NCBI RefSeq assembly: GCF_003432075.1
Contig: NZ_QWBU01000003.1
Coordinates: 310,001-374,000, forward strand
Length of the DNA: 64,000 nucleotides
Direction: 5' to 3'
Origin: Shinella sp. WSJ-2
GTDB taxonomy: Bacteria > Pseudomonadota > Alphaproteobacteria > Rhizobiales > Rhizobiaceae
The first letter of the stretch is position 1, and the number at the start of each line of letters is the position of its first letter. The notes under the pieces were generated by a model. That model was not told the origin of the DNA. It made no database searches and was given only the letters and a program-made list of their open reading frames with translations. The translations under genes were made by a program, and so were the position numbers. Shown piece by piece: positions 1-64,000 of this stretch.

Positions 1-160
1 ACAGCGCATTGGCGAGGCCGGACGGCATGGTGCCGGCGGCGCTGACGGTCGGGATGTTGCGGGAGGCCGCGCCGGCTTCCGCGCCAGCATAGGCTCCGCT
101 GTCGCTGGTCGTGCGCTTGGTCGTCGCGTAGGCTGAAATAAGGCTGCCATCGATCTTCAT
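1..160 (-). CDS. hypothetical protein, N-terminal part only
   Basis: The first 53 codons of a protein that runs off the left edge. It begins MKIDGSLISAYATTKRTTSD and is rich in Ala, Ser, Thr and Gly, with no signal peptide, membrane segment or known motif in the visible part. The ATG at 160 has a GGGAG ribosome site about 9 bases upstream, but that site lies inside the right arm of a perfect hairpin at 164-198. It follows the glucose dehydrogenase gene on the same strand. I do not recognise the family. Moderately sure it is real, because the frame stays open with GC-rich third positions. Confidence 0.5.
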   Translation of the reverse strand, partial: MKIDGSLISAYATTKRTTSDSGAYAGAEAGAASRNIPTVSAAGTMPSGLANAL

Positions 161-163
161 GGA

Positions 164-198
164 AAAGGTCTCCCTGAAAAATGTTCAGGGAGACCTTT
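164..198 (-). terminator. 14-bp hairpin between gcd and the next gene; terminator or ribosome-site lock
   Basis: A perfect inverted repeat, arms AAAGGTCTCCCTGA and TCAGGGAGACCTTT around a 7-base loop. Read on the minus strand it follows the gcd stop (231) and ends in a short T run, so it could terminate gcd. The same right arm carries the GGGAGA ribosome site of the next gene, whose ATG is 3 bases further on. Whether it stops transcription, hides the ribosome site, or both cannot be told from sequence. Confidence 0.6.
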
Positions 199-230
199 AG
201 CGGTTGCAGCTTTTGCGAGACTTGTCGTCG

Positions 231-2564
231 CTACGGCAGCGTATAGGCGATCACGTAGTCGCCGGGCTTGGTACCGACGGAGCCATGGCCCCCGGCGACG
301 ATCAGCACATACTGCTTGTCGCCGGCCGTGTAAGTCATCGGGGTGGCCTGTCCGCCGGCGGGAAGGCGGCCTTCCCAAAGCTGGCGGCCGGTCGTCACGT
401 CATAGGCGCGGATATAGTTATCCACGGCAGCTCCCAGGAAAGCGACGCCGCCCTTGGTGAGCATCGGGCCGCCGATGCCGGGCACGCCGACCTTGAAGGG
501 CAACGGCAGTGGCGTCATGTCCATGACCGTGCCGTTCTTGTGCTTCCAGGCGGTCTTGCCGGTGGCGAGATCGGCACCTGCGACATAGCCCCATGGCGGC
601 GCCTGACAGGGAATGCCGAGCGGGCCGAGGAACGGACCCATGAAGACGCCATAGGGCGCGCCGTCATTGCGGTTGAGGCCCTGTTCGGAACCCTTCTCGT
701 CCTGACCCTTCGGCGGCACCTGATCGCGCGGCACCAGCCGCGAGGTGAAGGCGAGATAGGTCGGCATGCCGAACATGATCTGCCGTTCCGGATCGACCGC
801 CACGGAACCCCAGTTGAAGGTGCCGAAATTGCCGGGATAGACGATCGTGCCTTCCAGCGACGGCGGCGTATAGCGGCCCTCGTATTTCATCGACAGGAAA
901 TCGATGCGGCAGGCGAGCTGATCGAACATGGTGACGCCCCACATGTTCTTTTCCGTCAGCGGCGGCGGCGAGAAGGTGAGGTCGGAGATCGGCTGGGTGG
1001 GCGCGGTGAAGTCTTCCGGGATTGCCCCGGTCGGTGCCGGTATCTCCTTGACGGGGATGATCGGCTCGCCGGTGCGCCGGTCGAGCACGTAGATATCACC
1101 TTGCTTGGTCGGCCCGACGAGAGCCGGAATGGTCGTGCCATCCTTCGTGATGTCGATCAAGGCTGGCTGGGCCGGCACGTCCATGTCCCAGAGGTCATGG
1201 TGCACGGTCTGACGCACCCAGCGCAGGGCGCCGGTCTTGATGTCGAGCGCGACGATCGAGGAGGAGAACTTCTCGACATGCTCGCTGCGGCCCATGCCGA
1301 GCTGGTCCGGCACCTGGTTGCCGAGCGGGATGAAGACCAGGCCAAGCGCTTCGTCATAGCTGAAGACCGACCAGGAATTCGGCGAGTTGACAGTATAGAC
1401 CTGGCCTTCCGGCAGCGGCGTGGTGCTGTCCGGATTGCCGGAATCCCAGTTCCAGATCAGCTGGCCGGAATTGACGTCGAAGGCGCGGATGACGCCGGAC
1501 TGCTCCTGCGTCGAATAGTTGTCGTTGACCGCGCCGCCGATGATGATCTTTCCGTCGGTGATGACGGGCGGCGAGGTGGAGTAATAGTAGCCTGCCGGAT
1601 TGTAGGGCATGCCCTTTTCCAGATGCAGCACGCCGTTTTCGGCGAAGGTCGTGCAGACGTCGCCGGTGGCGGCGTCGAGCGCGATCAGCCGGGCATCGGA
1701 GGTCGGCAGGTAGAGGCGGGCGGCGCAGGCCGTGCCGGCAGCGGCAGCCGGGTCGGCGTAATAGGTCACGCCGCGGCAGGTCTGGTGCTGGCGATCCGGG
1801 TTCATGCCGGAGTTGGAATCGTATTTCCATTTCTCCTTGCCGGTCGCCGCATCGAGCGCGATGGCCCAATTGTGCGGCGTGCACATGTAGAGTGTGTCGC
1901 CCACCTTGAGCGGCGTCACCTGATAGGTGGTTTCGCCGACATCGTCGGGCTTCTTCACGTCGCCGGTCTGGTATTGCCAGGCGACCTTCAGGGTAGAAAC
2001 GTTGTCCGTGTTGATCTGGTCGAGCGGCGAATAGCGCTGGCCGTATTGCGTGCGGCCGTACTGGTGCCATTCGCCAGCCGGCACGTTGCCGCCGAGCACG
2101 GGCGTGGCGTTTACGACATCCGTCGGCAGCGCGCCGGAGAGGTCGTGCGGGTCTTGCGTCATCGAGTAACCGGCGACGACGATCGCGACGAGCGAGGCGA
2201 CCGCGAGCGGCAGGGCCGATGCCGGGTAGCGCGTGCCGGTGGGGCTGGCAAAGCCGAGCGGCCGGCGAATGGCCGGCAGCATCAGCCACAGGCCGATGAG
2301 CACAATGACGCCGCCGCGCGGGCCGAGCTGCCACCAGTCGAAGCCGACTTCCCAGACCGCCCAGCCGAGCGAACCGAGCACGATGAGGGCATAAAGCCAG
2401 AGCGCCGCGCTGGAGCGGCGGAACAGCAGGATGGCCGTGACCAGGAAGGCAAGGCCCGTAACGAGATAATAAGGGCTGCCGCCGAGCGACAACAGCCATC
2501 CGCCCCCGCCCGTCAGCACCAGACCGATAAGGGCGACGAGCGTGGCAGTGAGTGAAAGTAACAT
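231..2564 (-). CDS. gcd: membrane-bound PQQ-dependent glucose dehydrogenase
   Basis: Quinoprotein that oxidises glucose to gluconolactone in the periplasm and passes electrons to ubiquinone. 777 residues, close to E. coli Gcd (796). The first ~140 residues hold the family's hydrophobic segments (LTATLVALIGLVLTGGGGW onward), followed by the beta-propeller with repeated W-containing blades. VHHDLWDMDVP and PTKQGDIYVLDRRTG match the segments that carry the catalytic Asp and the PQQ-contacting Lys in E. coli. I chose the ATG at 2564 over the one at 2663 because GGAGACC lies just upstream and the protein then starts like other Gcd proteins. No pqq genes are in the window. Confidence 0.93.
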   Translation of the reverse strand: MLLSLTATLVALIGLVLTGGGGWLLSLGGSPYYLVTGLAFLVTAILLFRRSSAALWLYALIVLGSLGWAVWEVGFDWWQLGPRGGVIVLIGLWLMLPAIRRPLGFASPTGTRYPASALPLAVASLVAIVVAGYSMTQDPHDLSGALPTDVVNATPVLGGNVPAGEWHQYGRTQYGQRYSPLDQINTDNVSTLKVAWQYQTGDVKKPDDVGETTYQVTPLKVGDTLYMCTPHNWAIALDAATGKEKWKYDSNSGMNPDRQHQTCRGVTYYADPAAAAGTACAARLYLPTSDARLIALDAATGDVCTTFAENGVLHLEKGMPYNPAGYYYSTSPPVITDGKIIIGGAVNDNYSTQEQSGVIRAFDVNSGQLIWNWDSGNPDSTTPLPEGQVYTVNSPNSWSVFSYDEALGLVFIPLGNQVPDQLGMGRSEHVEKFSSSIVALDIKTGALRWVRQTVHHDLWDMDVPAQPALIDITKDGTTIPALVGPTKQGDIYVLDRRTGEPIIPVKEIPAPTGAIPEDFTAPTQPISDLTFSPPPLTEKNMWGVTMFDQLACRIDFLSMKYEGRYTPPSLEGTIVYPGNFGTFNWGSVAVDPERQIMFGMPTYLAFTSRLVPRDQVPPKGQDEKGSEQGLNRNDGAPYGVFMGPFLGPLGIPCQAPPWGYVAGADLATGKTAWKHKNGTVMDMTPLPLPFKVGVPGIGGPMLTKGGVAFLGAAVDNYIRAYDVTTGRQLWEGRLPAGGQATPMTYTAGDKQYVLIVAGGHGSVGTKPGDYVIAYTLP

Positions 2565-2711
2565 GATGGTCTCCGTGGCAATGTCGGCGCGGAGAGGGGC
2601 CGACATGACGTCCGGCTCAAGGAGGGACGAAGGAGAAATTAGGGCGGAACCGTGACGCTTCAATGCGCGGAGCTCCGCGATTTTGCATGGCTGCGATGCT
2701 ATGAATGCGTT

Positions 2712-4193
2712 TCAGGTGCCGCAGAATGTGGCCGTGATTTCCTCGCCGGGTTTGGGCGGTTCGGCATAGGCGGCAAAGGCCGGCTGGTCCTCGTAAGGCC
2801 TTGAAAGCACGTCGTTCAGCGCCGCAAAAAGCGAGAAATCACCATCGTCGATCGCCGCCCCCAGCGCTTCCTCGACCTTGTGGTTGCGCGGAATGAAGGC
2901 GGGATTGACCCTGCGCATCGCCGCCGCGCGGGCCTGAGGCGTCGCCGTATCCTGCGACAGCCTTTCGCGCCACGCCGCAAGCCAAGGGCCGAGCGCTGTC
3001 GGGTCTTCCAGCAAGGCACCGAGCGCGGCATCTGCGCTCTCATCCTCGGTTGCATCGGCAAGCCGGCGGAAGGCTAGCGTATAGTCGGCCTTCTGTTCGT
3101 AAAGCGTGACGAGCAGGTCGCGGATCAGGTCCTGATCGCTGTCGCGCTCCGCATCAGCAAGGCCCAGCTTGGCGCGGATCACGGTCTTCCAATGCGCCTG
3201 GAAGCGATCCATGAAGCGACCGACGGCCGCATTCGCCGCTTCCAGCGCCTTGTCCTCGTCGTCATCGAGGATCGGCAGCAGCGCCTCGGCGAGGCGCGCA
3301 ATGTTCCACTGCCCGATGCCGGGCTGGTTGCCGAAGGCATAGCGTCCGTGCTGGTCGATGGAGGAAAAGACGGTGCGCGGGTCGTAGCGGTCCATGAAGG
3401 CGCAGGGGCCGAAATCGATCGTCTCGCCAGAGATCGTCATATTGTCGGTGTTCATCACGCCATGGATGAAGCCGACGCCGAGCCAGCGTGCGATCAGCGA
3501 CGCCTGCCGGTCCGCCACGGCGTCGAGCAGCGCGAGATAAGGCCGTTCGGCGCCCTTCAGTTCCGGATAGTGACGCTCGATGACATGGTCGGCGAGGATG
3601 CTTAGGTTCTCGACTTCACCGCGGGCGGCAAAGAACTGGAAGGTGCCGACGCGGATGTGACTGGCGGCGACGCGCGTGAAGACGGCGCCCGGCAGCACGC
3701 GGTCGCGATAGACCGGCTGGCCGGTGGTAACGGCGGCCAGCGCCCGCGTCGTCGGAATGCCGAGCGCATGCATCGCCTCGCTGATGATATATTCGCGCAG
3801 CACCGGCCCGAGTGCGGCGCGCCCATCGCCGCGGCGCGAATAGGGCGTCGGCCCCGCACCTTTCAGCTGGATGTCGCGGCGTTTGCCGGCGCGGTCGACG
3901 ACCTCGCCGATCAGGATCGCCCGCCCGTCGCCGAGCCGCGGCACGAACTGGCCGAACTGGTGGCCGGCATAGGCCATGGCGAGCGGCAGCGAGCCGGGCA
4001 GCGCCACATTGCCGGAGAAATAGCCGGCGCCATGCCGTTCAAGCATTTCCGCATCGAGGCCAAGCTGCTCGGCCAGCACCCGGTTGAACGCGATCAGCTG
4101 AGGCGCCTCCACGGGCGTTGGGTCGACCGGAGCAAAGAAGGCGTCCGGCAGGCGCGCATAGCTGTTGTCGAAAGGTATCGTCGCGGCGCTCAT
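2712..4193 (-). CDS. selO: protein adenylyltransferase SelO (YdiU/UPF0061 family)
   Basis: Pseudokinase-fold enzyme; the family transfers AMP from ATP to Ser/Thr/Tyr of target proteins and is linked to redox stress. 493 residues, the usual bacterial length. Family blocks are visible: GHQFGQFVPRLGDGRA, the RRGDGRAALGPVLREYIISE stretch, and GVMNTDNMTISGETIDFGP, which carries the catalytic Asn and metal-binding DFG-like Asp. The C-terminus ends FCGT, with the Cys where some homologues have selenocysteine or Cys. Single gene, 93 bases from its upstream neighbour on the same strand, so co-transcription is possible but there is no functional link. Confidence 0.93.
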   Translation of the reverse strand: MSAATIPFDNSYARLPDAFFAPVDPTPVEAPQLIAFNRVLAEQLGLDAEMLERHGAGYFSGNVALPGSLPLAMAYAGHQFGQFVPRLGDGRAILIGEVVDRAGKRRDIQLKGAGPTPYSRRGDGRAALGPVLREYIISEAMHALGIPTTRALAAVTTGQPVYRDRVLPGAVFTRVAASHIRVGTFQFFAARGEVENLSILADHVIERHYPELKGAERPYLALLDAVADRQASLIARWLGVGFIHGVMNTDNMTISGETIDFGPCAFMDRYDPRTVFSSIDQHGRYAFGNQPGIGQWNIARLAEALLPILDDDEDKALEAANAAVGRFMDRFQAHWKTVIRAKLGLADAERDSDQDLIRDLLVTLYEQKADYTLAFRRLADATEDESADAALGALLEDPTALGPWLAAWRERLSQDTATPQARAAAMRRVNPAFIPRNHKVEEALGAAIDDGDFSLFAALNDVLSRPYEDQPAFAAYAEPPKPGEEITATFCGT

Positions 4194-4286
4194 GATCGTC
4201 GGCTCCTGCTGGTGTGCCCCTAGAGATAGGGTCTTGCCGGCCGAAACGAAAGGCTCGTCACGCGATCATAAGGAACGGCCGAGGCT

Positions 4287-5429
4287 TTAGCCGGCCTTGG
4301 CGAGCCGGCGCAGCCGGAAGGGCAGGCCGTAATAGAGCCGCTTGAGACCGGGGCGCAGCCGCGCGGTCCAGAGGCCGGCATAGGCCCGTCCGGCAAGGCT
4401 GGCGGGCAGGGCGTAGGTCTGGAGGCCGAGCGTGCGGTTGCTCCAGTTTTCCTTGTAATCTGCGGGGTTGCCGAGCAGGTCGTAGGTTTTCACGCCGTTT
4501 TCGATCAGCCAGCAGACCGTCATGTCCATCTGCACCTTGCCGGGCGACGCTTCGCGCAGCGCCCAGTCGAAGGCGCCGAGATAGGCGTGGTAGTGGCCAT
4601 GGTGCAGGAAGCCGATTTCACCGGCGATCAGCCGGTCGCCGGCCTTCAGAATGGAAAGACAGGCACCGGACAGTGTTTTGCGATCGCCGGAAAGCGAGGC
4701 GAGGAAGCGGTCGAAGCCTTCAAAAGCAAGCCCGGTGCCGCGCCGGCCGGTCTCGTGCAGCCATTGGCGCTTGTGCGCCAGGCAGGTCGCGACACCCTCG
4801 GCAAAACCGGCATCGTCGGGAAACAACATGACGAAGGAAAGCGCGCCTTCGCGGGCAAGCGCGTTGCGCCGCCGGTTTCGGTTGCGGCGCTGCGTCTTGC
4901 TGAGTTCGGCGGCATAGGCCTCCGGCGTGGCGAAGGCCGAGAGATCCAGCATGGCGGCGCTGTTGGCAAGCGAGGGCAGCGGCGGCGTTTCGCCAAGCAG
5001 TGCAGCGAGCGCGGAACCATCCGGCACGCCGTCGAGCACCATCAGGTCGTGACCGGCAAGACCGGCGAGCAGCCAGCGCGTCGCGGTCTCGCCATGGACC
5101 GGATCGACCAGCAGATTGGCATATTGGCCGTGCGGCGCGCCGAGCGGCTCCAGCCGCTTGATGAGACCGCCGGAGAGCATCAGCGGCCAGACGGCGACGA
5201 GCCGCCCGTCCTGCCAGAACGTGTGCACCTGCGGCCGGCATTTCGGGCTGCCAAAGACCGCGATCCATTTCAGACACCAGTCGGCACTCTGGAAATAGGT
5301 GAGGGGATCGCCGGTGCGGGCCTCAAGATCGCGCCAGGCCGCCGCCGCACCGGCCATGGCGGTGCTGTCGCGGAGCACGCGGTGCTCAATGCCGGCCTCG
5401 CGGGGCTCGGGGCGCGTCAGAAGGGTCAT
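4287..5429 (-). CDS. FemAB-fold GNAT acetyltransferase, CelD/BcsL type
   Basis: 380 residues. The layout is that of the CelD/BcsL (cellulose-biosynthesis acetyltransferase-like) family: an N-terminal half with DPLTYFQSADWCLKW and LVAVWPLML, then a C-terminal GNAT-like domain with FEGFDRFLASLSGD, GDRLIAGEIGFLHHGHYHAY and the SPGKVQMDMTVCWLIENG block near the acyl-CoA site. The family is thought to act on surface polysaccharide or cell-wall precursors; the substrate here is unknown. The ATG at 5429 is preferred over 5519 because GGAAG precedes it and the extra 30 residues look non-coding. No cellulose synthase genes are nearby. Confidence 0.85.
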   Translation of the reverse strand: MTLLTRPEPREAGIEHRVLRDSTAMAGAAAAWRDLEARTGDPLTYFQSADWCLKWIAVFGSPKCRPQVHTFWQDGRLVAVWPLMLSGGLIKRLEPLGAPHGQYANLLVDPVHGETATRWLLAGLAGHDLMVLDGVPDGSALAALLGETPPLPSLANSAAMLDLSAFATPEAYAAELSKTQRRNRNRRRNALAREGALSFVMLFPDDAGFAEGVATCLAHKRQWLHETGRRGTGLAFEGFDRFLASLSGDRKTLSGACLSILKAGDRLIAGEIGFLHHGHYHAYLGAFDWALREASPGKVQMDMTVCWLIENGVKTYDLLGNPADYKENWSNRTLGLQTYALPASLAGRAYAGLWTARLRPGLKRLYYGLPFRLRRLAKAG

Positions 5430-5673
5430 GGCGCTTCCATTCGGTTCTGCGCGCGACGCTATCAGCGCCGCCTCAACAAAACCTTTCCCGGCACAGCCTT
5501 CCCGCTTTTGTCCTCGCACCTGGCCTTGCCCGTCGGCGAAAGATGGAATTTCATGAAGCGCTCAATAAGCAGCTGAATAAGCGGGCGGTTTCGTCCGTTC
5601 CCTTCTTCAGCATGCCATGCGTGTGTCCGGTCGGCAGGGCTGGATATGGGTCGTTTCCCGGAGGGAGGATAAC

Positions 5674-7713
5674 GTGCAGCGCAGTGTTTATCGCATGATT
5701 TCGGCGCTCGCCGGCTGTCTTCTTCTCCTCGCTGCCCCGGCAGCCTTCGCCGCAGAGCGCTATGCGCTCCTCATCGGCAATGCCGAATATGAGGACGCCG
5801 AGCCGCTGGAAAACCCGCTGAACGATATCGACCTCGTCGGCGAGGCGCTGGAGCGGGCGGATTTCGACGTCACCCGCGTCACCGATGCCGACAACCTCGC
5901 CATGCTCTCGGCGCTGAACAATTTCACGCGCCGGGCCGAAAAGGCCGAGGATCCGGTGCTCTTCGTCTATTTCTCCGGCTATGCGGTGCAGCTCGACGGT
6001 GACAATTTCCTGCTGCCGACCGATGCCTCCGGCCGCACCCTGACGGGGCTTCGGAACCGCTCGCTGCCCGTCTCGCAGGTCAGCGATGCGCTTCGCGAGA
6101 TCGGCAAGGGCCTGAAGGTCGTGCTGTTCGACGCCGCCCATGAAAACCCGTTCCTGACGCTGCGCGACATCCCCGACGGCCTTGCCGAGCCGAAGGGCGG
6201 CACCGGCATCCACTATGCCTATGCGTCGGCCCCCGGCACGAGCTACGACTACGAGGGCACGCCGATCAGCCCTTTCGCCTCGGCCTTCGTCGATGCGATC
6301 AGCATTCCCGGCATCGCGCTGGAGGATGCCTTCCGCAAGGTCGGCGAGATCGTCAAGGAGCGCAGCAAGGGCAAGCAGGAAATCTGGCAGAGCGATGCCG
6401 ATTACGGCAAGTTCGCGCTGAGCCCCAAGGACGAGAAAGTCGACGAGGCCGAGATCGCCTTCTACGAATTCGCCTCGCTTTCCGACAGCCGCGAGGCCTA
6501 TGACCGCTATCTCAGCCGCTATCCGCAGGGCATTTTCTCTTATATCGCCCAGCGCAAGATCGACCTGCTGGGAAAACGCTTCGAGAACACGCACGAGGAC
6601 ACGGGCAATCTGCCCTACCTGACCTTCTCCAACGATCAGCATGATCCCTGCGGCCGCTTCTCTTTCAACGACAGCGACCGGCGGCTCGGCGATCTCTATA
6701 AGGACGGCCAGCTCCTTCTCGTCGATTTCCGCTTCTGGGCACCGCCGGAAAGCTGCGAGTACATCTCCTATTTCACGACGGTCTATTCGCATGAGCGGTT
6801 GCGCAACATCATCACCTCGGCGAGCATTCCCGAGCGCCGGATCCATGTCGCGACGCAGGATGACCTGAGCCCGAGTGAGGAGCGGTCGATCTACGATTAT
6901 TTCGATGAGGATCGCCACGGTTACGCGCAATCGCTGATGTTCCGCGCGATCAACGACGAGCGCCGCCACGGCTTCGGCGTGGCGGTGAAAACACCCGACG
7001 ACAATGCCCGCGAATATGTCGACGAGATCGATTGCGGCGACGGCTGCCTGCGCTTCCGCGGCCTCGTGCGCTTCCGCGACAACAGCGTGCGCTCGCTGGA
7101 GGATTACGAGCTGGAATTTGTCGACGTGCGCCGCCTCGGCTATTACGACCGCTACCGCGACCTGCTGCGCGATTTCCCGGTCGACGAACATGCGTCGAAC
7201 GATCATTCGAGCAGCCAGGCGAGCCACGAGACCAAGACCGACGCCTATGCCGACAACGGCAACGGCACGAGCCACGACGACGGTTATGGTTCGGATGCCG
7301 ATCCGTACCGCGCCTCGCGCTCGGTCGGCGGCTGGGACATCGTCGCCGATTTCGGCAGCGACCGCCGCTTCCTGAACTGCCGCGCCATCCGCCGCGGCGA
7401 TGGCGACCGCACGGCCGCCTTCCGCTGGTACGACGACGGCCACGTGACCTTCGGCTTCCAGGACGCGGCCTACGACTATGCCGACAGCTATGCGAGCGAT
7501 GCGAAATACTGGATCGACGACGGCAAGGGCTACGATGTCAGGGGCAAGGCCTATGGCCGCCAGGAGATCGCCTACGATCTCGGCAGCGACCGCTCCGTCA
7601 TCGAGGCCTTGAAACACGGCAGCCGCCTGCGCATCGGCGACATCAGCACCAGCCTGAAGGGCTCCACCGCCATGCTGAACGACCTGCAGGCCTGCGCCGG
7701 GGCCTTCCGCTGA
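5674..7713 (+). CDS. secreted caspase-family (C14) pseudo-protease
   Basis: 679 residues from a GTG start with a strong GGAGGGAGG site 6 bases upstream; this gives a clean signal peptide (MISALAGCLLLLAAPAAFAA). Residues ~28-235 have the caspase-like fold: RYALLIGNAEYED, NPLNDIDLVGEAL, VLFVYFSGYAVQLDGDNFLLPTDA and KVVLFDAAHENPF. In active members the third block reads SGHG and the fourth DACR-NP. Here the catalytic His is Tyr103 and the catalytic Cys is Ala155, so it should not be a protease. The remaining ~430 residues are an acidic, Tyr/Asp-rich periplasmic region I do not recognise. Single gene ending in a strong terminator. Confidence 0.85.
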   Translation: MQRSVYRMISALAGCLLLLAAPAAFAAERYALLIGNAEYEDAEPLENPLNDIDLVGEALERADFDVTRVTDADNLAMLSALNNFTRRAEKAEDPVLFVYFSGYAVQLDGDNFLLPTDASGRTLTGLRNRSLPVSQVSDALREIGKGLKVVLFDAAHENPFLTLRDIPDGLAEPKGGTGIHYAYASAPGTSYDYEGTPISPFASAFVDAISIPGIALEDAFRKVGEIVKERSKGKQEIWQSDADYGKFALSPKDEKVDEAEIAFYEFASLSDSREAYDRYLSRYPQGIFSYIAQRKIDLLGKRFENTHEDTGNLPYLTFSNDQHDPCGRFSFNDSDRRLGDLYKDGQLLLVDFRFWAPPESCEYISYFTTVYSHERLRNIITSASIPERRIHVATQDDLSPSEERSIYDYFDEDRHGYAQSLMFRAINDERRHGFGVAVKTPDDNAREYVDEIDCGDGCLRFRGLVRFRDNSVRSLEDYELEFVDVRRLGYYDRYRDLLRDFPVDEHASNDHSSSQASHETKTDAYADNGNGTSHDDGYGSDADPYRASRSVGGWDIVADFGSDRRFLNCRAIRRGDGDRTAAFRWYDDGHVTFGFQDAAYDYADSYASDAKYWIDDGKGYDVRGKAYGRQEIAYDLGSDRSVIEALKHGSRLRIGDISTSLKGSTAMLNDLQACAGAFR

Positions 7714-7747
7714 TCCCGGTCAGAAACGACCCCTGATCGGAAACTCG

Positions 7748-7782
7748 AAGGCCGGCGCGAACGTGGCGCCGGCCTTTCTTTA
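7748..7782 (+). terminator. rho-independent terminator after the caspase-like gene
   Basis: Arms AAGGCCGGCGC and GCGCCGGCCTT around a 7-base loop, followed by TCTTTAT. It lies 35 bases after the stop at 7713 and between converging genes, so it could also serve betI from the other strand. Confidence 0.85.
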
Positions 7783-7805
7783 TCCACGGGCGGTTATGTC
7801 TGGAG

Positions 7806-8402
7806 TCAGCCACCCGTCTCGGCCGGTAGGCGCCGGTCGATGAAATCGCGCATCAGGGCAAGTGCCTCGTCGCGCAGGATGCCGCCGGAATGCAGACCGA
7901 GGCGCAGCCACAGGCCGTCGATCAGCGCGCTGATCAGATGGGCCGTCTGTCGGGCCTCTTCATCCGATAGCATCGGCTTGAGGGCGGACAGAAGGTTGGA
8001 GTGCATACGGGCGTGGATGACGGCCTGGATGCGGGCAAGCTGCGGCTCGCGCGGCACCTCGCCGCACAGCGATAGCCAGGCATGGGCGATGGATGGCTGG
8101 TAGAAACGTTCGTCGAAGTTCCCCTCGATGATGGCGGCGAGCCGCTCGCGCGGCGTCTTCGCCTGGCGCAGCCGCTCTGCGACGGCGTCGCGCAGATTGG
8201 CGTTCGCCTCGCGCATCGCCTGCTCGAACAGCTCCTGCTTGTTTCGGAAATAGTGCAGCACGATGCCCTTGGAGGCGCCGGCATGAGTCGCGACCTTTTC
8301 CAGCGTCGCACCGGCCATGCCCTCGCGTTGCAGCACTTCGAAGGCTGCCTGCCGCAATTCCTTGCGCCTGATATCGACCAGCTTGGTGAGCTTTCCCGCC
8401 AT
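7806..8402 (-). CDS. betI: TetR-family choline-sensing repressor BetI
   Basis: 198 residues, the family length. The N-terminal helix-turn-helix is RRKELRQAAFEVLQREG ... GASKGIVLHYFRNKQELFEQ, with the GIVLHYF block typical of BetI. The C-terminal ligand domain has HAWLSLCGEV, ISALIDGLWLRLGLHSGG and the closing RDFIDRRL. In other bacteria BetI represses choline uptake and glycine-betaine synthesis genes and releases DNA on binding choline. It is divergent from a choline-binding protein gene, 112 bases apart, which strongly suggests that gene is its target. No betA/betB follow here. Confidence 0.93.
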   Translation of the reverse strand: MAGKLTKLVDIRRKELRQAAFEVLQREGMAGATLEKVATHAGASKGIVLHYFRNKQELFEQAMREANANLRDAVAERLRQAKTPRERLAAIIEGNFDERFYQPSIAHAWLSLCGEVPREPQLARIQAVIHARMHSNLLSALKPMLSDEEARQTAHLISALIDGLWLRLGLHSGGILRDEALALMRDFIDRRLPAETGG

Positions 8403-8429
8403 GATGATTCCCGTTGGTGTTTCGGGAGA

Positions 8430-8493
8430 TTGACATTTTTCCCGACAAGTTCAAGAATTGTCCCATTGGTCAATTTACAAACTGAATGGACAA
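8430..8493 (+). promoter_or_regulatory. candidate choX promoter with BetI operator-like inverted repeat
   Basis: TTGACA at 8430-8435 is 17 bases from AAGAAT at 8453-8458, a plausible sigma-70 promoter for choX. Overlapping the expected start site are half sites TTGTCCCATT (8458-8467) and GAATGGACAA (8484-8493) in inverted orientation. Their position between divergent betI and choX makes them the best operator candidate. The -10 is weak and the repeat imperfect. Confidence 0.5.
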
Positions 8494-8514
8494 GGTTCAA
8501 AAAGGGGAACGTCG

Positions 8515-9444
8515 ATGAAACGCGCCATTGCCTGCGCCACAGCCTGTTTTCTGATGATCGGGGCCGCCGAGGCGGCGGAACAGGAGAGCTGCCGCAAGGT
8601 TCGGCTCGCCGAGCCGGGCTGGAACGATCTCGCCTTCACCACGGGCGTGGCGCAATCGCTGCTGCATGCGCTCGGCTACGAGACGCAGAGCGACCTGCTC
8701 GGCATCGACGTCATCTATCTCAGCCTCAAGAACAAGGATCTCGACGTCTTCCTCGGTTACTGGGACCCGGCGATGAAGACCTATTTTGCGCCCTATGAGA
8801 CGGACGGCTCCGTCGAGACGGTGAAGCAGAACCTGGCGGGTGCGAAATACACCTTCGCGGTTCCCGCCTATGTCTGGGAGGCCGGGGTCAAGGACTTTGC
8901 CGATCTCAAGAGCCATGCCGACCAATTCGAGAAGAAGATGTACGGTATCGAACCCGGCTCCAACCAACTCATGCTGGACGCCATCGCCGATGCCTCGCTC
9001 GGTCTCGACGGCTGGGAGGTCGTGGAATCGAGCGAGCAGGGCATGCTGGCCGAACTGGCGCGCCATATAGACATGAAAACCTTCTTCGTCTTCCAGGGCT
9101 GGGCGCCGCACCCGATGAATACGGCCTTCGACATCCGCTACCTGACGGGGGGCGACAAGTTCTACGGGCCGGATTTCGGCGCCGCGACCGTCTCCACGCA
9201 GGTTCGCAAGGGTTATCTCGAGGAATGCCCGAATGTCGGTCAGCTGCTGAAGAACCTCGCCTTCGACATTGACTTCGAGAACAAGGGCATGGGCTACCTG
9301 ATGAACGATGGCCTGGCACCCGAGGATGCCGGCCGCAAGGCCATCGGCGAGGATCCGAAGCGGCTCGACGCCTGGCTGGCCGGCGTGACGACCGTCGATG
9401 GCGAACCGGGGCTTGCGGCCGTCCGCAAGGCGCTTGGCCTGTGA
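8515..9444 (+). CDS. choX: choline ABC transporter substrate-binding protein
   Basis: 309 residues with a Sec signal peptide (MKRAIACATACFLMIGAAEA). The mature part is an OpuAC-type periplasmic binding protein: EPGWNDLAFTTGVAQSLL, LDVFLGYWDPAM, AYVWEAGVKDFADL and FVFQGWAPHPMNTAFDI. The aromatic residues in these blocks match the cage that holds the trimethylammonium group in rhizobial ChoX. GGGG precedes the ATG; the upstream ATG at 8458 lies within the promoter region. The usual choW/choV permease and ATPase genes do not follow: the next gene overlaps it and is a hydrolase. Confidence 0.9.
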   Translation: MKRAIACATACFLMIGAAEAAEQESCRKVRLAEPGWNDLAFTTGVAQSLLHALGYETQSDLLGIDVIYLSLKNKDLDVFLGYWDPAMKTYFAPYETDGSVETVKQNLAGAKYTFAVPAYVWEAGVKDFADLKSHADQFEKKMYGIEPGSNQLMLDAIADASLGLDGWEVVESSEQGMLAELARHIDMKTFFVFQGWAPHPMNTAFDIRYLTGGDKFYGPDFGAATVSTQVRKGYLEECPNVGQLLKNLAFDIDFENKGMGYLMNDGLAPEDAGRKAIGEDPKRLDAWLAGVTTVDGEPGLAAVRKALGL

Positions 9445-10262
9445 CGGAAAGGGTTGATCAGAACGGCTGGAACGGTCGGAAGCGCTTCCTGACGACCGGT
9501 GACAGCCGGCGCCTTGCCTATATCGACAATGGCGAGGGGAGGATGCCGCTGTTCCTGCTGCACGGTTATACCGACAGCAGCCGGAGCTGGTCGCTGATCG
9601 AGCCATTCCTTGCGGGGCACCGGCTGGTAATGCCGGACCTGCCGGGGCACGGCCTTTCCACTGCCTTGCCGCGGGCCACGCTCGAAGCGTTCGTCGACGA
9701 CATCATCCGGCTGGTGGATGCTTTGGGCATCGAGCGCTTCGCCGTCATCGGCCATTCGATGGGGGCCATGACGGCGCTCGTGCTGGCGGCCCGGCACGGC
9801 GCGCGCGTCACCGCGTTCGCCAGCCTTTGCGGCAGTCTTCAATCGGGTCTGCTCGCGGCAACGACGCTCGGTGCGGAGATCCGGGCGCTTGTCGATCCCA
9901 TCGACCCGCAGAGCCCGTTCCTGCGCGAGTGGCACCAATGCGCGCAGCCGGTCGATGCGGGCTTCATGGCGTGGATCGCTCAGGAGGCGGCGGCCATTCC
10001 GGCCGCCGTCTGGCAGGCGCTCTACGCGATGATCGAAATCGCCGATTTGCGGCAGGCGGCAGAGCGGGTCGATGCGCCGGTCCTGCTTCTGGCGGGTGAT
10101 GAGGACGCACTTTTTGACGAGCCGCACCGGGCAGCCCTGCGGGCGGCTTTCCCCAAGGCCGCGACGGAAATCCTCGCCGGCCACAGCCACAATCCGCATT
10201 GGGAGGCGCCCGCCCGTGTGGCGGACGCCTTGCTCGCTTTTCTAAAGAAGAGCGCCGGCTAA
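9441..10262 (+). CDS. alpha/beta hydrolase
   Basis: 273 residues from a GTG that overlaps the choX stop (GTGA), so the two are translationally coupled. Alpha/beta-hydrolase marks are FLLHGYTDSSRSW (oxyanion hole), VIGHSMGAMTALVL (nucleophile Ser), LLLAGDEDALFDEPH (acid) and LAGHSHNPHWEAP (His), in the right order and spacing. There is no signal peptide, so it is cytoplasmic. Pairing with betI and choX hints that it may cleave a choline ester or similar compound to feed choline uptake, but that is inference; the fold also fits a general esterase. Confidence 0.85.
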   Translation: MTERVDQNGWNGRKRFLTTGDSRRLAYIDNGEGRMPLFLLHGYTDSSRSWSLIEPFLAGHRLVMPDLPGHGLSTALPRATLEAFVDDIIRLVDALGIERFAVIGHSMGAMTALVLAARHGARVTAFASLCGSLQSGLLAATTLGAEIRALVDPIDPQSPFLREWHQCAQPVDAGFMAWIAQEAAAIPAAVWQALYAMIEIADLRQAAERVDAPVLLLAGDEDALFDEPHRAALRAAFPKAATEILAGHSHNPHWEAPARVADALLAFLKKSAG

Positions 10263-10275
10263 AGGCCGGCCTCGC

Positions 10276-12372
10276 TTACATCTTCCCCGCCACCTTGATC
10301 GCGAAGGCGTATTCGAAGGCGATTTCCTCGAGGCGCTGGAAGCGGCCGGAGGCGCCGCCGTGGCCGGCGCCCATATTGGTCTTGAGGAGGATCGGCTCGG
10401 TGCTCGTGGTCTTCTCGCGCAGCTTGGCCACCCACTTGGTCGGTTCCCAATAGGTGACGCGCGGGTCGGTCAGGCCCGACAGCGCAAGGATGGCGGGATA
10501 GGGTTTTGCCTCGACATTGTCATAGGGCGAGTAGCTCGCCATCAGCTGATAAAAATCCTTGCTGTCGATGGGGTTGCCCCATTCCGGCCATTCCGGCGGC
10601 GTCAGCGGCAGCGTGTCGTCGAGCATGGTGTTCAGCACATCGACGAAGGGCACGGCGGCGATGATGCCGCCGAACTTTTCCGGCGCCATATTGGCGATCG
10701 CCCCCATCAGCATGCCGCCGGCTGAGCCGCCCTCGGCTACGATGTTCGCGTAGGACGTGAACTTTTCTTGATTCAGATAATCGGCCGCGGCGATGAAGTC
10801 CTTGAAGGTGTTGGTCTTCTTTTCCATCTTGCCGTTTTCGTACCAGGCGAAACCCTTGTCCTTGCCGCCGCGGATATGGGCGATGGCATAGACGAAGCCG
10901 CGGTCGACCAGCGACAGGCAATTGGTGTTGAAGGACGCCGGGATGGTGATGCCATAGGCACCGTAGCCGTAGAGCAGGCAGGGCGCGGAGCCGTCGAGCG
11001 GCGTGTCTTTGCGATAGAGCAGGGTGACGGGTACCTTTTCGCCATCCCAGGCCGGCGCGAAGACGCGGCGGGTGACGTAGTCGTCGGGGTTATGGCCCGA
11101 GGGCACTTCCTGCGTCTTCAGGAGGGTGCGCTCGCGCGTCGCCATGTTGTAGTCGAAGAGCTGCGAGGGCGTCGTCATTGAGGAATAGGAGAAGCGGATG
11201 ACGTCGGTGTCGTATTCCGCAGCCCCCGACAGGCCGAGCGAATAGGCCTCCTCGGCAAAGGCGATGGCGTGTTCCTCGCCGCTCTCGCGGTCGCGTACGA
11301 TGATGCGCGGCAGGCCCTCGTGACGCTCCAGCCAGACGAGATGGCGGGCAAAGGCCATGTGGTTGAGGATGAGGGTGCCGGCGCGGTGCAGCACGACATC
11401 CACCCAGTTCTCGCGGCCCGGCGCCGTGACCGGCGTCTGCATGATCTTGAAGTCCTTGGCGCCGTCGGCATTGGTCAGGATGTAGAAGACGTCGCCGCCC
11501 TCCGTCATCGAATATTCGAGGCCCGTCTGGCGCGGTGCGACGAGGATTGGATTGGCCAAAAGATCCTTGGTCGAGAGCAGGCGGTATTCGCTCGTCTCGT
11601 GGTCATGGATGTCGATGTAGATGAAGTCGTCGATCAGCGAGCCGCCGACCGACATGAAGAAACCCGCATCCTTCTCCTCATAGACCAGCCGGTCGTTTTC
11701 CTGCCGCTCGCCGAGGATGTGGTGAAAAATCTTCGAGGGTCGGTGGTTCTCGTCGAGCGCGGTATAGAAGAAGCTCTTTGCATCCGGCGCCCAGACGCCG
11801 TCGCCGCCCGTGTTGACGAGCGTGTCGTGGCGGTCCTCGCCGGTAGCGAGATCACGCACCTTCAATGTGAAATATTCGGAACCCTTGTCGTCATAGCCCC
11901 AGATGCCGACGGAATGATCGGTGGAATGGTCGATGCCGGCGAGGCGGAAATAGTCCTTGCCTGCCGCTTCCTTGTCGCCGTCGAGCAGGACGACGCGCTC
12001 GCCGCCGTCGCGCGGCTCGCGGAAATAGCGCGGCTGCTCGCCGCCGGTGACATAGGCTGTGCCGTAAGCGTACGCGCCGTCCTTGACAGGCACGGAGCTG
12101 TCATCCTCCTTGATGCGGCCACGCATCTCGGCAAACAACGTCTTCTGCAAGGCCTCCGTATCGGCCATCGCCGCGCTCATATAGGCGTTTTCCGCCTCCA
12201 GATGCGTGCGGATTTCCGGCTGGAGGATCGAGGGATCCTTGAACATCGCCTGCCAGTTCTCGTCGCGGAACCAGGCATAGTCGTCGGTGCGGGTGATGCC
12301 GTGACGGGTGTCTTCCACCGGCTTCTTGGCGGCGACGGGGGCGGCGGGCAGGTTCTTGAAGACGGGCAACAT
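10276..12372 (-). CDS. ptrB: oligopeptidase B-type S9 serine peptidase
   Basis: 698 residues with the two-part layout of prolyl-oligopeptidase relatives: a beta-propeller (residues ~70-400) and a C-terminal alpha/beta-hydrolase domain. Catalytic Ser is in VAEGGSAGGMLMGAIANMAP, Asp in LSGLTDPRVTYWEP and His in TNMGAGHGGASGRF, the classical oligopeptidase B arrangement. LYGYGAYGI marks the hydrolase core. It cuts short peptides after basic residues in the cytoplasm. A ggag site precedes the ATG. Convergent with the hydrolase gene, 13 bases between stops. Confidence 0.93.
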   Translation of the reverse strand: MLPVFKNLPAAPVAAKKPVEDTRHGITRTDDYAWFRDENWQAMFKDPSILQPEIRTHLEAENAYMSAAMADTEALQKTLFAEMRGRIKEDDSSVPVKDGAYAYGTAYVTGGEQPRYFREPRDGGERVVLLDGDKEAAGKDYFRLAGIDHSTDHSVGIWGYDDKGSEYFTLKVRDLATGEDRHDTLVNTGGDGVWAPDAKSFFYTALDENHRPSKIFHHILGERQENDRLVYEEKDAGFFMSVGGSLIDDFIYIDIHDHETSEYRLLSTKDLLANPILVAPRQTGLEYSMTEGGDVFYILTNADGAKDFKIMQTPVTAPGRENWVDVVLHRAGTLILNHMAFARHLVWLERHEGLPRIIVRDRESGEEHAIAFAEEAYSLGLSGAAEYDTDVIRFSYSSMTTPSQLFDYNMATRERTLLKTQEVPSGHNPDDYVTRRVFAPAWDGEKVPVTLLYRKDTPLDGSAPCLLYGYGAYGITIPASFNTNCLSLVDRGFVYAIAHIRGGKDKGFAWYENGKMEKKTNTFKDFIAAADYLNQEKFTSYANIVAEGGSAGGMLMGAIANMAPEKFGGIIAAVPFVDVLNTMLDDTLPLTPPEWPEWGNPIDSKDFYQLMASYSPYDNVEAKPYPAILALSGLTDPRVTYWEPTKWVAKLREKTTSTEPILLKTNMGAGHGGASGRFQRLEEIAFEYAFAIKVAGKM

Positions 12373-12429
12373 GTCACTCCGGGAAATCGCTAGGCGGGAT
12401 AGCAGAGATAGAGAGCCCGGCCGTCCGCA

Positions 12430-12885
12430 TCAAGCCGTAAGGTTGTCTCCTCTGCCGGCGCGGCGAAGGAAGACCTGGTCATGCAGGATCATACCGGCGA
12501 GCATGAAGACGACGAAGAGCAGCGGTTCGATGCGGCCGAGCGACAGGCCGGCAATGCCCGGACCGGGGCAGAAGCCGCCGATGCCCCAGCCGATGCCGAA
12601 AAGCGCCGAGCCGAGCACCAGCCGCCGGTCGATCACGCGGTTATCCGGCAGATGGAACCTGTCGTCGAAAGCCGGGCGTTTGAAGCGGGCGATCAGCCGC
12701 AGTCCGAGAAACATCACGCCGACAGCGCCGCCGAGCACGAAGGCAAGGCTCGGATCCCACGCGCCCGTGATGTCCAGAAAGCCTTGCACGCGGGCGGGAT
12801 CGAGCATGCCGGAGAGGGCAAGGCCGAGGCCGAAGACGGCGCCGGAGACCAACGCGGCGAGCATTTGCGGGGCGGAACGGGTCAC
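12430..12885 (-). CDS. YeeE/YedE-family (DUF6691) sulfur-transport membrane protein, second half
   Basis: 151 residues from a GTG overlapping the stop of the gene before it. Four hydrophobic segments; family signatures ALSGMLDPARVQGFLDI and FGIGWGIGGFCPGPGI, whose Cys is the conserved one thought to handle sulfur anions. With the preceding gene it makes the two halves of a YeeE-like transporter for thiosulfate or sulfide-derived sulfur (PmpB-like). It is the last gene of bigR-YeeE(A)-YeeE(B). Confidence 0.87.
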   Translation of the reverse strand: MTRSAPQMLAALVSGAVFGLGLALSGMLDPARVQGFLDITGAWDPSLAFVLGGAVGVMFLGLRLIARFKRPAFDDRFHLPDNRVIDRRLVLGSALFGIGWGIGGFCPGPGIAGLSLGRIEPLLFVVFMLAGMILHDQVFLRRAGRGDNLTA

Positions 12886-13289
12886 AGGCCGAAACCTCTC
12901 AAAATGGTCACGACGAGAATGCCGGCGATGAGAAAACTCGCGACGGCGGCGAAGGCGCGGGGCGACAGCCGGGCGAGGCCGACGACGCCGTGGCCGCTGG
13001 TACAGCCCGAGCCCATGCGCGTGCCAAAGCCCACGAGCAGGCCGGCAACGGCGATGAGCGGCAACGGCGTGGTAACGATCATCGCCGGCCAGCCACCGGC
13101 AAACAGGCGATAGAGCAGGGGGCCGGCGAGCAGGCCGGCGACGAAGCTTGCATTGATCGCGATATTCGCGCCCTGCGCCAGGCGGCCGACGATGCCGCTG
13201 ATTCCGGCGACGCGGCCGTTGAGGGCGAGCAGCAGAAAGGCAGAGAGGCCTATCAACATGCCGCCGATGAGTGAGGGAAGATAGGTCAT
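12882..13289 (-). CDS. YeeE/YedE-family sulfur-transport membrane protein, first half
   Basis: 135 residues, four hydrophobic segments. Signatures are LLALNGRVAGISGIVGRL near the start and GFGTRMGSGCTSGHGVVGLA with the conserved Cys. It is the partner half of the following gene (PmpA-like); full-length YeeE/YedE proteins contain both halves in one chain. Its ATG overlaps the bigR stop (ATGA) and its own stop overlaps the next start (GTGA), so the three are made together. Expected to be induced by sulfide or persulfide through BigR. Confidence 0.87.
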   Translation of the reverse strand: MTYLPSLIGGMLIGLSAFLLLALNGRVAGISGIVGRLAQGANIAINASFVAGLLAGPLLYRLFAGGWPAMIVTTPLPLIAVAGLLVGFGTRMGSGCTSGHGVVGLARLSPRAFAAVASFLIAGILVVTILRGFGL

Positions 13290-13633
13290 GCCGTGGCAGG
13301 CTCCGCGCAGAAAATGCCATGCAGGGCGGCAACGAGCTGGGCGGCCTTCTCCCCGGTCAGGCGGTAAAAGATCTGTTTGCCGTCACGCCGCGTCTCCACG
13401 ATGCGGGCTTCGCGCAGCACGTTGAGCTGCTGCGACAGGCTGGGCTGGCGCAGGCCGAGCGCCGCCTCCAGCGCGCCGACGGAATGTTCCCCTTCGATGA
13501 GCGTGCAGACCAGCATGAGCCGGGCCGGATGAGCGAGCGTCTTCAAAAGGCCCGCGACCTCGGCCGCCTGAGCGGCCATCGCTTCCGCGGTTCCGGATTG
13601 AGGAGAGGTCAAGATCGGCTCCGGTATGAACAT
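13286..13633 (-). CDS. bigR: ArsR-family persulfide-sensing repressor, BigR/SqrR type
   Basis: 115 residues with a winged helix-turn-helix (LAHPARLMLVCTLIEGEHSV, LRQPSLSQQLNVLREARIVE). Cys43 and Cys109 fall where BigR/SqrR repressors have the two cysteines that form a di- or tetrasulfide with reactive sulfur species and release DNA. That numbering (Cys42/Cys108 in the known protein) supports the ATG at 13633 rather than the one at 13579. A long AT-rich palindrome overlaps its start codon, so autorepression is likely. It leads an operon with two YeeE/YedE genes; the ETHE1-type dioxygenase often found with bigR is absent. Confidence 0.88.
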   Translation of the reverse strand: MFIPEPILTSPQSGTAEAMAAQAAEVAGLLKTLAHPARLMLVCTLIEGEHSVGALEAALGLRQPSLSQQLNVLREARIVETRRDGKQIFYRLTGEKAAQLVAALHGIFCAEPATA

Positions 13634-13662
13634 TATACATTTTCATAGAATGTATAATGTTC
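13628..13662 (-). promoter_or_regulatory. BigR operator and core promoter palindrome
   Basis: Perfect 14-bp arms GAACATTATACATT and AATGTATAATGTTC around a 7-base spacer, by far the most AT-rich stretch nearby. It overlaps the bigR start codon and holds TATAAT in each arm, one per strand. BigR-type repressors are known to bind such AT-rich dyads over the -10 region. The overlap with the ATG means the exact transcript start, or the bigR start codon, remains open. Confidence 0.8.
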
Positions 13663-13675
13663 ACATGCAAGCCGT

Positions 13676-14803
13676 TTAGCCTGGCAAGGTGCGCTTCGCC
13701 TTGCGCTTGGCGGGCCGCAGTTCGTCGGCGATGGTCATGCCGATGATCGTGAGCGGAAGCGCCAGCATGGCGCCGGCGGCCCCCCACATCCAGGTCCAGA
13801 AGATGATGGCGGTGAAGATGATGAAGGCATTGACCTCCATCCGTTTGCCCATCACGGCCGGCATGACGAGGTTTTCCATGGCGAGGTGCACCACGAAGAA
13901 GGCAAGCGCCGGCAACAGGCCCATCATGATCGTTTCGTGCGTGAGCAGGCCGGCGGTGGCGAGCGCGATCGTCATCAGCGTCACGCCGAGGAAGGGCACG
14001 AAGCTGGAGATAAAGGCAAACAGCCCCCACAGCGCCGGCATGGCGAGCCCGCCGCCCCAGGTGATGAGCGTGGTGACGACGCCGAGACCGCAATAGACCA
14101 GGGCTGCGGTCGCGAAATAATAGCCGAGCGCGCTGTCGATAGCGTTCATGATGCGGATGGTGGTGAGGCGCTGGCTGCGGCGCGGAAAACCCATGATGAT
14201 CATCTGTCGCAGCTTCAGCCGCGCGGACAGGAAAAGCACGAGTGCGGCAAAGAAGATCATGCCCTGCAGCAGCGCCGGCGTCAGGCTTGCCGAGACGATG
14301 CTCAGGATGCTGCCGGTATTTTCCAGCACCTTGTCCATGGACATTTGGCCGGACTGGAAAGTTTCGGGGCGGATGCTGAGCCAGCCGAGGCGCGAGAATA
14401 TCGGCGTGATACGGTCATAGGCACCGCGCACCAAGTCCGGCGCATTGGAGGCGAGCTGGGTGATGGGATCGGCCAAGACGCCCGCGACAAGGAAGAGGCC
14501 TGTGCCGAAGGCCCCGGCCAGAAGCAGGGCGGTGGGTAGGGGCGGAATACCGAACTCGTTCAACTTCTCTGCAGCGACGCCGAAGATAAGGCCGGTAACG
14601 ACGGCGAGACACAATGGAATGAGGATCGGCGCCATCAGATAGACGACGCCCATGGCCATGATGAAGAAGATGCCGATGACCGCCCAACTGCTCGCCAGAT
14701 CGAGCCCACGACGGCGTGGCGCGTCTTCCACAAGATCCTTTTCGAGGTCGAGGCCAGCGCGCAGGAGACGCCGTTCGGCCGGCTTTGCCGACATGTCATG
14801 CAT
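13676..14803 (-). CDS. AI-2E family transporter (TqsA/PerM-like membrane protein)
   Basis: 375 residues with seven to eight hydrophobic segments in the AI-2E exporter layout: paired N-terminal helices (SWAVIGIFFIMAMGVVYLMAP), a soluble loop at ~130-190, then ALGYYFATAALVYCGLGVVTTL, LWGLFAFISSFVPFLGV and the conserved IIFWTWMWGAAGAMLALPL block. The family includes signal exporters and Na+/H+ antiporters; the cargo here is unknown. I prefer the ATG at 14803, which has GGGGAA 7 bases upstream, over 14827, which has none. Confidence 0.87.
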   Translation of the reverse strand: MHDMSAKPAERRLLRAGLDLEKDLVEDAPRRRGLDLASSWAVIGIFFIMAMGVVYLMAPILIPLCLAVVTGLIFGVAAEKLNEFGIPPLPTALLLAGAFGTGLFLVAGVLADPITQLASNAPDLVRGAYDRITPIFSRLGWLSIRPETFQSGQMSMDKVLENTGSILSIVSASLTPALLQGMIFFAALVLFLSARLKLRQMIIMGFPRRSQRLTTIRIMNAIDSALGYYFATAALVYCGLGVVTTLITWGGGLAMPALWGLFAFISSFVPFLGVTLMTIALATAGLLTHETIMMGLLPALAFFVVHLAMENLVMPAVMGKRMEVNAFIIFTAIIFWTWMWGAAGAMLALPLTIIGMTIADELRPAKRKAKRTLPG

Positions 14804-14917
14804 GGTGTGTTCCCCAATTCCCAGCATGAACGCGCGGAAAGTTATGAAGTTCCATCAGCATCTGCCGTTGAAACCGCAGGTGGGTTGCGGGGTGTCTTCA
14901 AATCGACATATTGCGCG

Positions 14918-14932
14918 TTAACCCCGAATTAA
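14918..14932 (+). promoter_or_regulatory. CtrA-box-like site upstream of the DUF930 gene
   Basis: TTAA, seven bases, TTAA: an exact match to the alphaproteobacterial cell-cycle regulator CtrA consensus. It lies about 40 bases before the likely DUF930 start and also upstream of the divergent AI-2E gene. Confidence 0.4.
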
Positions 14933-14969
14933 GACGTCGCAAATGACGGCACGAAGAGGAGCCACACCT

Positions 14970-15368
14970 TTGAAACGGCAGCTAACCGGGCTTTTGACCG
15001 CCTTCTGCGCCTTGACGCTGGCAACACCCGCCTTCTCCATCGACGCCCGTATCCGCGGCCAGCTGGAGAAACTGGCCCCGGACGAGCGGCTGGAGCAGCG
15101 CTGCGACATGGAGGCGATGGACAAGATCGGCGCAGCCAGGGATGGCTTCCGCCCCGACAAGGTGATCGCCTACGCCTTCGGCGATCCGAAGCTCGACGGC
15201 ACCACCTTCAAGACCAAGGGCGCCGTCTTCCGCAGCAAGGGCGAATGGTACCGCCTGTCCTACAAATGCGAAGCCAGCCCCGACCGCCTGGAGGTCAACG
15301 CCTTCAAATACAAGATCGGCGACCAGGTGCCGCACGAGGACTGGGCGGCGCATTATTTGTATGATTGA
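14970..15368 (+). CDS. DUF930 domain secreted protein
   Basis: 132 residues if started at the TTG at 14970, which has GAGGAG 8 bases upstream; an ATG at 14943 is in frame but lacks a ribosome site. Signal peptide LKRQLTGLLTAFCALTLATP, then the DUF930 core: QLEKLAPDERLEQRCDMEAM, RPDKVIAYAFGDPKL, GAVFRSKGEWYRLSYKCEAS and a closing hydrophilic tail. The two Cys could form a periplasmic disulfide. DUF930 is confined largely to Rhizobiales and its function is unknown. A CtrA-like box sits upstream. Confidence 0.85.
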   Translation: MKRQLTGLLTAFCALTLATPAFSIDARIRGQLEKLAPDERLEQRCDMEAMDKIGAARDGFRPDKVIAYAFGDPKLDGTTFKTKGAVFRSKGEWYRLSYKCEASPDRLEVNAFKYKIGDQVPHEDWAAHYLYD

Positions 15369-15503
15369 GCGTGATTTGTGCGACTGAGCGAATGGGCGCA
15401 GTGCGCCGGTAGATGGAGCGTTCTAAGCTCCCGCCTCTTGTCAGCCTCAGCCTTCTGTGAGCCTCTGCTATAGACGGATGGCCGTGCGCGCCTCCCTTTC
15501 CTT

Positions 15504-15536
15504 CGTCATCCTCGGGCTTGACCCGAGGATCCACGC
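15504..15536 (+). repeat. REP-like palindrome, copy A
   Basis: 33 bases whose core has arms ATCCTCGGG and CCCGAGGAT around CTTGA. It is an exact inverted copy of 15852-15884, and the two enclose the GIY-YIG gene. Its inner edge is 14 bases from the gene's stop. A variant form occurs at 53735 and 53845. Confidence 0.85.
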
Positions 15537-15550
15537 GACACGGCACACCC

Positions 15551-15835
15551 TCACCAAAGCTCCGGATACAGGTCCCGCCACTCGGGATTGATCGTCTCGA
15601 TGAGATCGATCTTCCACTGCCGATACCAGCGCTTCAACGACTTCTCCCGCTGGATGGCGGTGCCAATGCTGTCGTGCTCCTCGTACCAGACGAGGCGCGT
15701 GCAGCCATAGGCCGAGGTAAAGCCCTTCGTCACGCCTTCCCGATGCTCGTAGATACGCCGCTCCAGATCGGAGGTTACCCCGATGTAGAGCGTGCCGTGC
15801 TTTTGGTTGGTGACGATATAGACGTATCCCGCCAT
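15551..15835 (-). CDS. GIY-YIG nuclease-domain protein boxed by inverted palindromes
   Basis: 94 residues, the length of the stand-alone UvrC-N/YhbQ-like GIY-YIG proteins. The motif is complete: GYVYIVTN at the start, LYIGVTSDLERRIYEH with Tyr17/Gly19 and Arg27, and Glu64 in QREKSLKRW as the metal-binding acid. No clear ribosome site precedes the ATG. The gene fills almost all of the 315 bases between two exact inverted 33-base palindromes, unlike its neighbours. Such proteins are often listed as excinuclease-like but their role is unknown; the boxed setting suggests a mobile or repeat-maintaining unit. Confidence 0.87.
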   Translation of the reverse strand: MAGYVYIVTNQKHGTLYIGVTSDLERRIYEHREGVTKGFTSAYGCTRLVWYEEHDSIGTAIQREKSLKRWYRQWKIDLIETINPEWRDLYPELW

Positions 15836-15851
15836 GCGCGCAGAGTGCGTG

Positions 15852-15884
15852 GCGTGGATCCTCGGGTCAAGCCCGAGGATGACG
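15852..15884 (-). repeat. REP-like palindrome, copy B
   Basis: Exact reverse complement of 15504-15536 (core 15858-15880, arms ATCCTCGGG and CCCGAGGAT). It begins 17 bases upstream of the GIY-YIG start codon, so it also covers the place where that gene's promoter should be. Confidence 0.85.
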
Positions 15885-15924
15885 GAGGAGGGGTGGGTGC
15901 CTCAGCTTGCGGAAACACCATCGC

Positions 15925-15957
15925 CAAATAAAAACGGCGCGTCTTCACGCGCCGTTT
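15925..15957 (-). terminator. rho-independent terminator after the VOC gene
   Basis: On the minus strand, arms AAACGGCGCG and CGCGCCGTTT with a 6-base loop, followed by TTTATTTGG. It begins 8 bases after the VOC stop codon. Confidence 0.85.
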
Positions 15958-15964
15958 CTGAACG

Positions 15965-16924
15965 TCACGCCGAAAGCTTCAGCCCGATCCCCCAGGGATC
16001 GACCAGCGAGACCGTGTCGCCCGAGCGGGTGGTGGGCAGCGCAAGCTCGTCCAGCTTGGCGACGGCTGCGTCCAGCTTGGCCTTGTCGTTGAAGCGGATC
16101 GTGTAGTCGGCAAGGCCGGTCATGCCGGTCTGGCGCTTCGGCTGGCCGCGAGAATTCCAGACATTGGCCGCGACGTGGTGGTGATACTTGCCGGTGGCGA
16201 AGAAGCTGGCGCCCGGATAGGTCGTCATGATGTCCAGGCCCAGCACGCCGTTGAAGAAGGCGTTGGCTTCCGGAATGTCGGAGACCTGCAGGTGGATATG
16301 GCCGATGACCGTGCCGTTTTCCTGATGCGTCCAGCCGTCCTTCGGGGCCTCGTCGTAAAGCGCCTGCAAATCGAGCCGGTTAGTCGCCATCTTCACGGTG
16401 CCGTCGGGCACATAGGTCCATTCGGACCGGTCGCGGTCACGGTAGATCTCGATGCCGTTGCCCTCGGGGTCGTCGAGATAGATCGCCTCGCTGACGAGGT
16501 GATCGGACGCGCCGGTGAGCTGGACATTGTTGTGTGCGGCATGCGCCAGCCAGCGGCCGAGTTCCTTACGATTGGGCACGAGGAAGGCGGTGTGGAAGAG
16601 GCCGGGCGCATTGCGCGGCGCGCGGGCGGCATTGCTGCCCGTCGTCAGCGTCAGGAGCGGCCGGCCGGCGACGCCGAGCGTCTCGCCGGAGGCGGAGGTG
16701 TCGAGCACGCTGAGACCCATGACCTTCTGGTAGAAGGCCGAGGTCATGGGCAGGTCGACGACCGTGAGGTGCGAGTGATCGACGAAAGCCGGCATGTCGA
16801 CGGCGTGGGTCTTGGTGGTTGCATCAGTCATGGGGGCGGTCTCCGCGTGCGTGGGGCCGGCCTTGGCGACGGCGATGCCGGCGGCGGCTGCGCCGAGGAA
16901 CGTGCGTCTGTCGAGGTCCGTCAT
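15965..16924 (-). CDS. Tat-exported VOC-family (glyoxalase/extradiol dioxygenase fold) protein
   Basis: 319 residues with a twin-arginine signal (DRRTFLGAAAAGIAVAKAG) and two tandem VOC modules: HSHLTVVDLPMTSAFYQKVM at ~50-175 and GHIHLQVSDIPEANAFFNGV at ~200-315. It resembles the CatE/catechol-2,3-dioxygenase-like group; metal-site candidates are His near HSHLT, His in GHIHL and Glu in NGIEIYRD. Export of a VOC protein by Tat fits folding with a metal before export. Start: ATG at 16924 with AGGA 8 bases upstream; 16933 is equally possible. Substrate unknown. Confidence 0.82.
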   Translation of the reverse strand: MTDLDRRTFLGAAAAGIAVAKAGPTHAETAPMTDATTKTHAVDMPAFVDHSHLTVVDLPMTSAFYQKVMGLSVLDTSASGETLGVAGRPLLTLTTGSNAARAPRNAPGLFHTAFLVPNRKELGRWLAHAAHNNVQLTGASDHLVSEAIYLDDPEGNGIEIYRDRDRSEWTYVPDGTVKMATNRLDLQALYDEAPKDGWTHQENGTVIGHIHLQVSDIPEANAFFNGVLGLDIMTTYPGASFFATGKYHHHVAANVWNSRGQPKRQTGMTGLADYTIRFNDKAKLDAAVAKLDELALPTTRSGDTVSLVDPWGIGLKLSA

Positions 16925-17134
16925 GATATCCATCCTGTGATCGGTTTCCCTCGGAAACCGCTGTGTTGGGGTGAATATGGCGGAAGCACAGCGTTCACGA
17001 AAGACGACGTTTCGGCGATTTACTGTCAATGTAGTGTTGACGATGCGCGCCGGCAAGCTTGATTCCGATCAATGCCGTTTGACAATGCCGGTGCCATTTT
17101 CGTCTCAGGCTTTCCAACAAGGGAGATGGCAATC

Positions 17135-17458
17135 GTGACGGATCTGGCTGGCTACAAGGACATTCTTCTCACCCGCAAGCGCGAGCTCTACCGTCGCCTG
17201 AACAGGATCGAGACCGATCTCGACACGCTGAAGAGTGGTGACAGCGCCGACCGGGCCATCGAGCGCGAGAATGACGAGGTGCTGGAGGAGTTCGGCTCGA
17301 CCGGTCTCAAGGAGTTGAAGGCCATCGAGGCGGCTCTGGATCGTGTCGCGGCCGGCACCTTCGGCACCTGCGCCAAGTGCGGCAACCCCATCGCGCCGGC
17401 GCGTCTCGCCGCTGTGCCGCATGCCGCCCTGTGCGAGGACTGCATCGCGCAGGCGTAA
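17135..17458 (+). CDS. DksA/TraR-family zinc-finger protein
   Basis: 107 residues from a GTG 9 bases after GGGAG; the in-frame ATG at 17126 touches that site and is less likely. N-terminal coiled coil (YKDILLTRKRELYRRLNRIE, LKELKAIEAALDRV), then the C4 zinc finger CAKCGNPI ... CEDCIAQA (Cys79, 82, 100, 103). It is shorter than DksA (151) and lacks the coiled-coil-tip DxxDxA motif, so it may not act on RNA polymerase as DksA does. Monocistronic as far as can be seen. Confidence 0.85.
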   Translation: MTDLAGYKDILLTRKRELYRRLNRIETDLDTLKSGDSADRAIERENDEVLEEFGSTGLKELKAIEAALDRVAAGTFGTCAKCGNPIAPARLAAVPHAALCEDCIAQA

Positions 17459-17559
17459 GAAACGGCAACCTTTCGTGATCCGCCGATGGCACCGAAGGCC
17501 TTGTTTCAGAATGGCAAACGCGCCACCTTAGCCTGACGGACAAAACAGGGCAGGCCAAC

Positions 17560-18225
17560 GTGGAAATCAAGGGCGTCAAGTGGACCTATGACCGGTCGGA
17601 AGTGATCGCCGATGGCATCGTGCACGGTGTCGGCGTGGTCTTCGCGCTGATCGGCGTCACGGCGCTGATCTTCTACGCGACGGTCTGGGCGACGAGCGGG
17701 CAGTTGGCGGCCGCGTGGGTCTATGGCGTCGGCCTCGTCGTGGCGCTCGCCACGTCCTTCGCCTACAATCTGTGGCCGGTGTCGCGGGTGAAGTGGCATC
17801 TGCGCCGCTTCGACCATTCGGCGATCTTCGTCCTGATCGCCGCCACCTACACGCCCTTCCTGCAACGGGGCATGGACGATCCGCTGCTCGCCGGCATGCT
17901 GGTCTTCATCTGGGTAATGGCGGCGGCGGGCGTGGCGCTGAAATTTCTGTTTCCCGGCCGTTATGACCGGCTGGCGATCCTCATCTATCTCGCCATGGGC
18001 TGGAGCGGCGTCTTTGCCGCCGGCCCGCTCGCCACGCATCTGCCGATCGCCACGCTGGTGCTGATCGTCGCCGGCGGCGTGCTCTATTCCGTCGGCGTTA
18101 TCTTCCATGTCTGGGAAAAGCTGCGCTTCCAGAACGCCATCTGGCACGGCTTCGTCGTGGCCGCCGCCGCCGTTCATTATTCCGCCGTCGTCACCAGCGT
18201 GGTGATGGCCGGTCCTGGCGCCTGA
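17560..18225 (+). CDS. hemolysin III family membrane protein (PAQR-like)
   Basis: 221 residues from a GTG start with AGG upstream. Seven membrane segments. Family marks are SEVIADGIVHGVGVVFALIG at the start, the RRFDHSAIFVLIAATYTPF block (Ser, His, Asp of the presumed metal site) and FHVWEKLRFQNAIWHGFV at the end, where two His complete it. Despite the name, most members are not toxins; the fold matches adiponectin receptors, suggesting a zinc-dependent lipid hydrolase. Convergent with the next gene, 4 bases between stops. Confidence 0.88.
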   Translation: MEIKGVKWTYDRSEVIADGIVHGVGVVFALIGVTALIFYATVWATSGQLAAAWVYGVGLVVALATSFAYNLWPVSRVKWHLRRFDHSAIFVLIAATYTPFLQRGMDDPLLAGMLVFIWVMAAAGVALKFLFPGRYDRLAILIYLAMGWSGVFAAGPLATHLPIATLVLIVAGGVLYSVGVIFHVWEKLRFQNAIWHGFVVAAAAVHYSAVVTSVVMAGPGA

Positions 18226-18229
18226 ACAA

Positions 18230-18730
18230 TTATTGCGCGGCGGGGGCGGCGCCCTGCGCGGTCGTGCAGCCTTCCGCCGGATGCAGGGATTTTACCAGCT
18301 TGCCGACGAAAGGCGAGATTTCCGCTTTCATCGATACCGGATATTCCAGCACGAAGGACGCCACGGCATCGTCGCAGAGCCGGATGGTGCGGTGATAGAG
18401 GATGCGGTCGCCGCGCGTGCCGGACAGGCTCGCCCAGCCGGCCTTCTGCCGGTCGTAGCTCAAATCCCAGCCCTCCTGCTTGTAGGTCGCGCGCCGGTTG
18501 GCGACGTCGAGCTCGAAGGGGCCGGCCGCGAGATAGTGGCCCCAGACGGCCAGCGTCGCGCCACTATTCGCATAGGTGCGGCCATCGCCGTTGTCGGCCT
18601 CGCTGGACAGCGCAAAACCCGGCGGGATCTCTACGGCATAGCCGAAGCGGCCGTTGACATAGGGCTCCCAGCCGGCCGCGAAGGCGAGGGTCGGGAGGAG
18701 AAGGAAAAAGCAAAAAATCAAACGCTGCAC
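18230..18730 (-). CDS. secreted hypothetical protein
   Basis: 166 residues from a GTG with AAGGGG 6 bases upstream; the in-frame ATG at 18760 has no site and would spoil the signal peptide. Signal peptide VQRLIFCFFLLLPTLAFAA. The mature part (YVNGRFGYAVEIPPGFALSS, GATLAVWGHYLAAGPFELD, SLSGTRGDRILYHRTIRLCD) looks like a small periplasmic beta-rich domain seen in many rhizobial hypothetical proteins. Two Cys near the C-terminal half may pair. I do not know its function. Confidence 0.75.
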   Translation of the reverse strand: MQRLIFCFFLLLPTLAFAAGWEPYVNGRFGYAVEIPPGFALSSEADNGDGRTYANSGATLAVWGHYLAAGPFELDVANRRATYKQEGWDLSYDRQKAGWASLSGTRGDRILYHRTIRLCDDAVASFVLEYPVSMKAEISPFVGKLVKSLHPAEGCTTAQGAAPAAQ

Positions 18731-18860
18731 GAAAAACCCCTTAAATGCCTGTGCTTTCATGACGGTCCAGCATCGCGGTTTCATCGGCCATGACAACACA
18801 TGACTGGACAGGTTTCCCGCTCCTCCTGTAAGCGAAGGCAAACAAGTGGGGGGAACCACC

Positions 18861-19361
18861 ATGGACATAACGATACGCGACGCCGTGGAAGCGGATCTCC
18901 CCGGCATTCTCGACATCTACAACGATGCCGTCGCCAACACCACGGCGATCTGGAACGAGGCGGTGGTCGATCTCGACAATCGCAAGGCCTGGTTTGCCGC
19001 CCGCCGCGAGCGCGGTTTTCCCATCCTCGTCGCGGTGCGCGGCAAGCAGGTGATCGGCTATGCCTCCTATGGCGACTGGCGCGCTTTCGACGGTTTTCGC
19101 CACACGGTGGAGCATTCCGTCTATGTGCGCGGTGACGTGCGCCGCACCGGAAGCGGCCGCAAGCTGATGAAGGCGCTTATCGAGCGCGCCACCTTCAACG
19201 GCGTTCATGTCATGGTCGGCTGTATCGAGGCGGAGAACGCCGCCTCGATCAAACTGCATGAGCAGATGGGCTTCCGCATGGTCGGCCGCTTCAGCGAGGT
19301 CGGCATCAAGTTCGGCCGCTGGCTGGATCTGGCCTGCATGGAGCTGAAGCTCTCCAAGTAA
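18861..19361 (+). CDS. GNAT acetyltransferase, phosphinothricin/methionine-sulfone type
   Basis: 166 residues; GGGGGGAA precedes the ATG. The Pat/YncA subgroup is clear: IRDAVEADLPGILDIYNDAV, TTAIWNEAVVDLDNRKAWF, VIGYASYGDWRAFDGFRHTV, EHSVYVRGDVRRTGSGRKLM (acetyl-CoA loop, here RRTGSG) and KLHEQMGFRMVGRFSEVGIKF. Members acetylate glutamate analogues such as phosphinothricin or methionine sulfoximine/sulfone, giving tolerance to them. Which one is used here cannot be told. Confidence 0.88.
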   Translation: MDITIRDAVEADLPGILDIYNDAVANTTAIWNEAVVDLDNRKAWFAARRERGFPILVAVRGKQVIGYASYGDWRAFDGFRHTVEHSVYVRGDVRRTGSGRKLMKALIERATFNGVHVMVGCIEAENAASIKLHEQMGFRMVGRFSEVGIKFGRWLDLACMELKLSK

Positions 19362-19373
19362 CGAGCCGGACGG

Positions 19374-19781
19374 TCAGTCCGGATCGAAGCTCAGCGCAAC
19401 GCCGTTCATGCAATAGCGCAGGCCCGTCGGCGGCGGGCCATCGGGAAAGACGTGGCCGAGATGGGCATCGCAATCCGTACAGCGGATTTCAGTGCGCGTC
19501 ATGCCGTAGGAATAATCCGAATGGTTCGTGACGGCATCCGGCGCTATGGGCTGGTAGAAACTCGGCCAGCCGGTCCCGGAATTGAACTTCGTCTCCGACC
19601 GATAAAGCGGCGCGTTGCAACAGATGCAACGGTAGGTGCCTTTTTTGGAAAGATCGAAATCCGGGCTGGAGAAAGCGCGCTCCGTGCCGTGTTCGCGCGT
19701 GATGCGGAACTGCTCCGGCGTCAGTATTGCCCGCCACTCTTCCTTGGTCTTGTTGACCTTCAACGTCGTCGTATCGCTCAT
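19374..19781 (-). CDS. msrB: peptide-methionine (R)-S-oxide reductase
   Basis: 135 residues. Zinc site CICC and CTDC, active-site block [13 protein letters not shown] with the catalytic Cys, and [13 protein letters not shown]. In E. coli MsrB the GTGWP block reads GCGWP and supplies the resolving Cys; here it is Thr, a common variant that must be recycled through another Cys or directly by thioredoxin. It repairs oxidised methionine in proteins; there is no signal peptide, so it acts in the cytoplasm. msrA is not adjacent. Confidence 0.94.
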
Positions 19782-19901
19782 GACGTCCTCCTGTTGGAAC
19801 CATAAATAGGATGTGGGGCGGGGGAAGACAATCGGCTCTGCGTGGCTTGAAAGCGCCTCGGTTTCCTCCTATCCTCCATATTGATGCAGAAGGAGGAAGC
19901 C

Positions 19902-20153
19902 ATGCCTTTGAACATCAAGGACAATGAAGCGCACATCCTTGCCCGCAAGCTCGCGGAGGCGACGGGCGAGAGCCTGACCCAGGCCGTCAAGGTCTCCCTT
20001 GAAGAGCGGCTGGCGCGCATTCAGGTTGCCAATGCGCCACGCCTTGCCGACCTGCTGGACCGGATCGCCCTCGACTGCGCGAGTCTGCCCGTACTCGATC
20101 CGCGCTCGCCGGAAGACATCATCGGCTATGACGAAAACGGCTTGCCGCGATGA
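19902..20153 (+). CDS. vapB: VapB-type antitoxin
   Basis: 83 residues; AAGGAGG precedes the ATG. N-terminal part MPLNIKDNEAHILARKLAEA is the PSK-operon/VapB DNA-binding domain of rhizobia, and the C-terminal tail (LPVLDPRSPEDIIGYDENGL) is the acidic toxin-blocking arm. It overlaps the next gene by four bases (ATGA), the usual toxin-antitoxin coupling. Confidence 0.9.
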   Translation: MPLNIKDNEAHILARKLAEATGESLTQAVKVSLEERLARIQVANAPRLADLLDRIALDCASLPVLDPRSPEDIIGYDENGLPR

Positions 20154-20545
20154 TCGCGCTGGACACGTCGGCGCTCGTCGCCATCCTCACGGACGAACCG
20201 GAGCGGCGTGCCTTCAATGAAGCCATCGAAAGCACCGCCGAACGGATCATGAGCGCGGCGAGCTTGCTGGAAACCAAGATGGTGCTGTTCGCCCGTTACG
20301 GCAGCGGCGGCGTGAACGCGCTCGATGCTTTTCTGCTGCGGGCAAATATCCGGATCGAGGCTGTTACGGCGGCGCAGGTTGAGATCGCCTTCGATGCTTT
20401 CCGCCGTTTCGGGCGTGGCACCGGTCATGCCGCACATTTGAACTATGGTGATTGCTTTTCCTATGCATTGGCGCGTGAAAACGCCGCGCCCTTGCTGTTC
20501 AAGGGTGGTGATTTCGGTTTGACCGACGTAGAAAAGGCGCTCTGA
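20150..20545 (+). CDS. vapC: VapC-type PIN-domain toxin ribonuclease
   Basis: 131 residues. PIN-domain acids are in place: ALDTSALVAIL (Asp5), LLETKMVL (Glu43 region) and NYGDCFSYALA (Asp near 102), with LLFKGGDFGLTDV at the end. VapC proteins cut specific RNAs when freed from VapB. The pair stands alone upstream of the antiporter operon with no link to it. Confidence 0.91.
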   Translation: MIALDTSALVAILTDEPERRAFNEAIESTAERIMSAASLLETKMVLFARYGSGGVNALDAFLLRANIRIEAVTAAQVEIAFDAFRRFGRGTGHAAHLNYGDCFSYALARENAAPLLFKGGDFGLTDVEKAL

Positions 20546-20593
20546 TTTCTTTTAAGACAACGACGGGCGAAGCCCGCGCATGAGGGGAGGGGC

Positions 20594-22924
20594 ATGACAG
20601 CGGACACGATGGGCCTGACCTTCCTCGCCTTCTGCCTGCCGTTCCTCGGCGCGCTGATCGCGCCCGCGCTGACGCGGCTTCTCGGCCATCGCGCCGCCTG
20701 GCCGCTGGCGCTCGTCCCCTTCGCCGTCTTCCTGCATTTCCTCGGCTTCAACGGAAAAATCGCCGGCGGCGAGATCGTCACCGGCGGTTATGTCTGGGTT
20801 CCCTCCTACAATGTCAGCTTCTCCTGGCTGATCGATGGCCTGTCGCTCGCCTTCCTGCTGCTGATCTCCGGCATCGGCACGCTGATCGTGCTTTATGCCG
20901 GCGGCTATCTGAAGGGGCATGTTCATCAGGGGCGGTTCTTCTCCTTCATCCTGATGTTCATGGGCTCGATGCTCGGCCTTGTCGCATCCGACAGCTTTTT
21001 GATGCTCTTCGTCTTCTGGGAGCTGACCTCGATCACCTCCTTCCTGCTGATCGGCTTCGACCATGCGCGCGAGGCCTCGCGTCGCGCCGCGCTGCAAGCG
21101 CTGATCGTCACAGGCGGCGGCGGGCTGTTCCTGCTGGCGGGCCTGCTTCTGCTGTGGGATGTCACCGATGTCACCCAGTTCTCGCTCCTGATGTCCTTCG
21201 GGCCGGAACTGCGCACGAGCCCCTATTATCTCGCCATCCTCTTCCTCGTGCTCGGCGGCGCTTTCACCAAGTCTGCGCAATTCCCGTTCCATTTCTGGCT
21301 GCCGAACGCCATGGAGGCGCCGACACCGGTCTCGGCCTATCTTCATTCCGCGACCATGGTGAAGGCCGGCGTCTATTTGCTGATGCGGCTCAATCCCGTG
21401 ATGGGCGAGACGCCCGCCTGGGAAACCATTCTGCCGGCTGTCGGCGGGCTGACGCTGCTCGTCGGCGCCGTGCTCGCCATCCGCCAGACCGATCTCAAGC
21501 TGATGCTCGCTTACACGACGGTGGCGTCGCTCGGCCTGCTCGTCATGCTGACGGGCTTCGGCTCGGAGCATGCGCTGGCCGCCGCCGCGCTCTATCTCGT
21601 CGCCCATTCGCTGTTCAAGGGCGCACTCTTCATGGTCGCTGGCCTGATCGATCACGAGACAGGCACGCGCGACATCACGAAGCTCGGCGGCCTCCGGCGG
21701 GCCATGCCCGTCACCTTCCTCGCCGCCCTTCTCGCAGCACTCTCGATGGGGGGCCTGCCGCCGTTCTTCGGCTTCCTCGCCAAGGAGGAGGTCTATACAG
21801 CTCTGGCGGGCGGGAGCCTGCGCCAGATCGCCTTCACGGCCGCCGCCGTCATCGGCAACGGCCTGATGTTTGCGGTCGCCTTCGCCGTGGCGCTGAAACC
21901 CTTCCTCGGCGCGCCCGTGCAGACGCCGAAACACGCTCATGAAGGTCCCGCTCTTCTCTGGATCGGTCCGACGCTGCTGGCGGTGAAGGGCCTCGTCATC
22001 GGCCTGTTCTCCGCCGTGACCCATGCCATGCTGACCTCGCCGCTCGCCTCCGCCATCTCCGGCGCACCGCAGACCATTACGATTTCCGCCATGCCGCATC
22101 TCAGCCTCGCCTTCGGCCTGTCGATCGCGACGGTCGCCTTCGGCATCGGCGTCTTCCTGATGCTGGACCGCGCGCGGGAGGCGGCGAACCGGCTGATCGA
22201 GGATATCGGCTGGGGGCCGGATCGCGGCTTCGATCAGGCGATGACCGGCCTTGTGCGCGCCGCCTCCGCCATCAGCCGGCTCCTCCAGCCCGGCCGCATG
22301 GAAATCTACATGACCGCCACCTTCGCGGTGATCGCGCTGGCGCTGCTGGTGCCGCCGGTGATTTATGGCGAATGGCCGCGCCTGCCGGTCTGGCCGGCCG
22401 GCATGCCGTTCCATGAACTGGCGGTGATGCTGCTCGCCGTGCTCGGCATCGGCGCGGTGCTGACCGCCAGCAACCGCCTGACGGCCATCGTCGCGCTCGG
22501 CATCCAGGGTTTCTGCGTCGCCTTGCTTTTCCTGCTGTTCGGCGCGCCGGATCTCGCCTTCACCCAGTTCATGATCGAGACGCTCTCCGTCGTCATCCTC
22601 GCTCTGGTGATGACACGCCTGGAACTCACGCCGCGCGACCACCGGCCGCTGCGGGAAAAGATTCCCGATGCGGTGATCGCCATCGCCTGCGGCCTCGGCT
22701 TCGCGCTCTATCTCCTGAAGGTCACGCAGGGTCGCTTCGATACCGCGCTGACGGATTTCTTCAATCTCTATTCGAAGGCCATCGCGCATGGCGCCAATGT
22801 GGTGAACGTCATCATCGTCGATTTCCGCGGCACCGACACGCTCGGCGAAATCGCCGTGGTGATGGTCACGGGGCTCGCGATCCTCTCGATCATCCGCATC
22901 CGCAAGGGGAGGGTCGGCGCGTGA
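20594..22924 (+). CDS. mrpA: Mrp/Pha monovalent cation/H+ antiporter subunit A
   Basis: 776 residues. The NuoL-like core (first ~500) carries [20 protein letters not shown] (the trans-membrane Glu), [20 protein letters not shown] (Lys-neighbour helix) and [18 protein letters not shown]. The C-terminal ~250 residues are the MrpA-specific DUF4040/MbhE-like part, with [20 protein letters not shown]. It is one of the proton/cation channels of the complex. First of seven overlapping genes A-G; A and B are separate, as in group 1 Mrp systems. Na+ versus K+ use cannot be decided from sequence. Confidence 0.94.
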
Positions 22925-23339
22925 ACACCCTCATCTTCCGCACCGTCGCGCCCTTCCTCACCGCCCTGATGGCGCTGTTTTCCATCTTCGTGCTGCTGCG
23001 CGGCCATAACGAGCCGGGCGGGGGCTTTATCGGCGGGCTGATCGCCGTCTCGGCGCTGGCGATCTTCGGCATAGCCAATGGCATTGCCGCCGTGCGCCGG
23101 GCGCTGTGGTTTCATCCGATGGCGATCTCGGCCTTCGGGTTGTTCATTGCTTGCCTTGCTGGCCTGCTCTCGGCGGCCTTCGGCGTGCCGTTCATGACGG
23201 GGCTATGGGTCTACCCTGTCGTTCTCGGCGTCGAGATCCCACTCTCCTCCGTGATGCTGTTCGATACCGGCGTTTATCTCGTCGTCGTCGGCGCGATCAC
23301 CTCGATTGCGCTGGCACTGGAAGCGGGGGACGACGTCTG

Positions 23340-23340
<1 letters not shown>
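22921..23340 (+). CDS. mrpB: Mrp/Pha antiporter subunit B
   Basis: 139 residues, four membrane segments, from a GTG overlapping the mrpA stop. The block [20 protein letters not shown] is the MrpB/MnhB signature and is shared with the C-terminus of fused MrpA proteins. Structural subunit of the membrane complex. Confidence 0.93.
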
Positions 23341-23717
<377 letters not shown>

Positions 23718-23734
23718 CAGGAACCGCCCCGCCA

Positions 23735-25276
23735 ATGGCCGCAAATCCCGCCGACCTTTCCGCAGCCCTCGTCCTGACGCCGGTTCCCGCCGCCGACTGG
23801 CTGGTCGTGCTGCCGCCCGCCTGGTGCATCCTTGCCGGCGCGGTTCTGTTGATGCTGCGCAAATCGGTGCGGCTGCAGGCGCTGATCGCCATTCCAGCAC
23901 TCGCCGGGCTCGTGGTGATCGATGCGCTGCTGCTCGCCCATGTCGCTGCAAACGGCCCGGTGACGATGGTGATGGGCCGCTGGCTGCCGCCCTTCGGCAT
24001 TGCCTTCACGGCCGACCTGACGGGCGTGCTCTTCGCGCTGGCCGGCGCGGTCGTCGCCCTTGCCGGCGGCGTGCATGCGCTGGCCGATATCGATGCGAGC
24101 GGCCGGCGCTACGGCTTCTATCCGTTCCTGCTCCTGTTGATGGCCGGCGTCTCCGGCGCCTTCCTGACGGGCGACATTTTCAACCTCTATGTCTGGTTCG
24201 AGGTGCTGCTGATCGCGTCCTTCGGCCTGATCACGCTGGGCTCCGAGCCGCGCCAGATCGACGGCGCGATCAAATACGCCTTCCTCAACCTCATCGCGAC
24301 GACGCTCTTCCTCGTCACGACCGGTTATCTCTACGGTATCTTCGGCACGCTCAACATGGCCGATATCGCGGCAAAGGCGGCGGCCGGCCGCGCCGAACTG
24401 CCGCTGATGACGCTGGCCACGCTGTATTTCGTGGCCTTCGGCATGAAGGCGGCGGCGTTCCCGGTGAATTTCTGGCTGCCGGCCTCCTATCACACGCCGC
24501 GCGTGGTCGTGTCGGCGCTGTTTGCCGGCCTGCTCACCAAGGTCGGCATCTATGCGCTGCTGCGCACGCTGGTCATGCTGTTTCCCGTCGAGCGGGAGGA
24601 GTTGAGCTTCCTCATCGTGCTGGTCGGCGTCGCCACCATGCTGCTCGGTGCGCTGGGCGCGCTCGGCCAGAGCGATATTCGCCGGCTCATCGGCTATGTC
24701 GTCATTTCCGGCATCGGCGTGATGCTGGCCGGCCTGTCGCTCGGCAGTCCCGGCGGCATCGGCGGGGCGATCTTCTACGCGCTGCATTCCATGGTGGTGA
24801 TGACCGCGCTCTATATGGCGGCGGGACTGGCGGGGCGGCTTGCCGGCTCCTTCGATCTCAATTCCCTCGGCGGGCTCTATGGCCGCTCGGCGCTGTTTTC
24901 CGCGCTGTCGCTGGTGCTGTTCTTCGCCGCCGCCGGGCTGCCGCCGTTTTCCGGCTTCTGGCCGAAGGTCATGGTGGCCAAGGCGGCGATCGATATCGGC
25001 GCCTGGTGGCTGGCGGCGGCGGTGCTTGCCACCGGCTTCCTCACCACCATTGCGCTCGGCCGCGTCTTCGCGCTCGCCTATTGGCGCCCCGCACCGATGG
25101 CGCTGCCGGTGCAGACCATGCCCGCCGGCGCGCTGCTGCCGCTTGTCCTCCTGACTGCGCTGACGGTCGGTTTCGGCCTCTTTCCCGAGCGGCTGATGGC
25201 GCTTGTCCAGCATGCCGCACAAGGTCTTGCCGATCCGCGAGCCTATATCGGTTCCGTCTTTCCGGAGGGGAAGTGA
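23735..25276 (+). CDS. mrpD: Mrp/Pha antiporter subunit D (NuoN/NuoM-like)
   Basis: 513 residues, about 14 membrane segments. NLYVWFEVLLIASFGLITLG carries the trans-membrane Glu, AFPVNFWLPASYHTPRVVVS the Lys/His helix region and GQSDIRRLIGYVVISGIGVM the loop typical of antiporter-like subunits. Second ion-translocating subunit beside MrpA. It starts 17 bases after mrpC. Confidence 0.94.
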   Translation: MAANPADLSAALVLTPVPAADWLVVLPPAWCILAGAVLLMLRKSVRLQALIAIPALAGLVVIDALLLAHVAANGPVTMVMGRWLPPFGIAFTADLTGVLFALAGAVVALAGGVHALADIDASGRRYGFYPFLLLLMAGVSGAFLTGDIFNLYVWFEVLLIASFGLITLGSEPRQIDGAIKYAFLNLIATTLFLVTTGYLYGIFGTLNMADIAAKAAAGRAELPLMTLATLYFVAFGMKAAAFPVNFWLPASYHTPRVVVSALFAGLLTKVGIYALLRTLVMLFPVEREELSFLIVLVGVATMLLGALGALGQSDIRRLIGYVVISGIGVMLAGLSLGSPGGIGGAIFYALHSMVVMTALYMAAGLAGRLAGSFDLNSLGGLYGRSALFSALSLVLFFAAAGLPPFSGFWPKVMVAKAAIDIGAWWLAAAVLATGFLTTIALGRVFALAYWRPAPMALPVQTMPAGALLPLVLLTALTVGFGLFPERLMALVQHAAQGLADPRAYIGSVFPEGK

Positions 25277-25277
25277 T

Positions 25278-25751
25278 ATGCGGCCCGTCGTCATCATCGC
25301 CGTCTTCACGCTGATCTGGCTTGCCGTCTCCGGCAGTTTCACCGTTCCCAACCTGCTGCTCGGCATCGTGGCGAGCGCGCTGTCGCTCTTCCTCATCCGG
25401 GGGCATATCCAGCCGGACGGCCGGCGCTTCCGGCCGCTGAAGGCGCTGTCGCTGCTCCTTCTCTTTTTCAAGGAACTGGCGCTTTCGGCCTGGAAGGTCG
25501 CGGTTCTCGTGGCCAGCCCGAAAATGGTCCTGAAACCGGGTATCTTCGCCTTTCCGCTGACGGTCGACCGGGATTTCGAGATTACGCTGCTTGCCAATCT
25601 CATCACGCTGACGCCGGGCACGCTTTCGGTCGATGTCTCGGAGGATCGCAAGCTGCTCTATGTGCATGCCATCGATTGTTCCGATCCGGCCGGCACGCGG
25701 CGCGATATCGCCAACGGTTTCGAGAGGAAGATATTGGAGGCCTTCCGCTGA
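25278..25751 (+). CDS. mrpE: Mrp/Pha antiporter subunit E
   Basis: 157 residues, one base after the mrpD stop. Two or three N-terminal membrane segments ([18 protein letters not shown]) then a cytoplasmic domain with [20 protein letters not shown], the MrpE signature. Needed for assembly in studied Mrp systems. Confidence 0.93.
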
Positions 25752-26113
25752 TGGCTGCTGAAACGATCATCTCCGGCGCCTGCGCCATAGCGCTCTTCCT
25801 GATGTGCGCCGCCTTCTTCCTGACGGCCTGGCGGGTTATCAAGGGGCCGACCCTGCCGGACCGCATCGTCGCGCTCGACATGTTGACCGCCATCGCCATC
25901 GGCTTCATCGCCGTCGTCGCGATCCGGACGGGCTTCAACCTCTATATCGACATCGCCATCGCGCTCGGCCTTGTCGGTTTTCTCGCCACCGTCGCCTTCG
26001 CGCGTTTCGTGCTGAGCCGCGGTATGCAGCCGGGCGAGGAGGGCGCGCCGGACGAGGCACCGGCCGGCAACAGGACGCGCCGCAGCGGCGGCCATGCCCG
26101 GAGGCTGCACTGA
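25751..26113 (+). CDS. mrpF: Mrp/Pha antiporter subunit F
   Basis: 120 residues, three membrane segments, with [20 protein letters not shown], the MrpF/PhaF signature. The C-terminal ~30 residues are charged and extend beyond the usual ~90-residue protein. Start overlaps the mrpE stop (TGATG). Confidence 0.93.
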
Positions 26114-26469
26114 TGCCGGATCTTCTCCTCGCGCTCGTCGTCGCCATTATGCTGATAGGGGGTGGTGTCTTCACCTTCCTCGCTGCGCTCGGTATCGTGC
26201 GGCTGCCGGATGTCTATACCCGAATGCATGCGGCCTCGAAGGCCGGCACGGTCGGTTCGGGGCTCATGCTGCTGGCGGCCGGCATCCATTCGCTCGACGC
26301 GGCGATTTTCACCCGTGCGCTCGCCGGCTTCGTCTTCTTCGTGCTGACGGCGCCCGTGGCGGCGCATCTCGTCGCAAAAGCCGCACATGCAGCCGGTTAT
26401 CGCCTGACGCGCCTGACTGTGATGGACGATATGCGTGAGCTGCGCGAACGCGCAGCCAAGAAGCGTTGA
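26113..26469 (+). CDS. mrpG: Mrp/Pha antiporter subunit G
   Basis: 118 residues, three membrane segments. [20 protein letters not shown] is the MrpG signature. Overlaps the mrpF stop (TGATG) and closes the operon; no strong hairpin terminator follows. Confidence 0.93.
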
Positions 26470-26893
26470 AAATTCGTTGAGACGCGTACCCTTAAAATTT
26501 GTAGTATCCTCGGCTTTCCCGTGGATCGTTTTCCTTGGTTGAAGCTCTCTGGTTTCTTTTCCAAAATATTTCTGGACTTTGATTTGCGGAATGATATTCC
26601 AAGTGAAGTAAAGCATTCGGGTTGATTTAGCTTGTATGCGATTTTCCTGTTTAAGTTGAGTTGGTAGCGTATTCGCGCTCACCCGGTATATAGCCGGGGT
26701 CTGGCTTAACTGGCGCGGCGGTCGCGATGCAGAAAAGTTATATTGACGCAAAAAGTCCGTATTTCGTGGCGAAGCGTGTCTGTTGATGTGATCTGCTCGC
26801 CCGATCTCCCGGAATCGTTGCTTTGCGCGAAATTTAATGCCCCGGCTGACGGAGAGAGACGTCAGCCCCCCGTTCGTCCGACAGGAGAGACAT
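26470..26893 (+). promoter_or_regulatory. 424-base AT-rich leader of mucR
   Basis: No gene seen. The stretch is clearly richer in A and T than the flanks and contains many TpA steps, e.g. TTTTCCAAAATATTTCTGG near 26558. MucR/Ros proteins bind AT-rich DNA at TpA-containing sites and commonly control their own promoter, so this is the likely site of autoregulation. I could not fix a promoter position. Confidence 0.45.
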
Positions 26894-27328
26894 ATGACTG
26901 AAACAAACCTTGGCACCAACTCCAATCTGCTTGTGGAGCTGACGGCCGACATCGTCGCCGCCTATGTTGGCAATCATGTCGTCCCGGTTGCCGAACTGCC
27001 GGGCCTGATCGCCGACGTGCATGCCGCGCTGAACAACACGACGCAGCCCTCGGCCGCCGTCGAAGCGCCCGTCGTTGCCGAAAAGCCGAAGCCGCCGGTT
27101 CCGGTCAAGAAGTCGGTCCAGAACGATTACATCATCTGCCTCGAGGACGGCCAGAAGTTCAAGTCGCTGAAGCGCCACCTGATGACCCACTATGGCATGA
27201 CGCCGGAAGAATACCGCGAGAAGTGGGATCTGCCGGCAGATTACCCGATGGTCGCTCCGGCCTATGCCGAAGCCCGCTCGCGCCTCGCCAAGGAAATGGG
27301 CCTGGGCCAGCGCCGCAAGGGCAAATAA
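26894..27328 (+). CDS. mucR: MucR/Ros-family zinc-finger transcriptional regulator
   Basis: 144 residues, family length; GGAGAG upstream of the ATG. The N-terminal oligomerisation region is [20 protein letters not shown]. The single zinc finger has Cys82, Asp85, His95 and His99 ([20 protein letters not shown]), followed by [20 protein letters not shown] and the basic tail. MucR acts as an H-NS-like silencer of exopolysaccharide, motility and virulence or symbiosis genes in rhizobia. The AT-rich tracts upstream of this gene and of the RTX genes are plausible targets. Confidence 0.95.
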
Positions 27329-27355
27329 GCCTTCAAGGCGGAACATGCATGATTG

Positions 27356-27386
27356 AAGGCCGGAGCGGCGCCGCTCCGGCCTTTTT
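27356..27386 (+). terminator. rho-independent terminator of mucR
   Basis: Arms AAGGCCGGAGCGG and CCGCTCCGGCCTT with a 2-base loop as written, then TTT. It lies 28 bases after the mucR stop. Confidence 0.9.
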
Positions 27387-27584
27387 GCGTTGTGCTGCAT
27401 GTCGCTGCGCTGACGACTCGGTGCTCCCTGCTTGATGTGGCTATAAGGAATATATGCCTAAATAGGGGATGTTTGCCCCAAAATTTTGAACGTATTCAAT
27501 GGCTGATTGCGGATTGACGCTTCATTCGTCCCCGCTTGTCCTCTAAGGTGTATGAATAAATTCCTATCAATGGAGTGGCCAGTC

Positions 27585-28046
27585 ATGCATCAGTTCATCG
27601 TATCCCAGAGGCGGGCATCCCGAAACAGCCGTCCGGCGGTGCTGGAAACCAAGGGCGAGGAGACCGGGACGGCGGGCCGCGGGTTGCGGCGGGTGATCAC
27701 CGGCCTGGACACGCCGACCGTGGCGTCGGCCACCGCCTGCCGCATCGTGCGCCAGCTGGTGCTGGAAATGACGGCGCTTGCGAGCGAGCGGCCGCTCTGG
27801 CGCCGAGACAGTCGCCGTTCGACCTGCCACGTGCGCCAGATTTCCATGTATGTCTGCCATGTCGTGCTGCAGCTGTCCCTCTCGGATATTGGCGCGGCTT
27901 TCGGGCGGGACCGCACGACGGTCGGCCATGCCTGCAATGTCGTCGAGGACCGGCGCGACGATGCCGCCTTCGATGCCTTCGTCTCGGCGATCGAGCGCGT
28001 CGTGCTCTCGGTTTTCGGTCCCGCGGGGATCGGCAGCCATGGTTGA
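27585..28046 (+). CDS. DnaA-domain-IV-like helix-turn-helix protein
   Basis: 153 residues from an ATG with GGAG 9 bases upstream. Residues ~90-135 resemble the DnaA C-terminal DNA-binding domain: VRQISMYVCHVVLQLSLSDI then AAFGRDRTTVGHACNVVEDR, close to the GRDHTTVLHAC signature of DnaA. The ATPase domains are missing and the rest is not recognisable. It overlaps a DUF6456 gene by 8 bases; the pair recurs in Rhizobiales as far as I recall. It could compete for or decorate DnaA boxes, or be a plain transcription factor. Confidence 0.8.
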   Translation: MHQFIVSQRRASRNSRPAVLETKGEETGTAGRGLRRVITGLDTPTVASATACRIVRQLVLEMTALASERPLWRRDSRRSTCHVRQISMYVCHVVLQLSLSDIGAAFGRDRTTVGHACNVVEDRRDDAAFDAFVSAIERVVLSVFGPAGIGSHG

Positions 28047-28827
28047 CGCAAACGAGGATGCCGCGCTGGCAAAGCTTTTGCGTTTTCTGCTGACGGCCGG
28101 CGATGCGTCGCTCGACGGGGAGGGGCTTTTGGTCCTGAATGGCCGGAAGCAACCATTGTGCCGCGCGCTGCTTGAGGATGCCGTGCGGCGCGGCCTCGTC
28201 AGCCTCGCGGATGGCCGATTGCGGGCGACGACGGAGGCGAAGGCCCATCTCAGGCGCCGTTTGTGCGAGGCCGAAACGCCGTTCGCTGCACAGCATCGCG
28301 ATCTGGCGCCCGTCGTCGTGGTTAGGGACGGCACCCGGCGGACGGCGATGGCCAACCGGCTGGAATCGCCGCTCGCCGCGCTTGCTCGGCTGAAGGAAAA
28401 GACTGGGGAGGCTTGGCTGCCGGAAGACGCGCTTGCCGCAGGCGAGCGGCTGCATGCCGATTTTACCCGCGGTGGTCTGCAGCCGAGAATGACCATGTCC
28501 TGGGAGCCGCGCATCGCGACGCGCCAGAAGGGCGAGGCGGGGACTGCGCGAGACCTCACCGACACCGCGCTTGCCGCCCGCGCGAGGGTGGCGAAGGCCA
28601 TCGAGGCGATAGGGCCGGAATTGTCTGGCATCGCGCTCGATGTCTGCTGCTTCCTCAAGGGGCTGGAGACGGTGGAGCGCGAGCGGCAATGGCCCGCCCG
28701 CTCGGCAAAGCTCATGTTGCGCGCCGCCCTGATGGCGCTCGCCCGCCATTATGCGCCGCCTGCCGCGTCACCGCGCCGGACCCATGCCTGGGGCGGCGAG
28801 GGGTATCGCCCGGACCTGCCGCGCTGA
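28039..28827 (+). CDS. DUF6456 domain protein
   Basis: 262 residues. The start overlaps the end of the helix-turn-helix gene, so the two are coupled. The N-terminal ~70 residues look like a winged helix (DAVRRGLVSLADGRLRATTE). The C-terminal DUF6456 region has ESPLAALARLKEKTGEAWLP, AGERLHADFTRGGLQPRMTM and ALDVCCFLKGLETVERERQW, which resembles the DNA-binding part of phage-like regulators. Function unknown; partnership with a DnaA-like domain suggests a role in replication or cell-cycle gene control. Confidence 0.82.
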   Translation: MVDANEDAALAKLLRFLLTAGDASLDGEGLLVLNGRKQPLCRALLEDAVRRGLVSLADGRLRATTEAKAHLRRRLCEAETPFAAQHRDLAPVVVVRDGTRRTAMANRLESPLAALARLKEKTGEAWLPEDALAAGERLHADFTRGGLQPRMTMSWEPRIATRQKGEAGTARDLTDTALAARARVAKAIEAIGPELSGIALDVCCFLKGLETVERERQWPARSAKLMLRAALMALARHYAPPAASPRRTHAWGGEGYRPDLPR

Positions 28828-28933
28828 CGGCCGTCATTCGGGCGAGGGCCCGGTGCGAACCGGGGCTGTCGCCCGGGTCGGCAGTCAAAAATGGTCGTCG
28901 AAAATGCCGCTATCCCTTGTTTAGAAAATGCTG

Positions 28934-28948
28934 TTAACTTTGCACTAA
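28934..28948 (+). promoter_or_regulatory. near-CtrA box before the Cache/ion-channel operon
   Basis: TTAA, seven bases, CTAACC: one base off the CtrA consensus. It lies 33 bases upstream of the Cache gene start, where it would overlap the promoter. Confidence 0.3.
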
Positions 28949-28981
28949 CCATACCGGTTTCTCCAATATCGCAGGCCTTTC

Positions 28982-30118
28982 ATGATCTTCCGGCGCAGCG
29001 CTCCCGTTGCACTCATCCTGGCTGTCGTCATTGTCGTGTCCGGCGCCGCTCTGGTAACGAGCCGCCTGTTTTCCGGCATGACCGATGCCGTCGAAAGCAG
29101 CCAGTTCCAGACCATGCAGGCGATCGTCGAAACGGCGATCCGCGATTCGGAAAACAAGGCTCTGGCCCGCGCCGAACTCGTCGCCGAATTGCCGACCGTG
29201 CGCCGCCTCTTCGCCGCCGGTGACCGAGCTGGGCTGAATGCGGAGCTTTCGGCGATGTTTGCTGGCCAGAAGGCCCGACACGGCGTCGATCAGGCGCAGT
29301 TCCACACGGCGGACGCCGTCTCGTTCCTGCGCCTGCATGACCCAGATAAATTCGGCGACGACCTCAGTCGCACCCGTCCGCTCGTTGTGGCGGCCAATAG
29401 GGAACGGGTGCCGATGAAGGGCGCGGCGGTTGCGCGCAACGGGCCGGGCATCTTCGGCGTCTCGCCGGTGCTGGACCCGGCCGGAAACCATATCGGCACC
29501 TTCGAGTTCGGCATCGATTACGGGAGCGTGCTCGCCAACCTCAAGACCGCCTACGGCCTCGATCTCGCGCTGTTCATCGACGAAAGCATCCTGAAGGAGT
29601 ATGGCCAGGGCGTCGATCCCGAGCGCATGGGCGAGCAGGCCCGCGTCGGCAAATATATCCGCATCGAGGCGACCAACGCGCAGCTGATGGCCGAGCTTGC
29701 CGGTCCCGGCGACATCGCCGTTGTCAACGAGCCATCGCATTATGTGCGCGAGGCCCAGGGCCTTGCCCGCGGCGTCGTGCTTTTGCCGGTCACCAGCGGC
29801 TCCGGCACGCCGCTCGGCGTCGTTGCCGCCACACAGGATTTCAGCGCGTCGCGCGCTGCCGTCAGTCGGTTGCTGATCTGGCAGGGGGTCGTCACCCTCA
29901 TCGCCATCGTGCTGCTCGCCGCCTTCATCCTCATCGTGCTGCGCGGCTTCCTGTTGCGTCCGCTGGTCGTGCTCGGCGAGCGGTTCGATGCGGTGGGCAA
30001 TGGCGGAACGCTGACGCCCATCGAGGGAGCGGAAACCTTCCCGGCGGAAATGCAGCCCATGCTGCGGCTCTATGAGCGCATCCGCAGCCGCCGCGCCGAG
30101 CCGGAAAAGGCATCGTGA
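28982..30118 (+). CDS. membrane-anchored Cache-domain sensor without output domain
   Basis: 378 residues. One N-terminal membrane helix (VALILAVVIVVSGAALVTSR), a ~265-residue periplasmic region with Cache-type features (GPGIFGVSPVLDPAGNHIGT, FEFGIDYGSVLANLKTAYGL), a second helix near 298-322 (GVVTLIAIVLLAAFILIVLR) and a ~55-residue cytoplasmic tail like the start of a HAMP linker. There is no kinase, GGDEF or methyl-accepting domain, so it cannot signal in the usual way. It lies one base upstream of a ligand-gated ion-channel gene, which suggests the two proteins work together. Confidence 0.83.
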   Translation: MIFRRSAPVALILAVVIVVSGAALVTSRLFSGMTDAVESSQFQTMQAIVETAIRDSENKALARAELVAELPTVRRLFAAGDRAGLNAELSAMFAGQKARHGVDQAQFHTADAVSFLRLHDPDKFGDDLSRTRPLVVAANRERVPMKGAAVARNGPGIFGVSPVLDPAGNHIGTFEFGIDYGSVLANLKTAYGLDLALFIDESILKEYGQGVDPERMGEQARVGKYIRIEATNAQLMAELAGPGDIAVVNEPSHYVREAQGLARGVVLLPVTSGSGTPLGVVAATQDFSASRAAVSRLLIWQGVVTLIAIVLLAAFILIVLRGFLLRPLVVLGERFDAVGNGGTLTPIEGAETFPAEMQPMLRLYERIRSRRAEPEKAS

Positions 30119-30119
30119 C

Positions 30120-31202
30120 ATGGCGCGCTTCCCTTTCGTGTCCGCCGGCCTTGCGGCGCTGATGACGCTCCTCGCCGCCTTCTCAGCCCCGGCACTCGCC
30201 GATCCCACCCTGCCGCGTGACAAGGGCCTGCCGATTGCCGTGCAGGCGGCGGCGACGGTGCTGTCGATTGCGAGTTTCGACGAGAATGCGGGGAAATTCC
30301 GCGCCACGGTGGACCTGCGCCTGCGCTGGGCCGATTCGCGCCTCGCGAGCAGTCAGGATGGCAGCGGCACGCCGGAAACGCTGCGGGGTAGCGCCGCCGA
30401 GGCGCGCATGAAGGAGATCTGGACCCCGCCGGTGCGCATCGCCAATCAGGTCGGCGCGGCGGAGCGTTCGGAATACGGCCTGAAGGTCTACCCGACCGGC
30501 CAGGCGGAACTGCTGCATCGGGTGACGGCCGACTTCACCGTCGATGTCAATGTCGAACGGTTTCCCTTCGACCGCCAGAAGCTCGCCATAGAGATCGCAG
30601 CCGATGGCCTGACGACGGCGGAGATGATCCTACGCTTCGACCAGTCCGACATCGATTTCAGCCGCCCCTCGGTCCATGCGGAACTCGGCGGCTGGACCAT
30701 CGGCCTCATCGACCTGAAGAGCGCGCCGCAGCCGGGCTGGTACAATGGCACCCACGCGCAGGTCGTCGCCTCGCTCGATATCGAGCGCAAGCTCGGCCTC
30801 GTCGTCGCCTCGATCTTCATTCCGCTGCTCGCGTCGCTGCTCATCCCGCAGCTGGCGATCTGGCTCAACACCATGGAGGACGGCGTGTTTCAGGTGGATA
30901 CCTATGAGATGGTCAACATCATCATCGGCGGGCTCTTCGCCATCATCGCGCTGAATTTCACGGTCTACAGCAGCTATACGGTGCTGTCGGTCGGCGACAA
31001 CACGGTGAACCGGCTGTTTGCGCTGAATTACATCGGGCTTGCCTCGGCGCTCTTCGTGAACGTCGTCTTCTCGCGCTTCAACGTGGTGGCGCGGCTGTTC
31101 GGCCCCTATGCGCAGGAACAGGCCTATACGGCGATCATGTGGGCGATCCCGACGCTGATCTTCGTGCTGGCCGTATCGTTTCTCTTCGCCGCCTACGTTT
31201 AG
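30120..31202 (+). CDS. prokaryotic pentameric ligand-gated ion channel (Cys-loop receptor homologue)
   Basis: 360 residues: signal peptide 1-27, extracellular beta-sandwich ~30-222, four membrane helices. The Cys-loop-family Pro-loop reads ERFPFDRQ (148-153), without the two Cys, as in bacterial members; loop A has EIWTPP (Trp101). M1 is near 226-249, M2 near 263-285, M3 near 298-318, M4 near 338-359. M2 begins TYEMV, matching SYEAN of GLIC, whose Glu forms the cation filter; Glu263 suggests cation selectivity. The ligand is unknown. Its stop overlaps that of sufE on the other strand by two bases. Confidence 0.9.
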   Translation: MARFPFVSAGLAALMTLLAAFSAPALADPTLPRDKGLPIAVQAAATVLSIASFDENAGKFRATVDLRLRWADSRLASSQDGSGTPETLRGSAAEARMKEIWTPPVRIANQVGAAERSEYGLKVYPTGQAELLHRVTADFTVDVNVERFPFDRQKLAIEIAADGLTTAEMILRFDQSDIDFSRPSVHAELGGWTIGLIDLKSAPQPGWYNGTHAQVVASLDIERKLGLVVASIFIPLLASLLIPQLAIWLNTMEDGVFQVDTYEMVNIIIGGLFAIIALNFTVYSSYTVLSVGDNTVNRLFALNYIGLASALFVNVVFSRFNVVARLFGPYAQEQAYTAIMWAIPTLIFVLAVSFLFAAYV

Positions 31203-31618
31203 GCGGCGACCTTGATCGCCGCTTCCTCGCGGATGCGCTTGATCATCGAGCGCAGGCCGTTGGCGCGTTGCGAGGAGAGGTGCTCGACGAGGCCGATCGT
31301 GTTGAACGTGTCGATGGCATCGAGCGCGGCGATCTCGGAGGCGCGCTTGCCGGAATAGATAGCGAGCACGATGGCGACGAGGCCGCGCACGATATGGGCA
31401 TCCGAATCGCCCTCGAAGGTCATGACCGGATCAGCACCGTCGCCGGTATGGCTGACGAGCCAGACCTGGCTCGCGCAGCCCTGCACCTTGTTGGCCGCCG
31501 TGCGCTTGTCCTCGGGCAGATCGGGCAGCGCCTTGCCCAGTTCGATGACGAAGCGGTAGCGGTCCTCCCATTCTTCCAGGAAGGCGAAGTCGTCGATGAT
31601 CTCTTGCAGCGTGGCCAT
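31199..31618 (-). CDS. sufE: SufE-family Fe-S assembly protein
   Basis: 139 residues. It begins LQEIIDDFAFLEEWEDRYRF and carries VQGCASQVWL with the sulfur-accepting Cys48, then RGLVAIVLAIYSGK and LSSQRANGLRSMIKRI. SufE takes persulfide from the SufS desulfurase and passes it to SufBCD. The suf operon is not in the window. The ATG at 31618 is preferred over the one at 31663, which would add a non-conserved stretch. Confidence 0.93.
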   Translation of the reverse strand: MATLQEIIDDFAFLEEWEDRYRFVIELGKALPDLPEDKRTAANKVQGCASQVWLVSHTGDGADPVMTFEGDSDAHIVRGLVAIVLAIYSGKRASEIAALDAIDTFNTIGLVEHLSSQRANGLRSMIKRIREEAAIKVAA

Positions 31619-31750
31619 GGCGGTCTCTCGAGGTTTGCCCTGATATAGGCGAGGCGCGCACAAAAAGAAACGCCGTAGGGACAGGGTCCATACGGCGGTT
31701 GCAGGGCAACGAGTCAGGCAGGCAGTAAACGTTGAAACTCGGATCCGGCG

Positions 31751-32179
31751 TTAGCCCTTGTGATCGGGGCGGCGGGTCGGGATGGCGATGGTGCCGGTGA
31801 TCACCTCGGCGTCGGCATCGACATTGGCCGCCATCTTCGGCAGCGGCTGGTCGAGGGCTTCCCCTTCCGCCGGCTCGGCCCTGGCGACGGCGGCGTCGTC
31901 TTCGGCAAACTGGGTATCGAGGAACTTGTAGGCGATATGCGCGCCTTCCCGTGCCCGGTGGCCGAGCGCCACGAAGGTTTCGGTACCCTTCTGGCAGACG
32001 TCAGGCTTTTCCAGGCACATGGCCGTCACATAATTAAGCGCTTCGGTGGCGGCGCTGAACGTATCGCCGAGCTCGACGCTCGGACCCTTTTCCAGTTTCG
32101 CGGACGATGCCGGATCCAGGAAGGGCAGCAGCACCAGTACAAGTGAGAACCAGAACGTTCCCTTGATCAGAAACCACAT
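31751..32179 (-). CDS. DUF5330 domain protein
   Basis: 142 residues. An N-terminal membrane anchor or signal (MWFLIKGTFWFSLVLVLLPF) is followed by TFSAATEALNYVTAMCLEKP, CQKGTETFVALGHRAREGAH and an acidic tail ending in IAIPTRRPDHKG. This is the rhizobial DUF5330 pattern with two conserved Cys. Function unknown. It is divergent from the DivJ-like kinase gene. Confidence 0.85.
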   Translation of the reverse strand: MWFLIKGTFWFSLVLVLLPFLDPASSAKLEKGPSVELGDTFSAATEALNYVTAMCLEKPDVCQKGTETFVALGHRAREGAHIAYKFLDTQFAEDDAAVARAEPAEGEALDQPLPKMAANVDADAEVITGTIAIPTRRPDHKG

Positions 32180-32653
32180 CGCTTGCCATCCTCATTATAT
32201 GCCTTGGCTCTTGACGGCCTTCGGCTCGATTGGTCCTTGGCGAACCGTTGATGCGAGAATAGGGGCCGGAAGGAAATTCCCCTTTGCAGGAATCAGTCAG
32301 GTTTTGCCCAGTTTTAAGTAAAATTCGAACGATCGGCAGCCTGACGGGCATTTGAGGCAGATTTTAGCGATCGCCGTTAAGGATGAAGGCGGCCCCGCTG
32401 ACCCCGAGGTGCCGGAATGCCGGGAGACCGCTTTCTCCCTCCTTGCCCCAGAAGTTAATACGAACAGAAAAATGCCGCAAAATGAGGCGCTTACGCCCCG
32501 TTAACCACGCCGGACGAATGGCCGTTGGATTGCGCCGAAATGGGACTTTTGGGGCTTTTTGCCCCCCTTTCCGACCCCTCCTGTTTATCCTTTCCTAAGT
32601 CGCCGGTGCGATTTTGGGCTCACAGAAAAGAACATGAACGACAGGGTTTTGCG
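32180..32653 (+). promoter_or_regulatory. divergent intergenic region between DUF5330 and the DivJ-like gene
   Basis: About 470 bases, no convincing gene. It contains TTAACCAC at 32501-32508, a CtrA half-site form, with CTTA seven bases upstream of it. Promoters for both flanking genes must lie here; I could not place them. Confidence 0.35.
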
Positions 32654-34210
32654 TTGCGCCAATTGACCATCATCGCTGACAGAATGGCGGCCCGCCTGGG
32701 CGCCGTTGCTGGCGTTGCTGGCATGGACGCCGACACGCGCCCGTCTGCTTCCCTTCGCGCGACGACGCTCGCACTTCTCGCTGCCGTTCCTGGCCTGCCG
32801 CTTGCCCTTTCCGCCGTTATGCCCGCCTCCGCCGCCCTTCCGGCCGGTGTGGCGCTCGCCGGCGCCGGTGCGCTTCTGGCCGCCGCCGTATCCTCCGTGC
32901 GCGCGCCGAAGCGCGCGCCGGTGAAGAGCTTTGCCGATGAGCTGGCCGCAACCGCGCCACCTGCGGTCTCTCCTTATGATCTCTTCGCCGGACTGGTGAC
33001 GCTGCATGATGCGCGCGGTTTCGTCACCGCCGTGCACGGCCGCGACCGCGCCGACATGCTAACCTGGATGCGCGACCCGATGGGCCGCGGTTATCTAGAC
33101 CAGATCCATGTGTCCGACCGCATCGGCTTCGTGGCGGCGATCGATCGCCTGCGCCAGGGCGGCGCGCGCGAGACCGTCGATATCCGCATCGACCGGCCGC
33201 GCATCGAGGCGCATGCCGAACAGTTCATGCATATGCGCGTGGAAATGACGGCGATGACGGCGCTGGACGGCTCGCTCGTCGCCGTCGTCGCCCAGTCGCG
33301 CGACATTTCCGAAGAGGCGCTGCTGCGCAGCGAGACGGCCCGCAAGGCGGCCGAAGCGGAATCGGCCAACGACGCCAAGACGCGGTTCCTGGCGGCCGTC
33401 AGCCATGAGCTGCGCACGCCGCTCAATGCCATTCTCGGCTTCTCCGACATCCTGTCGGGCGAATATTTCGGCAAGCTGGAAAACGACCGCCAGCGCGAAT
33501 ATGTAGCGCTGATCCACCAGTCGGGCTCGCACCTGCTGTCGGTGGTCAACACCATGCTGGACGTTTCGAAGATCGAGGCCGGCCGCTACGAACTGCTGAC
33601 CGAGCCCTTCGCCATTGCCGACAGCATGCGCGCCTGCGAGCAGATGCTGGGTCTCCAGGCCCGCGACAAGGGCATCAAGCTGACGAGCCGCGTGCCGCGC
33701 GCGATCGGCGAGGTGGTGGCCGACCAGCGGGCGATCCAGCAGATCCTCATCAATCTTGTCGGCAATGCTATCAAGTTCACCGACCGTGGCGGCATCGTCA
33801 CCATGGATGCGGCGCGCGAGGGGCGCGACCTGCTCTTGACCGTCAGCGATACCGGCATCGGCATTCCCGCCGAAAAGCTGGTGCTGATCGGCCAGCCCTT
33901 CATGCAGGTGCAGAACGAATATACCCGCAAGTATGAAGGCACCGGCCTTGGCCTGTCGCTGGTCAAGGGGCTCGTGGCGCTGCATGGCGGCTCGTTCATG
34001 ATCCAGAGCAAGCCGGGCGAGGGCACCGTCATCACCGTCCGTGTGCCCGCCGATGGCGCAGGCATCGCGCACGAAAACGACTTGCATGCCGCCGGCGCAT
34101 CCACCGTCGATTTCCCGCCGCGCCTTGCGCCTGATATGGAGACCGTTTACCAGCCTTCGCTCGATGGCAAGGACAGGAAAGATGAACGCGCACGTCAGAA
34201 AACAGCCTGA
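32654..34210 (+). CDS. divJ: PAS-domain sensor histidine kinase, DivJ-like
   Basis: About 518 residues from a TTG with AGGG 7 bases upstream; the start is uncertain. Two or three N-terminal membrane helices (ALLAAVPGLPLALSAVMPAS, ALPAGVALAGAGALLAAAVS), a PAS-like domain ~100-240, a HisKA domain with FLAAVSHELRTPLNAILGFS (phospho-His) and the ATPase boxes LVGNAIKFTDRG, VSDTGIGIPAEK and YEGTGLGLSLVKGL. This is the PleC/DivJ type that acts on DivK in alphaproteobacterial cell-cycle control. Overlap with a peptidoglycan-binding membrane protein gene supports a cell-pole or envelope role. Confidence 0.72.
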   Translation: MRQLTIIADRMAARLGAVAGVAGMDADTRPSASLRATTLALLAAVPGLPLALSAVMPASAALPAGVALAGAGALLAAAVSSVRAPKRAPVKSFADELAATAPPAVSPYDLFAGLVTLHDARGFVTAVHGRDRADMLTWMRDPMGRGYLDQIHVSDRIGFVAAIDRLRQGGARETVDIRIDRPRIEAHAEQFMHMRVEMTAMTALDGSLVAVVAQSRDISEEALLRSETARKAAEAESANDAKTRFLAAVSHELRTPLNAILGFSDILSGEYFGKLENDRQREYVALIHQSGSHLLSVVNTMLDVSKIEAGRYELLTEPFAIADSMRACEQMLGLQARDKGIKLTSRVPRAIGEVVADQRAIQQILINLVGNAIKFTDRGGIVTMDAAREGRDLLLTVSDTGIGIPAEKLVLIGQPFMQVQNEYTRKYEGTGLGLSLVKGLVALHGGSFMIQSKPGEGTVITVRVPADGAGIAHENDLHAAGASTVDFPPRLAPDMETVYQPSLDGKDRKDERARQKTA

Positions 34211-34913
34211 GCGGCGGCCGCAAGGCCAGGCCCGCAAGGGCCGTTCCAGCGCGCGTGCGCCCGCACCGCCGCCGCGCCGGACGAACATCGTCATCACCGG
34301 GCTTCTCGCGCTCGGCCGGCTTGCCGCGCGCAATCCCGCCCTGATCGGCGGCACCTGCGCCTTTATCGTCGTCTTCTCCTTCGTCGCAGCCAATGCGCTG
34401 TGGTATCAGCCGGGCGGCCATCCATCGCCCTTTCTGAAGACCCGCTCGGCCGACAATTCCCTCGGCTTCACCGCCACCAAGCCCGAGCCCCACGACGTGA
34501 CGACCTTCGTCATCGAGCGGCAGGAAGAGGGTGAGGAACTGCCCGAGATCACCGACGTCACGCCGGGCGAGCGCCCGTTCGACGAGGTGGCAAAGGTCAT
34601 CGAGCATAAGCCGGTGACGACGGCAAAGCCCGTCGCCGAGGAAGAGTCTGATCCGATCGCCGCGGCGATCATGGAGGCGGAAGCCGATCCTGCTGTTACC
34701 TCCGCCGTGGCCAAACCCGTGCCGAGCGACATGGTGATGAAGATCCAGAAGGGTCTGAGCAACATCGCCTATACGGATATTGCCGTCGACGGCCTGATCG
34801 GCGAGAAGACCCGCGTGGCAATCCGCCATTTCGAAAAGCACTATCGCCTGCCGGTGACGGGAGAACCCAACCCGCAGGTTCTCGCCAAGCTCAAGGATAT
34901 TGGCGCGCTGTAA
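34182..34913 (+). CDS. membrane-anchored peptidoglycan-binding-domain protein
   Basis: 243 residues, ATG after AGGAAAG, overlapping the kinase gene by 29 bases. A basic, Pro/Arg-rich cytoplasmic head (~33 residues), one membrane helix (NPALIGGTCAFIVVFSFVAA), a periplasmic linker with many acidic residues and a C-terminal PG_binding_1 domain: VMKIQKGLSNIAYTDIAVDG, LIGEKTRVAIRHFEKHYRLP. It tethers the inner membrane to the cell wall. Translational coupling to a DivJ-like kinase is the notable feature. Confidence 0.85.
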   Translation: MNAHVRKQPERRPQGQARKGRSSARAPAPPPRRTNIVITGLLALGRLAARNPALIGGTCAFIVVFSFVAANALWYQPGGHPSPFLKTRSADNSLGFTATKPEPHDVTTFVIERQEEGEELPEITDVTPGERPFDEVAKVIEHKPVTTAKPVAEEESDPIAAAIMEAEADPAVTSAVAKPVPSDMVMKIQKGLSNIAYTDIAVDGLIGEKTRVAIRHFEKHYRLPVTGEPNPQVLAKLKDIGAL

Positions 34914-35028
34914 CGCCGCCGTTTACTGCCTTTTTCGAGGCCGAAGCGATCCCGCTCGGGCTGCAATGCGCCCATGACCCCAGACCTCGCGATTGCCCTT
35001 GCGGCCTGCGCCGTGTAGGACGCCGGCC

Positions 35029-35403
35029 ATGCGTCTTCGTACCGATATCTTCGTCTCCGCCCTGATGCGCCGCGTGTTCGCCCGCGGCGATTTCGCGGCC
35101 GTCGAGGCGAAGGGGGCGGAGGAGGCGGGTGCGGTCTTCGTGCGGCAGGTTTTTCGCGACGGGACGGAGAGCCTCTATGCCCCGGCGCCGCAGAGCTTCT
35201 TCGGCGAGAACGACAGCAATCGGCAGCGGCTGTTCGAGACCCGGCTCGAGCGCACAGAGACGACGGCGGTGGCTGAGGCAATTACGCGGGAGCGGCGTTT
35301 CGACAGCGATCTCTGGGTCGTGTCGATCGAGACGGATGATCTCGGCGACCTCTTGGAGTTTGCCGGGGCGGAACCGGAGGACGACGGCTTCTTCCGACGT
35401 TAA
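35029..35403 (+). CDS. DUF1491 family protein
   Basis: 124 residues. It begins RLRTDIFVSALMRRVFARGD and continues EEAGAVFVRQVFRDGTESLY and RFDSDLWVVSIETDDLGDLL, the DUF1491 pattern found throughout alphaproteobacteria. Soluble, no signal, function unknown. It lies 115 bases after the preceding gene and has its own weak start context. Confidence 0.88.
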   Translation: MRLRTDIFVSALMRRVFARGDFAAVEAKGAEEAGAVFVRQVFRDGTESLYAPAPQSFFGENDSNRQRLFETRLERTETTAVAEAITRERRFDSDLWVVSIETDDLGDLLEFAGAEPEDDGFFRR

Positions 35404-35502
35404 CCTTGTAGCAAGGCTTTGCCGGTGTCGCCGCAATGGAAACGAATTCTTTGCCAATAAGGCGCTAGGACGTGGCTACGTCAATGATGGACGCCCGATA
35501 GA

Positions 35503-37155
35503 ATGACCAAATATGTAATCAAGATCGACATGACGTCGACGCTTGTTGCCCGCAAGGCCAGCAGCCAGTGGATCCTCGATCCCGGCGTCAAGATCACCAC
35601 AAAGGCAACAGCCGTGGATGCCGGCGGTGTCTACACCAGCCGCTCGCTGGCCATCGATGGCAGGATCACCTCCACCGCCGGCAATGGCATCGTCTTCGGC
35701 GATGCCGCGATCACCGCCAAGCCGGGCGATGTGACGATCAAGGCCGATGGCGTGGTTTCCGCCAAGCTGGTCGGGCTGACGGCGTCGGGAACCGGGCTCA
35801 TCCTCACCAATCTCGGCACACTCTCGGGCGGCACGGCGGCGGGCATCTTTGCCGGCGCCAGCATCAATTTCACCAATCGTGGTTCGACGCTGTCCACCGC
35901 CGGCCTCGGCATCAAGGCAACGGGCGACAATGCGCTCGTCACCAATCACGGCACGATCAAGAGCGGCGGCGATGCCGTGACCGTTTCCGGCACCGCCGCG
36001 ATCATCACCAATTACGGCATGATCAATTCGACCGCCGATGACGGTATCCGCAGCGCCGGCACGAAGGCGATCGTCACCAACAGCGGCACGGTCGACAGCA
36101 AGCTGGATGCTGTCCTCGTGACCGGCAAGAGCGCTGTTATCACCAACAACGGCAAGCTTTTGTCGCGCGGCGACGAGGGGCTTGTGGTGACCGGCGCCAG
36201 CGCCGTCATTTCCAACAACGGTACGATCAGCGCCGCCAAGGATGCGGTGCGGCTCGATGGAAGTTCGGTCAATTTCGCCAACCACAAGACGCTGACCTCG
36301 ACCTCCGGCGAGGGCATCGATGTCGGCGGCGCGAGTGCTGAGGTTACCAACAACGGCACGATCAAGGGGGCCGCCGGCATCCTGATGGACGGCGCTTCCG
36401 CGACGCTGACCAACAATGGCACCGTGACGGCGACGAGCGGCATTGCCGTGGCGCTTCTCGGCAGCGGCAAGAACATCCTTTCCAACAATGGCTCGATCAA
36501 CGCCACAGGCATCGCGCTCAAGGGCGGCAGCGGCGTCGAGATCATCACCAACAACGGCACGATACGCGGCAATGTCGATCTCGGCGCTGGCAACGACAGT
36601 TTTGACACGCGCGGGGGCAAGGTCGTCGGCACCGTGGCCGGTGGTGCTGGCAACGATACCTATCTCGTCGGCGATGCGGCGCTGAAGCTGATCGAGAAGG
36701 TCAATGGCGGCACGGACACGGTGCAATCCACGGTGAGCTATACGCTTGGCGCCAATATCGAAAAGCTCGTTCTGCTTGGCACGGCCGGCATGAGCGGGAC
36801 GGGCAATGCGCTCGCCAACGTGCTGATCGGCAACAGCGGTGGCAACAAGCTGTCGGGCCTGGGCGGCAATGACATCATCGACGGGCGCGCGGGCAACGAC
36901 ACGCTGACCGGCGGCACCGGCGCCGATGTCTTCATCTTCTCCAAGGGCTCGGGCAAGGATACGGTGACGGATTTCGTGGCCGGCACTGACCGGATCGATT
37001 TCTCCAATCTCGCCGCCATTACGAGCTTTACGGATCTCATGAAGAACCATGCGGTGCAGAGCGGCGATGACGTGCTGATCAAGGCGGGCACCGATGTGCT
37101 GACGCTGAAGCATGTCGATCTCTCGGATCTGTCGAAGGCGGATTTCCTGTTCTGA
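35503..37155 (+). CDS. RTX-type calcium-binding protein with beta-helix N-terminus
   Basis: 550 residues without an N-terminal signal peptide. Residues ~60-370 are ~20-residue repeats built on TNNGTI/TNSGTV, typical of a right-handed beta-helix like adhesins and pectate-lyase folds. Residues ~385-490 hold RTX-type motifs (LGAGNDSFD, GGAGNDTY, GLGGNDIIDGRAGNDTLTGG) that bind Ca2+ outside the cell. The last residues (DLSKADFLF) fit a type I secretion signal. No ABC/MFP secretion genes are in the window. Possible surface adhesin or matrix protein. Confidence 0.85.
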   Translation: MTKYVIKIDMTSTLVARKASSQWILDPGVKITTKATAVDAGGVYTSRSLAIDGRITSTAGNGIVFGDAAITAKPGDVTIKADGVVSAKLVGLTASGTGLILTNLGTLSGGTAAGIFAGASINFTNRGSTLSTAGLGIKATGDNALVTNHGTIKSGGDAVTVSGTAAIITNYGMINSTADDGIRSAGTKAIVTNSGTVDSKLDAVLVTGKSAVITNNGKLLSRGDEGLVVTGASAVISNNGTISAAKDAVRLDGSSVNFANHKTLTSTSGEGIDVGGASAEVTNNGTIKGAAGILMDGASATLTNNGTVTATSGIAVALLGSGKNILSNNGSINATGIALKGGSGVEIITNNGTIRGNVDLGAGNDSFDTRGGKVVGTVAGGAGNDTYLVGDAALKLIEKVNGGTDTVQSTVSYTLGANIEKLVLLGTAGMSGTGNALANVLIGNSGGNKLSGLGGNDIIDGRAGNDTLTGGTGADVFIFSKGSGKDTVTDFVAGTDRIDFSNLAAITSFTDLMKNHAVQSGDDVLIKAGTDVLTLKHVDLSDLSKADFLF

Positions 37156-37245
37156 CCACCTGTTCCGGCGGGAACAGCGGTGAAAGCGGGCCCATGGGAA
37201 AAGGGAGGCACAGGCAACGGCCTGTGAACCCTTGGAGAAACGCCC

Positions 37246-37377
37246 ATGTTTATCGTGCTGCCCGCCCTTGCACTGCTGATTTCGGGAATGTTCGTCGTGA
37301 CCATGCTGGCCGCGCTCTCCGCCGAGCGCAACGAAGGTGTCGCACTTCGCGCGCCGGCCAAGCGCCCAGTCTTCTGA
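37246..37377 (+). CDS. 43-residue single-helix membrane protein
   Basis: A short frame with GGAGAAA 6 bases before the ATG. It starts MFIVLPALALLISGMFVVTM, one hydrophobic helix, and ends in a basic tail (LRAPAKRPVF). The good ribosome site and sensible topology argue for a real small protein. It sits 90 bases after the RTX gene on the same strand. No family recognised. Confidence 0.5.
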   Translation: MFIVLPALALLISGMFVVTMLAALSAERNEGVALRAPAKRPVF

Positions 37378-37430
37378 AAACAATTTGCGAAATCGATCGG
37401 TTCCGCCCGGCGGAACCTTGAGAAAGCCGA

Positions 37431-38408
37431 TCAGCCGGCGGCGCGGTGCCGCCCGTCCCTGGAGGACCTGTCGTGGTGATCCTGCCCGTCCGCATTCGTG
37501 CTTTCACTGTTGGCCGCCTTCGGCAAGCCATCGCCGTTCGTGTAGCTATCCGCCCGTTGCCAGCTTTCGACCCGGAGGGTTGCTTCGGCCGGATCTAGCG
37601 ACGCGATCAGCGCTTCGGCGCCACCCTCGGCCAGGTGCGGGTAGATTTTCCCCAGCACGAACAGGCAGTCTTCCGCCGGCACGGCCAGCGCCACCAGCGT
37701 TTCGGCCAGTTGCCGGCCGGAGACGTCGAGCAGGATACGCTCCGACAGCCATTGGCTTGAGGCGAGCGCGTCGGCGAGCGTGACAGCGATCATGCCGATC
37801 TCGCCGGCGCGCGCAAAACGCACGAACAGCGCCTGATGCACCTCGGTCGCGGCATCGAGCCTGACCGGTATCTCGGCGGCAGGCGTCGCCGCCCGCACCA
37901 GCGCGCGCAGTTCCGCCCGCATGTCCTCTTCTCGCTCCAGACGTGCGGCCTCGGCGAGCGCTGCCGCACGGTCCTCACCGGTGCGGCGGCTTGCATGATC
38001 CTGATGGCTGCCGACAAGCGCCTCGATAACGGCGGGCGAGAGATCGTCGCGCTTGCCGATGGCGCGGGCATGGTCCGGGCCGGCGGTGCGCAGGACGCGC
38101 ATCAGCACACTATCGGCGATCGCTTTTGACCCCATAAGGAAGATGGCGGCAATTCCGATCGGCTGGTGGGCGATGAAGACGGCGACCTCATCGGGGATTT
38201 GCGGGCAGCGGGAAAGGGCGGCAACGGCTTGGCGGCGGGCTTCCTCGGTAGAGGCGGCGTAAAGCGGCGCGAAGAGTTCGCCGAACTGGCGCAGATCAGA
38301 TTTCGAAGGAAAGCGCAGGCTCTCGAAGCTCGACACCGTGGCCATCAAGACGATGTCCTTCGGCCGCCCTGCCTGCGGTCTCTCCAGTTCGCGAAACCTG
38401 TCCGCCAC
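37431..38408 (-). CDS. DUF2336 domain protein
   Basis: 325 residues from a GTG with AGGG 6 bases upstream (VADRFRELERPQ); an ATG at 38345 is also possible. DUF2336 is an all-helical, HEAT-like repeat domain. Seen here: FAPLYAASTEEARRQAVAAL, DEVAVFIAHQPIGIAAIFLM, DDLSPAVIEALVGSHQDH and IRVRFAR-like helices to the end. Family role unknown; members lie near cell-cycle and motility genes in alphaproteobacteria. Confidence 0.83.
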   Translation of the reverse strand: MADRFRELERPQAGRPKDIVLMATVSSFESLRFPSKSDLRQFGELFAPLYAASTEEARRQAVAALSRCPQIPDEVAVFIAHQPIGIAAIFLMGSKAIADSVLMRVLRTAGPDHARAIGKRDDLSPAVIEALVGSHQDHASRRTGEDRAAALAEAARLEREEDMRAELRALVRAATPAAEIPVRLDAATEVHQALFVRFARAGEIGMIAVTLADALASSQWLSERILLDVSGRQLAETLVALAVPAEDCLFVLGKIYPHLAEGGAEALIASLDPAEATLRVESWQRADSYTNGDGLPKAANSESTNADGQDHHDRSSRDGRHRAAG

Positions 38409-38620
38409 GAAACACCCTATCCCCGAAACGGCAGCCCCTTGCCGCATCCATCTGTCCTTCGCGAAACCAGCGGAACCCGGAGCGGATCGCGGCGTGCCTG
38501 CCGTGTCTCCGTCATCAATCGGTTCTCGCTGATTGAGCGCCTGTCGCGCGGGGCGACCGTAAACACAATCCTAACGGCGTTATGATTAACATGCGGTAAA
38601 GGTACGCGCCGCCTGTGCCA

Positions 38621-39433
38621 TTAGAAGATGAAGTGATCGGCGGTCAGATCGATCTTGCCGGTGAGGCGGATCATGATGTCGGCCTTGCCATCGCCGTCCG
38701 TGTCGCCGGTAATGTGGGTCTCCGCACCGACCTTCTCGTAGCGCAGCTCGCCGACGACCTTGGAGAATTTCTTGGTGCCGATGAATTTGAAATCCTGCAC
38801 GCCGACAAGGGTGGAATTGCCATCGTAGCGGCTGAGATCGATGACGTCGAATTCGGCCGGCTTGAAGTCCTTGATGAGGTCGGCGGTGGCCGTCGTGCCG
38901 CCGGTATCGCCGGTGGCGAAGATGAAATGGTCGGCGCCCGTGCCGCCGGTCATCGTGTCGGCGCCGCGTTTGCCGAAGAAGAAGTCGTCGTATTTCGTGC
39001 CCTTGAGGATGTTGTCGGCGTTCGTGCCGTTGATGGCGTCGTACTGGAACTTCACCTTGATGAGCACATAGGTGTCGGTGTTGAAGGACGTGCCGCGCCA
39101 GTCGATCCGCAATTCGTTGTCATAGACGGTGATGTCGCTGGCCGTGAGACCCTTCATATTGGTCTGCAGGCTGAAGCCGATCATGCGGTTCAGCGTGTCG
39201 TTGTAATCGACGAAGGCCGGGCCGTTGCGCGAAGAGTTGGAGAAGACGCCGATATCCTGAAAGCGGATGGCGATCTCCCTGTCGGCGAAGTCGATCGAAT
39301 AGATGCCGCTGGTATCGCCGAAATCGATCTCGGTGCCCTTGCCGATGGTGACGAGACCCCAGTCCCAGATGTGCTTCGGGTCGAACGCCCGGAAATCATA
39401 TCGGGTGTCGATGGTCTTGCCCCAGAAGCTCAT
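38621..39433 (-). CDS. small RTX/serralysin-C-terminal-type calcium-binding protein
   Basis: 270 residues from the ATG at 39433, with AAGGA 7 bases upstream. The N-terminal half is unfamiliar (TRYDFRAFDPKHIWDWGLVT). The C-terminal half is the peptidase-M10 serralysin-type module: INGTNADNILKGTKYDDFFF, GKRGADTMTGGTGADHFIFA, DLIKDFKPAEFDVIDLSRYD and TGDTDGDGKADIMIRLTG, ending DLTADHFIF, a type I secretion signal. No protease domain. It is divergent from the RTX cluster to its right. Confidence 0.85.
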   Translation of the reverse strand: MSFWGKTIDTRYDFRAFDPKHIWDWGLVTIGKGTEIDFGDTSGIYSIDFADREIAIRFQDIGVFSNSSRNGPAFVDYNDTLNRMIGFSLQTNMKGLTASDITVYDNELRIDWRGTSFNTDTYVLIKVKFQYDAINGTNADNILKGTKYDDFFFGKRGADTMTGGTGADHFIFATGDTGGTTATADLIKDFKPAEFDVIDLSRYDGNSTLVGVQDFKFIGTKKFSKVVGELRYEKVGAETHITGDTDGDGKADIMIRLTGKIDLTADHFIF

Positions 39434-39910
39434 GGCCAAATCCTTGCGTAAACAAACGCATGCAGCTTACGCCAGCGATGCTTGTTCAGCCGTTAACGGA
39501 AGGTTTTTACGCCGTGCTGGCCTCGGCTTGTGCCGCGGGGAACAGTGCGATGCGATCGTCCACGTTAGGATTAACAACATGTTAACCCATTGGTCGTTAG
39601 TTTTAGGGGTATGGATCGGCTCGTTTCTTGTTTGAGACGTGTTATGATTCGAGCATGGGAACGGTGGTGCGTCGAAACGGCTTCCGCTCCTGTTGGGAAA
39701 GGTGCGATGTTCCGGATACCGGGCGGTCACCAGACACATTCCCGTGAATGGGAAACTTCTGGCCCCCTATCGCCGTTTTCCACCCGTATGCGACTGGGAT
39801 GACAATGTGCGTCGCAGCCGGGTGACGGAACCGGATGCACCGGCCCGAAAGGGCAGGGTGAAATTAGTAGGAGTAGTTCATCCGTCTCGATTCTTCTTTT
39901 GGAGGCGAGA
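39434..39910 (+). promoter_or_regulatory. 477-base divergent region between RTX genes with CtrA-like box
   Basis: No gene seen. It contains the palindrome CCGTTAACGG (39490-39499) and an exact TTAA-N7-TTAA box at 39571-39585. It probably holds promoters for the RTX gene on the left and the 62-residue gene on the right. Confidence 0.45.
39571..39585 (+). promoter_or_regulatory. CtrA-box-like site
   Basis: TTAACAACATGTTAA, an exact match to TTAA-N7-TTAA, continued by CCCAT. It is 138 bases upstream of the minus-strand RTX start and 326 bases upstream of the small plus-strand gene. Confidence 0.45.
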
Positions 39911-40099
39911 ATGGCAGACGTTGTTAGATTGAAGGAATGGCTTGCGCGAACCCCGAAACGCGTTCCCCTTCCACATGCGGCTCCGGCCCAGGTTCTTCTT
40001 TTCACGGGCGTGCGCTACGAGCGCCTGACCCCCGCCATGCTTGCGGCCCGCGGCAAGGCGGCGAAGGCGAGCGCCCCGGACACGGCCCGCCGGCCCTGA
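39911..40099 (+). CDS. 62-residue basic hypothetical protein
   Basis: Starts MADVVRLKEWLARTPKRVPL after a strong GGAGGCGAG site. The rest is QVLLFTGVRYERLTPAMLAA and a Lys/Ala-rich tail. Soluble, basic, no known motif. I recall similar short proteins in other Rhizobiaceae but cannot name a family. Confidence 0.68.
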   Translation: MADVVRLKEWLARTPKRVPLPHAAPAQVLLFTGVRYERLTPAMLAARGKAAKASAPDTARRP

Positions 40100-40232
40100 C
40101 CGCGGCTTATAGCGGTTACATCCAGTGCAACGCGCGCCCATTGTCGCGCAGGTTTGTTTCGCAAATATTGCTGAAATATTGCACGTAAAAAGATATTTTT
40201 TCTGAGAATAATGCCGAAGGTTGTGGCGTTTG

Positions 40233-40255
40233 CTCTCCAACATTGGATTGGAGAG
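40233..40255 (+). promoter_or_regulatory. hairpin that encloses the ribosome site of the large RTX gene
   Basis: Perfect 8-base arms CTCTCCAA and TTGGAGAG with a 7-base loop. The right arm is the GGAGAG ribosome site of the gene starting at 40261. In the folded form ribosomes could not bind, so translation may depend on temperature, coupling or a protein. Confidence 0.5.
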
Positions 40256-40260
40256 AAGCA

Positions 40261-43197
40261 ATGGCAATACAGATTTTCGGCACGAACAGCATTGGCACCG
40301 GCATCCGCGCGGACCTCGGTGCAACGGATAGCATCTTCGTCGCTTCCGGTGTCACCGTCGGCCGCACAGACATAGCCCCCGGTACTGCGGCGGCGATTAT
40401 CGGCACGGGTAGCAAGCAAACAGCGGAAATCCACGGCAATGTCGTTTCGACCGGTGTGGGCGTCTCTCTCGGCGACGATCCGGCCGCAGACATACTCAAC
40501 AGCCTCTATCTTGGTGAAGGCGGTATCATCCGCAGCTACTATTCGGCTGGCGCGGTTGTAGCCGGATGGATGTCTCATGTCGAAAATCGAGGCGAGATAC
40601 GTGGCTATAGTAGCGGCCTGATCATCGGCGGCAGCAATGCGAATACCGAAAGCGTTGTCGACAACAGCGGCGAGATTGTCAGCTACGGCACCGCTATCAC
40701 GCGCTATCCCGGCGCGACCGAAAAGCTTGTGATCAACAATTCCGGCGTGCTCCGCGGCTTTACCGCCTTTAGTGGCGGTGGGGCCGATGCTGTCGATATC
40801 ATCAACAACACGGGCCTCATCGTCGGTGACATTGGCTTCGGTGGCGGAAACGACACCTATGACGGCCGCGACGGCAAAACCGAGGGGACCATCTTCGGTG
40901 GTGAAGGCAACGATACGCTTCTTGGAGGCGCAGACGAAGATAGATTCGATGGTGGTTCGGGTATCGACCAGATGGAGGGCGGCAAGGGCGATGATAGTTA
41001 TATCGTCAGCGAGGCCGGCGATGTGATCGTTGAAAAGGCCGGCGAGGGGACCGATTTTGTCGACAGCTTTTCCAGTTATACACTTGCGGACAATATCGAG
41101 AACCTGCGGCTGCGGGTCAATGACACCACGGGTACCGGCAACGCGATCGCCAACAGTCTGACCGGCAACAGCGGCAAGAACACGCTGATAGGCCTCGACG
41201 GCAACGACACGCTCGATGGCGCAGGGGGCGTCGACACGCTCATCGGCGGTAAAGGCGACGACACCTATATCGTCGACAACGTGGACGACGTGGTCACTGA
41301 GCTCTCGGGCGAGGGCACGGATACGGTGAAGGCATCTGTGAGCACCACGCTCTCGGCCAATGTCGAAAATCTGACGCTGACCGGCAATACCGATATCGAC
41401 GGCACGGGCAATGAACGCTCCAATATCCTCACGGGCAACGAGGGCAAGAACACGCTGAAGGGCATGGCCGGCAACGACATGCTCTACGGCGGCGGCGGTG
41501 GTGCCGACGTGCTCGAAGGTGGTGCCGGTGATGATACCTATATCATCGACGATGGCGACGGCACCGTTACCGAACTGGCGGGCGAGGGGACCGATACGGT
41601 CAAGGCGTCGGTCACCCATACGCTTTCCGCCAATGTCGAGACGCTGATCCTGACGGGCGCGGACGATATCGACGGCACGGGCAGCGATGATGCCAACACA
41701 CTGACCGGCAATGCCGGCAGCAATCTGCTCAGGGGCCTCAAGGGCAACGACACGCTGGACGGCAGGGGCGGTGTGGACCAGATGGAAGGGGGCATCGGCA
41801 ACGACATCTATGTCGTCGACAATTCCGGCGACACGATCGTCGAGCTTTCCGGCGAGGGCACCGATACGGTGAAGGCGTCGAAAAGCTACGCGCTTTCGGC
41901 CAATGTCGAGACGCTGATCCTGACAGGCACGGGCAATATCAACGGCACGGGCAGCGCGGATGCCAACACGCTGACGGGCAATGCCGGCAAGAACGTGCTG
42001 AAGGGCATGGACGGTAACGACCTGCTGAACGGCGGCGCGGGCCGCGACCGAATGGAAGGCGGCAAGGGCAACGATACCTTCGTCGTCGACAATGCCGGCG
42101 ACGTGGTGGTGGAGGCCTCCGGTGCCGGCACGGGCACCGATACGGTCAAGGCTTCGGTGACCTTCGCCCTGGCGGACAATGTGGAAAACCTCGCCCTGAC
42201 CGGCACCGGCGACATCGGCGGCACGGGCAATTCCGCCGCCAACATCCTGACGGGCAACAGCGGCAAGAACACGCTGATCGGCCTTGCCGGCAACGATACG
42301 CTGAATGGTGGCGCGGGAACCGACCACATGGAGGGCGGCACCGGCAACGACACCTATATGGTCGACAGCGGCGGTGACGGGATCGTGGAATTCGCCGACG
42401 AGGGCACGGATACGGTGATGGCCTCGGTGAGCCATACGCTGGCTACCAATGTCGAGAAGCTGGTGCTGACCGGCACGGGCAACCTCAACGGCACGGGCAA
42501 CGAACTCGCCAATACGCTGACGGGCAATGCGGGCGCCAACATCCTGAACGGCCTTGCCGGCAACGACGTGCTGGACGGTGGCGCAGGTGCCGACCGTCTT
42601 GAAGGCGGCATCGGCAACGACACCCTCGTCATCGACAATGCCGGCGACAAGGTCGTCGAGCTTTCGGGCGAGGGCACCGACACGGTGAAGGCTTCGGTGA
42701 GCCACACGCTTGCCGCCAATGTCGAGAAGCTGGTGCTGACCGGCACGGGCAACCTCAACGGCACGGGCAACGAACTCGCCAACACGCTGACGGGCAATGC
42801 GGGCGCCAATATCCTGAAGGGCATGGCGGGCAATGATACGCTCGTCGGCGGTGCGGGAGCCGACCAGCTCTATGGCGGCGCGGGCAAGGACATGTTCGTC
42901 TTCAACTCTGTGGCCGACAGCAAGACGACGGCGATGGACAAGATCTTCGACTTCTCGCATGCCGAGGGCGACCGGATCGACCTGCACGCCATCGACGCCA
43001 ATGGCGTTTTGGCGGGCGACCAGGCGTTCAGCTTCATCGGCACGAGCGCCTTCCACAACAAGGCGGGCGAGCTGCGCTTCGAGCAGAAGTCCGGCGACAC
43101 CTTCATCCACGGCGACATCAACGGCGACGGCAAGGCGGACTTTTCCATCGCACTCGACACGCTCGTCACCCTGACGGCAAGCGACTTCCTGCTCTGA
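40261..43197 (+). CDS. large RTX-type repeat protein (978 residues)
   Basis: No N-terminal signal. Residues ~1-190 are a beta-helix-like region (FGTNSIGTGIRADLGATDSI, NNTGLIVGDIGFGGGNDTYD). From ~200 come seven to eight ~80-residue units, each pairing an RTX Ca2+ motif (GMAGNDTLDGGAGADRMEGG type) with GEGTDTVKASVSYTLSANVE and LTLTGTGDINGTGN. The last ~120 residues are the serralysin C-terminal module (FDFSHAEGDRIDLHAIDANG; DINGDGKADFSIAL) ending SDFLL, a type I secretion signal. Tandem with a close paralogue; likely a secreted adhesin or biofilm protein. Confidence 0.88.
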   Translation: MAIQIFGTNSIGTGIRADLGATDSIFVASGVTVGRTDIAPGTAAAIIGTGSKQTAEIHGNVVSTGVGVSLGDDPAADILNSLYLGEGGIIRSYYSAGAVVAGWMSHVENRGEIRGYSSGLIIGGSNANTESVVDNSGEIVSYGTAITRYPGATEKLVINNSGVLRGFTAFSGGGADAVDIINNTGLIVGDIGFGGGNDTYDGRDGKTEGTIFGGEGNDTLLGGADEDRFDGGSGIDQMEGGKGDDSYIVSEAGDVIVEKAGEGTDFVDSFSSYTLADNIENLRLRVNDTTGTGNAIANSLTGNSGKNTLIGLDGNDTLDGAGGVDTLIGGKGDDTYIVDNVDDVVTELSGEGTDTVKASVSTTLSANVENLTLTGNTDIDGTGNERSNILTGNEGKNTLKGMAGNDMLYGGGGGADVLEGGAGDDTYIIDDGDGTVTELAGEGTDTVKASVTHTLSANVETLILTGADDIDGTGSDDANTLTGNAGSNLLRGLKGNDTLDGRGGVDQMEGGIGNDIYVVDNSGDTIVELSGEGTDTVKASKSYALSANVETLILTGTGNINGTGSADANTLTGNAGKNVLKGMDGNDLLNGGAGRDRMEGGKGNDTFVVDNAGDVVVEASGAGTGTDTVKASVTFALADNVENLALTGTGDIGGTGNSAANILTGNSGKNTLIGLAGNDTLNGGAGTDHMEGGTGNDTYMVDSGGDGIVEFADEGTDTVMASVSHTLATNVEKLVLTGTGNLNGTGNELANTLTGNAGANILNGLAGNDVLDGGAGADRLEGGIGNDTLVIDNAGDKVVELSGEGTDTVKASVSHTLAANVEKLVLTGTGNLNGTGNELANTLTGNAGANILKGMAGNDTLVGGAGADQLYGGAGKDMFVFNSVADSKTTAMDKIFDFSHAEGDRIDLHAIDANGVLAGDQAFSFIGTSAFHNKAGELRFEQKSGDTFIHGDINGDGKADFSIALDTLVTLTASDFLL

Positions 43198-43226
43198 TCG
43201 CCACGGCAATCGCGCCGGCCTCAGCG

Positions 43227-43263
43227 CAACTCCGGGTTTTTGCCCGGAGTTGTTTGCGTTTTT
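43227..43263 (+). terminator. rho-independent terminator of the first large RTX gene
   Basis: Arms CAACTCCGGG and CCCGGAGTTG with a 6-base loop, then TTTGCGTTTTT. It is 30 bases after the stop, so the two tandem RTX genes are separate transcripts. Confidence 0.87.
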
Positions 43264-43687
43264 CCTATCGCGAAACATTCCGATTGTTTCAGCTGCAAGG
43301 CGATTGAGGCTGTGCGCCGCGCTGGAATGTCCGTTTCAGCGAATTGTTTCAGGCGCGTTTCAACTGGGTTTCAAGTATATTTCAGTATTTCTTCGAAGTA
43401 ATTTCGTTTAAATTAAAAAAGTTGCGTTTTCTTTCGAATTTATCGAATAAATCTTCAAGTAGTTTCGTGTTGACGGTAATCAATACCGGACACTTTGCGG
43501 AGAGGCATTGTCGGAACAGCAGGAGTTGAAACGGAAGTCGCCAGGCGGCGGCCTCCGGCGGGATGACTCGTGTCCGATTTCGGCACCCCGGGCAGGGGAA
43601 CCTTCGATGCGGCAGACCCGGCAATGATTTTTCCCGGATGCAGGCGGTGGTCGCCGGCGCGGGGTTCAAAGATGAGAGGGAATGACA
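43264..43687 (+). promoter_or_regulatory. AT-rich leader of the second large RTX gene
   Basis: No gene seen. The part from about 43370 to 43470 is strikingly AT-rich for this genome, with runs such as TCGTTTAAATTAAAAAAG. It is a plausible silencer-binding tract (MucR type) or an upstream promoter element. I could not fix the promoter. Confidence 0.45.
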
Positions 43688-46192
43688 ATGGTACTCAAGG
43701 TTTTCTCGGCGGATTCGATCGGCGCGGGCGTACGGGCGGAGATGTCCTATGGTGACATGCTCTTCGTTGGCGAGGATGCAACGGTGGCACGGACGGATGC
43801 CATATCGAGCGGCGATGCTGCGGTCCGCGCCCTGGCCGGCAACAATACGCTGGACATCCGCGGCACGGTTCTCGGCGGCAAGACCACCATTCTGCTGGGT
43901 GACAATGCCAGCGCGGACAACAGCTACAAGGTGATGTTGTCCTCCACGGCACTCGTCAAGAGCTTCGACGGCGCGGCCATCGAGCTGAAGGGCACGTTCA
44001 GCGACATCACGAACGACGGCCAGATCGATGGCAGGATCGGCATCAGCTTTAACGGTGCGAGCACTGCAACAGGCAGCCTGATCACCAACAACGGCGGCAT
44101 TGATGCGTCGAATTACGGATTCGTCCGCGGATCCGCTGCGACGGAATCCATGTGGTTCGCCAACAACGGCACGGTTTCCGGAAAACTCGGAGCGTACTAT
44201 TCCCCCGACAGCATCAGCGCCATGGACACTGTGGTCAACAGCGGTGTGATGACCGGCAATATCGAGCTCGGTGGCGGTTCGGACGTGTATGACGGCAAAC
44301 TCGGCACCGTGTCGGCCGGCAATGTCTATGGTGGAAGCGGCGGCGACACGCTTGTCGGCGGTGCCGGCGCGGATTCCCTCTACGGCGATAATGACGCCGA
44401 CTATCTGGACGGCGGTGCGGGCGACGATGCGCTGAATGGCGGCAACGGTGACGACGTCCTCTTCGGCGGCATCGGCAACGACACGCTGGACGGCGGCGAC
44501 GATGTCGACATGCTTCGCGGTGGCGCAGGCGACGATACGTATGTCGCCGATAATGTCGGCGATTCGATCACGGAGATTGCGGGTGAAGGCATCGATACCG
44601 TCAAAGCCGCCATTGATTATACGCTGACGGCGAATGTGGAAAACCTGACGCTGACCAGCGCCGACGATATCAGCGGCACGGGCAACGCGCTCGCCAACAT
44701 CATCACCGGCGATGACGGGCACAACACGCTGAAGGGCATGGCCGGCAACGATATGCTGGACGGCGGCTTGAATTCGGACCTGCTCGAGGGCGGGATCGGC
44801 AACGACACCTATGTGGTGGACAATGCCGATGACACGATTGTGGAACTCAAGGACCAGGGCACGGACACGGTCAAGGCCCTGGTGAGCTACACGCTGTCGG
44901 ACAATGTCGAAAAGCTGATCCTGACAGGTCCTTCCGATAGCGACGGCACGGGCAATGCCGGCGCCAACACGCTGACGGGCAATGACGGCAAGAACACGCT
45001 GAAAGGGATGGACGGCAACGATACGCTGGACGGCAAGGGTGGCCTCGACACGCTCGTCGGCGGCAAGGGCAACGATACCTATATCGTCGGCGACAGCGGT
45101 GACATCATCACGGAAGTTGCCGGCGAAGGCACGGACACGGTGAAAGCGTCGAAGAGCTATACGCTTTCGGCCAATGTCGAAAAACTGATCCTGACGGGCA
45201 CGGCCAATCTGAACGGCACGGGCAGCGTCGACGCGAATACCCTGACGGGCAACACCGGCGCCAACACCCTGAAGGGCATGGACGGTAACGACGTGCTCGA
45301 TGGCGGTGCGGGTGCGGACCGGATGGAGGGTGGCCTTGGCAACGACACGTTCGTCGTCGACAATGCCGGCGATAAGATCGTCGAACTCTCCGGCGAGGGT
45401 ACGGACACGGTGAGGGCCTCGGTCAGCCATACGCTTGCGGCCAATGTCGAGAAGCTGGTGCTGACCGGCACGGGCAACCTCAACGGCACGGGCAACGAAC
45501 TCGCCAATACGCTGACGGGCAATGCGGGCAAGAACATCCTGAAGGGTATGGCGGGCAACGACCTGCTGGACGGCGGCGCTGGCGCCGACCGTCTGGAAGG
45601 CGGCCTCGGCAAGGACACCTATGTGGTCGACAATGCCGGCGACAAGGTCGTCGAGCTTTCGGGCGAGGGCACCGACACGGTGAAGGCTTCGGTGAGCCAC
45701 ACGCTTGCCGCCAATGTCGAGAAGCTGGTGCTGACCGGCACGGGCAATCTCAACGGCACGGGCAACGAGCTTGCCAACACGCTGACGGGCAATGCCGGCG
45801 TCAACATCCTGAAGGGCATGGCGGGCAACGATACGCTCGTCGGCGGTGCGGGAGCCGACCAGCTCTATGGCGGTGCGGGCAAGGACATGTTCGTCTTCAA
45901 CTCTGCCTCCGACTCGAAGACGACGGCGATGGACAAGATCTTCGACTTCTCGCATGCCGAGGGCGACCGGATCGACCTTCATGCCATCGACGCCAATGGC
46001 GTTTTGGCGGGCGACCAGGCGTTCAGCTTCATCGGCACGAGCGCCTTCCACAACAAGGTGGGCGAGCTGCGCTTCGAGCAGAAGTCGGGCGACACGCTCA
46101 TCCATGGCGATATCAACGGCGACGGCAAGGCGGATTTCACCATCGCAGTCGATCCGCTCGTGACCTTCACCGCGAGCGACTTCCTGCTTTGA
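43688..46192 (+). CDS. large RTX-type repeat protein (834 residues), paralogue of the previous one
   Basis: ATG at 43688 with AGAGGG 7 bases upstream (43682 also possible). Same plan as its neighbour: N-terminal beta-helix region (MVLKVFSADSIGAGVRAEMS), a dense RTX block at ~215-285 (YGDNDADYLDGGAGDDALNG), then five to six ~80-residue RTX/TDTVKAS units and the serralysin-like C-terminus ending SDFLL. The last ~270 residues are almost the same as in the neighbour at DNA level too, while the N-terminal third differs. This indicates duplication with later exchange or homogenisation. Type I secretion expected. Confidence 0.88.
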   Translation: MVLKVFSADSIGAGVRAEMSYGDMLFVGEDATVARTDAISSGDAAVRALAGNNTLDIRGTVLGGKTTILLGDNASADNSYKVMLSSTALVKSFDGAAIELKGTFSDITNDGQIDGRIGISFNGASTATGSLITNNGGIDASNYGFVRGSAATESMWFANNGTVSGKLGAYYSPDSISAMDTVVNSGVMTGNIELGGGSDVYDGKLGTVSAGNVYGGSGGDTLVGGAGADSLYGDNDADYLDGGAGDDALNGGNGDDVLFGGIGNDTLDGGDDVDMLRGGAGDDTYVADNVGDSITEIAGEGIDTVKAAIDYTLTANVENLTLTSADDISGTGNALANIITGDDGHNTLKGMAGNDMLDGGLNSDLLEGGIGNDTYVVDNADDTIVELKDQGTDTVKALVSYTLSDNVEKLILTGPSDSDGTGNAGANTLTGNDGKNTLKGMDGNDTLDGKGGLDTLVGGKGNDTYIVGDSGDIITEVAGEGTDTVKASKSYTLSANVEKLILTGTANLNGTGSVDANTLTGNTGANTLKGMDGNDVLDGGAGADRMEGGLGNDTFVVDNAGDKIVELSGEGTDTVRASVSHTLAANVEKLVLTGTGNLNGTGNELANTLTGNAGKNILKGMAGNDLLDGGAGADRLEGGLGKDTYVVDNAGDKVVELSGEGTDTVKASVSHTLAANVEKLVLTGTGNLNGTGNELANTLTGNAGVNILKGMAGNDTLVGGAGADQLYGGAGKDMFVFNSASDSKTTAMDKIFDFSHAEGDRIDLHAIDANGVLAGDQAFSFIGTSAFHNKVGELRFEQKSGDTLIHGDINGDGKADFTIAVDPLVTFTASDFLL

Positions 46193-46208
46193 GCGCGTAT
46201 TTCTCAGC

Positions 46209-46232
46209 AAAGGGGCGGCAACGCCCCTTTTT
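46209..46232 (+). terminator. rho-independent terminator of the second large RTX gene
   Basis: Arms AAAGGGGCG and CGCCCCTTT with a 4-base loop and a run of T, 16 bases after the stop and before the converging DUF1254 gene. Confidence 0.87.
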
Positions 46233-46238
46233 GTGCGA

Positions 46239-46787
46239 TCAGTTCGGCACGAAGGTCTCGCAGCTGGCGTCGGCGAGGAAGCCGACGGCGGCGGGTTGGC
46301 GGCTGGCGGTGGGCACGAAGGTGCGCAGAACGGCGTAGCCTTCGGTGCCGCGCATTTCCACGAGGATCGACTGTTCCAGTTCCGGCGGCACGGCCTTGCG
46401 GATGCCGATGAGCTGGATGGGCGTGGCGATCAGCGTGTCGAGCGCGCCGGAGACGGATGTGCGATCGTTCATGCTGAACACCTCGTTGGAGGCATCGTCA
46501 TAGACGGCGAGTGACCAGAAGGGCACCTCGCTATCGGCGAAAAGGCGGACCGGGCCGTTTTCGACGGAGAAAGTGCAGACGGCGGTCTTCATCGCCGGGT
46601 CGTCGTTGAGCGGTGCCAGCGTATCGCCGACGCTGGCGAGCGGGAAGAAGCGGTTGTTCTCGCCGAAGGTCTGGACGCGCGTATAGGCGTCGCGGCCGGT
46701 AAAGCTCGGCAGCGAGAGGATGATGACGATATGCAGCAGGGCCGCGCCGACAAGGCCGATGGCGATGGCATAGAGGACGCTACGCAT
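46239..46787 (-). CDS. DUF1254-type membrane-anchored protein
   Basis: 182 residues. N-terminal membrane helix (SVLYAIAIGLVGAALLHIVI), then TFGENNRFFPLASVGDTLAP, DDPAMKTAVCTFSVENGPVR and VPFWSLAVYDDASNEVFSMN, the pattern of the short rhizobial DUF1254 proteins. It starts 8 bases inside the DUF1214 gene, so the two are made together and probably form a complex in the periplasm. In longer homologues DUF1254 and DUF1214 lie in one chain. Function unknown. Confidence 0.82.
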   Translation of the reverse strand: MRSVLYAIAIGLVGAALLHIVIILSLPSFTGRDAYTRVQTFGENNRFFPLASVGDTLAPLNDDPAMKTAVCTFSVENGPVRLFADSEVPFWSLAVYDDASNEVFSMNDRTSVSGALDTLIATPIQLIGIRKAVPPELEQSILVEMRGTEGYAVLRTFVPTASRQPAAVGFLADASCETFVPN

Positions 46788-47373
46788 CGGTGCAGTCCAG
46801 CCTTGATATGCCGGGCATGGCAAGGTCGATGACGCCGGAACTGCCGGCGGTCGGCGTGTCGAGCAGCGTCATGACGAGCAGGAACGGCGCCCTTCCTTCT
46901 GGCACCGCAAGCCAGTTGCCGGAGGTCGCCGTCGAGGCGATGCGGATCGAGAAGCTGCTGTCGGCATTGCGCAGCACCGACCAGGCGTTCACCCCATCCG
47001 GCAGGCCCGGGCGTGTGCCCAGCAGCGGATTGCCGTTGCGGTCGGCGGCGTGCAGCGTCCAGAGGCGGGCGGGCGGCGTGATGCCCTTGATCTCGTAACG
47101 GCAGTTTTCCGAAAGGCTGCGATTGTCGCTGTCGGTGGCGGCGGTGAAGGTCAGGCCCTCGGCGCCGCCGAGCAGAAGCTTGCCGTCACGGGCGCGGTGC
47201 GCCTTGGCATAGGGATCGGCGTCGATCGTCTGTGCGCTCGGGAAGGCGGTCCAGGGGCCGAGCGCGATGGCGCCGAAGCCGACGGTCGCCCTGAGCGCAT
47301 AGATCGAGCTCAGGATGCCGAGCCCGAAGGCGACGGCGAGCGCGGTGGCGATGACGAGGGGGGTTCGGAACAA
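46780..47373 (-). CDS. DUF1214 domain membrane-anchored protein
   Basis: 197 residues, start probably TTG at 47373 with no good ribosome site, so the true start is unsure. N-terminal helix LVIATALAVAFGLGILSSIY, then LGPWTAFPSAQTIDADPYAK, AHRARDGKLLLGGAEGLTFT, CRYEIKGITPPARLWTLHAA and NWLAVPEGRAPFLLVMTLLD, which is the DUF1214 core (a beta-sandwich). Upstream gene of the pair with DUF1254. Confidence 0.85.
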   Translation of the reverse strand: MFRTPLVIATALAVAFGLGILSSIYALRATVGFGAIALGPWTAFPSAQTIDADPYAKAHRARDGKLLLGGAEGLTFTAATDSDNRSLSENCRYEIKGITPPARLWTLHAADRNGNPLLGTRPGLPDGVNAWSVLRNADSSFSIRIASTATSGNWLAVPEGRAPFLLVMTLLDTPTAGSSGVIDLAMPGISRLDCTDA

Positions 47374-47463
47374 GGCAATCGACCGTTTGAATCAGCGAGA
47401 GCATTTCCAGCCGAAGCAAGTTTGCTTCGGCGTCGGACAATGCGGCAAAAACAGAATCCTAAA

Positions 47464-47565
47464 GCAATTCCACCAAAAGTGTGAAGCGGTTTTGCGTCCG
47501 GAATCGCATTGAAAAGAAGAGATAGAGCGGTTTTGCGATTCGGAGAAACGCGCAAACGCTCTATC
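47464..47565. repeat. rhizobial intergenic repeat-like element
   Basis: Holds the string AAAAGTGTGAAGCGGTTTTG, which I recall as frequent in rhizobial intergenic DNA (RIME-like), and an inverted repeat GATAGAGCG (47521-47529) / CGCTCTATC (47557-47565). It begins 3 bases after the PBP1A stop, so it may also act as its terminator. Copy number cannot be judged from one window. Confidence 0.5.
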
Positions 47566-47567
47566 GG

Positions 47568-49748
47568 TTACTCTGTCCGGTTGACCGGAGCCGCGTCAAG
47601 CGCGGCCACCCGGCCATCGGCCTTGAGCGGCTTGGCCTCGTTCAACTGGCGGGCAACATCCTTCAGGAGTTTGGTGACATCGGTGGAGAGCGAACGGGGA
47701 CGCACCAGCGCGGGCAGGGGATTGGCCTCGTCCGTCGTCGTCGCCGCGACCTCCGTCGCCTTGGTGCCGTCGGGCAGCGGGTTCTCGATGCCGGGAATGG
47801 GACGAAGCTCGATGCCCTGATGGGCATAGTCCATCAGACGCTTGAAGGTCATGGCGGGCAGCGAGCCGCCGGTCATGTTGTTGGTCGAGGTATAGTCGTC
47901 GTTGCCGAACCAGACGGCGGCCGTGTAATTGCCGGTGAAGCCGACGTACCAGGCGTCGCGGTAGGCTTGGGTCGTGCCCGTCTTGCCGCCCGAGACGATG
48001 CCGCGGTCGAGCGCGCCACGGCGTGCCGTGCCGTTGACCGGGATGGTCACAAAGATGCGGTTCATCGATGAATCCGCCTCTTCCGACAGGATGCGCTTGG
48101 CCGGCGGTTCGTCGCGCGAAAAATCGTAGAGGATATCGCCGTCGTAATTGAGGATCTGGCTGATGCCGTGGCGGCGCGACTGCACGCCGCCGGCCGGGAA
48201 GACGGCATAGGCGGTGGCCTGATCCATGACAGTGACTTCCGATGTGCCGAGCGGCATGGTTTTGTCGGTGCGGATGGGCGTCTCAACGCCCATCTCCTTG
48301 GCGAGCTGCGCGATGCGCTTGGTGCCGAGCTTTTCCTTGGCAAGCCGCACCGGCACCGAGTTGATCGATTTCGCCATCGCCGTCATCAGCGTCATGCGGC
48401 CGGCGAAGCTGCGGCCGTAATTTTGCGGCGACCAGCCGCCCCAGCTGATCGGGGCATCGACGATGGTCGTCTCGGGCGTCATGCCGGATTCCATGGCGGC
48501 CGCATAGGTATAGGCCTTGAAGGACGAGCCTGGTTGGCGCAGCGCCCGGGTGGCGCGGTTGAACTGGCTCTCGCCGTAATCGCGCCCGCCGACCATGGCG
48601 CGCACGGCGCCGCCGTTCTCGATCATCACAAGCGCGCCCTGCTTGACCCGGTAGCTCTCGCCATACTGGCGCAGGCCGCTTTCCACCGACTCCTCGGCGG
48701 CGGCCTGCAGGCCCATGTCGATGGTGGTGCGCACGACGAGGGAATGCTGGGCGAAGGGTTTTGCGATGCGCTGCACCTCGTCGAAGGCCCAGTCGAGGAA
48801 GAAATCGGGTGCGGCCTTCTCGTTGCGGTCGATGACGCTCGCGGGATTGCGCCGTGCGGCGATCACCTGGCCCTCGGTCATCAGCCCGCCCTGCACGAGA
48901 TTGGTCAGCACTTCGTTGGCGCGGGCGCGCGCGGCGGGCAGGTTGACGTGGGGCGCATAGCGGGCCGGGGCCTTGAACAGGCCGGCGAGCATGGCGGATT
49001 CGGCCAGATTCACATCCGTGACGTTCTTGCCGAAATAGAACTGCGCCGCCGCAGCCGCGCCGAAGGTGCCGCCGCCCATATAGGCGCGGTCGAGATAGAG
49101 GCGCAGGATTTCCTTCTTGGAGAGGTTCGCCTCGAGCCAGAGCGCGAGGAAGGCTTCCTTGATCTTGCGCTCGAAGGTCCGCTCGTTGGAGAGGAAGAGG
49201 TTCTTGGCCAGCTGCTGGGTGAGCGTGGAGCCGCCCTGCACGACGCCACCGGCGCGCGCATTCTCGTTCATGGCGCGGGCAAGCCCGAGGAAATCGATGC
49301 CGAAATGGCTGAAGAAGCGGCGGTCCTCTGTGGCGAGCACCGCCTTGATCAGGTGATCGGGCAGCTCGTCGATCGGCACGGAATCCTCGTGGATGATGCC
49401 GCGGTGGCCGATCTCGTTACCGTAGCGGTCGAGGAAGGTGACGGCGAAGTCGCTCTGCGCGCGCCAGTCGCCCTTGGTCTCCTCGAAGGCGGGCAGAGCC
49501 AGCGCGAGCAGCAGGACGAAGCCGGCGGTGCCGAGATTCATGCCTTCGCCGACGATCTCGAAGACAGCCTTCTTCCAGCCCTTTACCTGGAAGCGGCGGA
49601 AGAAGATGGTGATCTCCTCCCAGATTTCGGCCGCGCGAAAACCGGCATTCCAGACCGTGGAATCGATCCAGGAATCGAGGCGCAGGAAAATGTGCCGCTT
49701 GCGGCGGCGCGGTTTTTGCGGCTTGGGGCTTTCGTCTTCCACGCTCAA
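47568..49748 (-). CDS. mrcA: class A penicillin-binding protein 1A
   Basis: 726 residues: basic cytoplasmic head, one membrane helix (~residues 72-88), transglycosylase domain with catalytic Glu141 (EDRRFFSHFGIDFLG) and QGGSTLTQQLAKNLF, then transpeptidase domain with nucleophile Ser408 (SSFK), SIN and SGGKTGTTQ. It polymerises and cross-links peptidoglycan. In Agrobacterium-type bacteria PBP1a is the main enzyme of unipolar growth. The protein lacks the large OB-fold insert of enterobacterial PBP1A, in line with its length. Single gene. Confidence 0.92.
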   Translation of the reverse strand: MSVEDESPKPQKPRRRKRHIFLRLDSWIDSTVWNAGFRAAEIWEEITIFFRRFQVKGWKKAVFEIVGEGMNLGTAGFVLLLALALPAFEETKGDWRAQSDFAVTFLDRYGNEIGHRGIIHEDSVPIDELPDHLIKAVLATEDRRFFSHFGIDFLGLARAMNENARAGGVVQGGSTLTQQLAKNLFLSNERTFERKIKEAFLALWLEANLSKKEILRLYLDRAYMGGGTFGAAAAAQFYFGKNVTDVNLAESAMLAGLFKAPARYAPHVNLPAARARANEVLTNLVQGGLMTEGQVIAARRNPASVIDRNEKAAPDFFLDWAFDEVQRIAKPFAQHSLVVRTTIDMGLQAAAEESVESGLRQYGESYRVKQGALVMIENGGAVRAMVGGRDYGESQFNRATRALRQPGSSFKAYTYAAAMESGMTPETTIVDAPISWGGWSPQNYGRSFAGRMTLMTAMAKSINSVPVRLAKEKLGTKRIAQLAKEMGVETPIRTDKTMPLGTSEVTVMDQATAYAVFPAGGVQSRRHGISQILNYDGDILYDFSRDEPPAKRILSEEADSSMNRIFVTIPVNGTARRGALDRGIVSGGKTGTTQAYRDAWYVGFTGNYTAAVWFGNDDYTSTNNMTGGSLPAMTFKRLMDYAHQGIELRPIPGIENPLPDGTKATEVAATTTDEANPLPALVRPRSLSTDVTKLLKDVARQLNEAKPLKADGRVAALDAAPVNRTE

Positions 49749-49919
49749 TAACCTTATCTAGGGACAGGCCGCAGCCTGCCCGCGTCCGGTTAACGTCTTC
49801 TGATCCTGTCCTATTCAGGGACGATAGCAGTCTTTTGAAGGCAGCAGAACGGATTTTGCCGGGTACGGTTACCGGGGGTGAGGGTTGACCTTTCACGGCA
49901 AGAGGTTCAGGGGTCTCGC

Positions 49920-50405
49920 ATGACGACAAACACCTTGCAGGACCCCGCCGACCTTCCTTTCTGGAAGACGAAGACGATCGCCGAGATGACGGATGGCGAA
50001 TGGGAAAGCCTGTGTGACGGCTGCGGGCTCTGTTGTCTCAACAAGCTGGAAGACTGGGATACCGGCGAGATCGCCTGGACCTCCATCCGCTGCGTGCTGC
50101 TCGACGGCGAGAGCTGTCGCTGCAAGGACTACGAGAACCGGCAGGCCACGGTGCCCGACTGTATCCGCCTGACGGTGGAAAGCGTGGAAAAGATCTCCTG
50201 GCTGCCGCCGACCTGCGGCTATCGCCTCATCCGCGACGGGCATGACCTCTACTGGTGGCATCCGCTGGTCTCGGGCGACCCCGACACGGTGCATCAGGCC
50301 GGCATTTCGGCGCGCGGGCGCACGATCAGCGAAGAGGGCATCGATATCGAGGATTACGAGGACTATCTCGTGACCTGGCCGATGGAAGTGGGCGGAGAGA
50401 AGTAG
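49920..50405 (+). CDS. YcgN-family cysteine-cluster protein (UPF0260)
   Basis: 161 residues. [18 protein letters not shown] gives the Cys-x2-Cys-x3-Cys-Cys cluster of the YkgJ/YcgN group; further Cys lie in [20 protein letters not shown] and [11 protein letters not shown]. These are expected to bind zinc or an Fe-S cluster; the activity is unknown. GGGG lies 6 bases before the ATG. It converges with the YjbR-like gene, one base between stops. Confidence 0.9.
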
Positions 50406-50406
50406 C

Positions 50407-50739
50407 TCAGTTCATCGTCGCGGTGACCAGGGCCTTCGGTGCGACATTGCGCCAGGCGGTGCCGATGAGATCGCGCACCCGCTCGTCGTCGGCGCTGTCG
50501 AAATAAAGCGATGTCCAGCCCTTGGCACCCCAGCCGCCCGGCACGGGCGCGCATAGCCCCGGATCGGTTTCCACAACCATGGCCTGCTGGCCGGGCGTCA
50601 GCTTCAGCACCGCGCGGCCGGCCTGCGGCAGGGACATGAAAATCTTCTCGCCCACCCGGAAGTCGCGCTTCCCGAAATGGGCACTTTCCCGCGTCCCCGG
50701 CATGCCGAGCGCGATCGCGATGAGATCGTCCGAGGTCAT
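50407..50739 (-). CDS. MmcQ/YjbR family protein
   Basis: 110 residues. SDDLIAIALGMPGTRESAHF, GKRDFRVGEKIFMSLPQAGR and GAKGWTSLYFDSADDERVRD are the YjbR fold (CyaY-like) with the conserved Lys-Gly-Trp. Often called DNA-binding, without firm evidence. The ATG at 50739 gives the usual length. Confidence 0.9.
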   Translation of the reverse strand: MTSDDLIAIALGMPGTRESAHFGKRDFRVGEKIFMSLPQAGRAVLKLTPGQQAMVVETDPGLCAPVPGGWGAKGWTSLYFDSADDERVRDLIGTAWRNVAPKALVTATMN

Positions 50740-50800
50740 GGCGAAAGAGTAGCACTCTTCGCGGCTCCGCAAAAGATTTTGCTAAATAGGAAAATAGTCC

Positions 50801-50829
50801 TTGACGGTGTGACGGTCGTTTGCTAGGAT
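50801..50829 (+). promoter_or_regulatory. candidate sigma-70 promoter of the GTA cluster
   Basis: TTGACG and TAGGAT with a 17-base spacer, 154 bases upstream of the first GTA gene. It is the best promoter-like match in the gap between the YjbR gene and the cluster. Confidence 0.5.
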
Positions 50830-50935
50830 TAAGGCACAGTCGGAAAGGTGCGGGCGGCGAGATCGCCTGATTTTCCAGGCGACCCTTCGGATCGGTGGTT
50901 TCTGCCGGGTTCGGATTTTTTGGGAATATATTGAC

Positions 50936-50968
50936 AGGCGCCGGGTTCTTTGAACCGGGCGCCTTTTT
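50936..50968 (+). terminator. terminator-like hairpin in the GTA leader
   Basis: Arms AGGCGCCGGGTTC and GAACCGGGCGCCT pair with one G-G mismatch around a TTT loop, followed by TTTT and GTTT. It lies after the candidate promoter and only 14 bases before the first GTA start codon, so it may end transcription early or isolate the cluster from upstream reading. Confidence 0.7.
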
Positions 50969-50982
50969 GTTTGGGGTTTGCG

Positions 50983-51528
50983 ATGGACGCGGCGATCGAT
51001 CTTCAGCTATTCGGCCTCTCGCCGGAGCCGGCGGTGTATGACGGGCTTGGCGGGCGGCGGGTGGATTTCGCGGGCGCGGCGGCGCTGGTGCTCGATACCA
51101 AGGCGGATGGGCCGCTCGATCCCTTTCTCGACATGCAGGCGATGCTTCTGGAGATGACGAAGGAGCTGCGCGAGCGGTTCCAGCGCTTCCAGAGCCAGAA
51201 GGTTCTGGCCGAGCAGGATGCTGCCGGTGCCGAAGACGAGGCCTCGCGAAAGCTCGCGCAGAGCGACGCCAAGGCGGCCATCGAGGCGGTGTCGCTGATC
51301 GTGCGCACGCTGGAAAAGATCGACAGCCTGCAACGCACGCTGATTTCGGAACGCTCAGAGGTGGAAGCCGCCCGTGGCGAGCCGGAAGACGAGGCGGCGC
51401 TGGTGGCGAAATTCGACCAGCTGGTCGAGACGCGCGTGAAGGAACGGTTGGATGCGGCGAGGGAAGGCTGGCGGCGAGAAGCCGGGATTGGCGGGGATGC
51501 TGCCGCGCGAATGGAAAACGGACCGTAG
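50983..51528 (+). CDS. GTA gp1-like protein, candidate small terminase
   Basis: 181 residues. Largely helical and charged in the middle: MQAMLLEMTKELRERFQRFQ, DAKAAIEAVSLIVRTLEKID and AALVAKFDQLVETRVKERLD, which suggests a coiled-coil oligomer. It lies directly before the large terminase, where RcGTA has g1, now considered the small terminase subunit that selects DNA. There is little sequence signature to confirm it. GGGG precedes the ATG. Confidence 0.7.
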   Translation: MDAAIDLQLFGLSPEPAVYDGLGGRRVDFAGAAALVLDTKADGPLDPFLDMQAMLLEMTKELRERFQRFQSQKVLAEQDAAGAEDEASRKLAQSDAKAAIEAVSLIVRTLEKIDSLQRTLISERSEVEAARGEPEDEAALVAKFDQLVETRVKERLDAAREGWRREAGIGGDAAARMENGP

Positions 51529-53101
51529 GGCGCGGCGGGCCTGCGCGGCGGTCGGCAAGACATTCGACAAGCAGATGCACGGGATGGCCGCAGGTTTCAG
51601 GATGATCAAGCAGGCCCGAGGGCACGAATTGCTGCGGATCGCGGATGAGTTGGCCGCGCAGATTGAGAACGGCAAGGCGGATGGGGGGCGGGGTGGTGCG
51701 AAGACCCCTCCCCAACCCCTCCCCACAGGGGGAAGGGGCTTAACCTTTGGCACTGTTGGAGAGGGAACACAGGCGACGGGTGTCCCTCAACCTATCTCCC
51801 CCTTTGTGGGGGAGATCGGCAAGAGGCTTGGGCCTTCTGCCAACGGCCTGGCGGGTGGCCTCAAGTCCGCGGATGTGAGACCTCGCCATCGTCGGCAATT
51901 GAACCGCTGGCATTTCACCGGCCGGCTCGCGCAGATGCCGCCGCCCGGTGATTGGCGGGTGTGGCTGCTGATGGGCGGGCGCGGCTCGGGCAAGACGCGG
52001 GCGGGAGCGGAATGGGTGCAGGCGCTCGCGCTTTCCGCACCGGATCTGCGCATCGCGCTGGTGGCGGAAACGCTGGGCGACGGGCGCGAGGTGATGATCG
52101 ACGGCGTCTCGGGCATCTGCCGGATCGCCGGGCGCGCCCGGCCGGAATTCGAAGCCTCGCGCCGGCGGTTGGTCTGGCCGAACGGCTCGATTGCCCAGAT
52201 TTTTTCCTCCGAGGATCCGGAGAGTTTGCGCGGGCCGCAGTTTCATTTCGCCTGGTGCGACGAAATCGGCAAATGGAAACATGCGCAGGAGACCTGGGAC
52301 ATGCTGCAATTCGGCCTGCGTCTCGGGGCGATGCCCCGCGTGCTGGTGACGACGACGCCGCGGCCGGTGCCGCTGCTTCGGGCGCTGGCGGCCGATCCCA
52401 GGACGGCGGTGCGGTGCATCCGAACCGATGACAATGCGCAAAACCTCTCGCCCGGCTTCATCGCCGCCATGGCCGACCGCTATGGCGGCACGCGGCTCGG
52501 GCGGCAGGAGCTCGACGGCGAGCTGATCGCCGACCGCGAGGATGCGCTGTGGAGCCGGGCGCGGCTGGAGGCGATCCGCGTGCGCCATGCCGGGCCGCTG
52601 TCGCGAATCGTTGTGGCGGTCGATCCGCCGGCAACGGCGTCGGCGGCTTCGGTCTGCGGCATCGTGGTGGCGGGGCTGGATGGTACTGGATGCGCGGTGG
52701 TGCTGGCAGACTGTTCCGTGACGGGCGCGAGCCCGGCCGGCTGGGCGGGTGCGGTGGTGCGCGCCTTCCGGCGGTTCGATGCGGACCGGGTGGTGGCGGA
52801 AATCAACCAGGGCGGCGACATGGTGACGGCCATGCTGAAGAGCGTGGAAGCCGACCTGCCGGTCAGCACGGTGCGGGCGACGCGCGGCAAGTTTCTGCGC
52901 GCCGAGCCGGTGGCGGCGCTCTACGAACAGGGGCGCGTGGCGCATGCCGGCGCCTTTGCCGAGCTGGAAGACCAGATGTGCGATTTCGGCCCGGACGGGC
53001 TTTCCGCGGGCCGCTCGCCGGACCGGCTCGACGCGCTGGTCTGGGCGCTGACGGCGTTGGTGCTCGACCGGCAGGGTGAACCGAGGGTGCGGGGGATTTG
53101 A
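51452..53101 (+). CDS. GTA/phage large terminase (gp2) with odd repeat-derived N-terminus
   Basis: 549 residues as an open frame. Residues ~165-549 are a terminase: Walker A GGRGSGKTRAGAEW, Walker B-like FHFAWCDEIGKW, TTTPRPVPLL motor coupling region and nuclease-domain acids in VAVDPPA, EINQGGD and SPDRLDALVWAL. This is the DNA-packaging motor. The first ~140 residues are not terminase-like: ~1-75 look like a separate small protein and ~75-125 are encoded by palindromic repeat DNA. The true start may be 51497 or as late as GTG 51875. It overlaps gp1 by 77 bases. Confidence 0.85.
   Translation: MRRGKAGGEKPGLAGMLPREWKTDRRARRACAAVGKTFDKQMHGMAAGFRMIKQARGHELLRIADELAAQIENGKADGGRGGAKTPPQPLPTGGRGLTFGTVGEGTQATGVPQPISPFVGEIGKRLGPSANGLAGGLKSADVRPRHRRQLNRWHFTGRLAQMPPPGDWRVWLLMGGRGSGKTRAGAEWVQALALSAPDLRIALVAETLGDGREVMIDGVSGICRIAGRARPEFEASRRRLVWPNGSIAQIFSSEDPESLRGPQFHFAWCDEIGKWKHAQETWDMLQFGLRLGAMPRVLVTTTPRPVPLLRALAADPRTAVRCIRTDDNAQNLSPGFIAAMADRYGGTRLGRQELDGELIADREDALWSRARLEAIRVRHAGPLSRIVVAVDPPATASAASVCGIVVAGLDGTGCAVVLADCSVTGASPAGWAGAVVRAFRRFDADRVVAEINQGGDMVTAMLKSVEADLPVSTVRATRGKFLRAEPVAALYEQGRVAHAGAFAELEDQMCDFGPDGLSAGRSPDRLDALVWALTALVLDRQGEPRVRGI
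51704..51816. repeat. palindromic intergenic-type repeats inside the terminase frame
   Basis: Two palindromes: an imperfect one (AACCCCTCCCC / GGGGGAAGGGG) around 51714-51740 and a perfect one with arms ATCTCCCCC and GGGGGAGAT around TTTGT (51794-51816). Such sequences are common between genes in rhizobia. Here they are read in frame and encode Pro/Gly-rich peptide. Confidence 0.7.
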
Positions 53102-53103
53102 CG

Positions 53104-53715
53104 ATGGCAATCGATCGCAAGGTCTTTTTCGATGGCGTGCGCGGCGCGCTTTATGGCGGGCGCTTGGCGGAAACGCAGGTCGCCGGGCTGACGGCCTTGC
53201 TCGACCGCTTCGAGGCGGGCAGCGAGACAAAAGACCGGCGCTTCCTCGCCTATATGCTGGCGACGGCGCATCACGAGACCGGCGGGCGTCTGCAGCCGGT
53301 GCGCGAAACCTTTGCCGCAACGGACGAGGTCGCGATCGGCCGGCTCGACCGGGCGTTTGCGACCGGGAAACTGCCGCAGGTTTCCGAACCCTATTGGCGG
53401 CGCGATGCGGCAGGACACAGCTGGCTCGGGCGCGGGCTGGTGCAGATCACGCATCGGCGCAATTACGACCGGCTTTCGGCGCTGACGGGCATCGACCTCG
53501 TCGCGCGGCCGGAGCGGGCGATGGAGATGGCGGTTTCGGTGGAGATCCTCTTCGTCGGCATGCTGCGCGGGGCCTTCACGGGGCGGCGGCTGGCGGATCA
53601 TTTTTCGGCGGGCCGGGCGGATTGGGTGGGCGCGCGGCGTATCATCAATGGGCCGGATAGGGCCGAGCGCGTGGCGGGGTACGGGCGGGCGTTTTTCGCG
53701 GCGCTGGGCGGGTAG
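53104..53715 (+). CDS. GH19 chitinase-like peptidoglycan hydrolase (endolysin)
   Basis: 203 residues. The glycoside hydrolase 19 fold is seen in RRFLAYMLATAHHETGGRLQ (catalytic Glu after His-His), SEPYWRRDAAGHSWLGRGLV, QITHRRNYDRLSALTG and the closing RIINGPDRAERVAGYGRAFF. It cuts cell wall glycan. It starts two bases after the terminase stop and precedes the portal gene. No signal peptide, so release would need a holin or cell lysis. Confidence 0.88.
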   Translation: MAIDRKVFFDGVRGALYGGRLAETQVAGLTALLDRFEAGSETKDRRFLAYMLATAHHETGGRLQPVRETFAATDEVAIGRLDRAFATGKLPQVSEPYWRRDAAGHSWLGRGLVQITHRRNYDRLSALTGIDLVARPERAMEMAVSVEILFVGMLRGAFTGRRLADHFSAGRADWVGARRIINGPDRAERVAGYGRAFFAALGG

Positions 53716-53726
53716 CGCGGTGGACG

Positions 53727-53877
53727 TGGTGTGGATCCTCGGCTCAAGGCCGAGGATGACGAAAGAAGAGACGTCCGCGCATCACTGCGACGTCTCCTGT
53801 GCCGATCTGCTCAAGAAGCCGGAAGGCCAAGCTTCCCCACTGTCATCCTCGGCCTTGAGCCGAGGATCCACGCCACG
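53727..53877. repeat. inverted pair of REP-like palindromes in the GTA cluster
   Basis: Two copies of the palindrome family seen at 15.5 and 15.85 kb, cores 53735-53757 and 53845-53867 (arms ATCCTCGGC/GCCGAGGAT and the reverse), facing each other across ~87 bases. The spacer has its own inverted repeat GAGACGTC (53768-53775)/GACGTCTC (53789-53796). No gene lies inside. The layout resembles a REP doublet. Confidence 0.8.
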
Positions 53878-53924
53878 GGTGCTGCGCCCACGGTGTTTTT
53901 CACATCCGACAAACCGAGGACATC

Positions 53925-55064
53925 ATGAAACTCCCATCTTTCCTCTCCCGGCGGCGTCCAGTGCCTGCGGAAACCAAGGCGTCGGGCTTTTTCGCGCTGA
54001 CGGCCGAGGGCCGGGCGCACTGGTCGAGCCGTTCCTATGCCTCCCTGTCGCGCGAGGGCTTCATGAAGAACCCGGTGGCGCACCGGGCGGTGCGCATGAT
54101 CGCGGAGGCGGCCGCTTCCGTGCCCTGGCTTGCCTATGACGGTGAGGCGGAGCGGCCGGACGCGACTGCGCTCGCGCTGCTGCGGCGGCCGAACGGGCGC
54201 ATGGCGGGCACGGATTTCTTCGAGATGCTCTATGGGCATCTGCTGCTTTCCGGGAATGCCTTCGTCGAGGGCGTGCAGGTGGGAGAGGAGTTGCGCGAGC
54301 TGCATCTCCTGAGACCCGACCGGGTGCGCATCGTCGAGGGGCGGGACGGCTGGCCGGAGGCTTATGAATACCGCACGGGCAACCACGTCCGCCGGCATGC
54401 TGCGGGCGAAGGGCAGGCGATCCTGCATCTCAGGCTGTTTCATCCGCTCGACGACCAGCTGGGGTTCGCGCCGCTCGAGGCGGCCTCGATGGCGCTCGAT
54501 CTCTCCAATGCGGCAGCGATCTGGAACAAGGCGCTGCTCGACAATTCGGCGCGGCCGTCAGGCGCGCTCGTCTATCAGCCGAAGGAGGGCGGCAACCTGA
54601 CGCCCGACCAATACGACCGGCTGAAAAGCGAGCTGGAGGAGGGCTATTCCGGCCCGGCGCGGGCGGGCCGGCCGATGCTGCTGGAAGGCGGGCTCGACTG
54701 GAAGGCGATGGGGCTTTCGCCGCGCGAGATGGATTTCGTCGAGGCGAAGAACGGTGCAGCGCGTGACATCGCGCTTGCCTTCGGCGTGCCACCCATGCTG
54801 ATCGGCATTCCCGGCGATGCGACCTATGCCAATTATCAGGAGGCCAATCGTGCCTTCTGGCGGTTGACCGTTCTGCCGCTGGTGAGCCGCACGGCGGCGG
54901 CCTTCGCGGGATGGCTCGATGAGGACAGCGACAGCGCGCTGCGGCTGGTGCCGGATCTCGACCAGGTGAGCGGGCTTGCAGCGGAGCGCTCGGAGCTCTG
55001 GGCGCGGGTGGGGGCGGCGACGTTCCTCAGCGAGGACGAGAAGCGCAGCGCCGTCGGATACTGA
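53925..55064 (+). CDS. HK97-family phage portal protein (GTA gp3)
   Basis: 379 residues; GAGGA precedes the ATG. Portal features: SRSYASLSREGFMKNPVAHR, AEAAASVPWLAYDGE, LRRPNGRMAGTDFFEMLYGH, LLLSGNAFVEGVQVGEELRE, KNGAARDIALAFGVPPMLIG and IPGDATYANYQEANRAFWR. The dodecameric portal forms the DNA gate of the capsid. The C-terminus stops at SAVGY, a little shorter than usual for the family (~390-400), and is followed by an unusual 381-base gap. Confidence 0.93.
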   Translation: MKLPSFLSRRRPVPAETKASGFFALTAEGRAHWSSRSYASLSREGFMKNPVAHRAVRMIAEAAASVPWLAYDGEAERPDATALALLRRPNGRMAGTDFFEMLYGHLLLSGNAFVEGVQVGEELRELHLLRPDRVRIVEGRDGWPEAYEYRTGNHVRRHAAGEGQAILHLRLFHPLDDQLGFAPLEAASMALDLSNAAAIWNKALLDNSARPSGALVYQPKEGGNLTPDQYDRLKSELEEGYSGPARAGRPMLLEGGLDWKAMGLSPREMDFVEAKNGAARDIALAFGVPPMLIGIPGDATYANYQEANRAFWRLTVLPLVSRTAAAFAGWLDEDSDSALRLVPDLDQVSGLAAERSELWARVGAATFLSEDEKRSAVGY

Positions 55065-55445
55065 CTTACAGTGCACAAGGGGCGCAGTCCGAGCCGAAGC
55101 GACAACGGACTGCTGGCCGCCATCATGGCGGTTGTAGGAAACTATTTTTGCACCTGAGGGCACGTCAACCGGCTAGTTTTGGGGGTGGGCGCGTGTGGTA
55201 CCGCCAGCTGGACGCCCTTTGTCGAAAAGCGGCTGGAAAACAATGGGTTGTCCATTCAGCTTGAATCATTCCGGTCATAAGCGGAATCGCCTTTTGAAGG
55301 CGTTGAATCTCTTTGCGAGCCATCGGGCGTAAAGAATTCAAAAGACTCAAGGAATGGCGAGGTCTGACTCGGGGTGAAACAGGGCCTGTGCCGCCGCCTG
55401 TGGCCTGTATGTCTCGATTTCCATAATAAACGGAAAGGCTTAACA
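55065..55445 (+). other. 381-base gene-free gap in the GTA cluster with tandem hairpins
   Basis: No convincing gene on either strand. It is less GC-rich than its flanks. Near the start are a hairpin with arms GCAGTCCG (55084-55091) and CGGACTGC (55106-55113) and directly after it CCGCCAT/ATGGCGG (55117-55131); CGCCTT/AAGGCG lies at 55288-55302. It could be a structured leader, a processing site, or the remnant of an insertion. Confidence 0.55.
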
Positions 55446-55754
55446 ATGGCTGACTTCGGAAACGACGGCGGGCTTTGGACGGCCCGGCTGGTCGGCGCGT
55501 CGGCGGGCGCTGCCGTGTCTCTCATCTATCTTCTGCCGAAAAGCCGCCGCGAGGCGGGATGCCGGTTCTTGACCGGGCTTGCCTGCGGTCTTGTCTTCGG
55601 CGGGCCGGCGGGGCTTTGGATCGCGGTCCGGTTCGGCATTGCCGGCTATCTCGGGCCGGCGGAAATGCTGCTGACGGGATCGGCGGCCGCAAGCCTTTCC
55701 GCCTGGTGGGGGCTCGGCGTGCTGGCGCGCATGGCCGAGCGGATGCGGCAGTAG
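55446..55754 (+). CDS. DUF6107 family protein
   Basis: 102 residues. MADFGNDGGLWTARLVGASA then two membrane helices (CRFLTGLACGLVFGGPAGLW; AAASLSAWWGLGVLARMAER). It sits between portal and protease, where rhizobial GTA clusters carry a small two-helix protein of this family. A holin-like role, releasing the GH19 lysozyme, is conceivable but unproven. Confidence 0.8.
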   Translation: MADFGNDGGLWTARLVGASAGAAVSLIYLLPKSRREAGCRFLTGLACGLVFGGPAGLWIAVRFGIAGYLGPAEMLLTGSAAASLSAWWGLGVLARMAERMRQ

Positions 55755-55842
55755 CAGCCGCGCCACAAGCAAGTCGCGAAGGAGGGGCGGCGCCGGCTGG
55801 CGCCGTCCATCCGTTCGCCCAATCCAGACATCGGAGATATCT

Positions 55843-56403
55843 ATGACAACCACCGACCTGCCGGTCTGGCGGACGAAAAAGTATGCCGATCTGACGCTTG
55901 CGGGCGTCTCCGGCGACGGCGTGTTTTCCGGCTATGCCAGCCTCTTCGGCGAGGTGGACCTCGGCAAGGATGCGATCGCGCCCGGCGCTTTCGGGCGCTC
56001 GCTGGAAAAACGCGGACCCGCAGGCGTGCGCATGCTCTTCCAGCACGATCCGGCCGAGCCCATCGGGCGCTGGCGCACCATCCGCGAGGATGCGCGCGGG
56101 CTCTATGTCGAGGGCGTGCTGTCGCCCGGTGTGGCACGGGCTCGCGAGGTGCTGAACCTCATGAAATCGGGCGCGCTCGACGGGCTCTCTATCGGCTTCC
56201 AGACGGTGCGCTCGCGCACCGACCGGGTGAGCGGCGTGCGCCGCATCCTCGAAGCCGATCTCTGGGAAATCTCGATCGTCACCTTTCCGATGCTGCCTTC
56301 GGCGCGGGTGTCGAACGTGAAGAATGCGCGGTGGTTCCGCGACAAGGAAACGGAGCTCGTGCGCACCATGCGCCGGGCGGCCCGGATGATGATGAAACGC
56401 TAA
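55843..56403 (+). CDS. HK97-family prohead protease (GTA gp4)
   Basis: 186 residues. VFSGYASLFGEVDLGKDAIA, RMLFQHDPAEPIGRW with the catalytic His, LDGLSIGFQTV with the catalytic Ser and RRILEADLWEISIVTFPMLP match the U35 protease family. It matures the capsid by trimming the scaffold region of the capsid protein. GGAGA precedes the ATG. Confidence 0.94.
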   Translation: MTTTDLPVWRTKKYADLTLAGVSGDGVFSGYASLFGEVDLGKDAIAPGAFGRSLEKRGPAGVRMLFQHDPAEPIGRWRTIREDARGLYVEGVLSPGVARAREVLNLMKSGALDGLSIGFQTVRSRTDRVSGVRRILEADLWEISIVTFPMLPSARVSNVKNARWFRDKETELVRTMRRAARMMMKR

Positions 56404-56417
56404 CGGAGACGACACGC

Positions 56418-57668
56418 ATGACGGATACCAGCAAAACCGCGCCGGAAATCAAGGCCGTGCCGGAAACGATGACCGCCGCTTTCGACGACTTCATGCAGGC
56501 CTTCGAGGCCTTCAAGGAGACCAACGATATCAGGCTCGGCGAGATCGAGCAGAAACTGACCGCCGACGTGGTGACGCGCGAGAAGGTCGACCGCATCAAC
56601 CGCGCCATGGACGACCACAAGCGTGTGCTTGACCAGCTGGCGTTGAAGAAGGCGCGCCCGGCGCTCGGCGGCAGCGGGGCGGTCAATCTGGAGGCGGCCG
56701 AGCACAAGGCGGCCTTTTCCGCCTATATGCGCCGCGGCGACGAAAGCGCGCTGCGGGCGCTGGAAGAGAAGGCGATGTCCGTCGGCTCGGCCGCCGATGG
56801 CGGCTACCTCGTGCCGCCGGAAACGGATACCGATATCGGCCGTCGGCTTTCCACGGTCTCGCCGATCCGGGCACTTGCGACGGTGCGGCAGGTTTCGGGC
56901 ACGGTGCTTAAGAAGCCCTTTACGACCTCGGGCATGGCCGCCGGCTGGGTGGCGGAGACGGCATCGCGGCCGCAGACCAGCAATGCGCAGCTCGCCGAAC
57001 TCTCCTTCCCGACCATGGAACTCTACGCCATGCCGGCGGCGACCTCGGCGCTGCTCGACGATGCGGCGGTGGATGTCGAAAGCTGGATCGCTTCGGAAGT
57101 CGACATCGTCTTCGCCGAGCAGGAGGGCACGGCCTTCATTACCGGCGACGGCACCAACAAGCCGAAGGGCTGCCTCTCCTATACCACCGTCGCCGATGCC
57201 GGTTGGACCTGGGGCAATATCGGCTACATCGCCTCGGGTGCGGCGGGCGCGTTCAAGGCGAGCAACCCCTCCGACACGCTGCTCGACACGATCTATGCGC
57301 TGAAGGCGGGCTATCGCCAGAACGCCAATTTCGTCATGAACCGCAAGACGCAGGCGCAGATCCGCAAGTTCAAGGATGCCGACGGCAACTATCTCTGGCG
57401 TCCGCCGGCAACGGCCGGCCAGGCGGCCTCGCTGCTGGGCTTCGGCATCGCGGAAGCCGAGGACATGCCGGATATCGCCGCCGACAGCTTCTCCGTCGCC
57501 TTCGGCGACTTCCGTGCCGGCTATCTCGTGGTCGACCGCACGGGCGTGCGCGTGCTGCGCGATCCCTATTCCGCCAAGCCCTATGTGCTGTTCTACACGA
57601 CCAAGCGCGTCGGCGGCGGGGTGCAGAATTTCGAGGCGATCAAGCTGGTGAAGTTCGCGGTGAGCTGA
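56418..57668 (+). CDS. HK97-family major capsid protein (GTA gp5)
   Basis: 416 residues. The N-terminal ~110 residues are helical delta/scaffold (AAFDDFMQAFEAFKETNDIR; KVDRINRAMDDHKRVLDQLA) to be removed by the protease. The HK97 core follows: GGYLVPPETDTDIGRRLSTV, LSFPTMELYAMPAATSALLD, FITGDGTNKPKGCLSYTTVA and FGDFRAGYLVVDRTGVRVLR. It builds the GTA head shell. Starts 15 bases after the protease gene. Confidence 0.95.
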   Translation: MTDTSKTAPEIKAVPETMTAAFDDFMQAFEAFKETNDIRLGEIEQKLTADVVTREKVDRINRAMDDHKRVLDQLALKKARPALGGSGAVNLEAAEHKAAFSAYMRRGDESALRALEEKAMSVGSAADGGYLVPPETDTDIGRRLSTVSPIRALATVRQVSGTVLKKPFTTSGMAAGWVAETASRPQTSNAQLAELSFPTMELYAMPAATSALLDDAAVDVESWIASEVDIVFAEQEGTAFITGDGTNKPKGCLSYTTVADAGWTWGNIGYIASGAAGAFKASNPSDTLLDTIYALKAGYRQNANFVMNRKTQAQIRKFKDADGNYLWRPPATAGQAASLLGFGIAEAEDMPDIAADSFSVAFGDFRAGYLVVDRTGVRVLRDPYSAKPYVLFYTTKRVGGGVQNFEAIKLVKFAVS

Positions 57669-57778
57669 GCTTTCCGCGATTCTTTCTCCTGCAACGGCAG
57701 CTTTCCCTGACGCCGGTGCCGCGGGCGCGGTTTTCCTCCCGGCCGCGCCCGCATCCTCCTCCCATCGGACAGGATCCC

Positions 57779-58348
57779 ATGACCATTACCGAACTTTTGC
57801 CGCCCGACGTCGAGCCGGTCACGCTTGCGGAGGTGAAGGCGCATCTGCGCCTGGAGACGACCGAGGAGGACACGCTGCTGACGGCGCTGATCCACACGGC
57901 GCGCCTCCATCTCGAAAGCCAGACGGGGCTTTGCCTGATTTCCCGGCTGCTGCGCCTCTATCTCGACGACTGGCCGGAGGGGCGGGTGATTCAGATTGCC
58001 AGGGGGCCGGTGCAAACTATTGAGATCGTGACGGTTTACGATTCATCCGGCGCGCCGGTCGAACTCGATACGGCAGGCTATGTGCTGGACGGCGCGGCAC
58101 GGCCGGCGCGGCTGGTTCTGCCGGAACGGCGGGCGACCGAGCGGGCGCTGAACGGCATCGAGATCGATTTTACCGCCGGCTTCGGCGAGAGCGGCGCGGA
58201 TGTGCCGGACACGCTGAAACGGGCGCTCACGCTGCATGTCGCGGCGATGTTCGAGCTGCGCGGCGTGCTCTCGCTCGACGATCAGCCGGGCGCGGTGCCA
58301 CAGGGCTACGAGCGGCTAATCGCGCCGCATTGCCAGCGGAGGCTGTGA
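57779..58348 (+). CDS. head-tail connector protein (GTA gp6)
   Basis: 189 residues. Opening VTLAEVKAHLRLETTEEDTL and LIHTARLHLESQTGLCLISR mark the phiE125 gp8/HK97 gp6 connector family; the closing part LKRALTLHVAAMFELRGVLS gives the second helical half. It forms the adaptor ring below the portal. AGGATCCC precedes the ATG. Confidence 0.9.
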   Translation: MTITELLPPDVEPVTLAEVKAHLRLETTEEDTLLTALIHTARLHLESQTGLCLISRLLRLYLDDWPEGRVIQIARGPVQTIEIVTVYDSSGAPVELDTAGYVLDGAARPARLVLPERRATERALNGIEIDFTAGFGESGADVPDTLKRALTLHVAAMFELRGVLSLDDQPGAVPQGYERLIAPHCQRRL

Positions 58349-58686
58349 TGGCACGCGAGAGAACGATCGATCCCGGCGCGTTTTCGACCCGGCTCGTGCT
58401 GGAGCGGCCCGTCGAGGCGCCGGACGGGCAGGGTGGCGTCACGCAGAGCTTTTCGGCGCTGGCAACGCTCTGGGCGCGTATCGAGCCGGTCTCGGCGCGC
58501 GCGGAGGAGGCGGCCGGCACCCTGCCGGTGACGGTGACGCACCGCATCTGGCTGCGGCGGCGGACCGATCTGTCCGGCGGCATGCGGCTGCGCAAGGGCG
58601 TGCGCCTCTTTTCCATCCATAGTTTCCGCGATCCGGACGAGACCGGGCGCTATACGCTTTGCGACTGCGGGGAGATCAAGCCATGA
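58348..58686 (+). CDS. phage head closure (head-tail stopper) protein (GTA gp7)
   Basis: 112 residues. FSTRLVLERPVEAPDGQGGV, WARIEPVSARAEEAAGTLPV and FSIHSFRDPDETGRYTLCDC are the SPP1 gp16-like head closure pattern. Start shares a base with the gp6 stop (TGATG). Confidence 0.9.
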   Translation: MARERTIDPGAFSTRLVLERPVEAPDGQGGVTQSFSALATLWARIEPVSARAEEAAGTLPVTVTHRIWLRRRTDLSGGMRLRKGVRLFSIHSFRDPDETGRYTLCDCGEIKP

Positions 58687-59084
58687 GTGCGGCATCGGCT
58701 CTGCAGAAGGCGATCTTCGCGCGTCTCTCGGGCGACGTGGCGCTGACGGCGCTGATCGGCGGCAATGCGATCACCGACCGGCGGCTGACGACGCCAACCG
58801 CGCCGCTCATCGTGATCGCGGGCATCGACAGCGCGGACCATTCGACGGCGACGGAGCCGGGCGAGGAACACGTCGTCACGCTGGAGGTCTGGTCCGAGGC
58901 GGCCGGGAACCGGCAGGGCCAGACGATTGCCGCTGCCGTGCGCGCCGCGCTGCATGACGCGGCACTCAGTCTCGCAGGACATCGCCTTGTGCTGCTTTTC
59001 CATCGCGAGACGCGCCTGACCCGAGACGACCGCTTCCACCGCGCCGAAATGCAGTTTCGCGCGGTGACAGAACCGGAAACCTGA
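58683..59084 (+). CDS. DUF3168 tail completion protein (GTA gp8)
   Basis: 133 residues. SAASALQKAIFARLSGDVAL, GNAITDRRLTTPTAPLIVIA and GEEHVVTLEVWSEAAGNRQG are typical of DUF3168, the tail terminator placed between closure protein and tail tube. Overlaps gp7 by ATGA. Confidence 0.9.
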   Translation: MSAASALQKAIFARLSGDVALTALIGGNAITDRRLTTPTAPLIVIAGIDSADHSTATEPGEEHVVTLEVWSEAAGNRQGQTIAAAVRAALHDAALSLAGHRLVLLFHRETRLTRDDRFHRAEMQFRAVTEPET

Positions 59085-59109
59085 ACATTTTCAAGGAAGG
59101 AACCTGATC

Positions 59110-59517
59110 ATGGTGGCACAGAAGGGGCGCGATCTCCTGCTGAAGATCGAGAACGGGGCGGGCTTTGCGACCGCCGCCGGCCTTCGCTCGAAGCGGCTGG
59201 CTTTCAACGCGCAGATCGTCGACGTGACGGACGCGGATTCGGCGGGGCGCTGGCGCGAATTGCTCGGCGGCGCAGGCGTGCAGCGCGCGGCCGTCAGCGG
59301 CAGCGGCATCTTCAAGGATCAGGCATCGGACGCGCTGGTGCGCTCGGTGTTCTTCAACGGCACGATCTGCGACTGGCAGATCGTCATTCCGGATTTCGGC
59401 ACGGTTTCCGGCCCGTTCCAGGTGGCGGCATTGGAATATTCCGGCGCGCATGACGGGGAAATCCTGTTCGAGATTGCGCTGGAATCGGCCGGCGCCCTGA
59501 CCTTCGGGGCGCTGTGA
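59110..59517 (+). CDS. major tail tube protein, TP901-1 type (GTA gp9)
   Basis: 135 residues. GRDLLLKIENGAGFATAAGL, RSKRLAFNAQIVDVTDADSA, GRWRELLGGAGVQRAAVSGS and FEIALESAGALTFGAL fit the TP901-1/GTA tail tube family. Hexamers of it stack to form the tail. AAGGAAGGAA precedes the ATG. Confidence 0.93.
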   Translation: MVAQKGRDLLLKIENGAGFATAAGLRSKRLAFNAQIVDVTDADSAGRWRELLGGAGVQRAAVSGSGIFKDQASDALVRSVFFNGTICDWQIVIPDFGTVSGPFQVAALEYSGAHDGEILFEIALESAGALTFGAL

Positions 59518-59873
59518 TGGGTGCGCGGGCAAACCGGAGGCGCGGCGAGATCGAGGCCTTTCTCGACGGCGAGCGGCGCGTGCTGTGCCTGACGCTGGGC
59601 GCGCTTGCCGAACTGGAGACGGCCTTTGCCGTCGACAGCATGGCGGGGCTCGCCGAGCGCTTCTCCTCCGGCCGGCTGAAGGCGGAGGACCTCATCCGCA
59701 TCATCGGCGCGGGGCTGCGCGGCGCGGGCAATCTGTTCAGCGACGAGGATGTGGCGGGCATGGCCGTGGCCGAGGGGCTGGCGGGCTTTGCGCGCATCAC
59801 GGCTGAACTGCTTCAGGCGACATTCGAGGCGGAGGGCGCGGCGGCAAACCCTCCGGTGCCGCATTCGACCTGA
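59517..59873 (+). CDS. GTA gp10 family protein, N-terminal tail-assembly chaperone
   Basis: 118 residues. RRGEIEAFLDGERRVLCLTL, GALAELETAFAVDSMAGLAE and LRGAGNLFSDEDVAGMAVAE are the GTA gp10 pattern (similar to lambda gpG-position proteins). ATG shares a base with the tail-tube stop. Close to its end the message carries AAACCCT in register for a -1 ribosome slip (59846-59852) into the next frame; the expected fusion is about 185 residues. Confidence 0.88.
   Translation: MGARANRRRGEIEAFLDGERRVLCLTLGALAELETAFAVDSMAGLAERFSSGRLKAEDLIRIIGAGLRGAGNLFSDEDVAGMAVAEGLAGFARITAELLQATFEAEGAAANPPVPHST
59846..59852 (+). promoter_or_regulatory. -1 frameshift slippery heptamer
   Basis: A AAC CCT in the gp10 frame fits X XXY YYZ exactly (X=A, Y=C, Z=T). 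A slip back by one base gives AAA CCC and leads straight into the downstream chaperone frame, 21 bases before the gp10 stop. Confidence 0.6.
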
Positions 59874-60073
59874 GCGCCGAGGCCACTGCTTTCCCCTGGG
59901 AGGCGGTGCTTCATGCCGGGCTTTGCCGGATGCGGCTTCCCGCGAAAGACTTTTGGGCCATGACACCGCGCGAACTGGCCCATGTGTTTGGCCTGCTGCG
60001 GCCGCTGCCGGCCGCCACGCGGCGCGAAGACCTGACGGCGCTGATGCAGGCTTTTCCCGACGAGAAGGAGTGA
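59846..60073 (+). CDS. tail-assembly chaperone, RcGTA g10.1/rcc01693-like, probably made by frameshift
   Basis: The frame from 59807 to 60073 has no ATG, GTG or TTG before its conserved part begins. Residues AEATAFPWEAVLHAGLCRMR, LPAKDFWAMTPRELAHVFGL and REDLTALMQAFPDEKE match the rcc01693 family of phage tail assembly chaperones. Only CTG at 59870, GTG at 59906 or ATG at 59930 could start it alone, the last two cutting into the conserved block. The simplest reading is a -1 fusion with gp10, as in lambda G/GT. It binds the tape measure during tail assembly. Confidence 0.75.
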   Translation, partial: KPSGAAFDLSAEATAFPWEAVLHAGLCRMRLPAKDFWAMTPRELAHVFGLLRPLPAATRREDLTALMQAFPDEKE

Positions 60074-60076
60074 ACC

Positions 60077-60625
60077 ATGGCGCAAGCGGACAACCGGTCG
60101 CTTGATACCACGAAACAGACCGCCGAGCAGCTTTCAACGATCTTCGACGACCTGGAGGCGCGTTCGCGCTCCTTCGGCTCGGCGCTGACGGGCGCATTGA
60201 GAGGTGCGGTCGTCGACGGCAAGGGGCTGGAGGGCGTGCTGACCGGCCTTGCCCGACGGATGAGCGATATCGCGCTTTCAGCGGGACTGAAGCCGCTCGA
60301 GGGTGTCCTGTCGTCCGGCGTTTCGGCGTTGCTCGGCCGTGTGACGCCCTTTGCCAAGGGTGGTGTCGTGTCGGCGCCGACCTATTTCGGCGGCGGCAGC
60401 GGCGGCGGGCTGGGCCTGATGGGCGAGGCGGGAGCGGAGGCGATCCTGCCTTTGAAACGCGGGCCGGACGGCGCGCTTGGCCTGGCCACAGAAGGGGGGG
60501 CGGGCGCGGGCGCACGCATCGTCTTCAACGTGACGGCGCAGGATGCGGCGAGCTTCCGCAAATCCGAGGGGCAGATCGCGGCCATGCTGACACGCGCCGT
60601 GGGGCGCGGACAGCGCAGTCTGTGA
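60077..60625 (+). CDS. short phage tail tape measure protein (GTA gp11)
   Basis: 182 residues, very short for a tape measure but right for GTAs (RcGTA ~219). N-terminal helix RSLDTTKQTAEQLSTIFDDL, hydrophobic SALTGALRGAVVDGKGLEGV, then AKGGVVSAPTYFGGGSGGGL and GLMGEAGAEAILPLKRGPDG, the phage tail-tape C-terminal motif. Its length sets a short tail. It starts three bases after the chaperone stop. Confidence 0.9.
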   Translation: MAQADNRSLDTTKQTAEQLSTIFDDLEARSRSFGSALTGALRGAVVDGKGLEGVLTGLARRMSDIALSAGLKPLEGVLSSGVSALLGRVTPFAKGGVVSAPTYFGGGSGGGLGLMGEAGAEAILPLKRGPDGALGLATEGGAGAGARIVFNVTAQDAASFRKSEGQIAAMLTRAVGRGQRSL

Positions 60626-60652
60626 CGCCTCGCTTCATTGTGGGAGACTGAG

Positions 60653-61288
60653 ATGGCAGGATTTCATGAGGTGCGGTTTCCGCTGCGGGTCGCGCTCGGC
60701 ACCAGCGGCGGGCCGGTGCGGCGCACGGATATCGTCAGCCTGTCCAATGGGCGGGAAAACCGTAACCGGCGCTGGCAGGATGCCCGGCGGCGCTACGATG
60801 CGGGATCGGGCGTGCGCTCGATCGATGATCTCTATGCCGTGCTCGCCTTCTTCGAGGCGCGGGCGGGGCAGTTTTACGGGTTCCGGTTCCGCGACCCCGT
60901 CGATCACCGGTCCGGTGTGCCGGGGGCCTCCCCGGCGGCGGATGATCAGCAGATCGGCACGGGGGATGGCGTAACGGCGGCGTTCCAGCTGGTCAAGCGC
61001 TATGCGGATGCGGGTGGCGCGACGGTGCGGGTAATCGAAAAGCCGGTAGCGGGTTCGTTGGTGGTTTCGGTGGCGGGAAGTGCGGTGCCGGCGGCCGACT
61101 ACACGGTGGATACGGCGACGGGGATCGTGACCTTCAAGCCGGGCAAGGTTCCGGCGTCGGGTGCCATTCGCGCGGGGTTCGAATTCGACGTACCGGTGCG
61201 CTTCGATACCGACCGCATCGATATCGATCTGGCGCAGTTCAATGCCGGGCGCATTCCCTCCATTCCGCTTGTGGAGATCAAGCCATGA
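60653..61288 (+). CDS. DUF2460 distal tail protein (GTA gp12)
   Basis: 211 residues. MAGFHEVRFPLRVALGTSGG, TDIVSLSNGRENRNRRWQDA, FEARAGQFYGFRFRDPVDHR and FEFDVPVRFDTDRIDIDLAQ define the DUF2460/TIGR02217 distal tail family. It caps the tail tube and binds the tail tip. GGGAGA precedes the ATG. Confidence 0.94.
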   Translation: MAGFHEVRFPLRVALGTSGGPVRRTDIVSLSNGRENRNRRWQDARRRYDAGSGVRSIDDLYAVLAFFEARAGQFYGFRFRDPVDHRSGVPGASPAADDQQIGTGDGVTAAFQLVKRYADAGGATVRVIEKPVAGSLVVSVAGSAVPAADYTVDTATGIVTFKPGKVPASGAIRAGFEFDVPVRFDTDRIDIDLAQFNAGRIPSIPLVEIKP

Positions 61289-62175
61289 GGACGATCCAGG
61301 CGGGGCTTCAGGCCCATCTCGACGGCGAGGTGACGACGCTCTGCCATGCCTGGCGCGTGACACGGCGCGACGGCGTGGTGCTGGGCTTTACCGACCATGA
61401 CCATAATCTTTCCTTCGACGGTACGGACTATCTGGCAGCGAGCGGCTTCGAGGCGAGCGAGGCGGAGGACGGCAACGGGCTTGCCGCCGAGAGCGGCGAG
61501 TTATCCGGCGGCTTTTCCGCCGAGGCGATCCGCGAGGCAGACCTTGCGGCCGGGCGGTATGACGGGGCGAAGGTCGAGGTTTTCACGGTCAACTGGCAGG
61601 ATACGTCCGAACGCCTGCTGTTGCGCACGGCGGAGCTGGGCGAGGTCAGGCGCGAGGGCGGGCTGTTCCGCGCCGAATTGCGGCGGCTGACGCATGGGCT
61701 CGACCAGGTGCGCGGGCGTATCTACGGGCACCGCTGCGATGCGGTTTTCGGGGATAGCAGCTGCGGTATCGATGCCTCGGCGCCGGCCTATCGGGCCACG
61801 GCGACGGTGCTGGCCGTGCTCGACGAGATGCGGGTGAAGGTCGGCGGCCTCTCGGGATTTGCCGAACGGTTCTTTCGCTACGGTGTGCTGACGGTGGCAA
61901 GCGGGGCTGCGGTGGGGCTTTCGGCCGATATCGAGGACCACCGCAAGGCGGATGGGGCGGACGAACTTGTGCTCTGGTTGCCGGCGCCGGCGGGGCTTGC
62001 CGCAGGCGATGCGCTGCAGGTGACGGCAGGCTGCGACAAACGCTTTTCGACCTGCAAGGCGAAGTTTGCCAACGAGCTGAATTTCCGCGGCTTTCCGCAC
62101 ATGCCGGGCAGCGATTTCACCTATGGCTATGCCGATGGCGACACCGTGCATGACGGGAGGCCACTCTATGAATGA
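61285..62175 (+). CDS. DUF2163 baseplate hub protein (GTA gp13)
   Basis: 296 residues. LQAHLDGEVTTLCHAWRVTR, DGVVLGFTDHDHNLSFDGTD, YGHRCDAVFGDSSCGIDASA and GCDKRFSTCKAKFANELNFR are DUF2163 signatures; the Cys pattern near 150-160 and 250-255 binds an Fe-S cluster or zinc in the RcGTA hub. Start overlaps gp12 by ATGA. Confidence 0.94.
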   Translation: MRTIQAGLQAHLDGEVTTLCHAWRVTRRDGVVLGFTDHDHNLSFDGTDYLAASGFEASEAEDGNGLAAESGELSGGFSAEAIREADLAAGRYDGAKVEVFTVNWQDTSERLLLRTAELGEVRREGGLFRAELRRLTHGLDQVRGRIYGHRCDAVFGDSSCGIDASAPAYRATATVLAVLDEMRVKVGGLSGFAERFFRYGVLTVASGAAVGLSADIEDHRKADGADELVLWLPAPAGLAAGDALQVTAGCDKRFSTCKAKFANELNFRGFPHMPGSDFTYGYADGDTVHDGRPLYE

Positions 62176-62611
62176 GACGGCAATGGGCGAGCGGGTCGTT
62201 GCCGTCGCGCGCGGGTTCATCGGCACACCCTATCGGCATCAGGGGGCAGTGAAGGGCGTGGGGTGCGATTGTCTCGGGCTGATCCGCGGGGTCTGGCAGG
62301 AGCTTTACGGCGCCGAACCGGAGGTGCCGGCACCCTATGCGCCCGACTGGGCGGAGCGGGCGGGTGAGGAGCGACTGCTTCTGGCGGCCGCGCGGCATTG
62401 CGGACCGGCTTTGCCTGTCGCGGCGCTTCGGCCGGGGGATCTGCTGGTCTTTCGCTGGCGCACGGGCGTGGCGGCGAAACATGCCGGTATCGCGGCGCCG
62501 GAAAACCGATTCATCCATGCCTATGAGCAGGCGGCTGTGATCGAATCGCCCCTCGTGCCCTGCTGGCGCCGGCGCATTGCCGGCGTTTTTCGTTTCCCGG
62601 AGATGGTCTGA
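62168..62611 (+). CDS. NlpC/P60 tail peptidase (GTA gp14)
   Basis: 147 residues. VAVARGFIGTPYRHQGAVKG, VGCDCLGLIRGVWQELYG with the catalytic Cys and AAKHAGIAAPENRFIHAYEQ with the catalytic His. It cuts peptidoglycan peptides at the tail tip for entry into the recipient. Overlaps gp13 by 8 bases. Confidence 0.93.
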   Translation: MNETAMGERVVAVARGFIGTPYRHQGAVKGVGCDCLGLIRGVWQELYGAEPEVPAPYAPDWAERAGEERLLLAAARHCGPALPVAALRPGDLLVFRWRTGVAAKHAGIAAPENRFIHAYEQAAVIESPLVPCWRRRIAGVFRFPEMV

Positions 62612-62614
62612 CCC

Positions 62615-64000
62615 ATGGCGACACTTCTTTTCCAGGCGGCCGGTGCGGCGCTCGGCAGCGTGTTCGGGCCGTTCGGCGCGATTCTCGGGCGCGCGGCGGG
62701 GGCGCTTGCCGGCTCGGTGGTCGATCGCTCGCTGCTGAACGGTGCCAGCAAGATTTCCGGTGCGCGGCTTGGCGACGGACGCATTCCGGGGGCGGATGAG
62801 GGCACGGCGATGAGCCGCGTCTATGGCACGGCGCGGCTCGGGGGCACGCTGATCTGGGCGACGCGGTTCGAGGAGGAAGTGTCCGTCGAGCGCGCGGGCG
62901 GCAAGGCGAGCGGGCCGCGTGTCGAGACGTTTCGCTACTTCGCGAATTTCGCGGTGGGCGTCTGCGAGGGACCGATTGCCGGCATCCGGCGTGTGTGGGC
63001 GGACGGGCGCGAGCTCGACCTGACCGGGGTGGCGATGCGGCTGCACCGGGGCACCTCGACGCAGATGCCCGATCCGCTGATCGAGGCAAAGCAGGGGGCG
63101 GGCAACACGCCGGCCTATCGAGGGCTCGCCTATGTCGTTTTCGAGCGGCTCCCGCTCGATACGTTCGGCAACCGCATTCCCGTACTGCAATTCGAGGTGC
63201 TGAAGCCGGTCGGGTCGCTTGAGGAAAAGGTCCGGGCGGTGACGATCATTCCCGGCTCCAGCGAGCACGGTTACGATCCGCGGCTGGTGACGGAGAAGCT
63301 CGGCAAGGGCAAGGGGCGCAACATCAACCGCAACACGCTCGTCGCGGCGACCGACTGGGAGGCGTCGATCGACGAGCTCTTGGCGCTTTGCCCTAACCTC
63401 GAGCGTGTCGGGCTGGTCGTCGCGTGGTTCGGCACGGATCTGCGGGCGGGACATTGCCGCATCGTGCCGGGTGTCGAGGTTTCGGCGCGCACGGATGAAA
63501 GCCGGCCGTGGAAGGTTTGCGGCATCGGGCGCGGCGCGGCACGTGTGATGAGCCAGAGCGGTGGTGGGCCGGCCTATGGGGGCACGCCTTCGGATGCCAG
63601 CGTGGTCGCCGCGATCAAGGACCTGAAGGCGCGCGGGATCGAGGTCTATCTCTATCCCTTCGTCCTGATGGATGTGCCGGCGGGCAACAGCCTGCCCGAT
63701 CCCTATGGCGGCGCGGCGCAGGCACCCTATCCCTGGCGCGGGCGCATCACCTGTCATCCGCAATCGGCCAATGGCACGGCGGCGGCGGGCAGCCAGGTCG
63801 CGGCCTTTGTGGGGAGCGCGGCGGCAGGCGATTTTACGGTTTCGGGCGAGGCGGTTACGGGGCCGGCGAGCGATGAAGGCTTTCGTCGGCTGATCCTGCA
63901 CTACGCGCATCTGGCGGAAGCGGCTGGCGGCGTTGATGGCTTCCTGATCGGTTCGGAGATGCGCGGGATGACCTGGCTGCGCGACGGGACGGGCGGATTT
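62615..64000 (+). CDS. GTA gp15 tail-tip/host-specificity protein, N-terminal part
   Basis: The first 462 codons of a gene that leaves the window; RcGTA gp15 is ~1300 residues. It starts ATLLFQAAGAALGSVFGPFG with a glycine-rich hydrophobic head, then SRVYGTARLGGTLIWATRFE, RYFANFAVGVCEGPIAGIRR, VWADGRELDLTGVAMRLHRG and the TIM-barrel-like part VVAWFGTDLRAGHCRIVPGV ... YAHLAEAAGGVDGFLIGSEM. It is the central baseplate 'megatron' that carries receptor-binding parts and probably a glycosidase. Confidence 0.92.
   Translation, partial: MATLLFQAAGAALGSVFGPFGAILGRAAGALAGSVVDRSLLNGASKISGARLGDGRIPGADEGTAMSRVYGTARLGGTLIWATRFEEEVSVERAGGKASGPRVETFRYFANFAVGVCEGPIAGIRRVWADGRELDLTGVAMRLHRGTSTQMPDPLIEAKQGAGNTPAYRGLAYVVFERLPLDTFGNRIPVLQFEVLKPVGSLEEKVRAVTIIPGSSEHGYDPRLVTEKLGKGKGRNINRNTLVAATDWEASIDELLALCPNLERVGLVVAWFGTDLRAGHCRIVPGVEVSARTDESRPWKVCGIGRGAARVMSQSGGGPAYGGTPSDASVVAAIKDLKARGIEVYLYPFVLMDVPAGNSLPDPYGGAAQAPYPWRGRITCHPQSANGTAAAGSQVAAFVGSAAAGDFTVSGEAVTGPASDEGFRRLILHYAHLAEAAGGVDGFLIGSEMRGMTWLRDGTGGF

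Follow-up and report, generated by a model that had tools for sequence, protein, structure and literature searches.

A class of tail chaperone frameshifts of the lambda G/GT kind was reportedly described by Xu in 2004; the heptamer used by lambda is G_GGA_AAG. The -1 frameshift of E. coli dnaX combines an SD sequence about 10 nt upstream, a heptamer and a stem, and there the shift shortens the product.

Frameshifted tail chaperones are presented as a phage trick in the available passages of three papers (PMC3556154, PMC5009743, PMC3711429). According to these excerpts, phiCbK-like Caulobacter phages carry a -1 shift in the chaperone gene preceding the tape measure gene, at AAAAAAC or, in Colossus, at GGGAAAC (PMC3556154), and two HK97-like genes show 6-7% frameshifting (PMC3711429). 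For RcGTA, an excerpt of PMC11409702 names the genes 'tail chaperone 1' and 'tail chaperone 2 (g10.5)', comparing g10.5 with a tail assembly protein of lambda. Full-text searches naming GTAs, with subscription literature outside their scope, returned no title or abstract reporting frameshifting of a GTA tail chaperone (e.g., PMC12846349, PMC4882933 and PMC9030533), and the available portions of PMC8601537, PMC9765227, PMC7296036, PMC10299305, PMC8718954, PMC9022992, PMC10721106, PMC3556154, PMC10127595 and PMC11409702 do not mention g10 frameshifting.

The window, i.e. the whole stretch of 64,000 nucleotides analyzed here, comes from the 5.14-Mb genome of the soil bacterium Shinella sp. WSJ-2. 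From ~51.4 kb to the end of the window, profile and sequence searches identified an RcGTA-like head-tail cluster with families and gene order of the RcGTA type: terminase, portal, HK97-type protease, capsid, connector, closure, tail completion, tail tube, gp10, second chaperone, short tape measure, DUF2460, hub TIGR02218 and NlpC/P60. The chaperone pair is located between the tail tube gene gp9 (59110..59517; PF06199 8e-44; R. capsulatus Rcc01691 1e-45), directly 5' of gp10, and gp11, directly 3' of the second chaperone (60077..60625), which encodes a 182-aa short tape measure protein with a score of 139 bits to NF058675 RcGTA_tape, below the model cut-off of 220. Both genes, gp10 and the junction features described below are on the + strand. 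A glycoside hydrolase 19 (lysozyme-like) gene is found between terminase and portal (53098-53715; PF00182 5.9e-6), and a lysis role for it is a guess. Between this gene and the portal gene lies an inverted repeat (53725-53877; 36-nt arms, 97% complementary, 81 nt apart) that looks like a dispersed palindromic element. A DUF6107 gene is located between portal and protease (55374-55754; PF19602 1.9e-46).

The gp10 junction and its putative slip site

GTA gp10, tail assembly chaperone 1, occupies the 0 frame at 59517..59873 (PF11836 3e-28). It starts at ATG 59517 (or possibly at GTG 59514), and TGA 59871-59873, following a last sense codon that ends at 59870, closes a frame of 118 codons. The second chaperone lies in an overlapping -1 frame, which opens at 59807 after TGA 59804-59806 and runs stop to stop to 60073 (PF09550 1.4e-13); it belongs to TIGR02216, the 'rcc01693 family' (57.4 bits vs a cut-off of 56.1). 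The PF09550 profile match extends from the FPW motif onward (59891..60064), and Pfam labels both PF11836 and PF09550 as TAC. The AlphaFold2 model of gp10 (pLDDT 87) resembles phage tail assembly chaperones only weakly in its predicted fold, with weak matches to phage tail proteins: against BFVD, the best match was to an uncharacterised protein (E 0.0026) with none at E <= 0.001, and matches named tail assembly chaperone begin at E 0.02 (TM 0.63), others being named tail tube protein. A PDB fold search with this model gave 7 noise matches, none relevant, and neither chaperone profile found a relevant match among PDB sequences.

The initial annotation had placed the chaperone frame after the stop at 59804, in the -1 frame of gp10, without ATG, GTG or TTG ahead of its conserved part and with an A AAC CCT heptamer in the gp10 register just before the gp10 stop. 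All of this holds in the window. The first such codon of the -1 frame is GTG 59906, already within FPWEAV (TTC 59891-59893), and the codon overlapping the gp10 TGA is CTG 59870. The heptamer occupies 59846..59852, with AAC at 59847-59849 and CCT at 59850-59852 as gp10 codons. The part translated after a slip is 59852-60070, or 73 codons, so that the predicted products of 118 and about 185 residues are borne out by arithmetic (118 codons unshifted; 112 + 73 = 185 shifted). We consider it very probable, from comparison of sequences, that programmed -1 frameshifting near the gp10 end produces proteins of 118 and 185 residues.

For the comparison, a family/named set combined the 30 top-ranked of 99 same-family matches with the 80 top-ranked of 469 loci from named genomes (Shinella, Rhizobium, Agrobacterium, Neorhizobium, Hoeflea, Martelella and others, plus a few Methylocystis and Aureimonas). 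From two further match lists, of 33 and 183 entries, the top 30 each were taken, the own genome being counted in the lists of 99, 33 and 183 matches, and 39 more loci were hand-picked for spread across families. Locus L140 had no gp10 match, and removal of 7 identical junctions out of 138 left 131 distinct first-round junctions, i.e. the family/named set (103) and 28 usable class loci. Among the 80 top-ranked of the 469 named-genome loci, the nearest gp10 relatives are from Shinella, with four loci at 80-85% identity; gp10 of Shinella sp. PSBB067 is 87% identical to that of the window. An outlier, L035 from Shinella pollutisoli, has a gp10 frame without a stop at the usual place, which continues into the second gene.

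The second frame was found at -1 in all 103 family/named junctions and in 127 of the 131 first-round junctions (+1 in two and 0 in two, all four being class loci), and among 68 order-level loci it was at -1 in 61, at +1 in five and at 0 in one, one locus having no match to the second profile. Two domains that adjoin in different frames could also be one ancestral gene split by a true frameshift mutation or an assembly error. The recurrence of the same -1 layout, with both families still recognizable, leaves that explanation a practically negligible probability, and a sequence error or decayed gene is refuted by the conservation of the -1 arrangement.

The heptamer of the window is weak evidence when taken alone, because some in-register X XXY YYZ occurs in 21.4% of 5000 synonymous recodings of the window overlap, and the case rests on comparison. 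Other 69-nt stretches of gp10 hold an in-register X XXY YYZ in 12 of 407 cases. For the relatives, the slip site was placed by rule, as the CCC codon in the -1 frame with AAAC preferred; one locus without a C_CC slip site (L030) was left out, giving a set of 102 that includes the window. An exact heptamer is present at the slip position in 54/102, vs 5.5 ± 2.2 after synonymous recoding (maximum 13 in 300 runs); placement by rule makes these counts lean upwards, and the recoding control used the same positions. The conservation of the heptamer that the initial annotation had proposed to check applies to these 54 sites, the other 48 not being exact heptamers, and extends further as a conserved in-register tetramer, C_CCY, kept in 46 of those 48 and in 99/102 overall.

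The proline codon at the slip is CCT in 85, CCC in 14, CCG in two and CCA in one of the 102 sites, vs a background of 52% CCG, 27% CCC, 12% CCA and 9.3% CCT. It adjoins the gp10 stop in 66/102, is one codon off in 11 and two to eight codons off in 25, and 32/102 sites have a lone proline slip codon immediately before the stop and no A_AAC part. The E. coli study of Sharma et al., 2014 (PMC4066793) indicates that, among tetramers tested with a stimulator, C_CCU is about as shift-prone as C_CCC, whereas C_CCA and C_CCG reach only 1.8-3.6-fold over background, that CCN heptamers shift less than AAN or UUN ones, and that A_AA.C_CC.A remains below threshold even with a strong stimulator. The CCT/CCC bias of the slip codon is in line with the C_CCY rule measured there. 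In the excerpt of PMC5009743, a CCC_UGA-type site is described for +1 shifts.

This slip site is also present in two database entries. L212 (MW462191.1) is a 103-kb 'Bacteriophage sp.' record in which the GTA cluster adjoins an FAD/FMN dehydrogenase gene and A AAC CCT TGA is present; the annotated start of its second chaperone is an internal ATG, and the record may be a piece of bacterial chromosome. L211 (NZ_CP069303.1) is a 4.6-Mb Shinella 'plasmid' that, since it carries the GTA cluster, may be the chromosome; it has the same A AAC CCT and stem arms as the window and no ATG, GTG or TTG from the slip to FPW.

Elements flanking the putative slip site

Upstream of the window heptamer, at a distance of 9 nt, lies an SD-like GGAGGG (59831..59836), a putative 5' stimulator to which an anti-SD energy peak, a recoding control and a comparison of groups all point. 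Among the positions listed for the 103 junctions, mean anti-SD pairing is strongest for 8-mers whose first base lies 15 nt upstream of the heptamer (-5.6 vs -2.3 kcal/mol background). Compared with synonymous recoding, the observed energy is -5.05 vs -3.94 ± 0.19, and none of 300 recodings was as low; since the recoded value already beats the background, the signal is partly a by-product of the linker residues. In stop-adjacent loci (n=66) the peak lies 15 nt before the heptamer, which is 20-21 nt before a would-be start on the stop. In loci with the stop 6-8 codons on (n=17) it lies 15-17 nt before the heptamer and ~42 nt before the stop, and in loci that have a restart codon alone (n=24) it precedes that codon by 11-12 nt, the usual initiation spacing. 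These peak positions indicate that between groups the SD-like element goes with the heptamer; within the 17 stop-distant loci a heptamer-linked and a stop-linked element are indistinguishable, because the stop alignment is slightly deeper (-5.46 at -42) than the heptamer alignment (-4.91).

These spacings bear on an alternative, termination-coupled restart, in which the second chaperone would be a separate protein whose start overlaps the gp10 stop (CTG 59870 in the window; TTG, ATG or GTG in relatives). A restart on the stop of the stop-adjacent loci would have its SD-like element 20-21 nt away, as opposed to the 11-12 nt of restart-type loci. In the window, the sole codon overlapping the stop is CTG, and 59856-59869 contains no GGAG, GAGG or AGGA. 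An alignment of 16 sequences shows no variation in the proline of the [K/G]P motif, 5' of the would-be start. We regard coupled restart as a very unlikely explanation for the window, despite the start codons of its relatives described below.

Downstream, a 5-nt spacer (59853..59857) separates the heptamer from the 5' arm of a conserved RNA stem (59858..59867; GCCGCAT core), whose 3' arm (59927..59936; ATGCGGC core) falls on codons of the LRL/MRL motif. The stem emerged from a search of 95 loci whose slip and FPW are 24-75 nt apart, in which nucleotides 5-16 past the heptamer pair with nucleotides 34-45 past the F of FPW with a mean probability of up to 0.94. Codon choice at the stem positions is skewed to Ala GCA in 81/93 (8% of Ala codons elsewhere), Ala GCC in 89/93 (37%) and Arg CGG in 91/93 (34%), and this skew inside the stem preserves pairing. 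In a MAFFT alignment of 58 junctions, 94.3% of stem cells are paired. Double-sided changes occur in 56 cells, vs 18.3 ± 3.0 after shuffling, and covariation is 0.259, vs 0.085 in shuffles and at most 0.078 in slid versions, with 0/500 shuffles reaching either value; the stem had itself been identified in these loci. Counted by pair, five show at least one double change, a number reached by 97/500 shuffles, and slid versions gave six and eight. RNAalifold independently predicts nine of the stem pairs.

The downstream fold is stronger than in synonymous recodings (mean z -2.39, n=100), vs -0.82 in a gp10 body control (n=100). The window itself is ordinary by this measure (z -0.69); its stem is within the minimum-energy fold (z -2.21 vs dinucleotide shuffles, 8/200 as good). 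Short-range structure right after the slip is absent in 35- and 50-nt windows (mean z -0.03 to 0.31). Mean z reaches -0.96 at 70 nt and -3.96 at 90 nt, and the long-range stem alone stands out. Pairing of the 3' arm was scored in 158 of 188 junctions. For family slip sites its mean is 0.87 with A_AAC_CC (n=51) and 0.97 with C_CCY (n=42), and for order-level slip sites 0.22 (n=15) and 0.38 (n=9), respectively; restart types give 0.20 in the family (n=4), 0.14 in the order (n=19) and 0.44 in the class (n=3). Pairing exceeds 0.5 in 3/15 order-level A_AAC_CCT loci, and the stem is present in 2/3 class-level restart loci. The stem is therefore a feature of the window's family and a few neighbors, not of every slip site.

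A run of A followed by a run of C might instead let the polymerase slip, so that a joined product would arise by transcriptional slippage on a homopolymer. The runs of the window are merely three bases long, and the spacing of the SD-like element, the C_CCY bias and the stem all point to translation, which makes slippage during transcription highly improbable. Programmed -1 frameshifting, as proposed in the initial annotation, is supported by the conserved slip site and additionally by the SD-like element and the covarying stem, two likely stimulators that the annotation had not seen.

Start codons, restart and loci beyond the family

The lack of a start codon in the second frame, whose recurrence in relatives the initial annotation had proposed to check, recurs in part. 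From the slip to FPW, ATG, GTG and TTG are all absent from 31/103 family/named junctions, among them the window, a count that speaks against coupled restart, and in 23/103, again including the window, the whole open -1 frame upstream of FPW is free of them. In the remainder, TTG is found on the gp10 stop in 59/103 and ATG or GTG in 9/103, with a start solely further down in four; these codons on the stop count in favor of coupled restart, and the sequence CCT TGA creates the TTG automatically.

For the following tallies, every X XXY YYZ within the final 75 nt was counted as a heptamer, including those due to chance. Inside the family/named set (103 junctions), 47 have only a heptamer, four only an ATG/GTG restart, eight both and 44 neither (Fisher 0.90), so the two signals do not exclude each other there. 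Outside the family (85 -1 junctions), the corresponding numbers are 42, 28, one and 14, a near exclusion (Fisher 5e-11, kinship ignored). A gp10 tree (126 rows; 16 of 123 inner branches supported; three supported pairs) did not demonstrate independent swapping between heptamer and restart.

The eight family/named junctions that combine an in-register heptamer with an ATG/GTG close to the stop, such as Shinella lacus L032 with A AAC CCT and GCATGA, would be compatible with use of both routes, a frameshift fusion plus some free second chaperone made by ATG/GTG/TTG restart. Only one of the 85 junctions outside the family combines the two signals, and the reading is inapplicable to the window, which has no such start. 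We consider it very unlikely.

Restart is the evident mode in L119, where the junction reads TCATGA, an ATGA overlap, and a heptamer is absent, which argues for restart rather than slippage. L119 stands in for the R. capsulatus junction, its gp9 being 80% identical to Rcc01691. A similar junction is found in L123, ATGA/GTGA overlap starts occur in loci from several other families of the order, and the SD-like peak of such loci is normally spaced. The arrangement that the initial annotation had named as contradicting frameshifting, a well-placed ATG with a ribosome site and no heptamer, does not describe the window's family but does apply to L119 and to these order-level loci. Likewise, the suggestion that GTAs retain a phage trick stands for the family of the window and is not universal.

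Heptamers differ by lineage, the forms being A_AAC_CCT, G_GGA_AAG, and C_CCT_TTC together with T_TTC_CCT where the sequence encodes PFPW. G_GGA_AAG is located 7-10 nt before the gp10 stop in class loci L117, L129, L172, L176 and L183. In two tailed phages, Desulfofustis phage LS06-2018-MD02 and Siphoviridae ctuI7215, a PF11836 gene carries an in-register G_GGA_AAC 7-10 nt before its stop and is followed after the stop by a second chaperone in the -1 frame; ctuI7215 also has a PF09550 gene. Their presence suggests that slippage may well be older than GTA domestication. Phage RcapNL, with a 190-aa PF11836 ORF, was considered as a natural in-frame fusion and rejected as weak, the second profile scoring 8-11 bits; no fetched locus has both domains in one ORF at E 1e-3. 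In RcDormio, for which a joined chaperone is annotated, Pfam gave no match to the first ORF at E 1, and the last 90 nt of that frame contain no X XXY YYZ.

Proposed mechanism and known systems

From the anatomy, conservation, codon bias and covariation observed at this junction we infer ribosome slippage, and its rate and the function of the chaperones would be as follows. Most ribosomes would end at TGA 59871 and yield the 118-residue chaperone. A minority would be held by the upstream SD-like GGAGGG and the GC-rich stem 5 nt downstream and slip one base back on A AAC CCT, with AAC/CCT re-pairing as AAA/CCC. The shifted ribosomes would continue through the second chaperone to 60073, giving the 185-residue fusion, presumably a minor product. 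At lone C_CCY sites, a stop codon in the A site may help slippage. If they act as lambda gpG/gpGT do, the two forms would cover the tape measure protein and assist in bringing in tail tube subunits.

In a broader reading, to which we give about even chances, the GTAs of Alphaproteobacteria have repeatedly changed how tail chaperone 2 is produced, by -1 slippage on A_AAC_CCY, G_GGA_AAG or C_CCT_TTC/T_TTC_CCT, or by coupled restart, and in the window's family a spaced SD and a long-range stem make lone proline sites beside the stop, of the kind described for +1 shifts in PMC5009743, shift by -1 instead. Maintenance of the slip cassette would then imply selection on the chaperone ratio, and hence on working GTA tails, in these bacteria. 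If frameshifting does take place at this junction, a decoding trick of phage tails has survived under selection in gene clusters that have ceased to produce phages, an argument that these bacteria still assemble GTA tails. The start of the second chaperone, which two public records place at an internal ATG, would also need correction, and one gene pair would provide natural variation in slip motifs, stimulators and restart signals with which to ask how and why gene pairs switch between frameshifting and re-initiation.

The window shares with lambda G/GT two overlapping ORFs between the tail tube and tape measure genes, the second at -1 and without its own start, an in-register heptamer shortly before the first ORF ends, and a short and an extended product, which in the window are predicted. 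It differs in being a domesticated GTA with PF11836/PF09550 families and A_AAC_CCT or C_CCY in place of G_GGA_AAG, and its family has in addition an SD-like element and a long-range covarying stem; five other alphaproteobacterial loci do have G_GGA_AAG just before the gp10 stop. With dnaX the window has in common the three-part layout and a nearly equal SD spacing (9 nt, vs 10 in dnaX), whereas the heptamer and the gene are different and the shift in the window lengthens the product. Gene order and families are those of RcGTA g10 and g10.1/g10.5, and gp9 of the window is related to Rcc01691, but L119, the stand-in for RcGTA, has an ATGA overlap without a heptamer. Finally, the phiCbK-like phages, as described in the excerpt of PMC3556154, likewise have a -1 shift in the chaperone preceding the tape measure, and some of their tail proteins are distantly related to those of GTAs; their slip motif is a different one, and the context is that of a phage.
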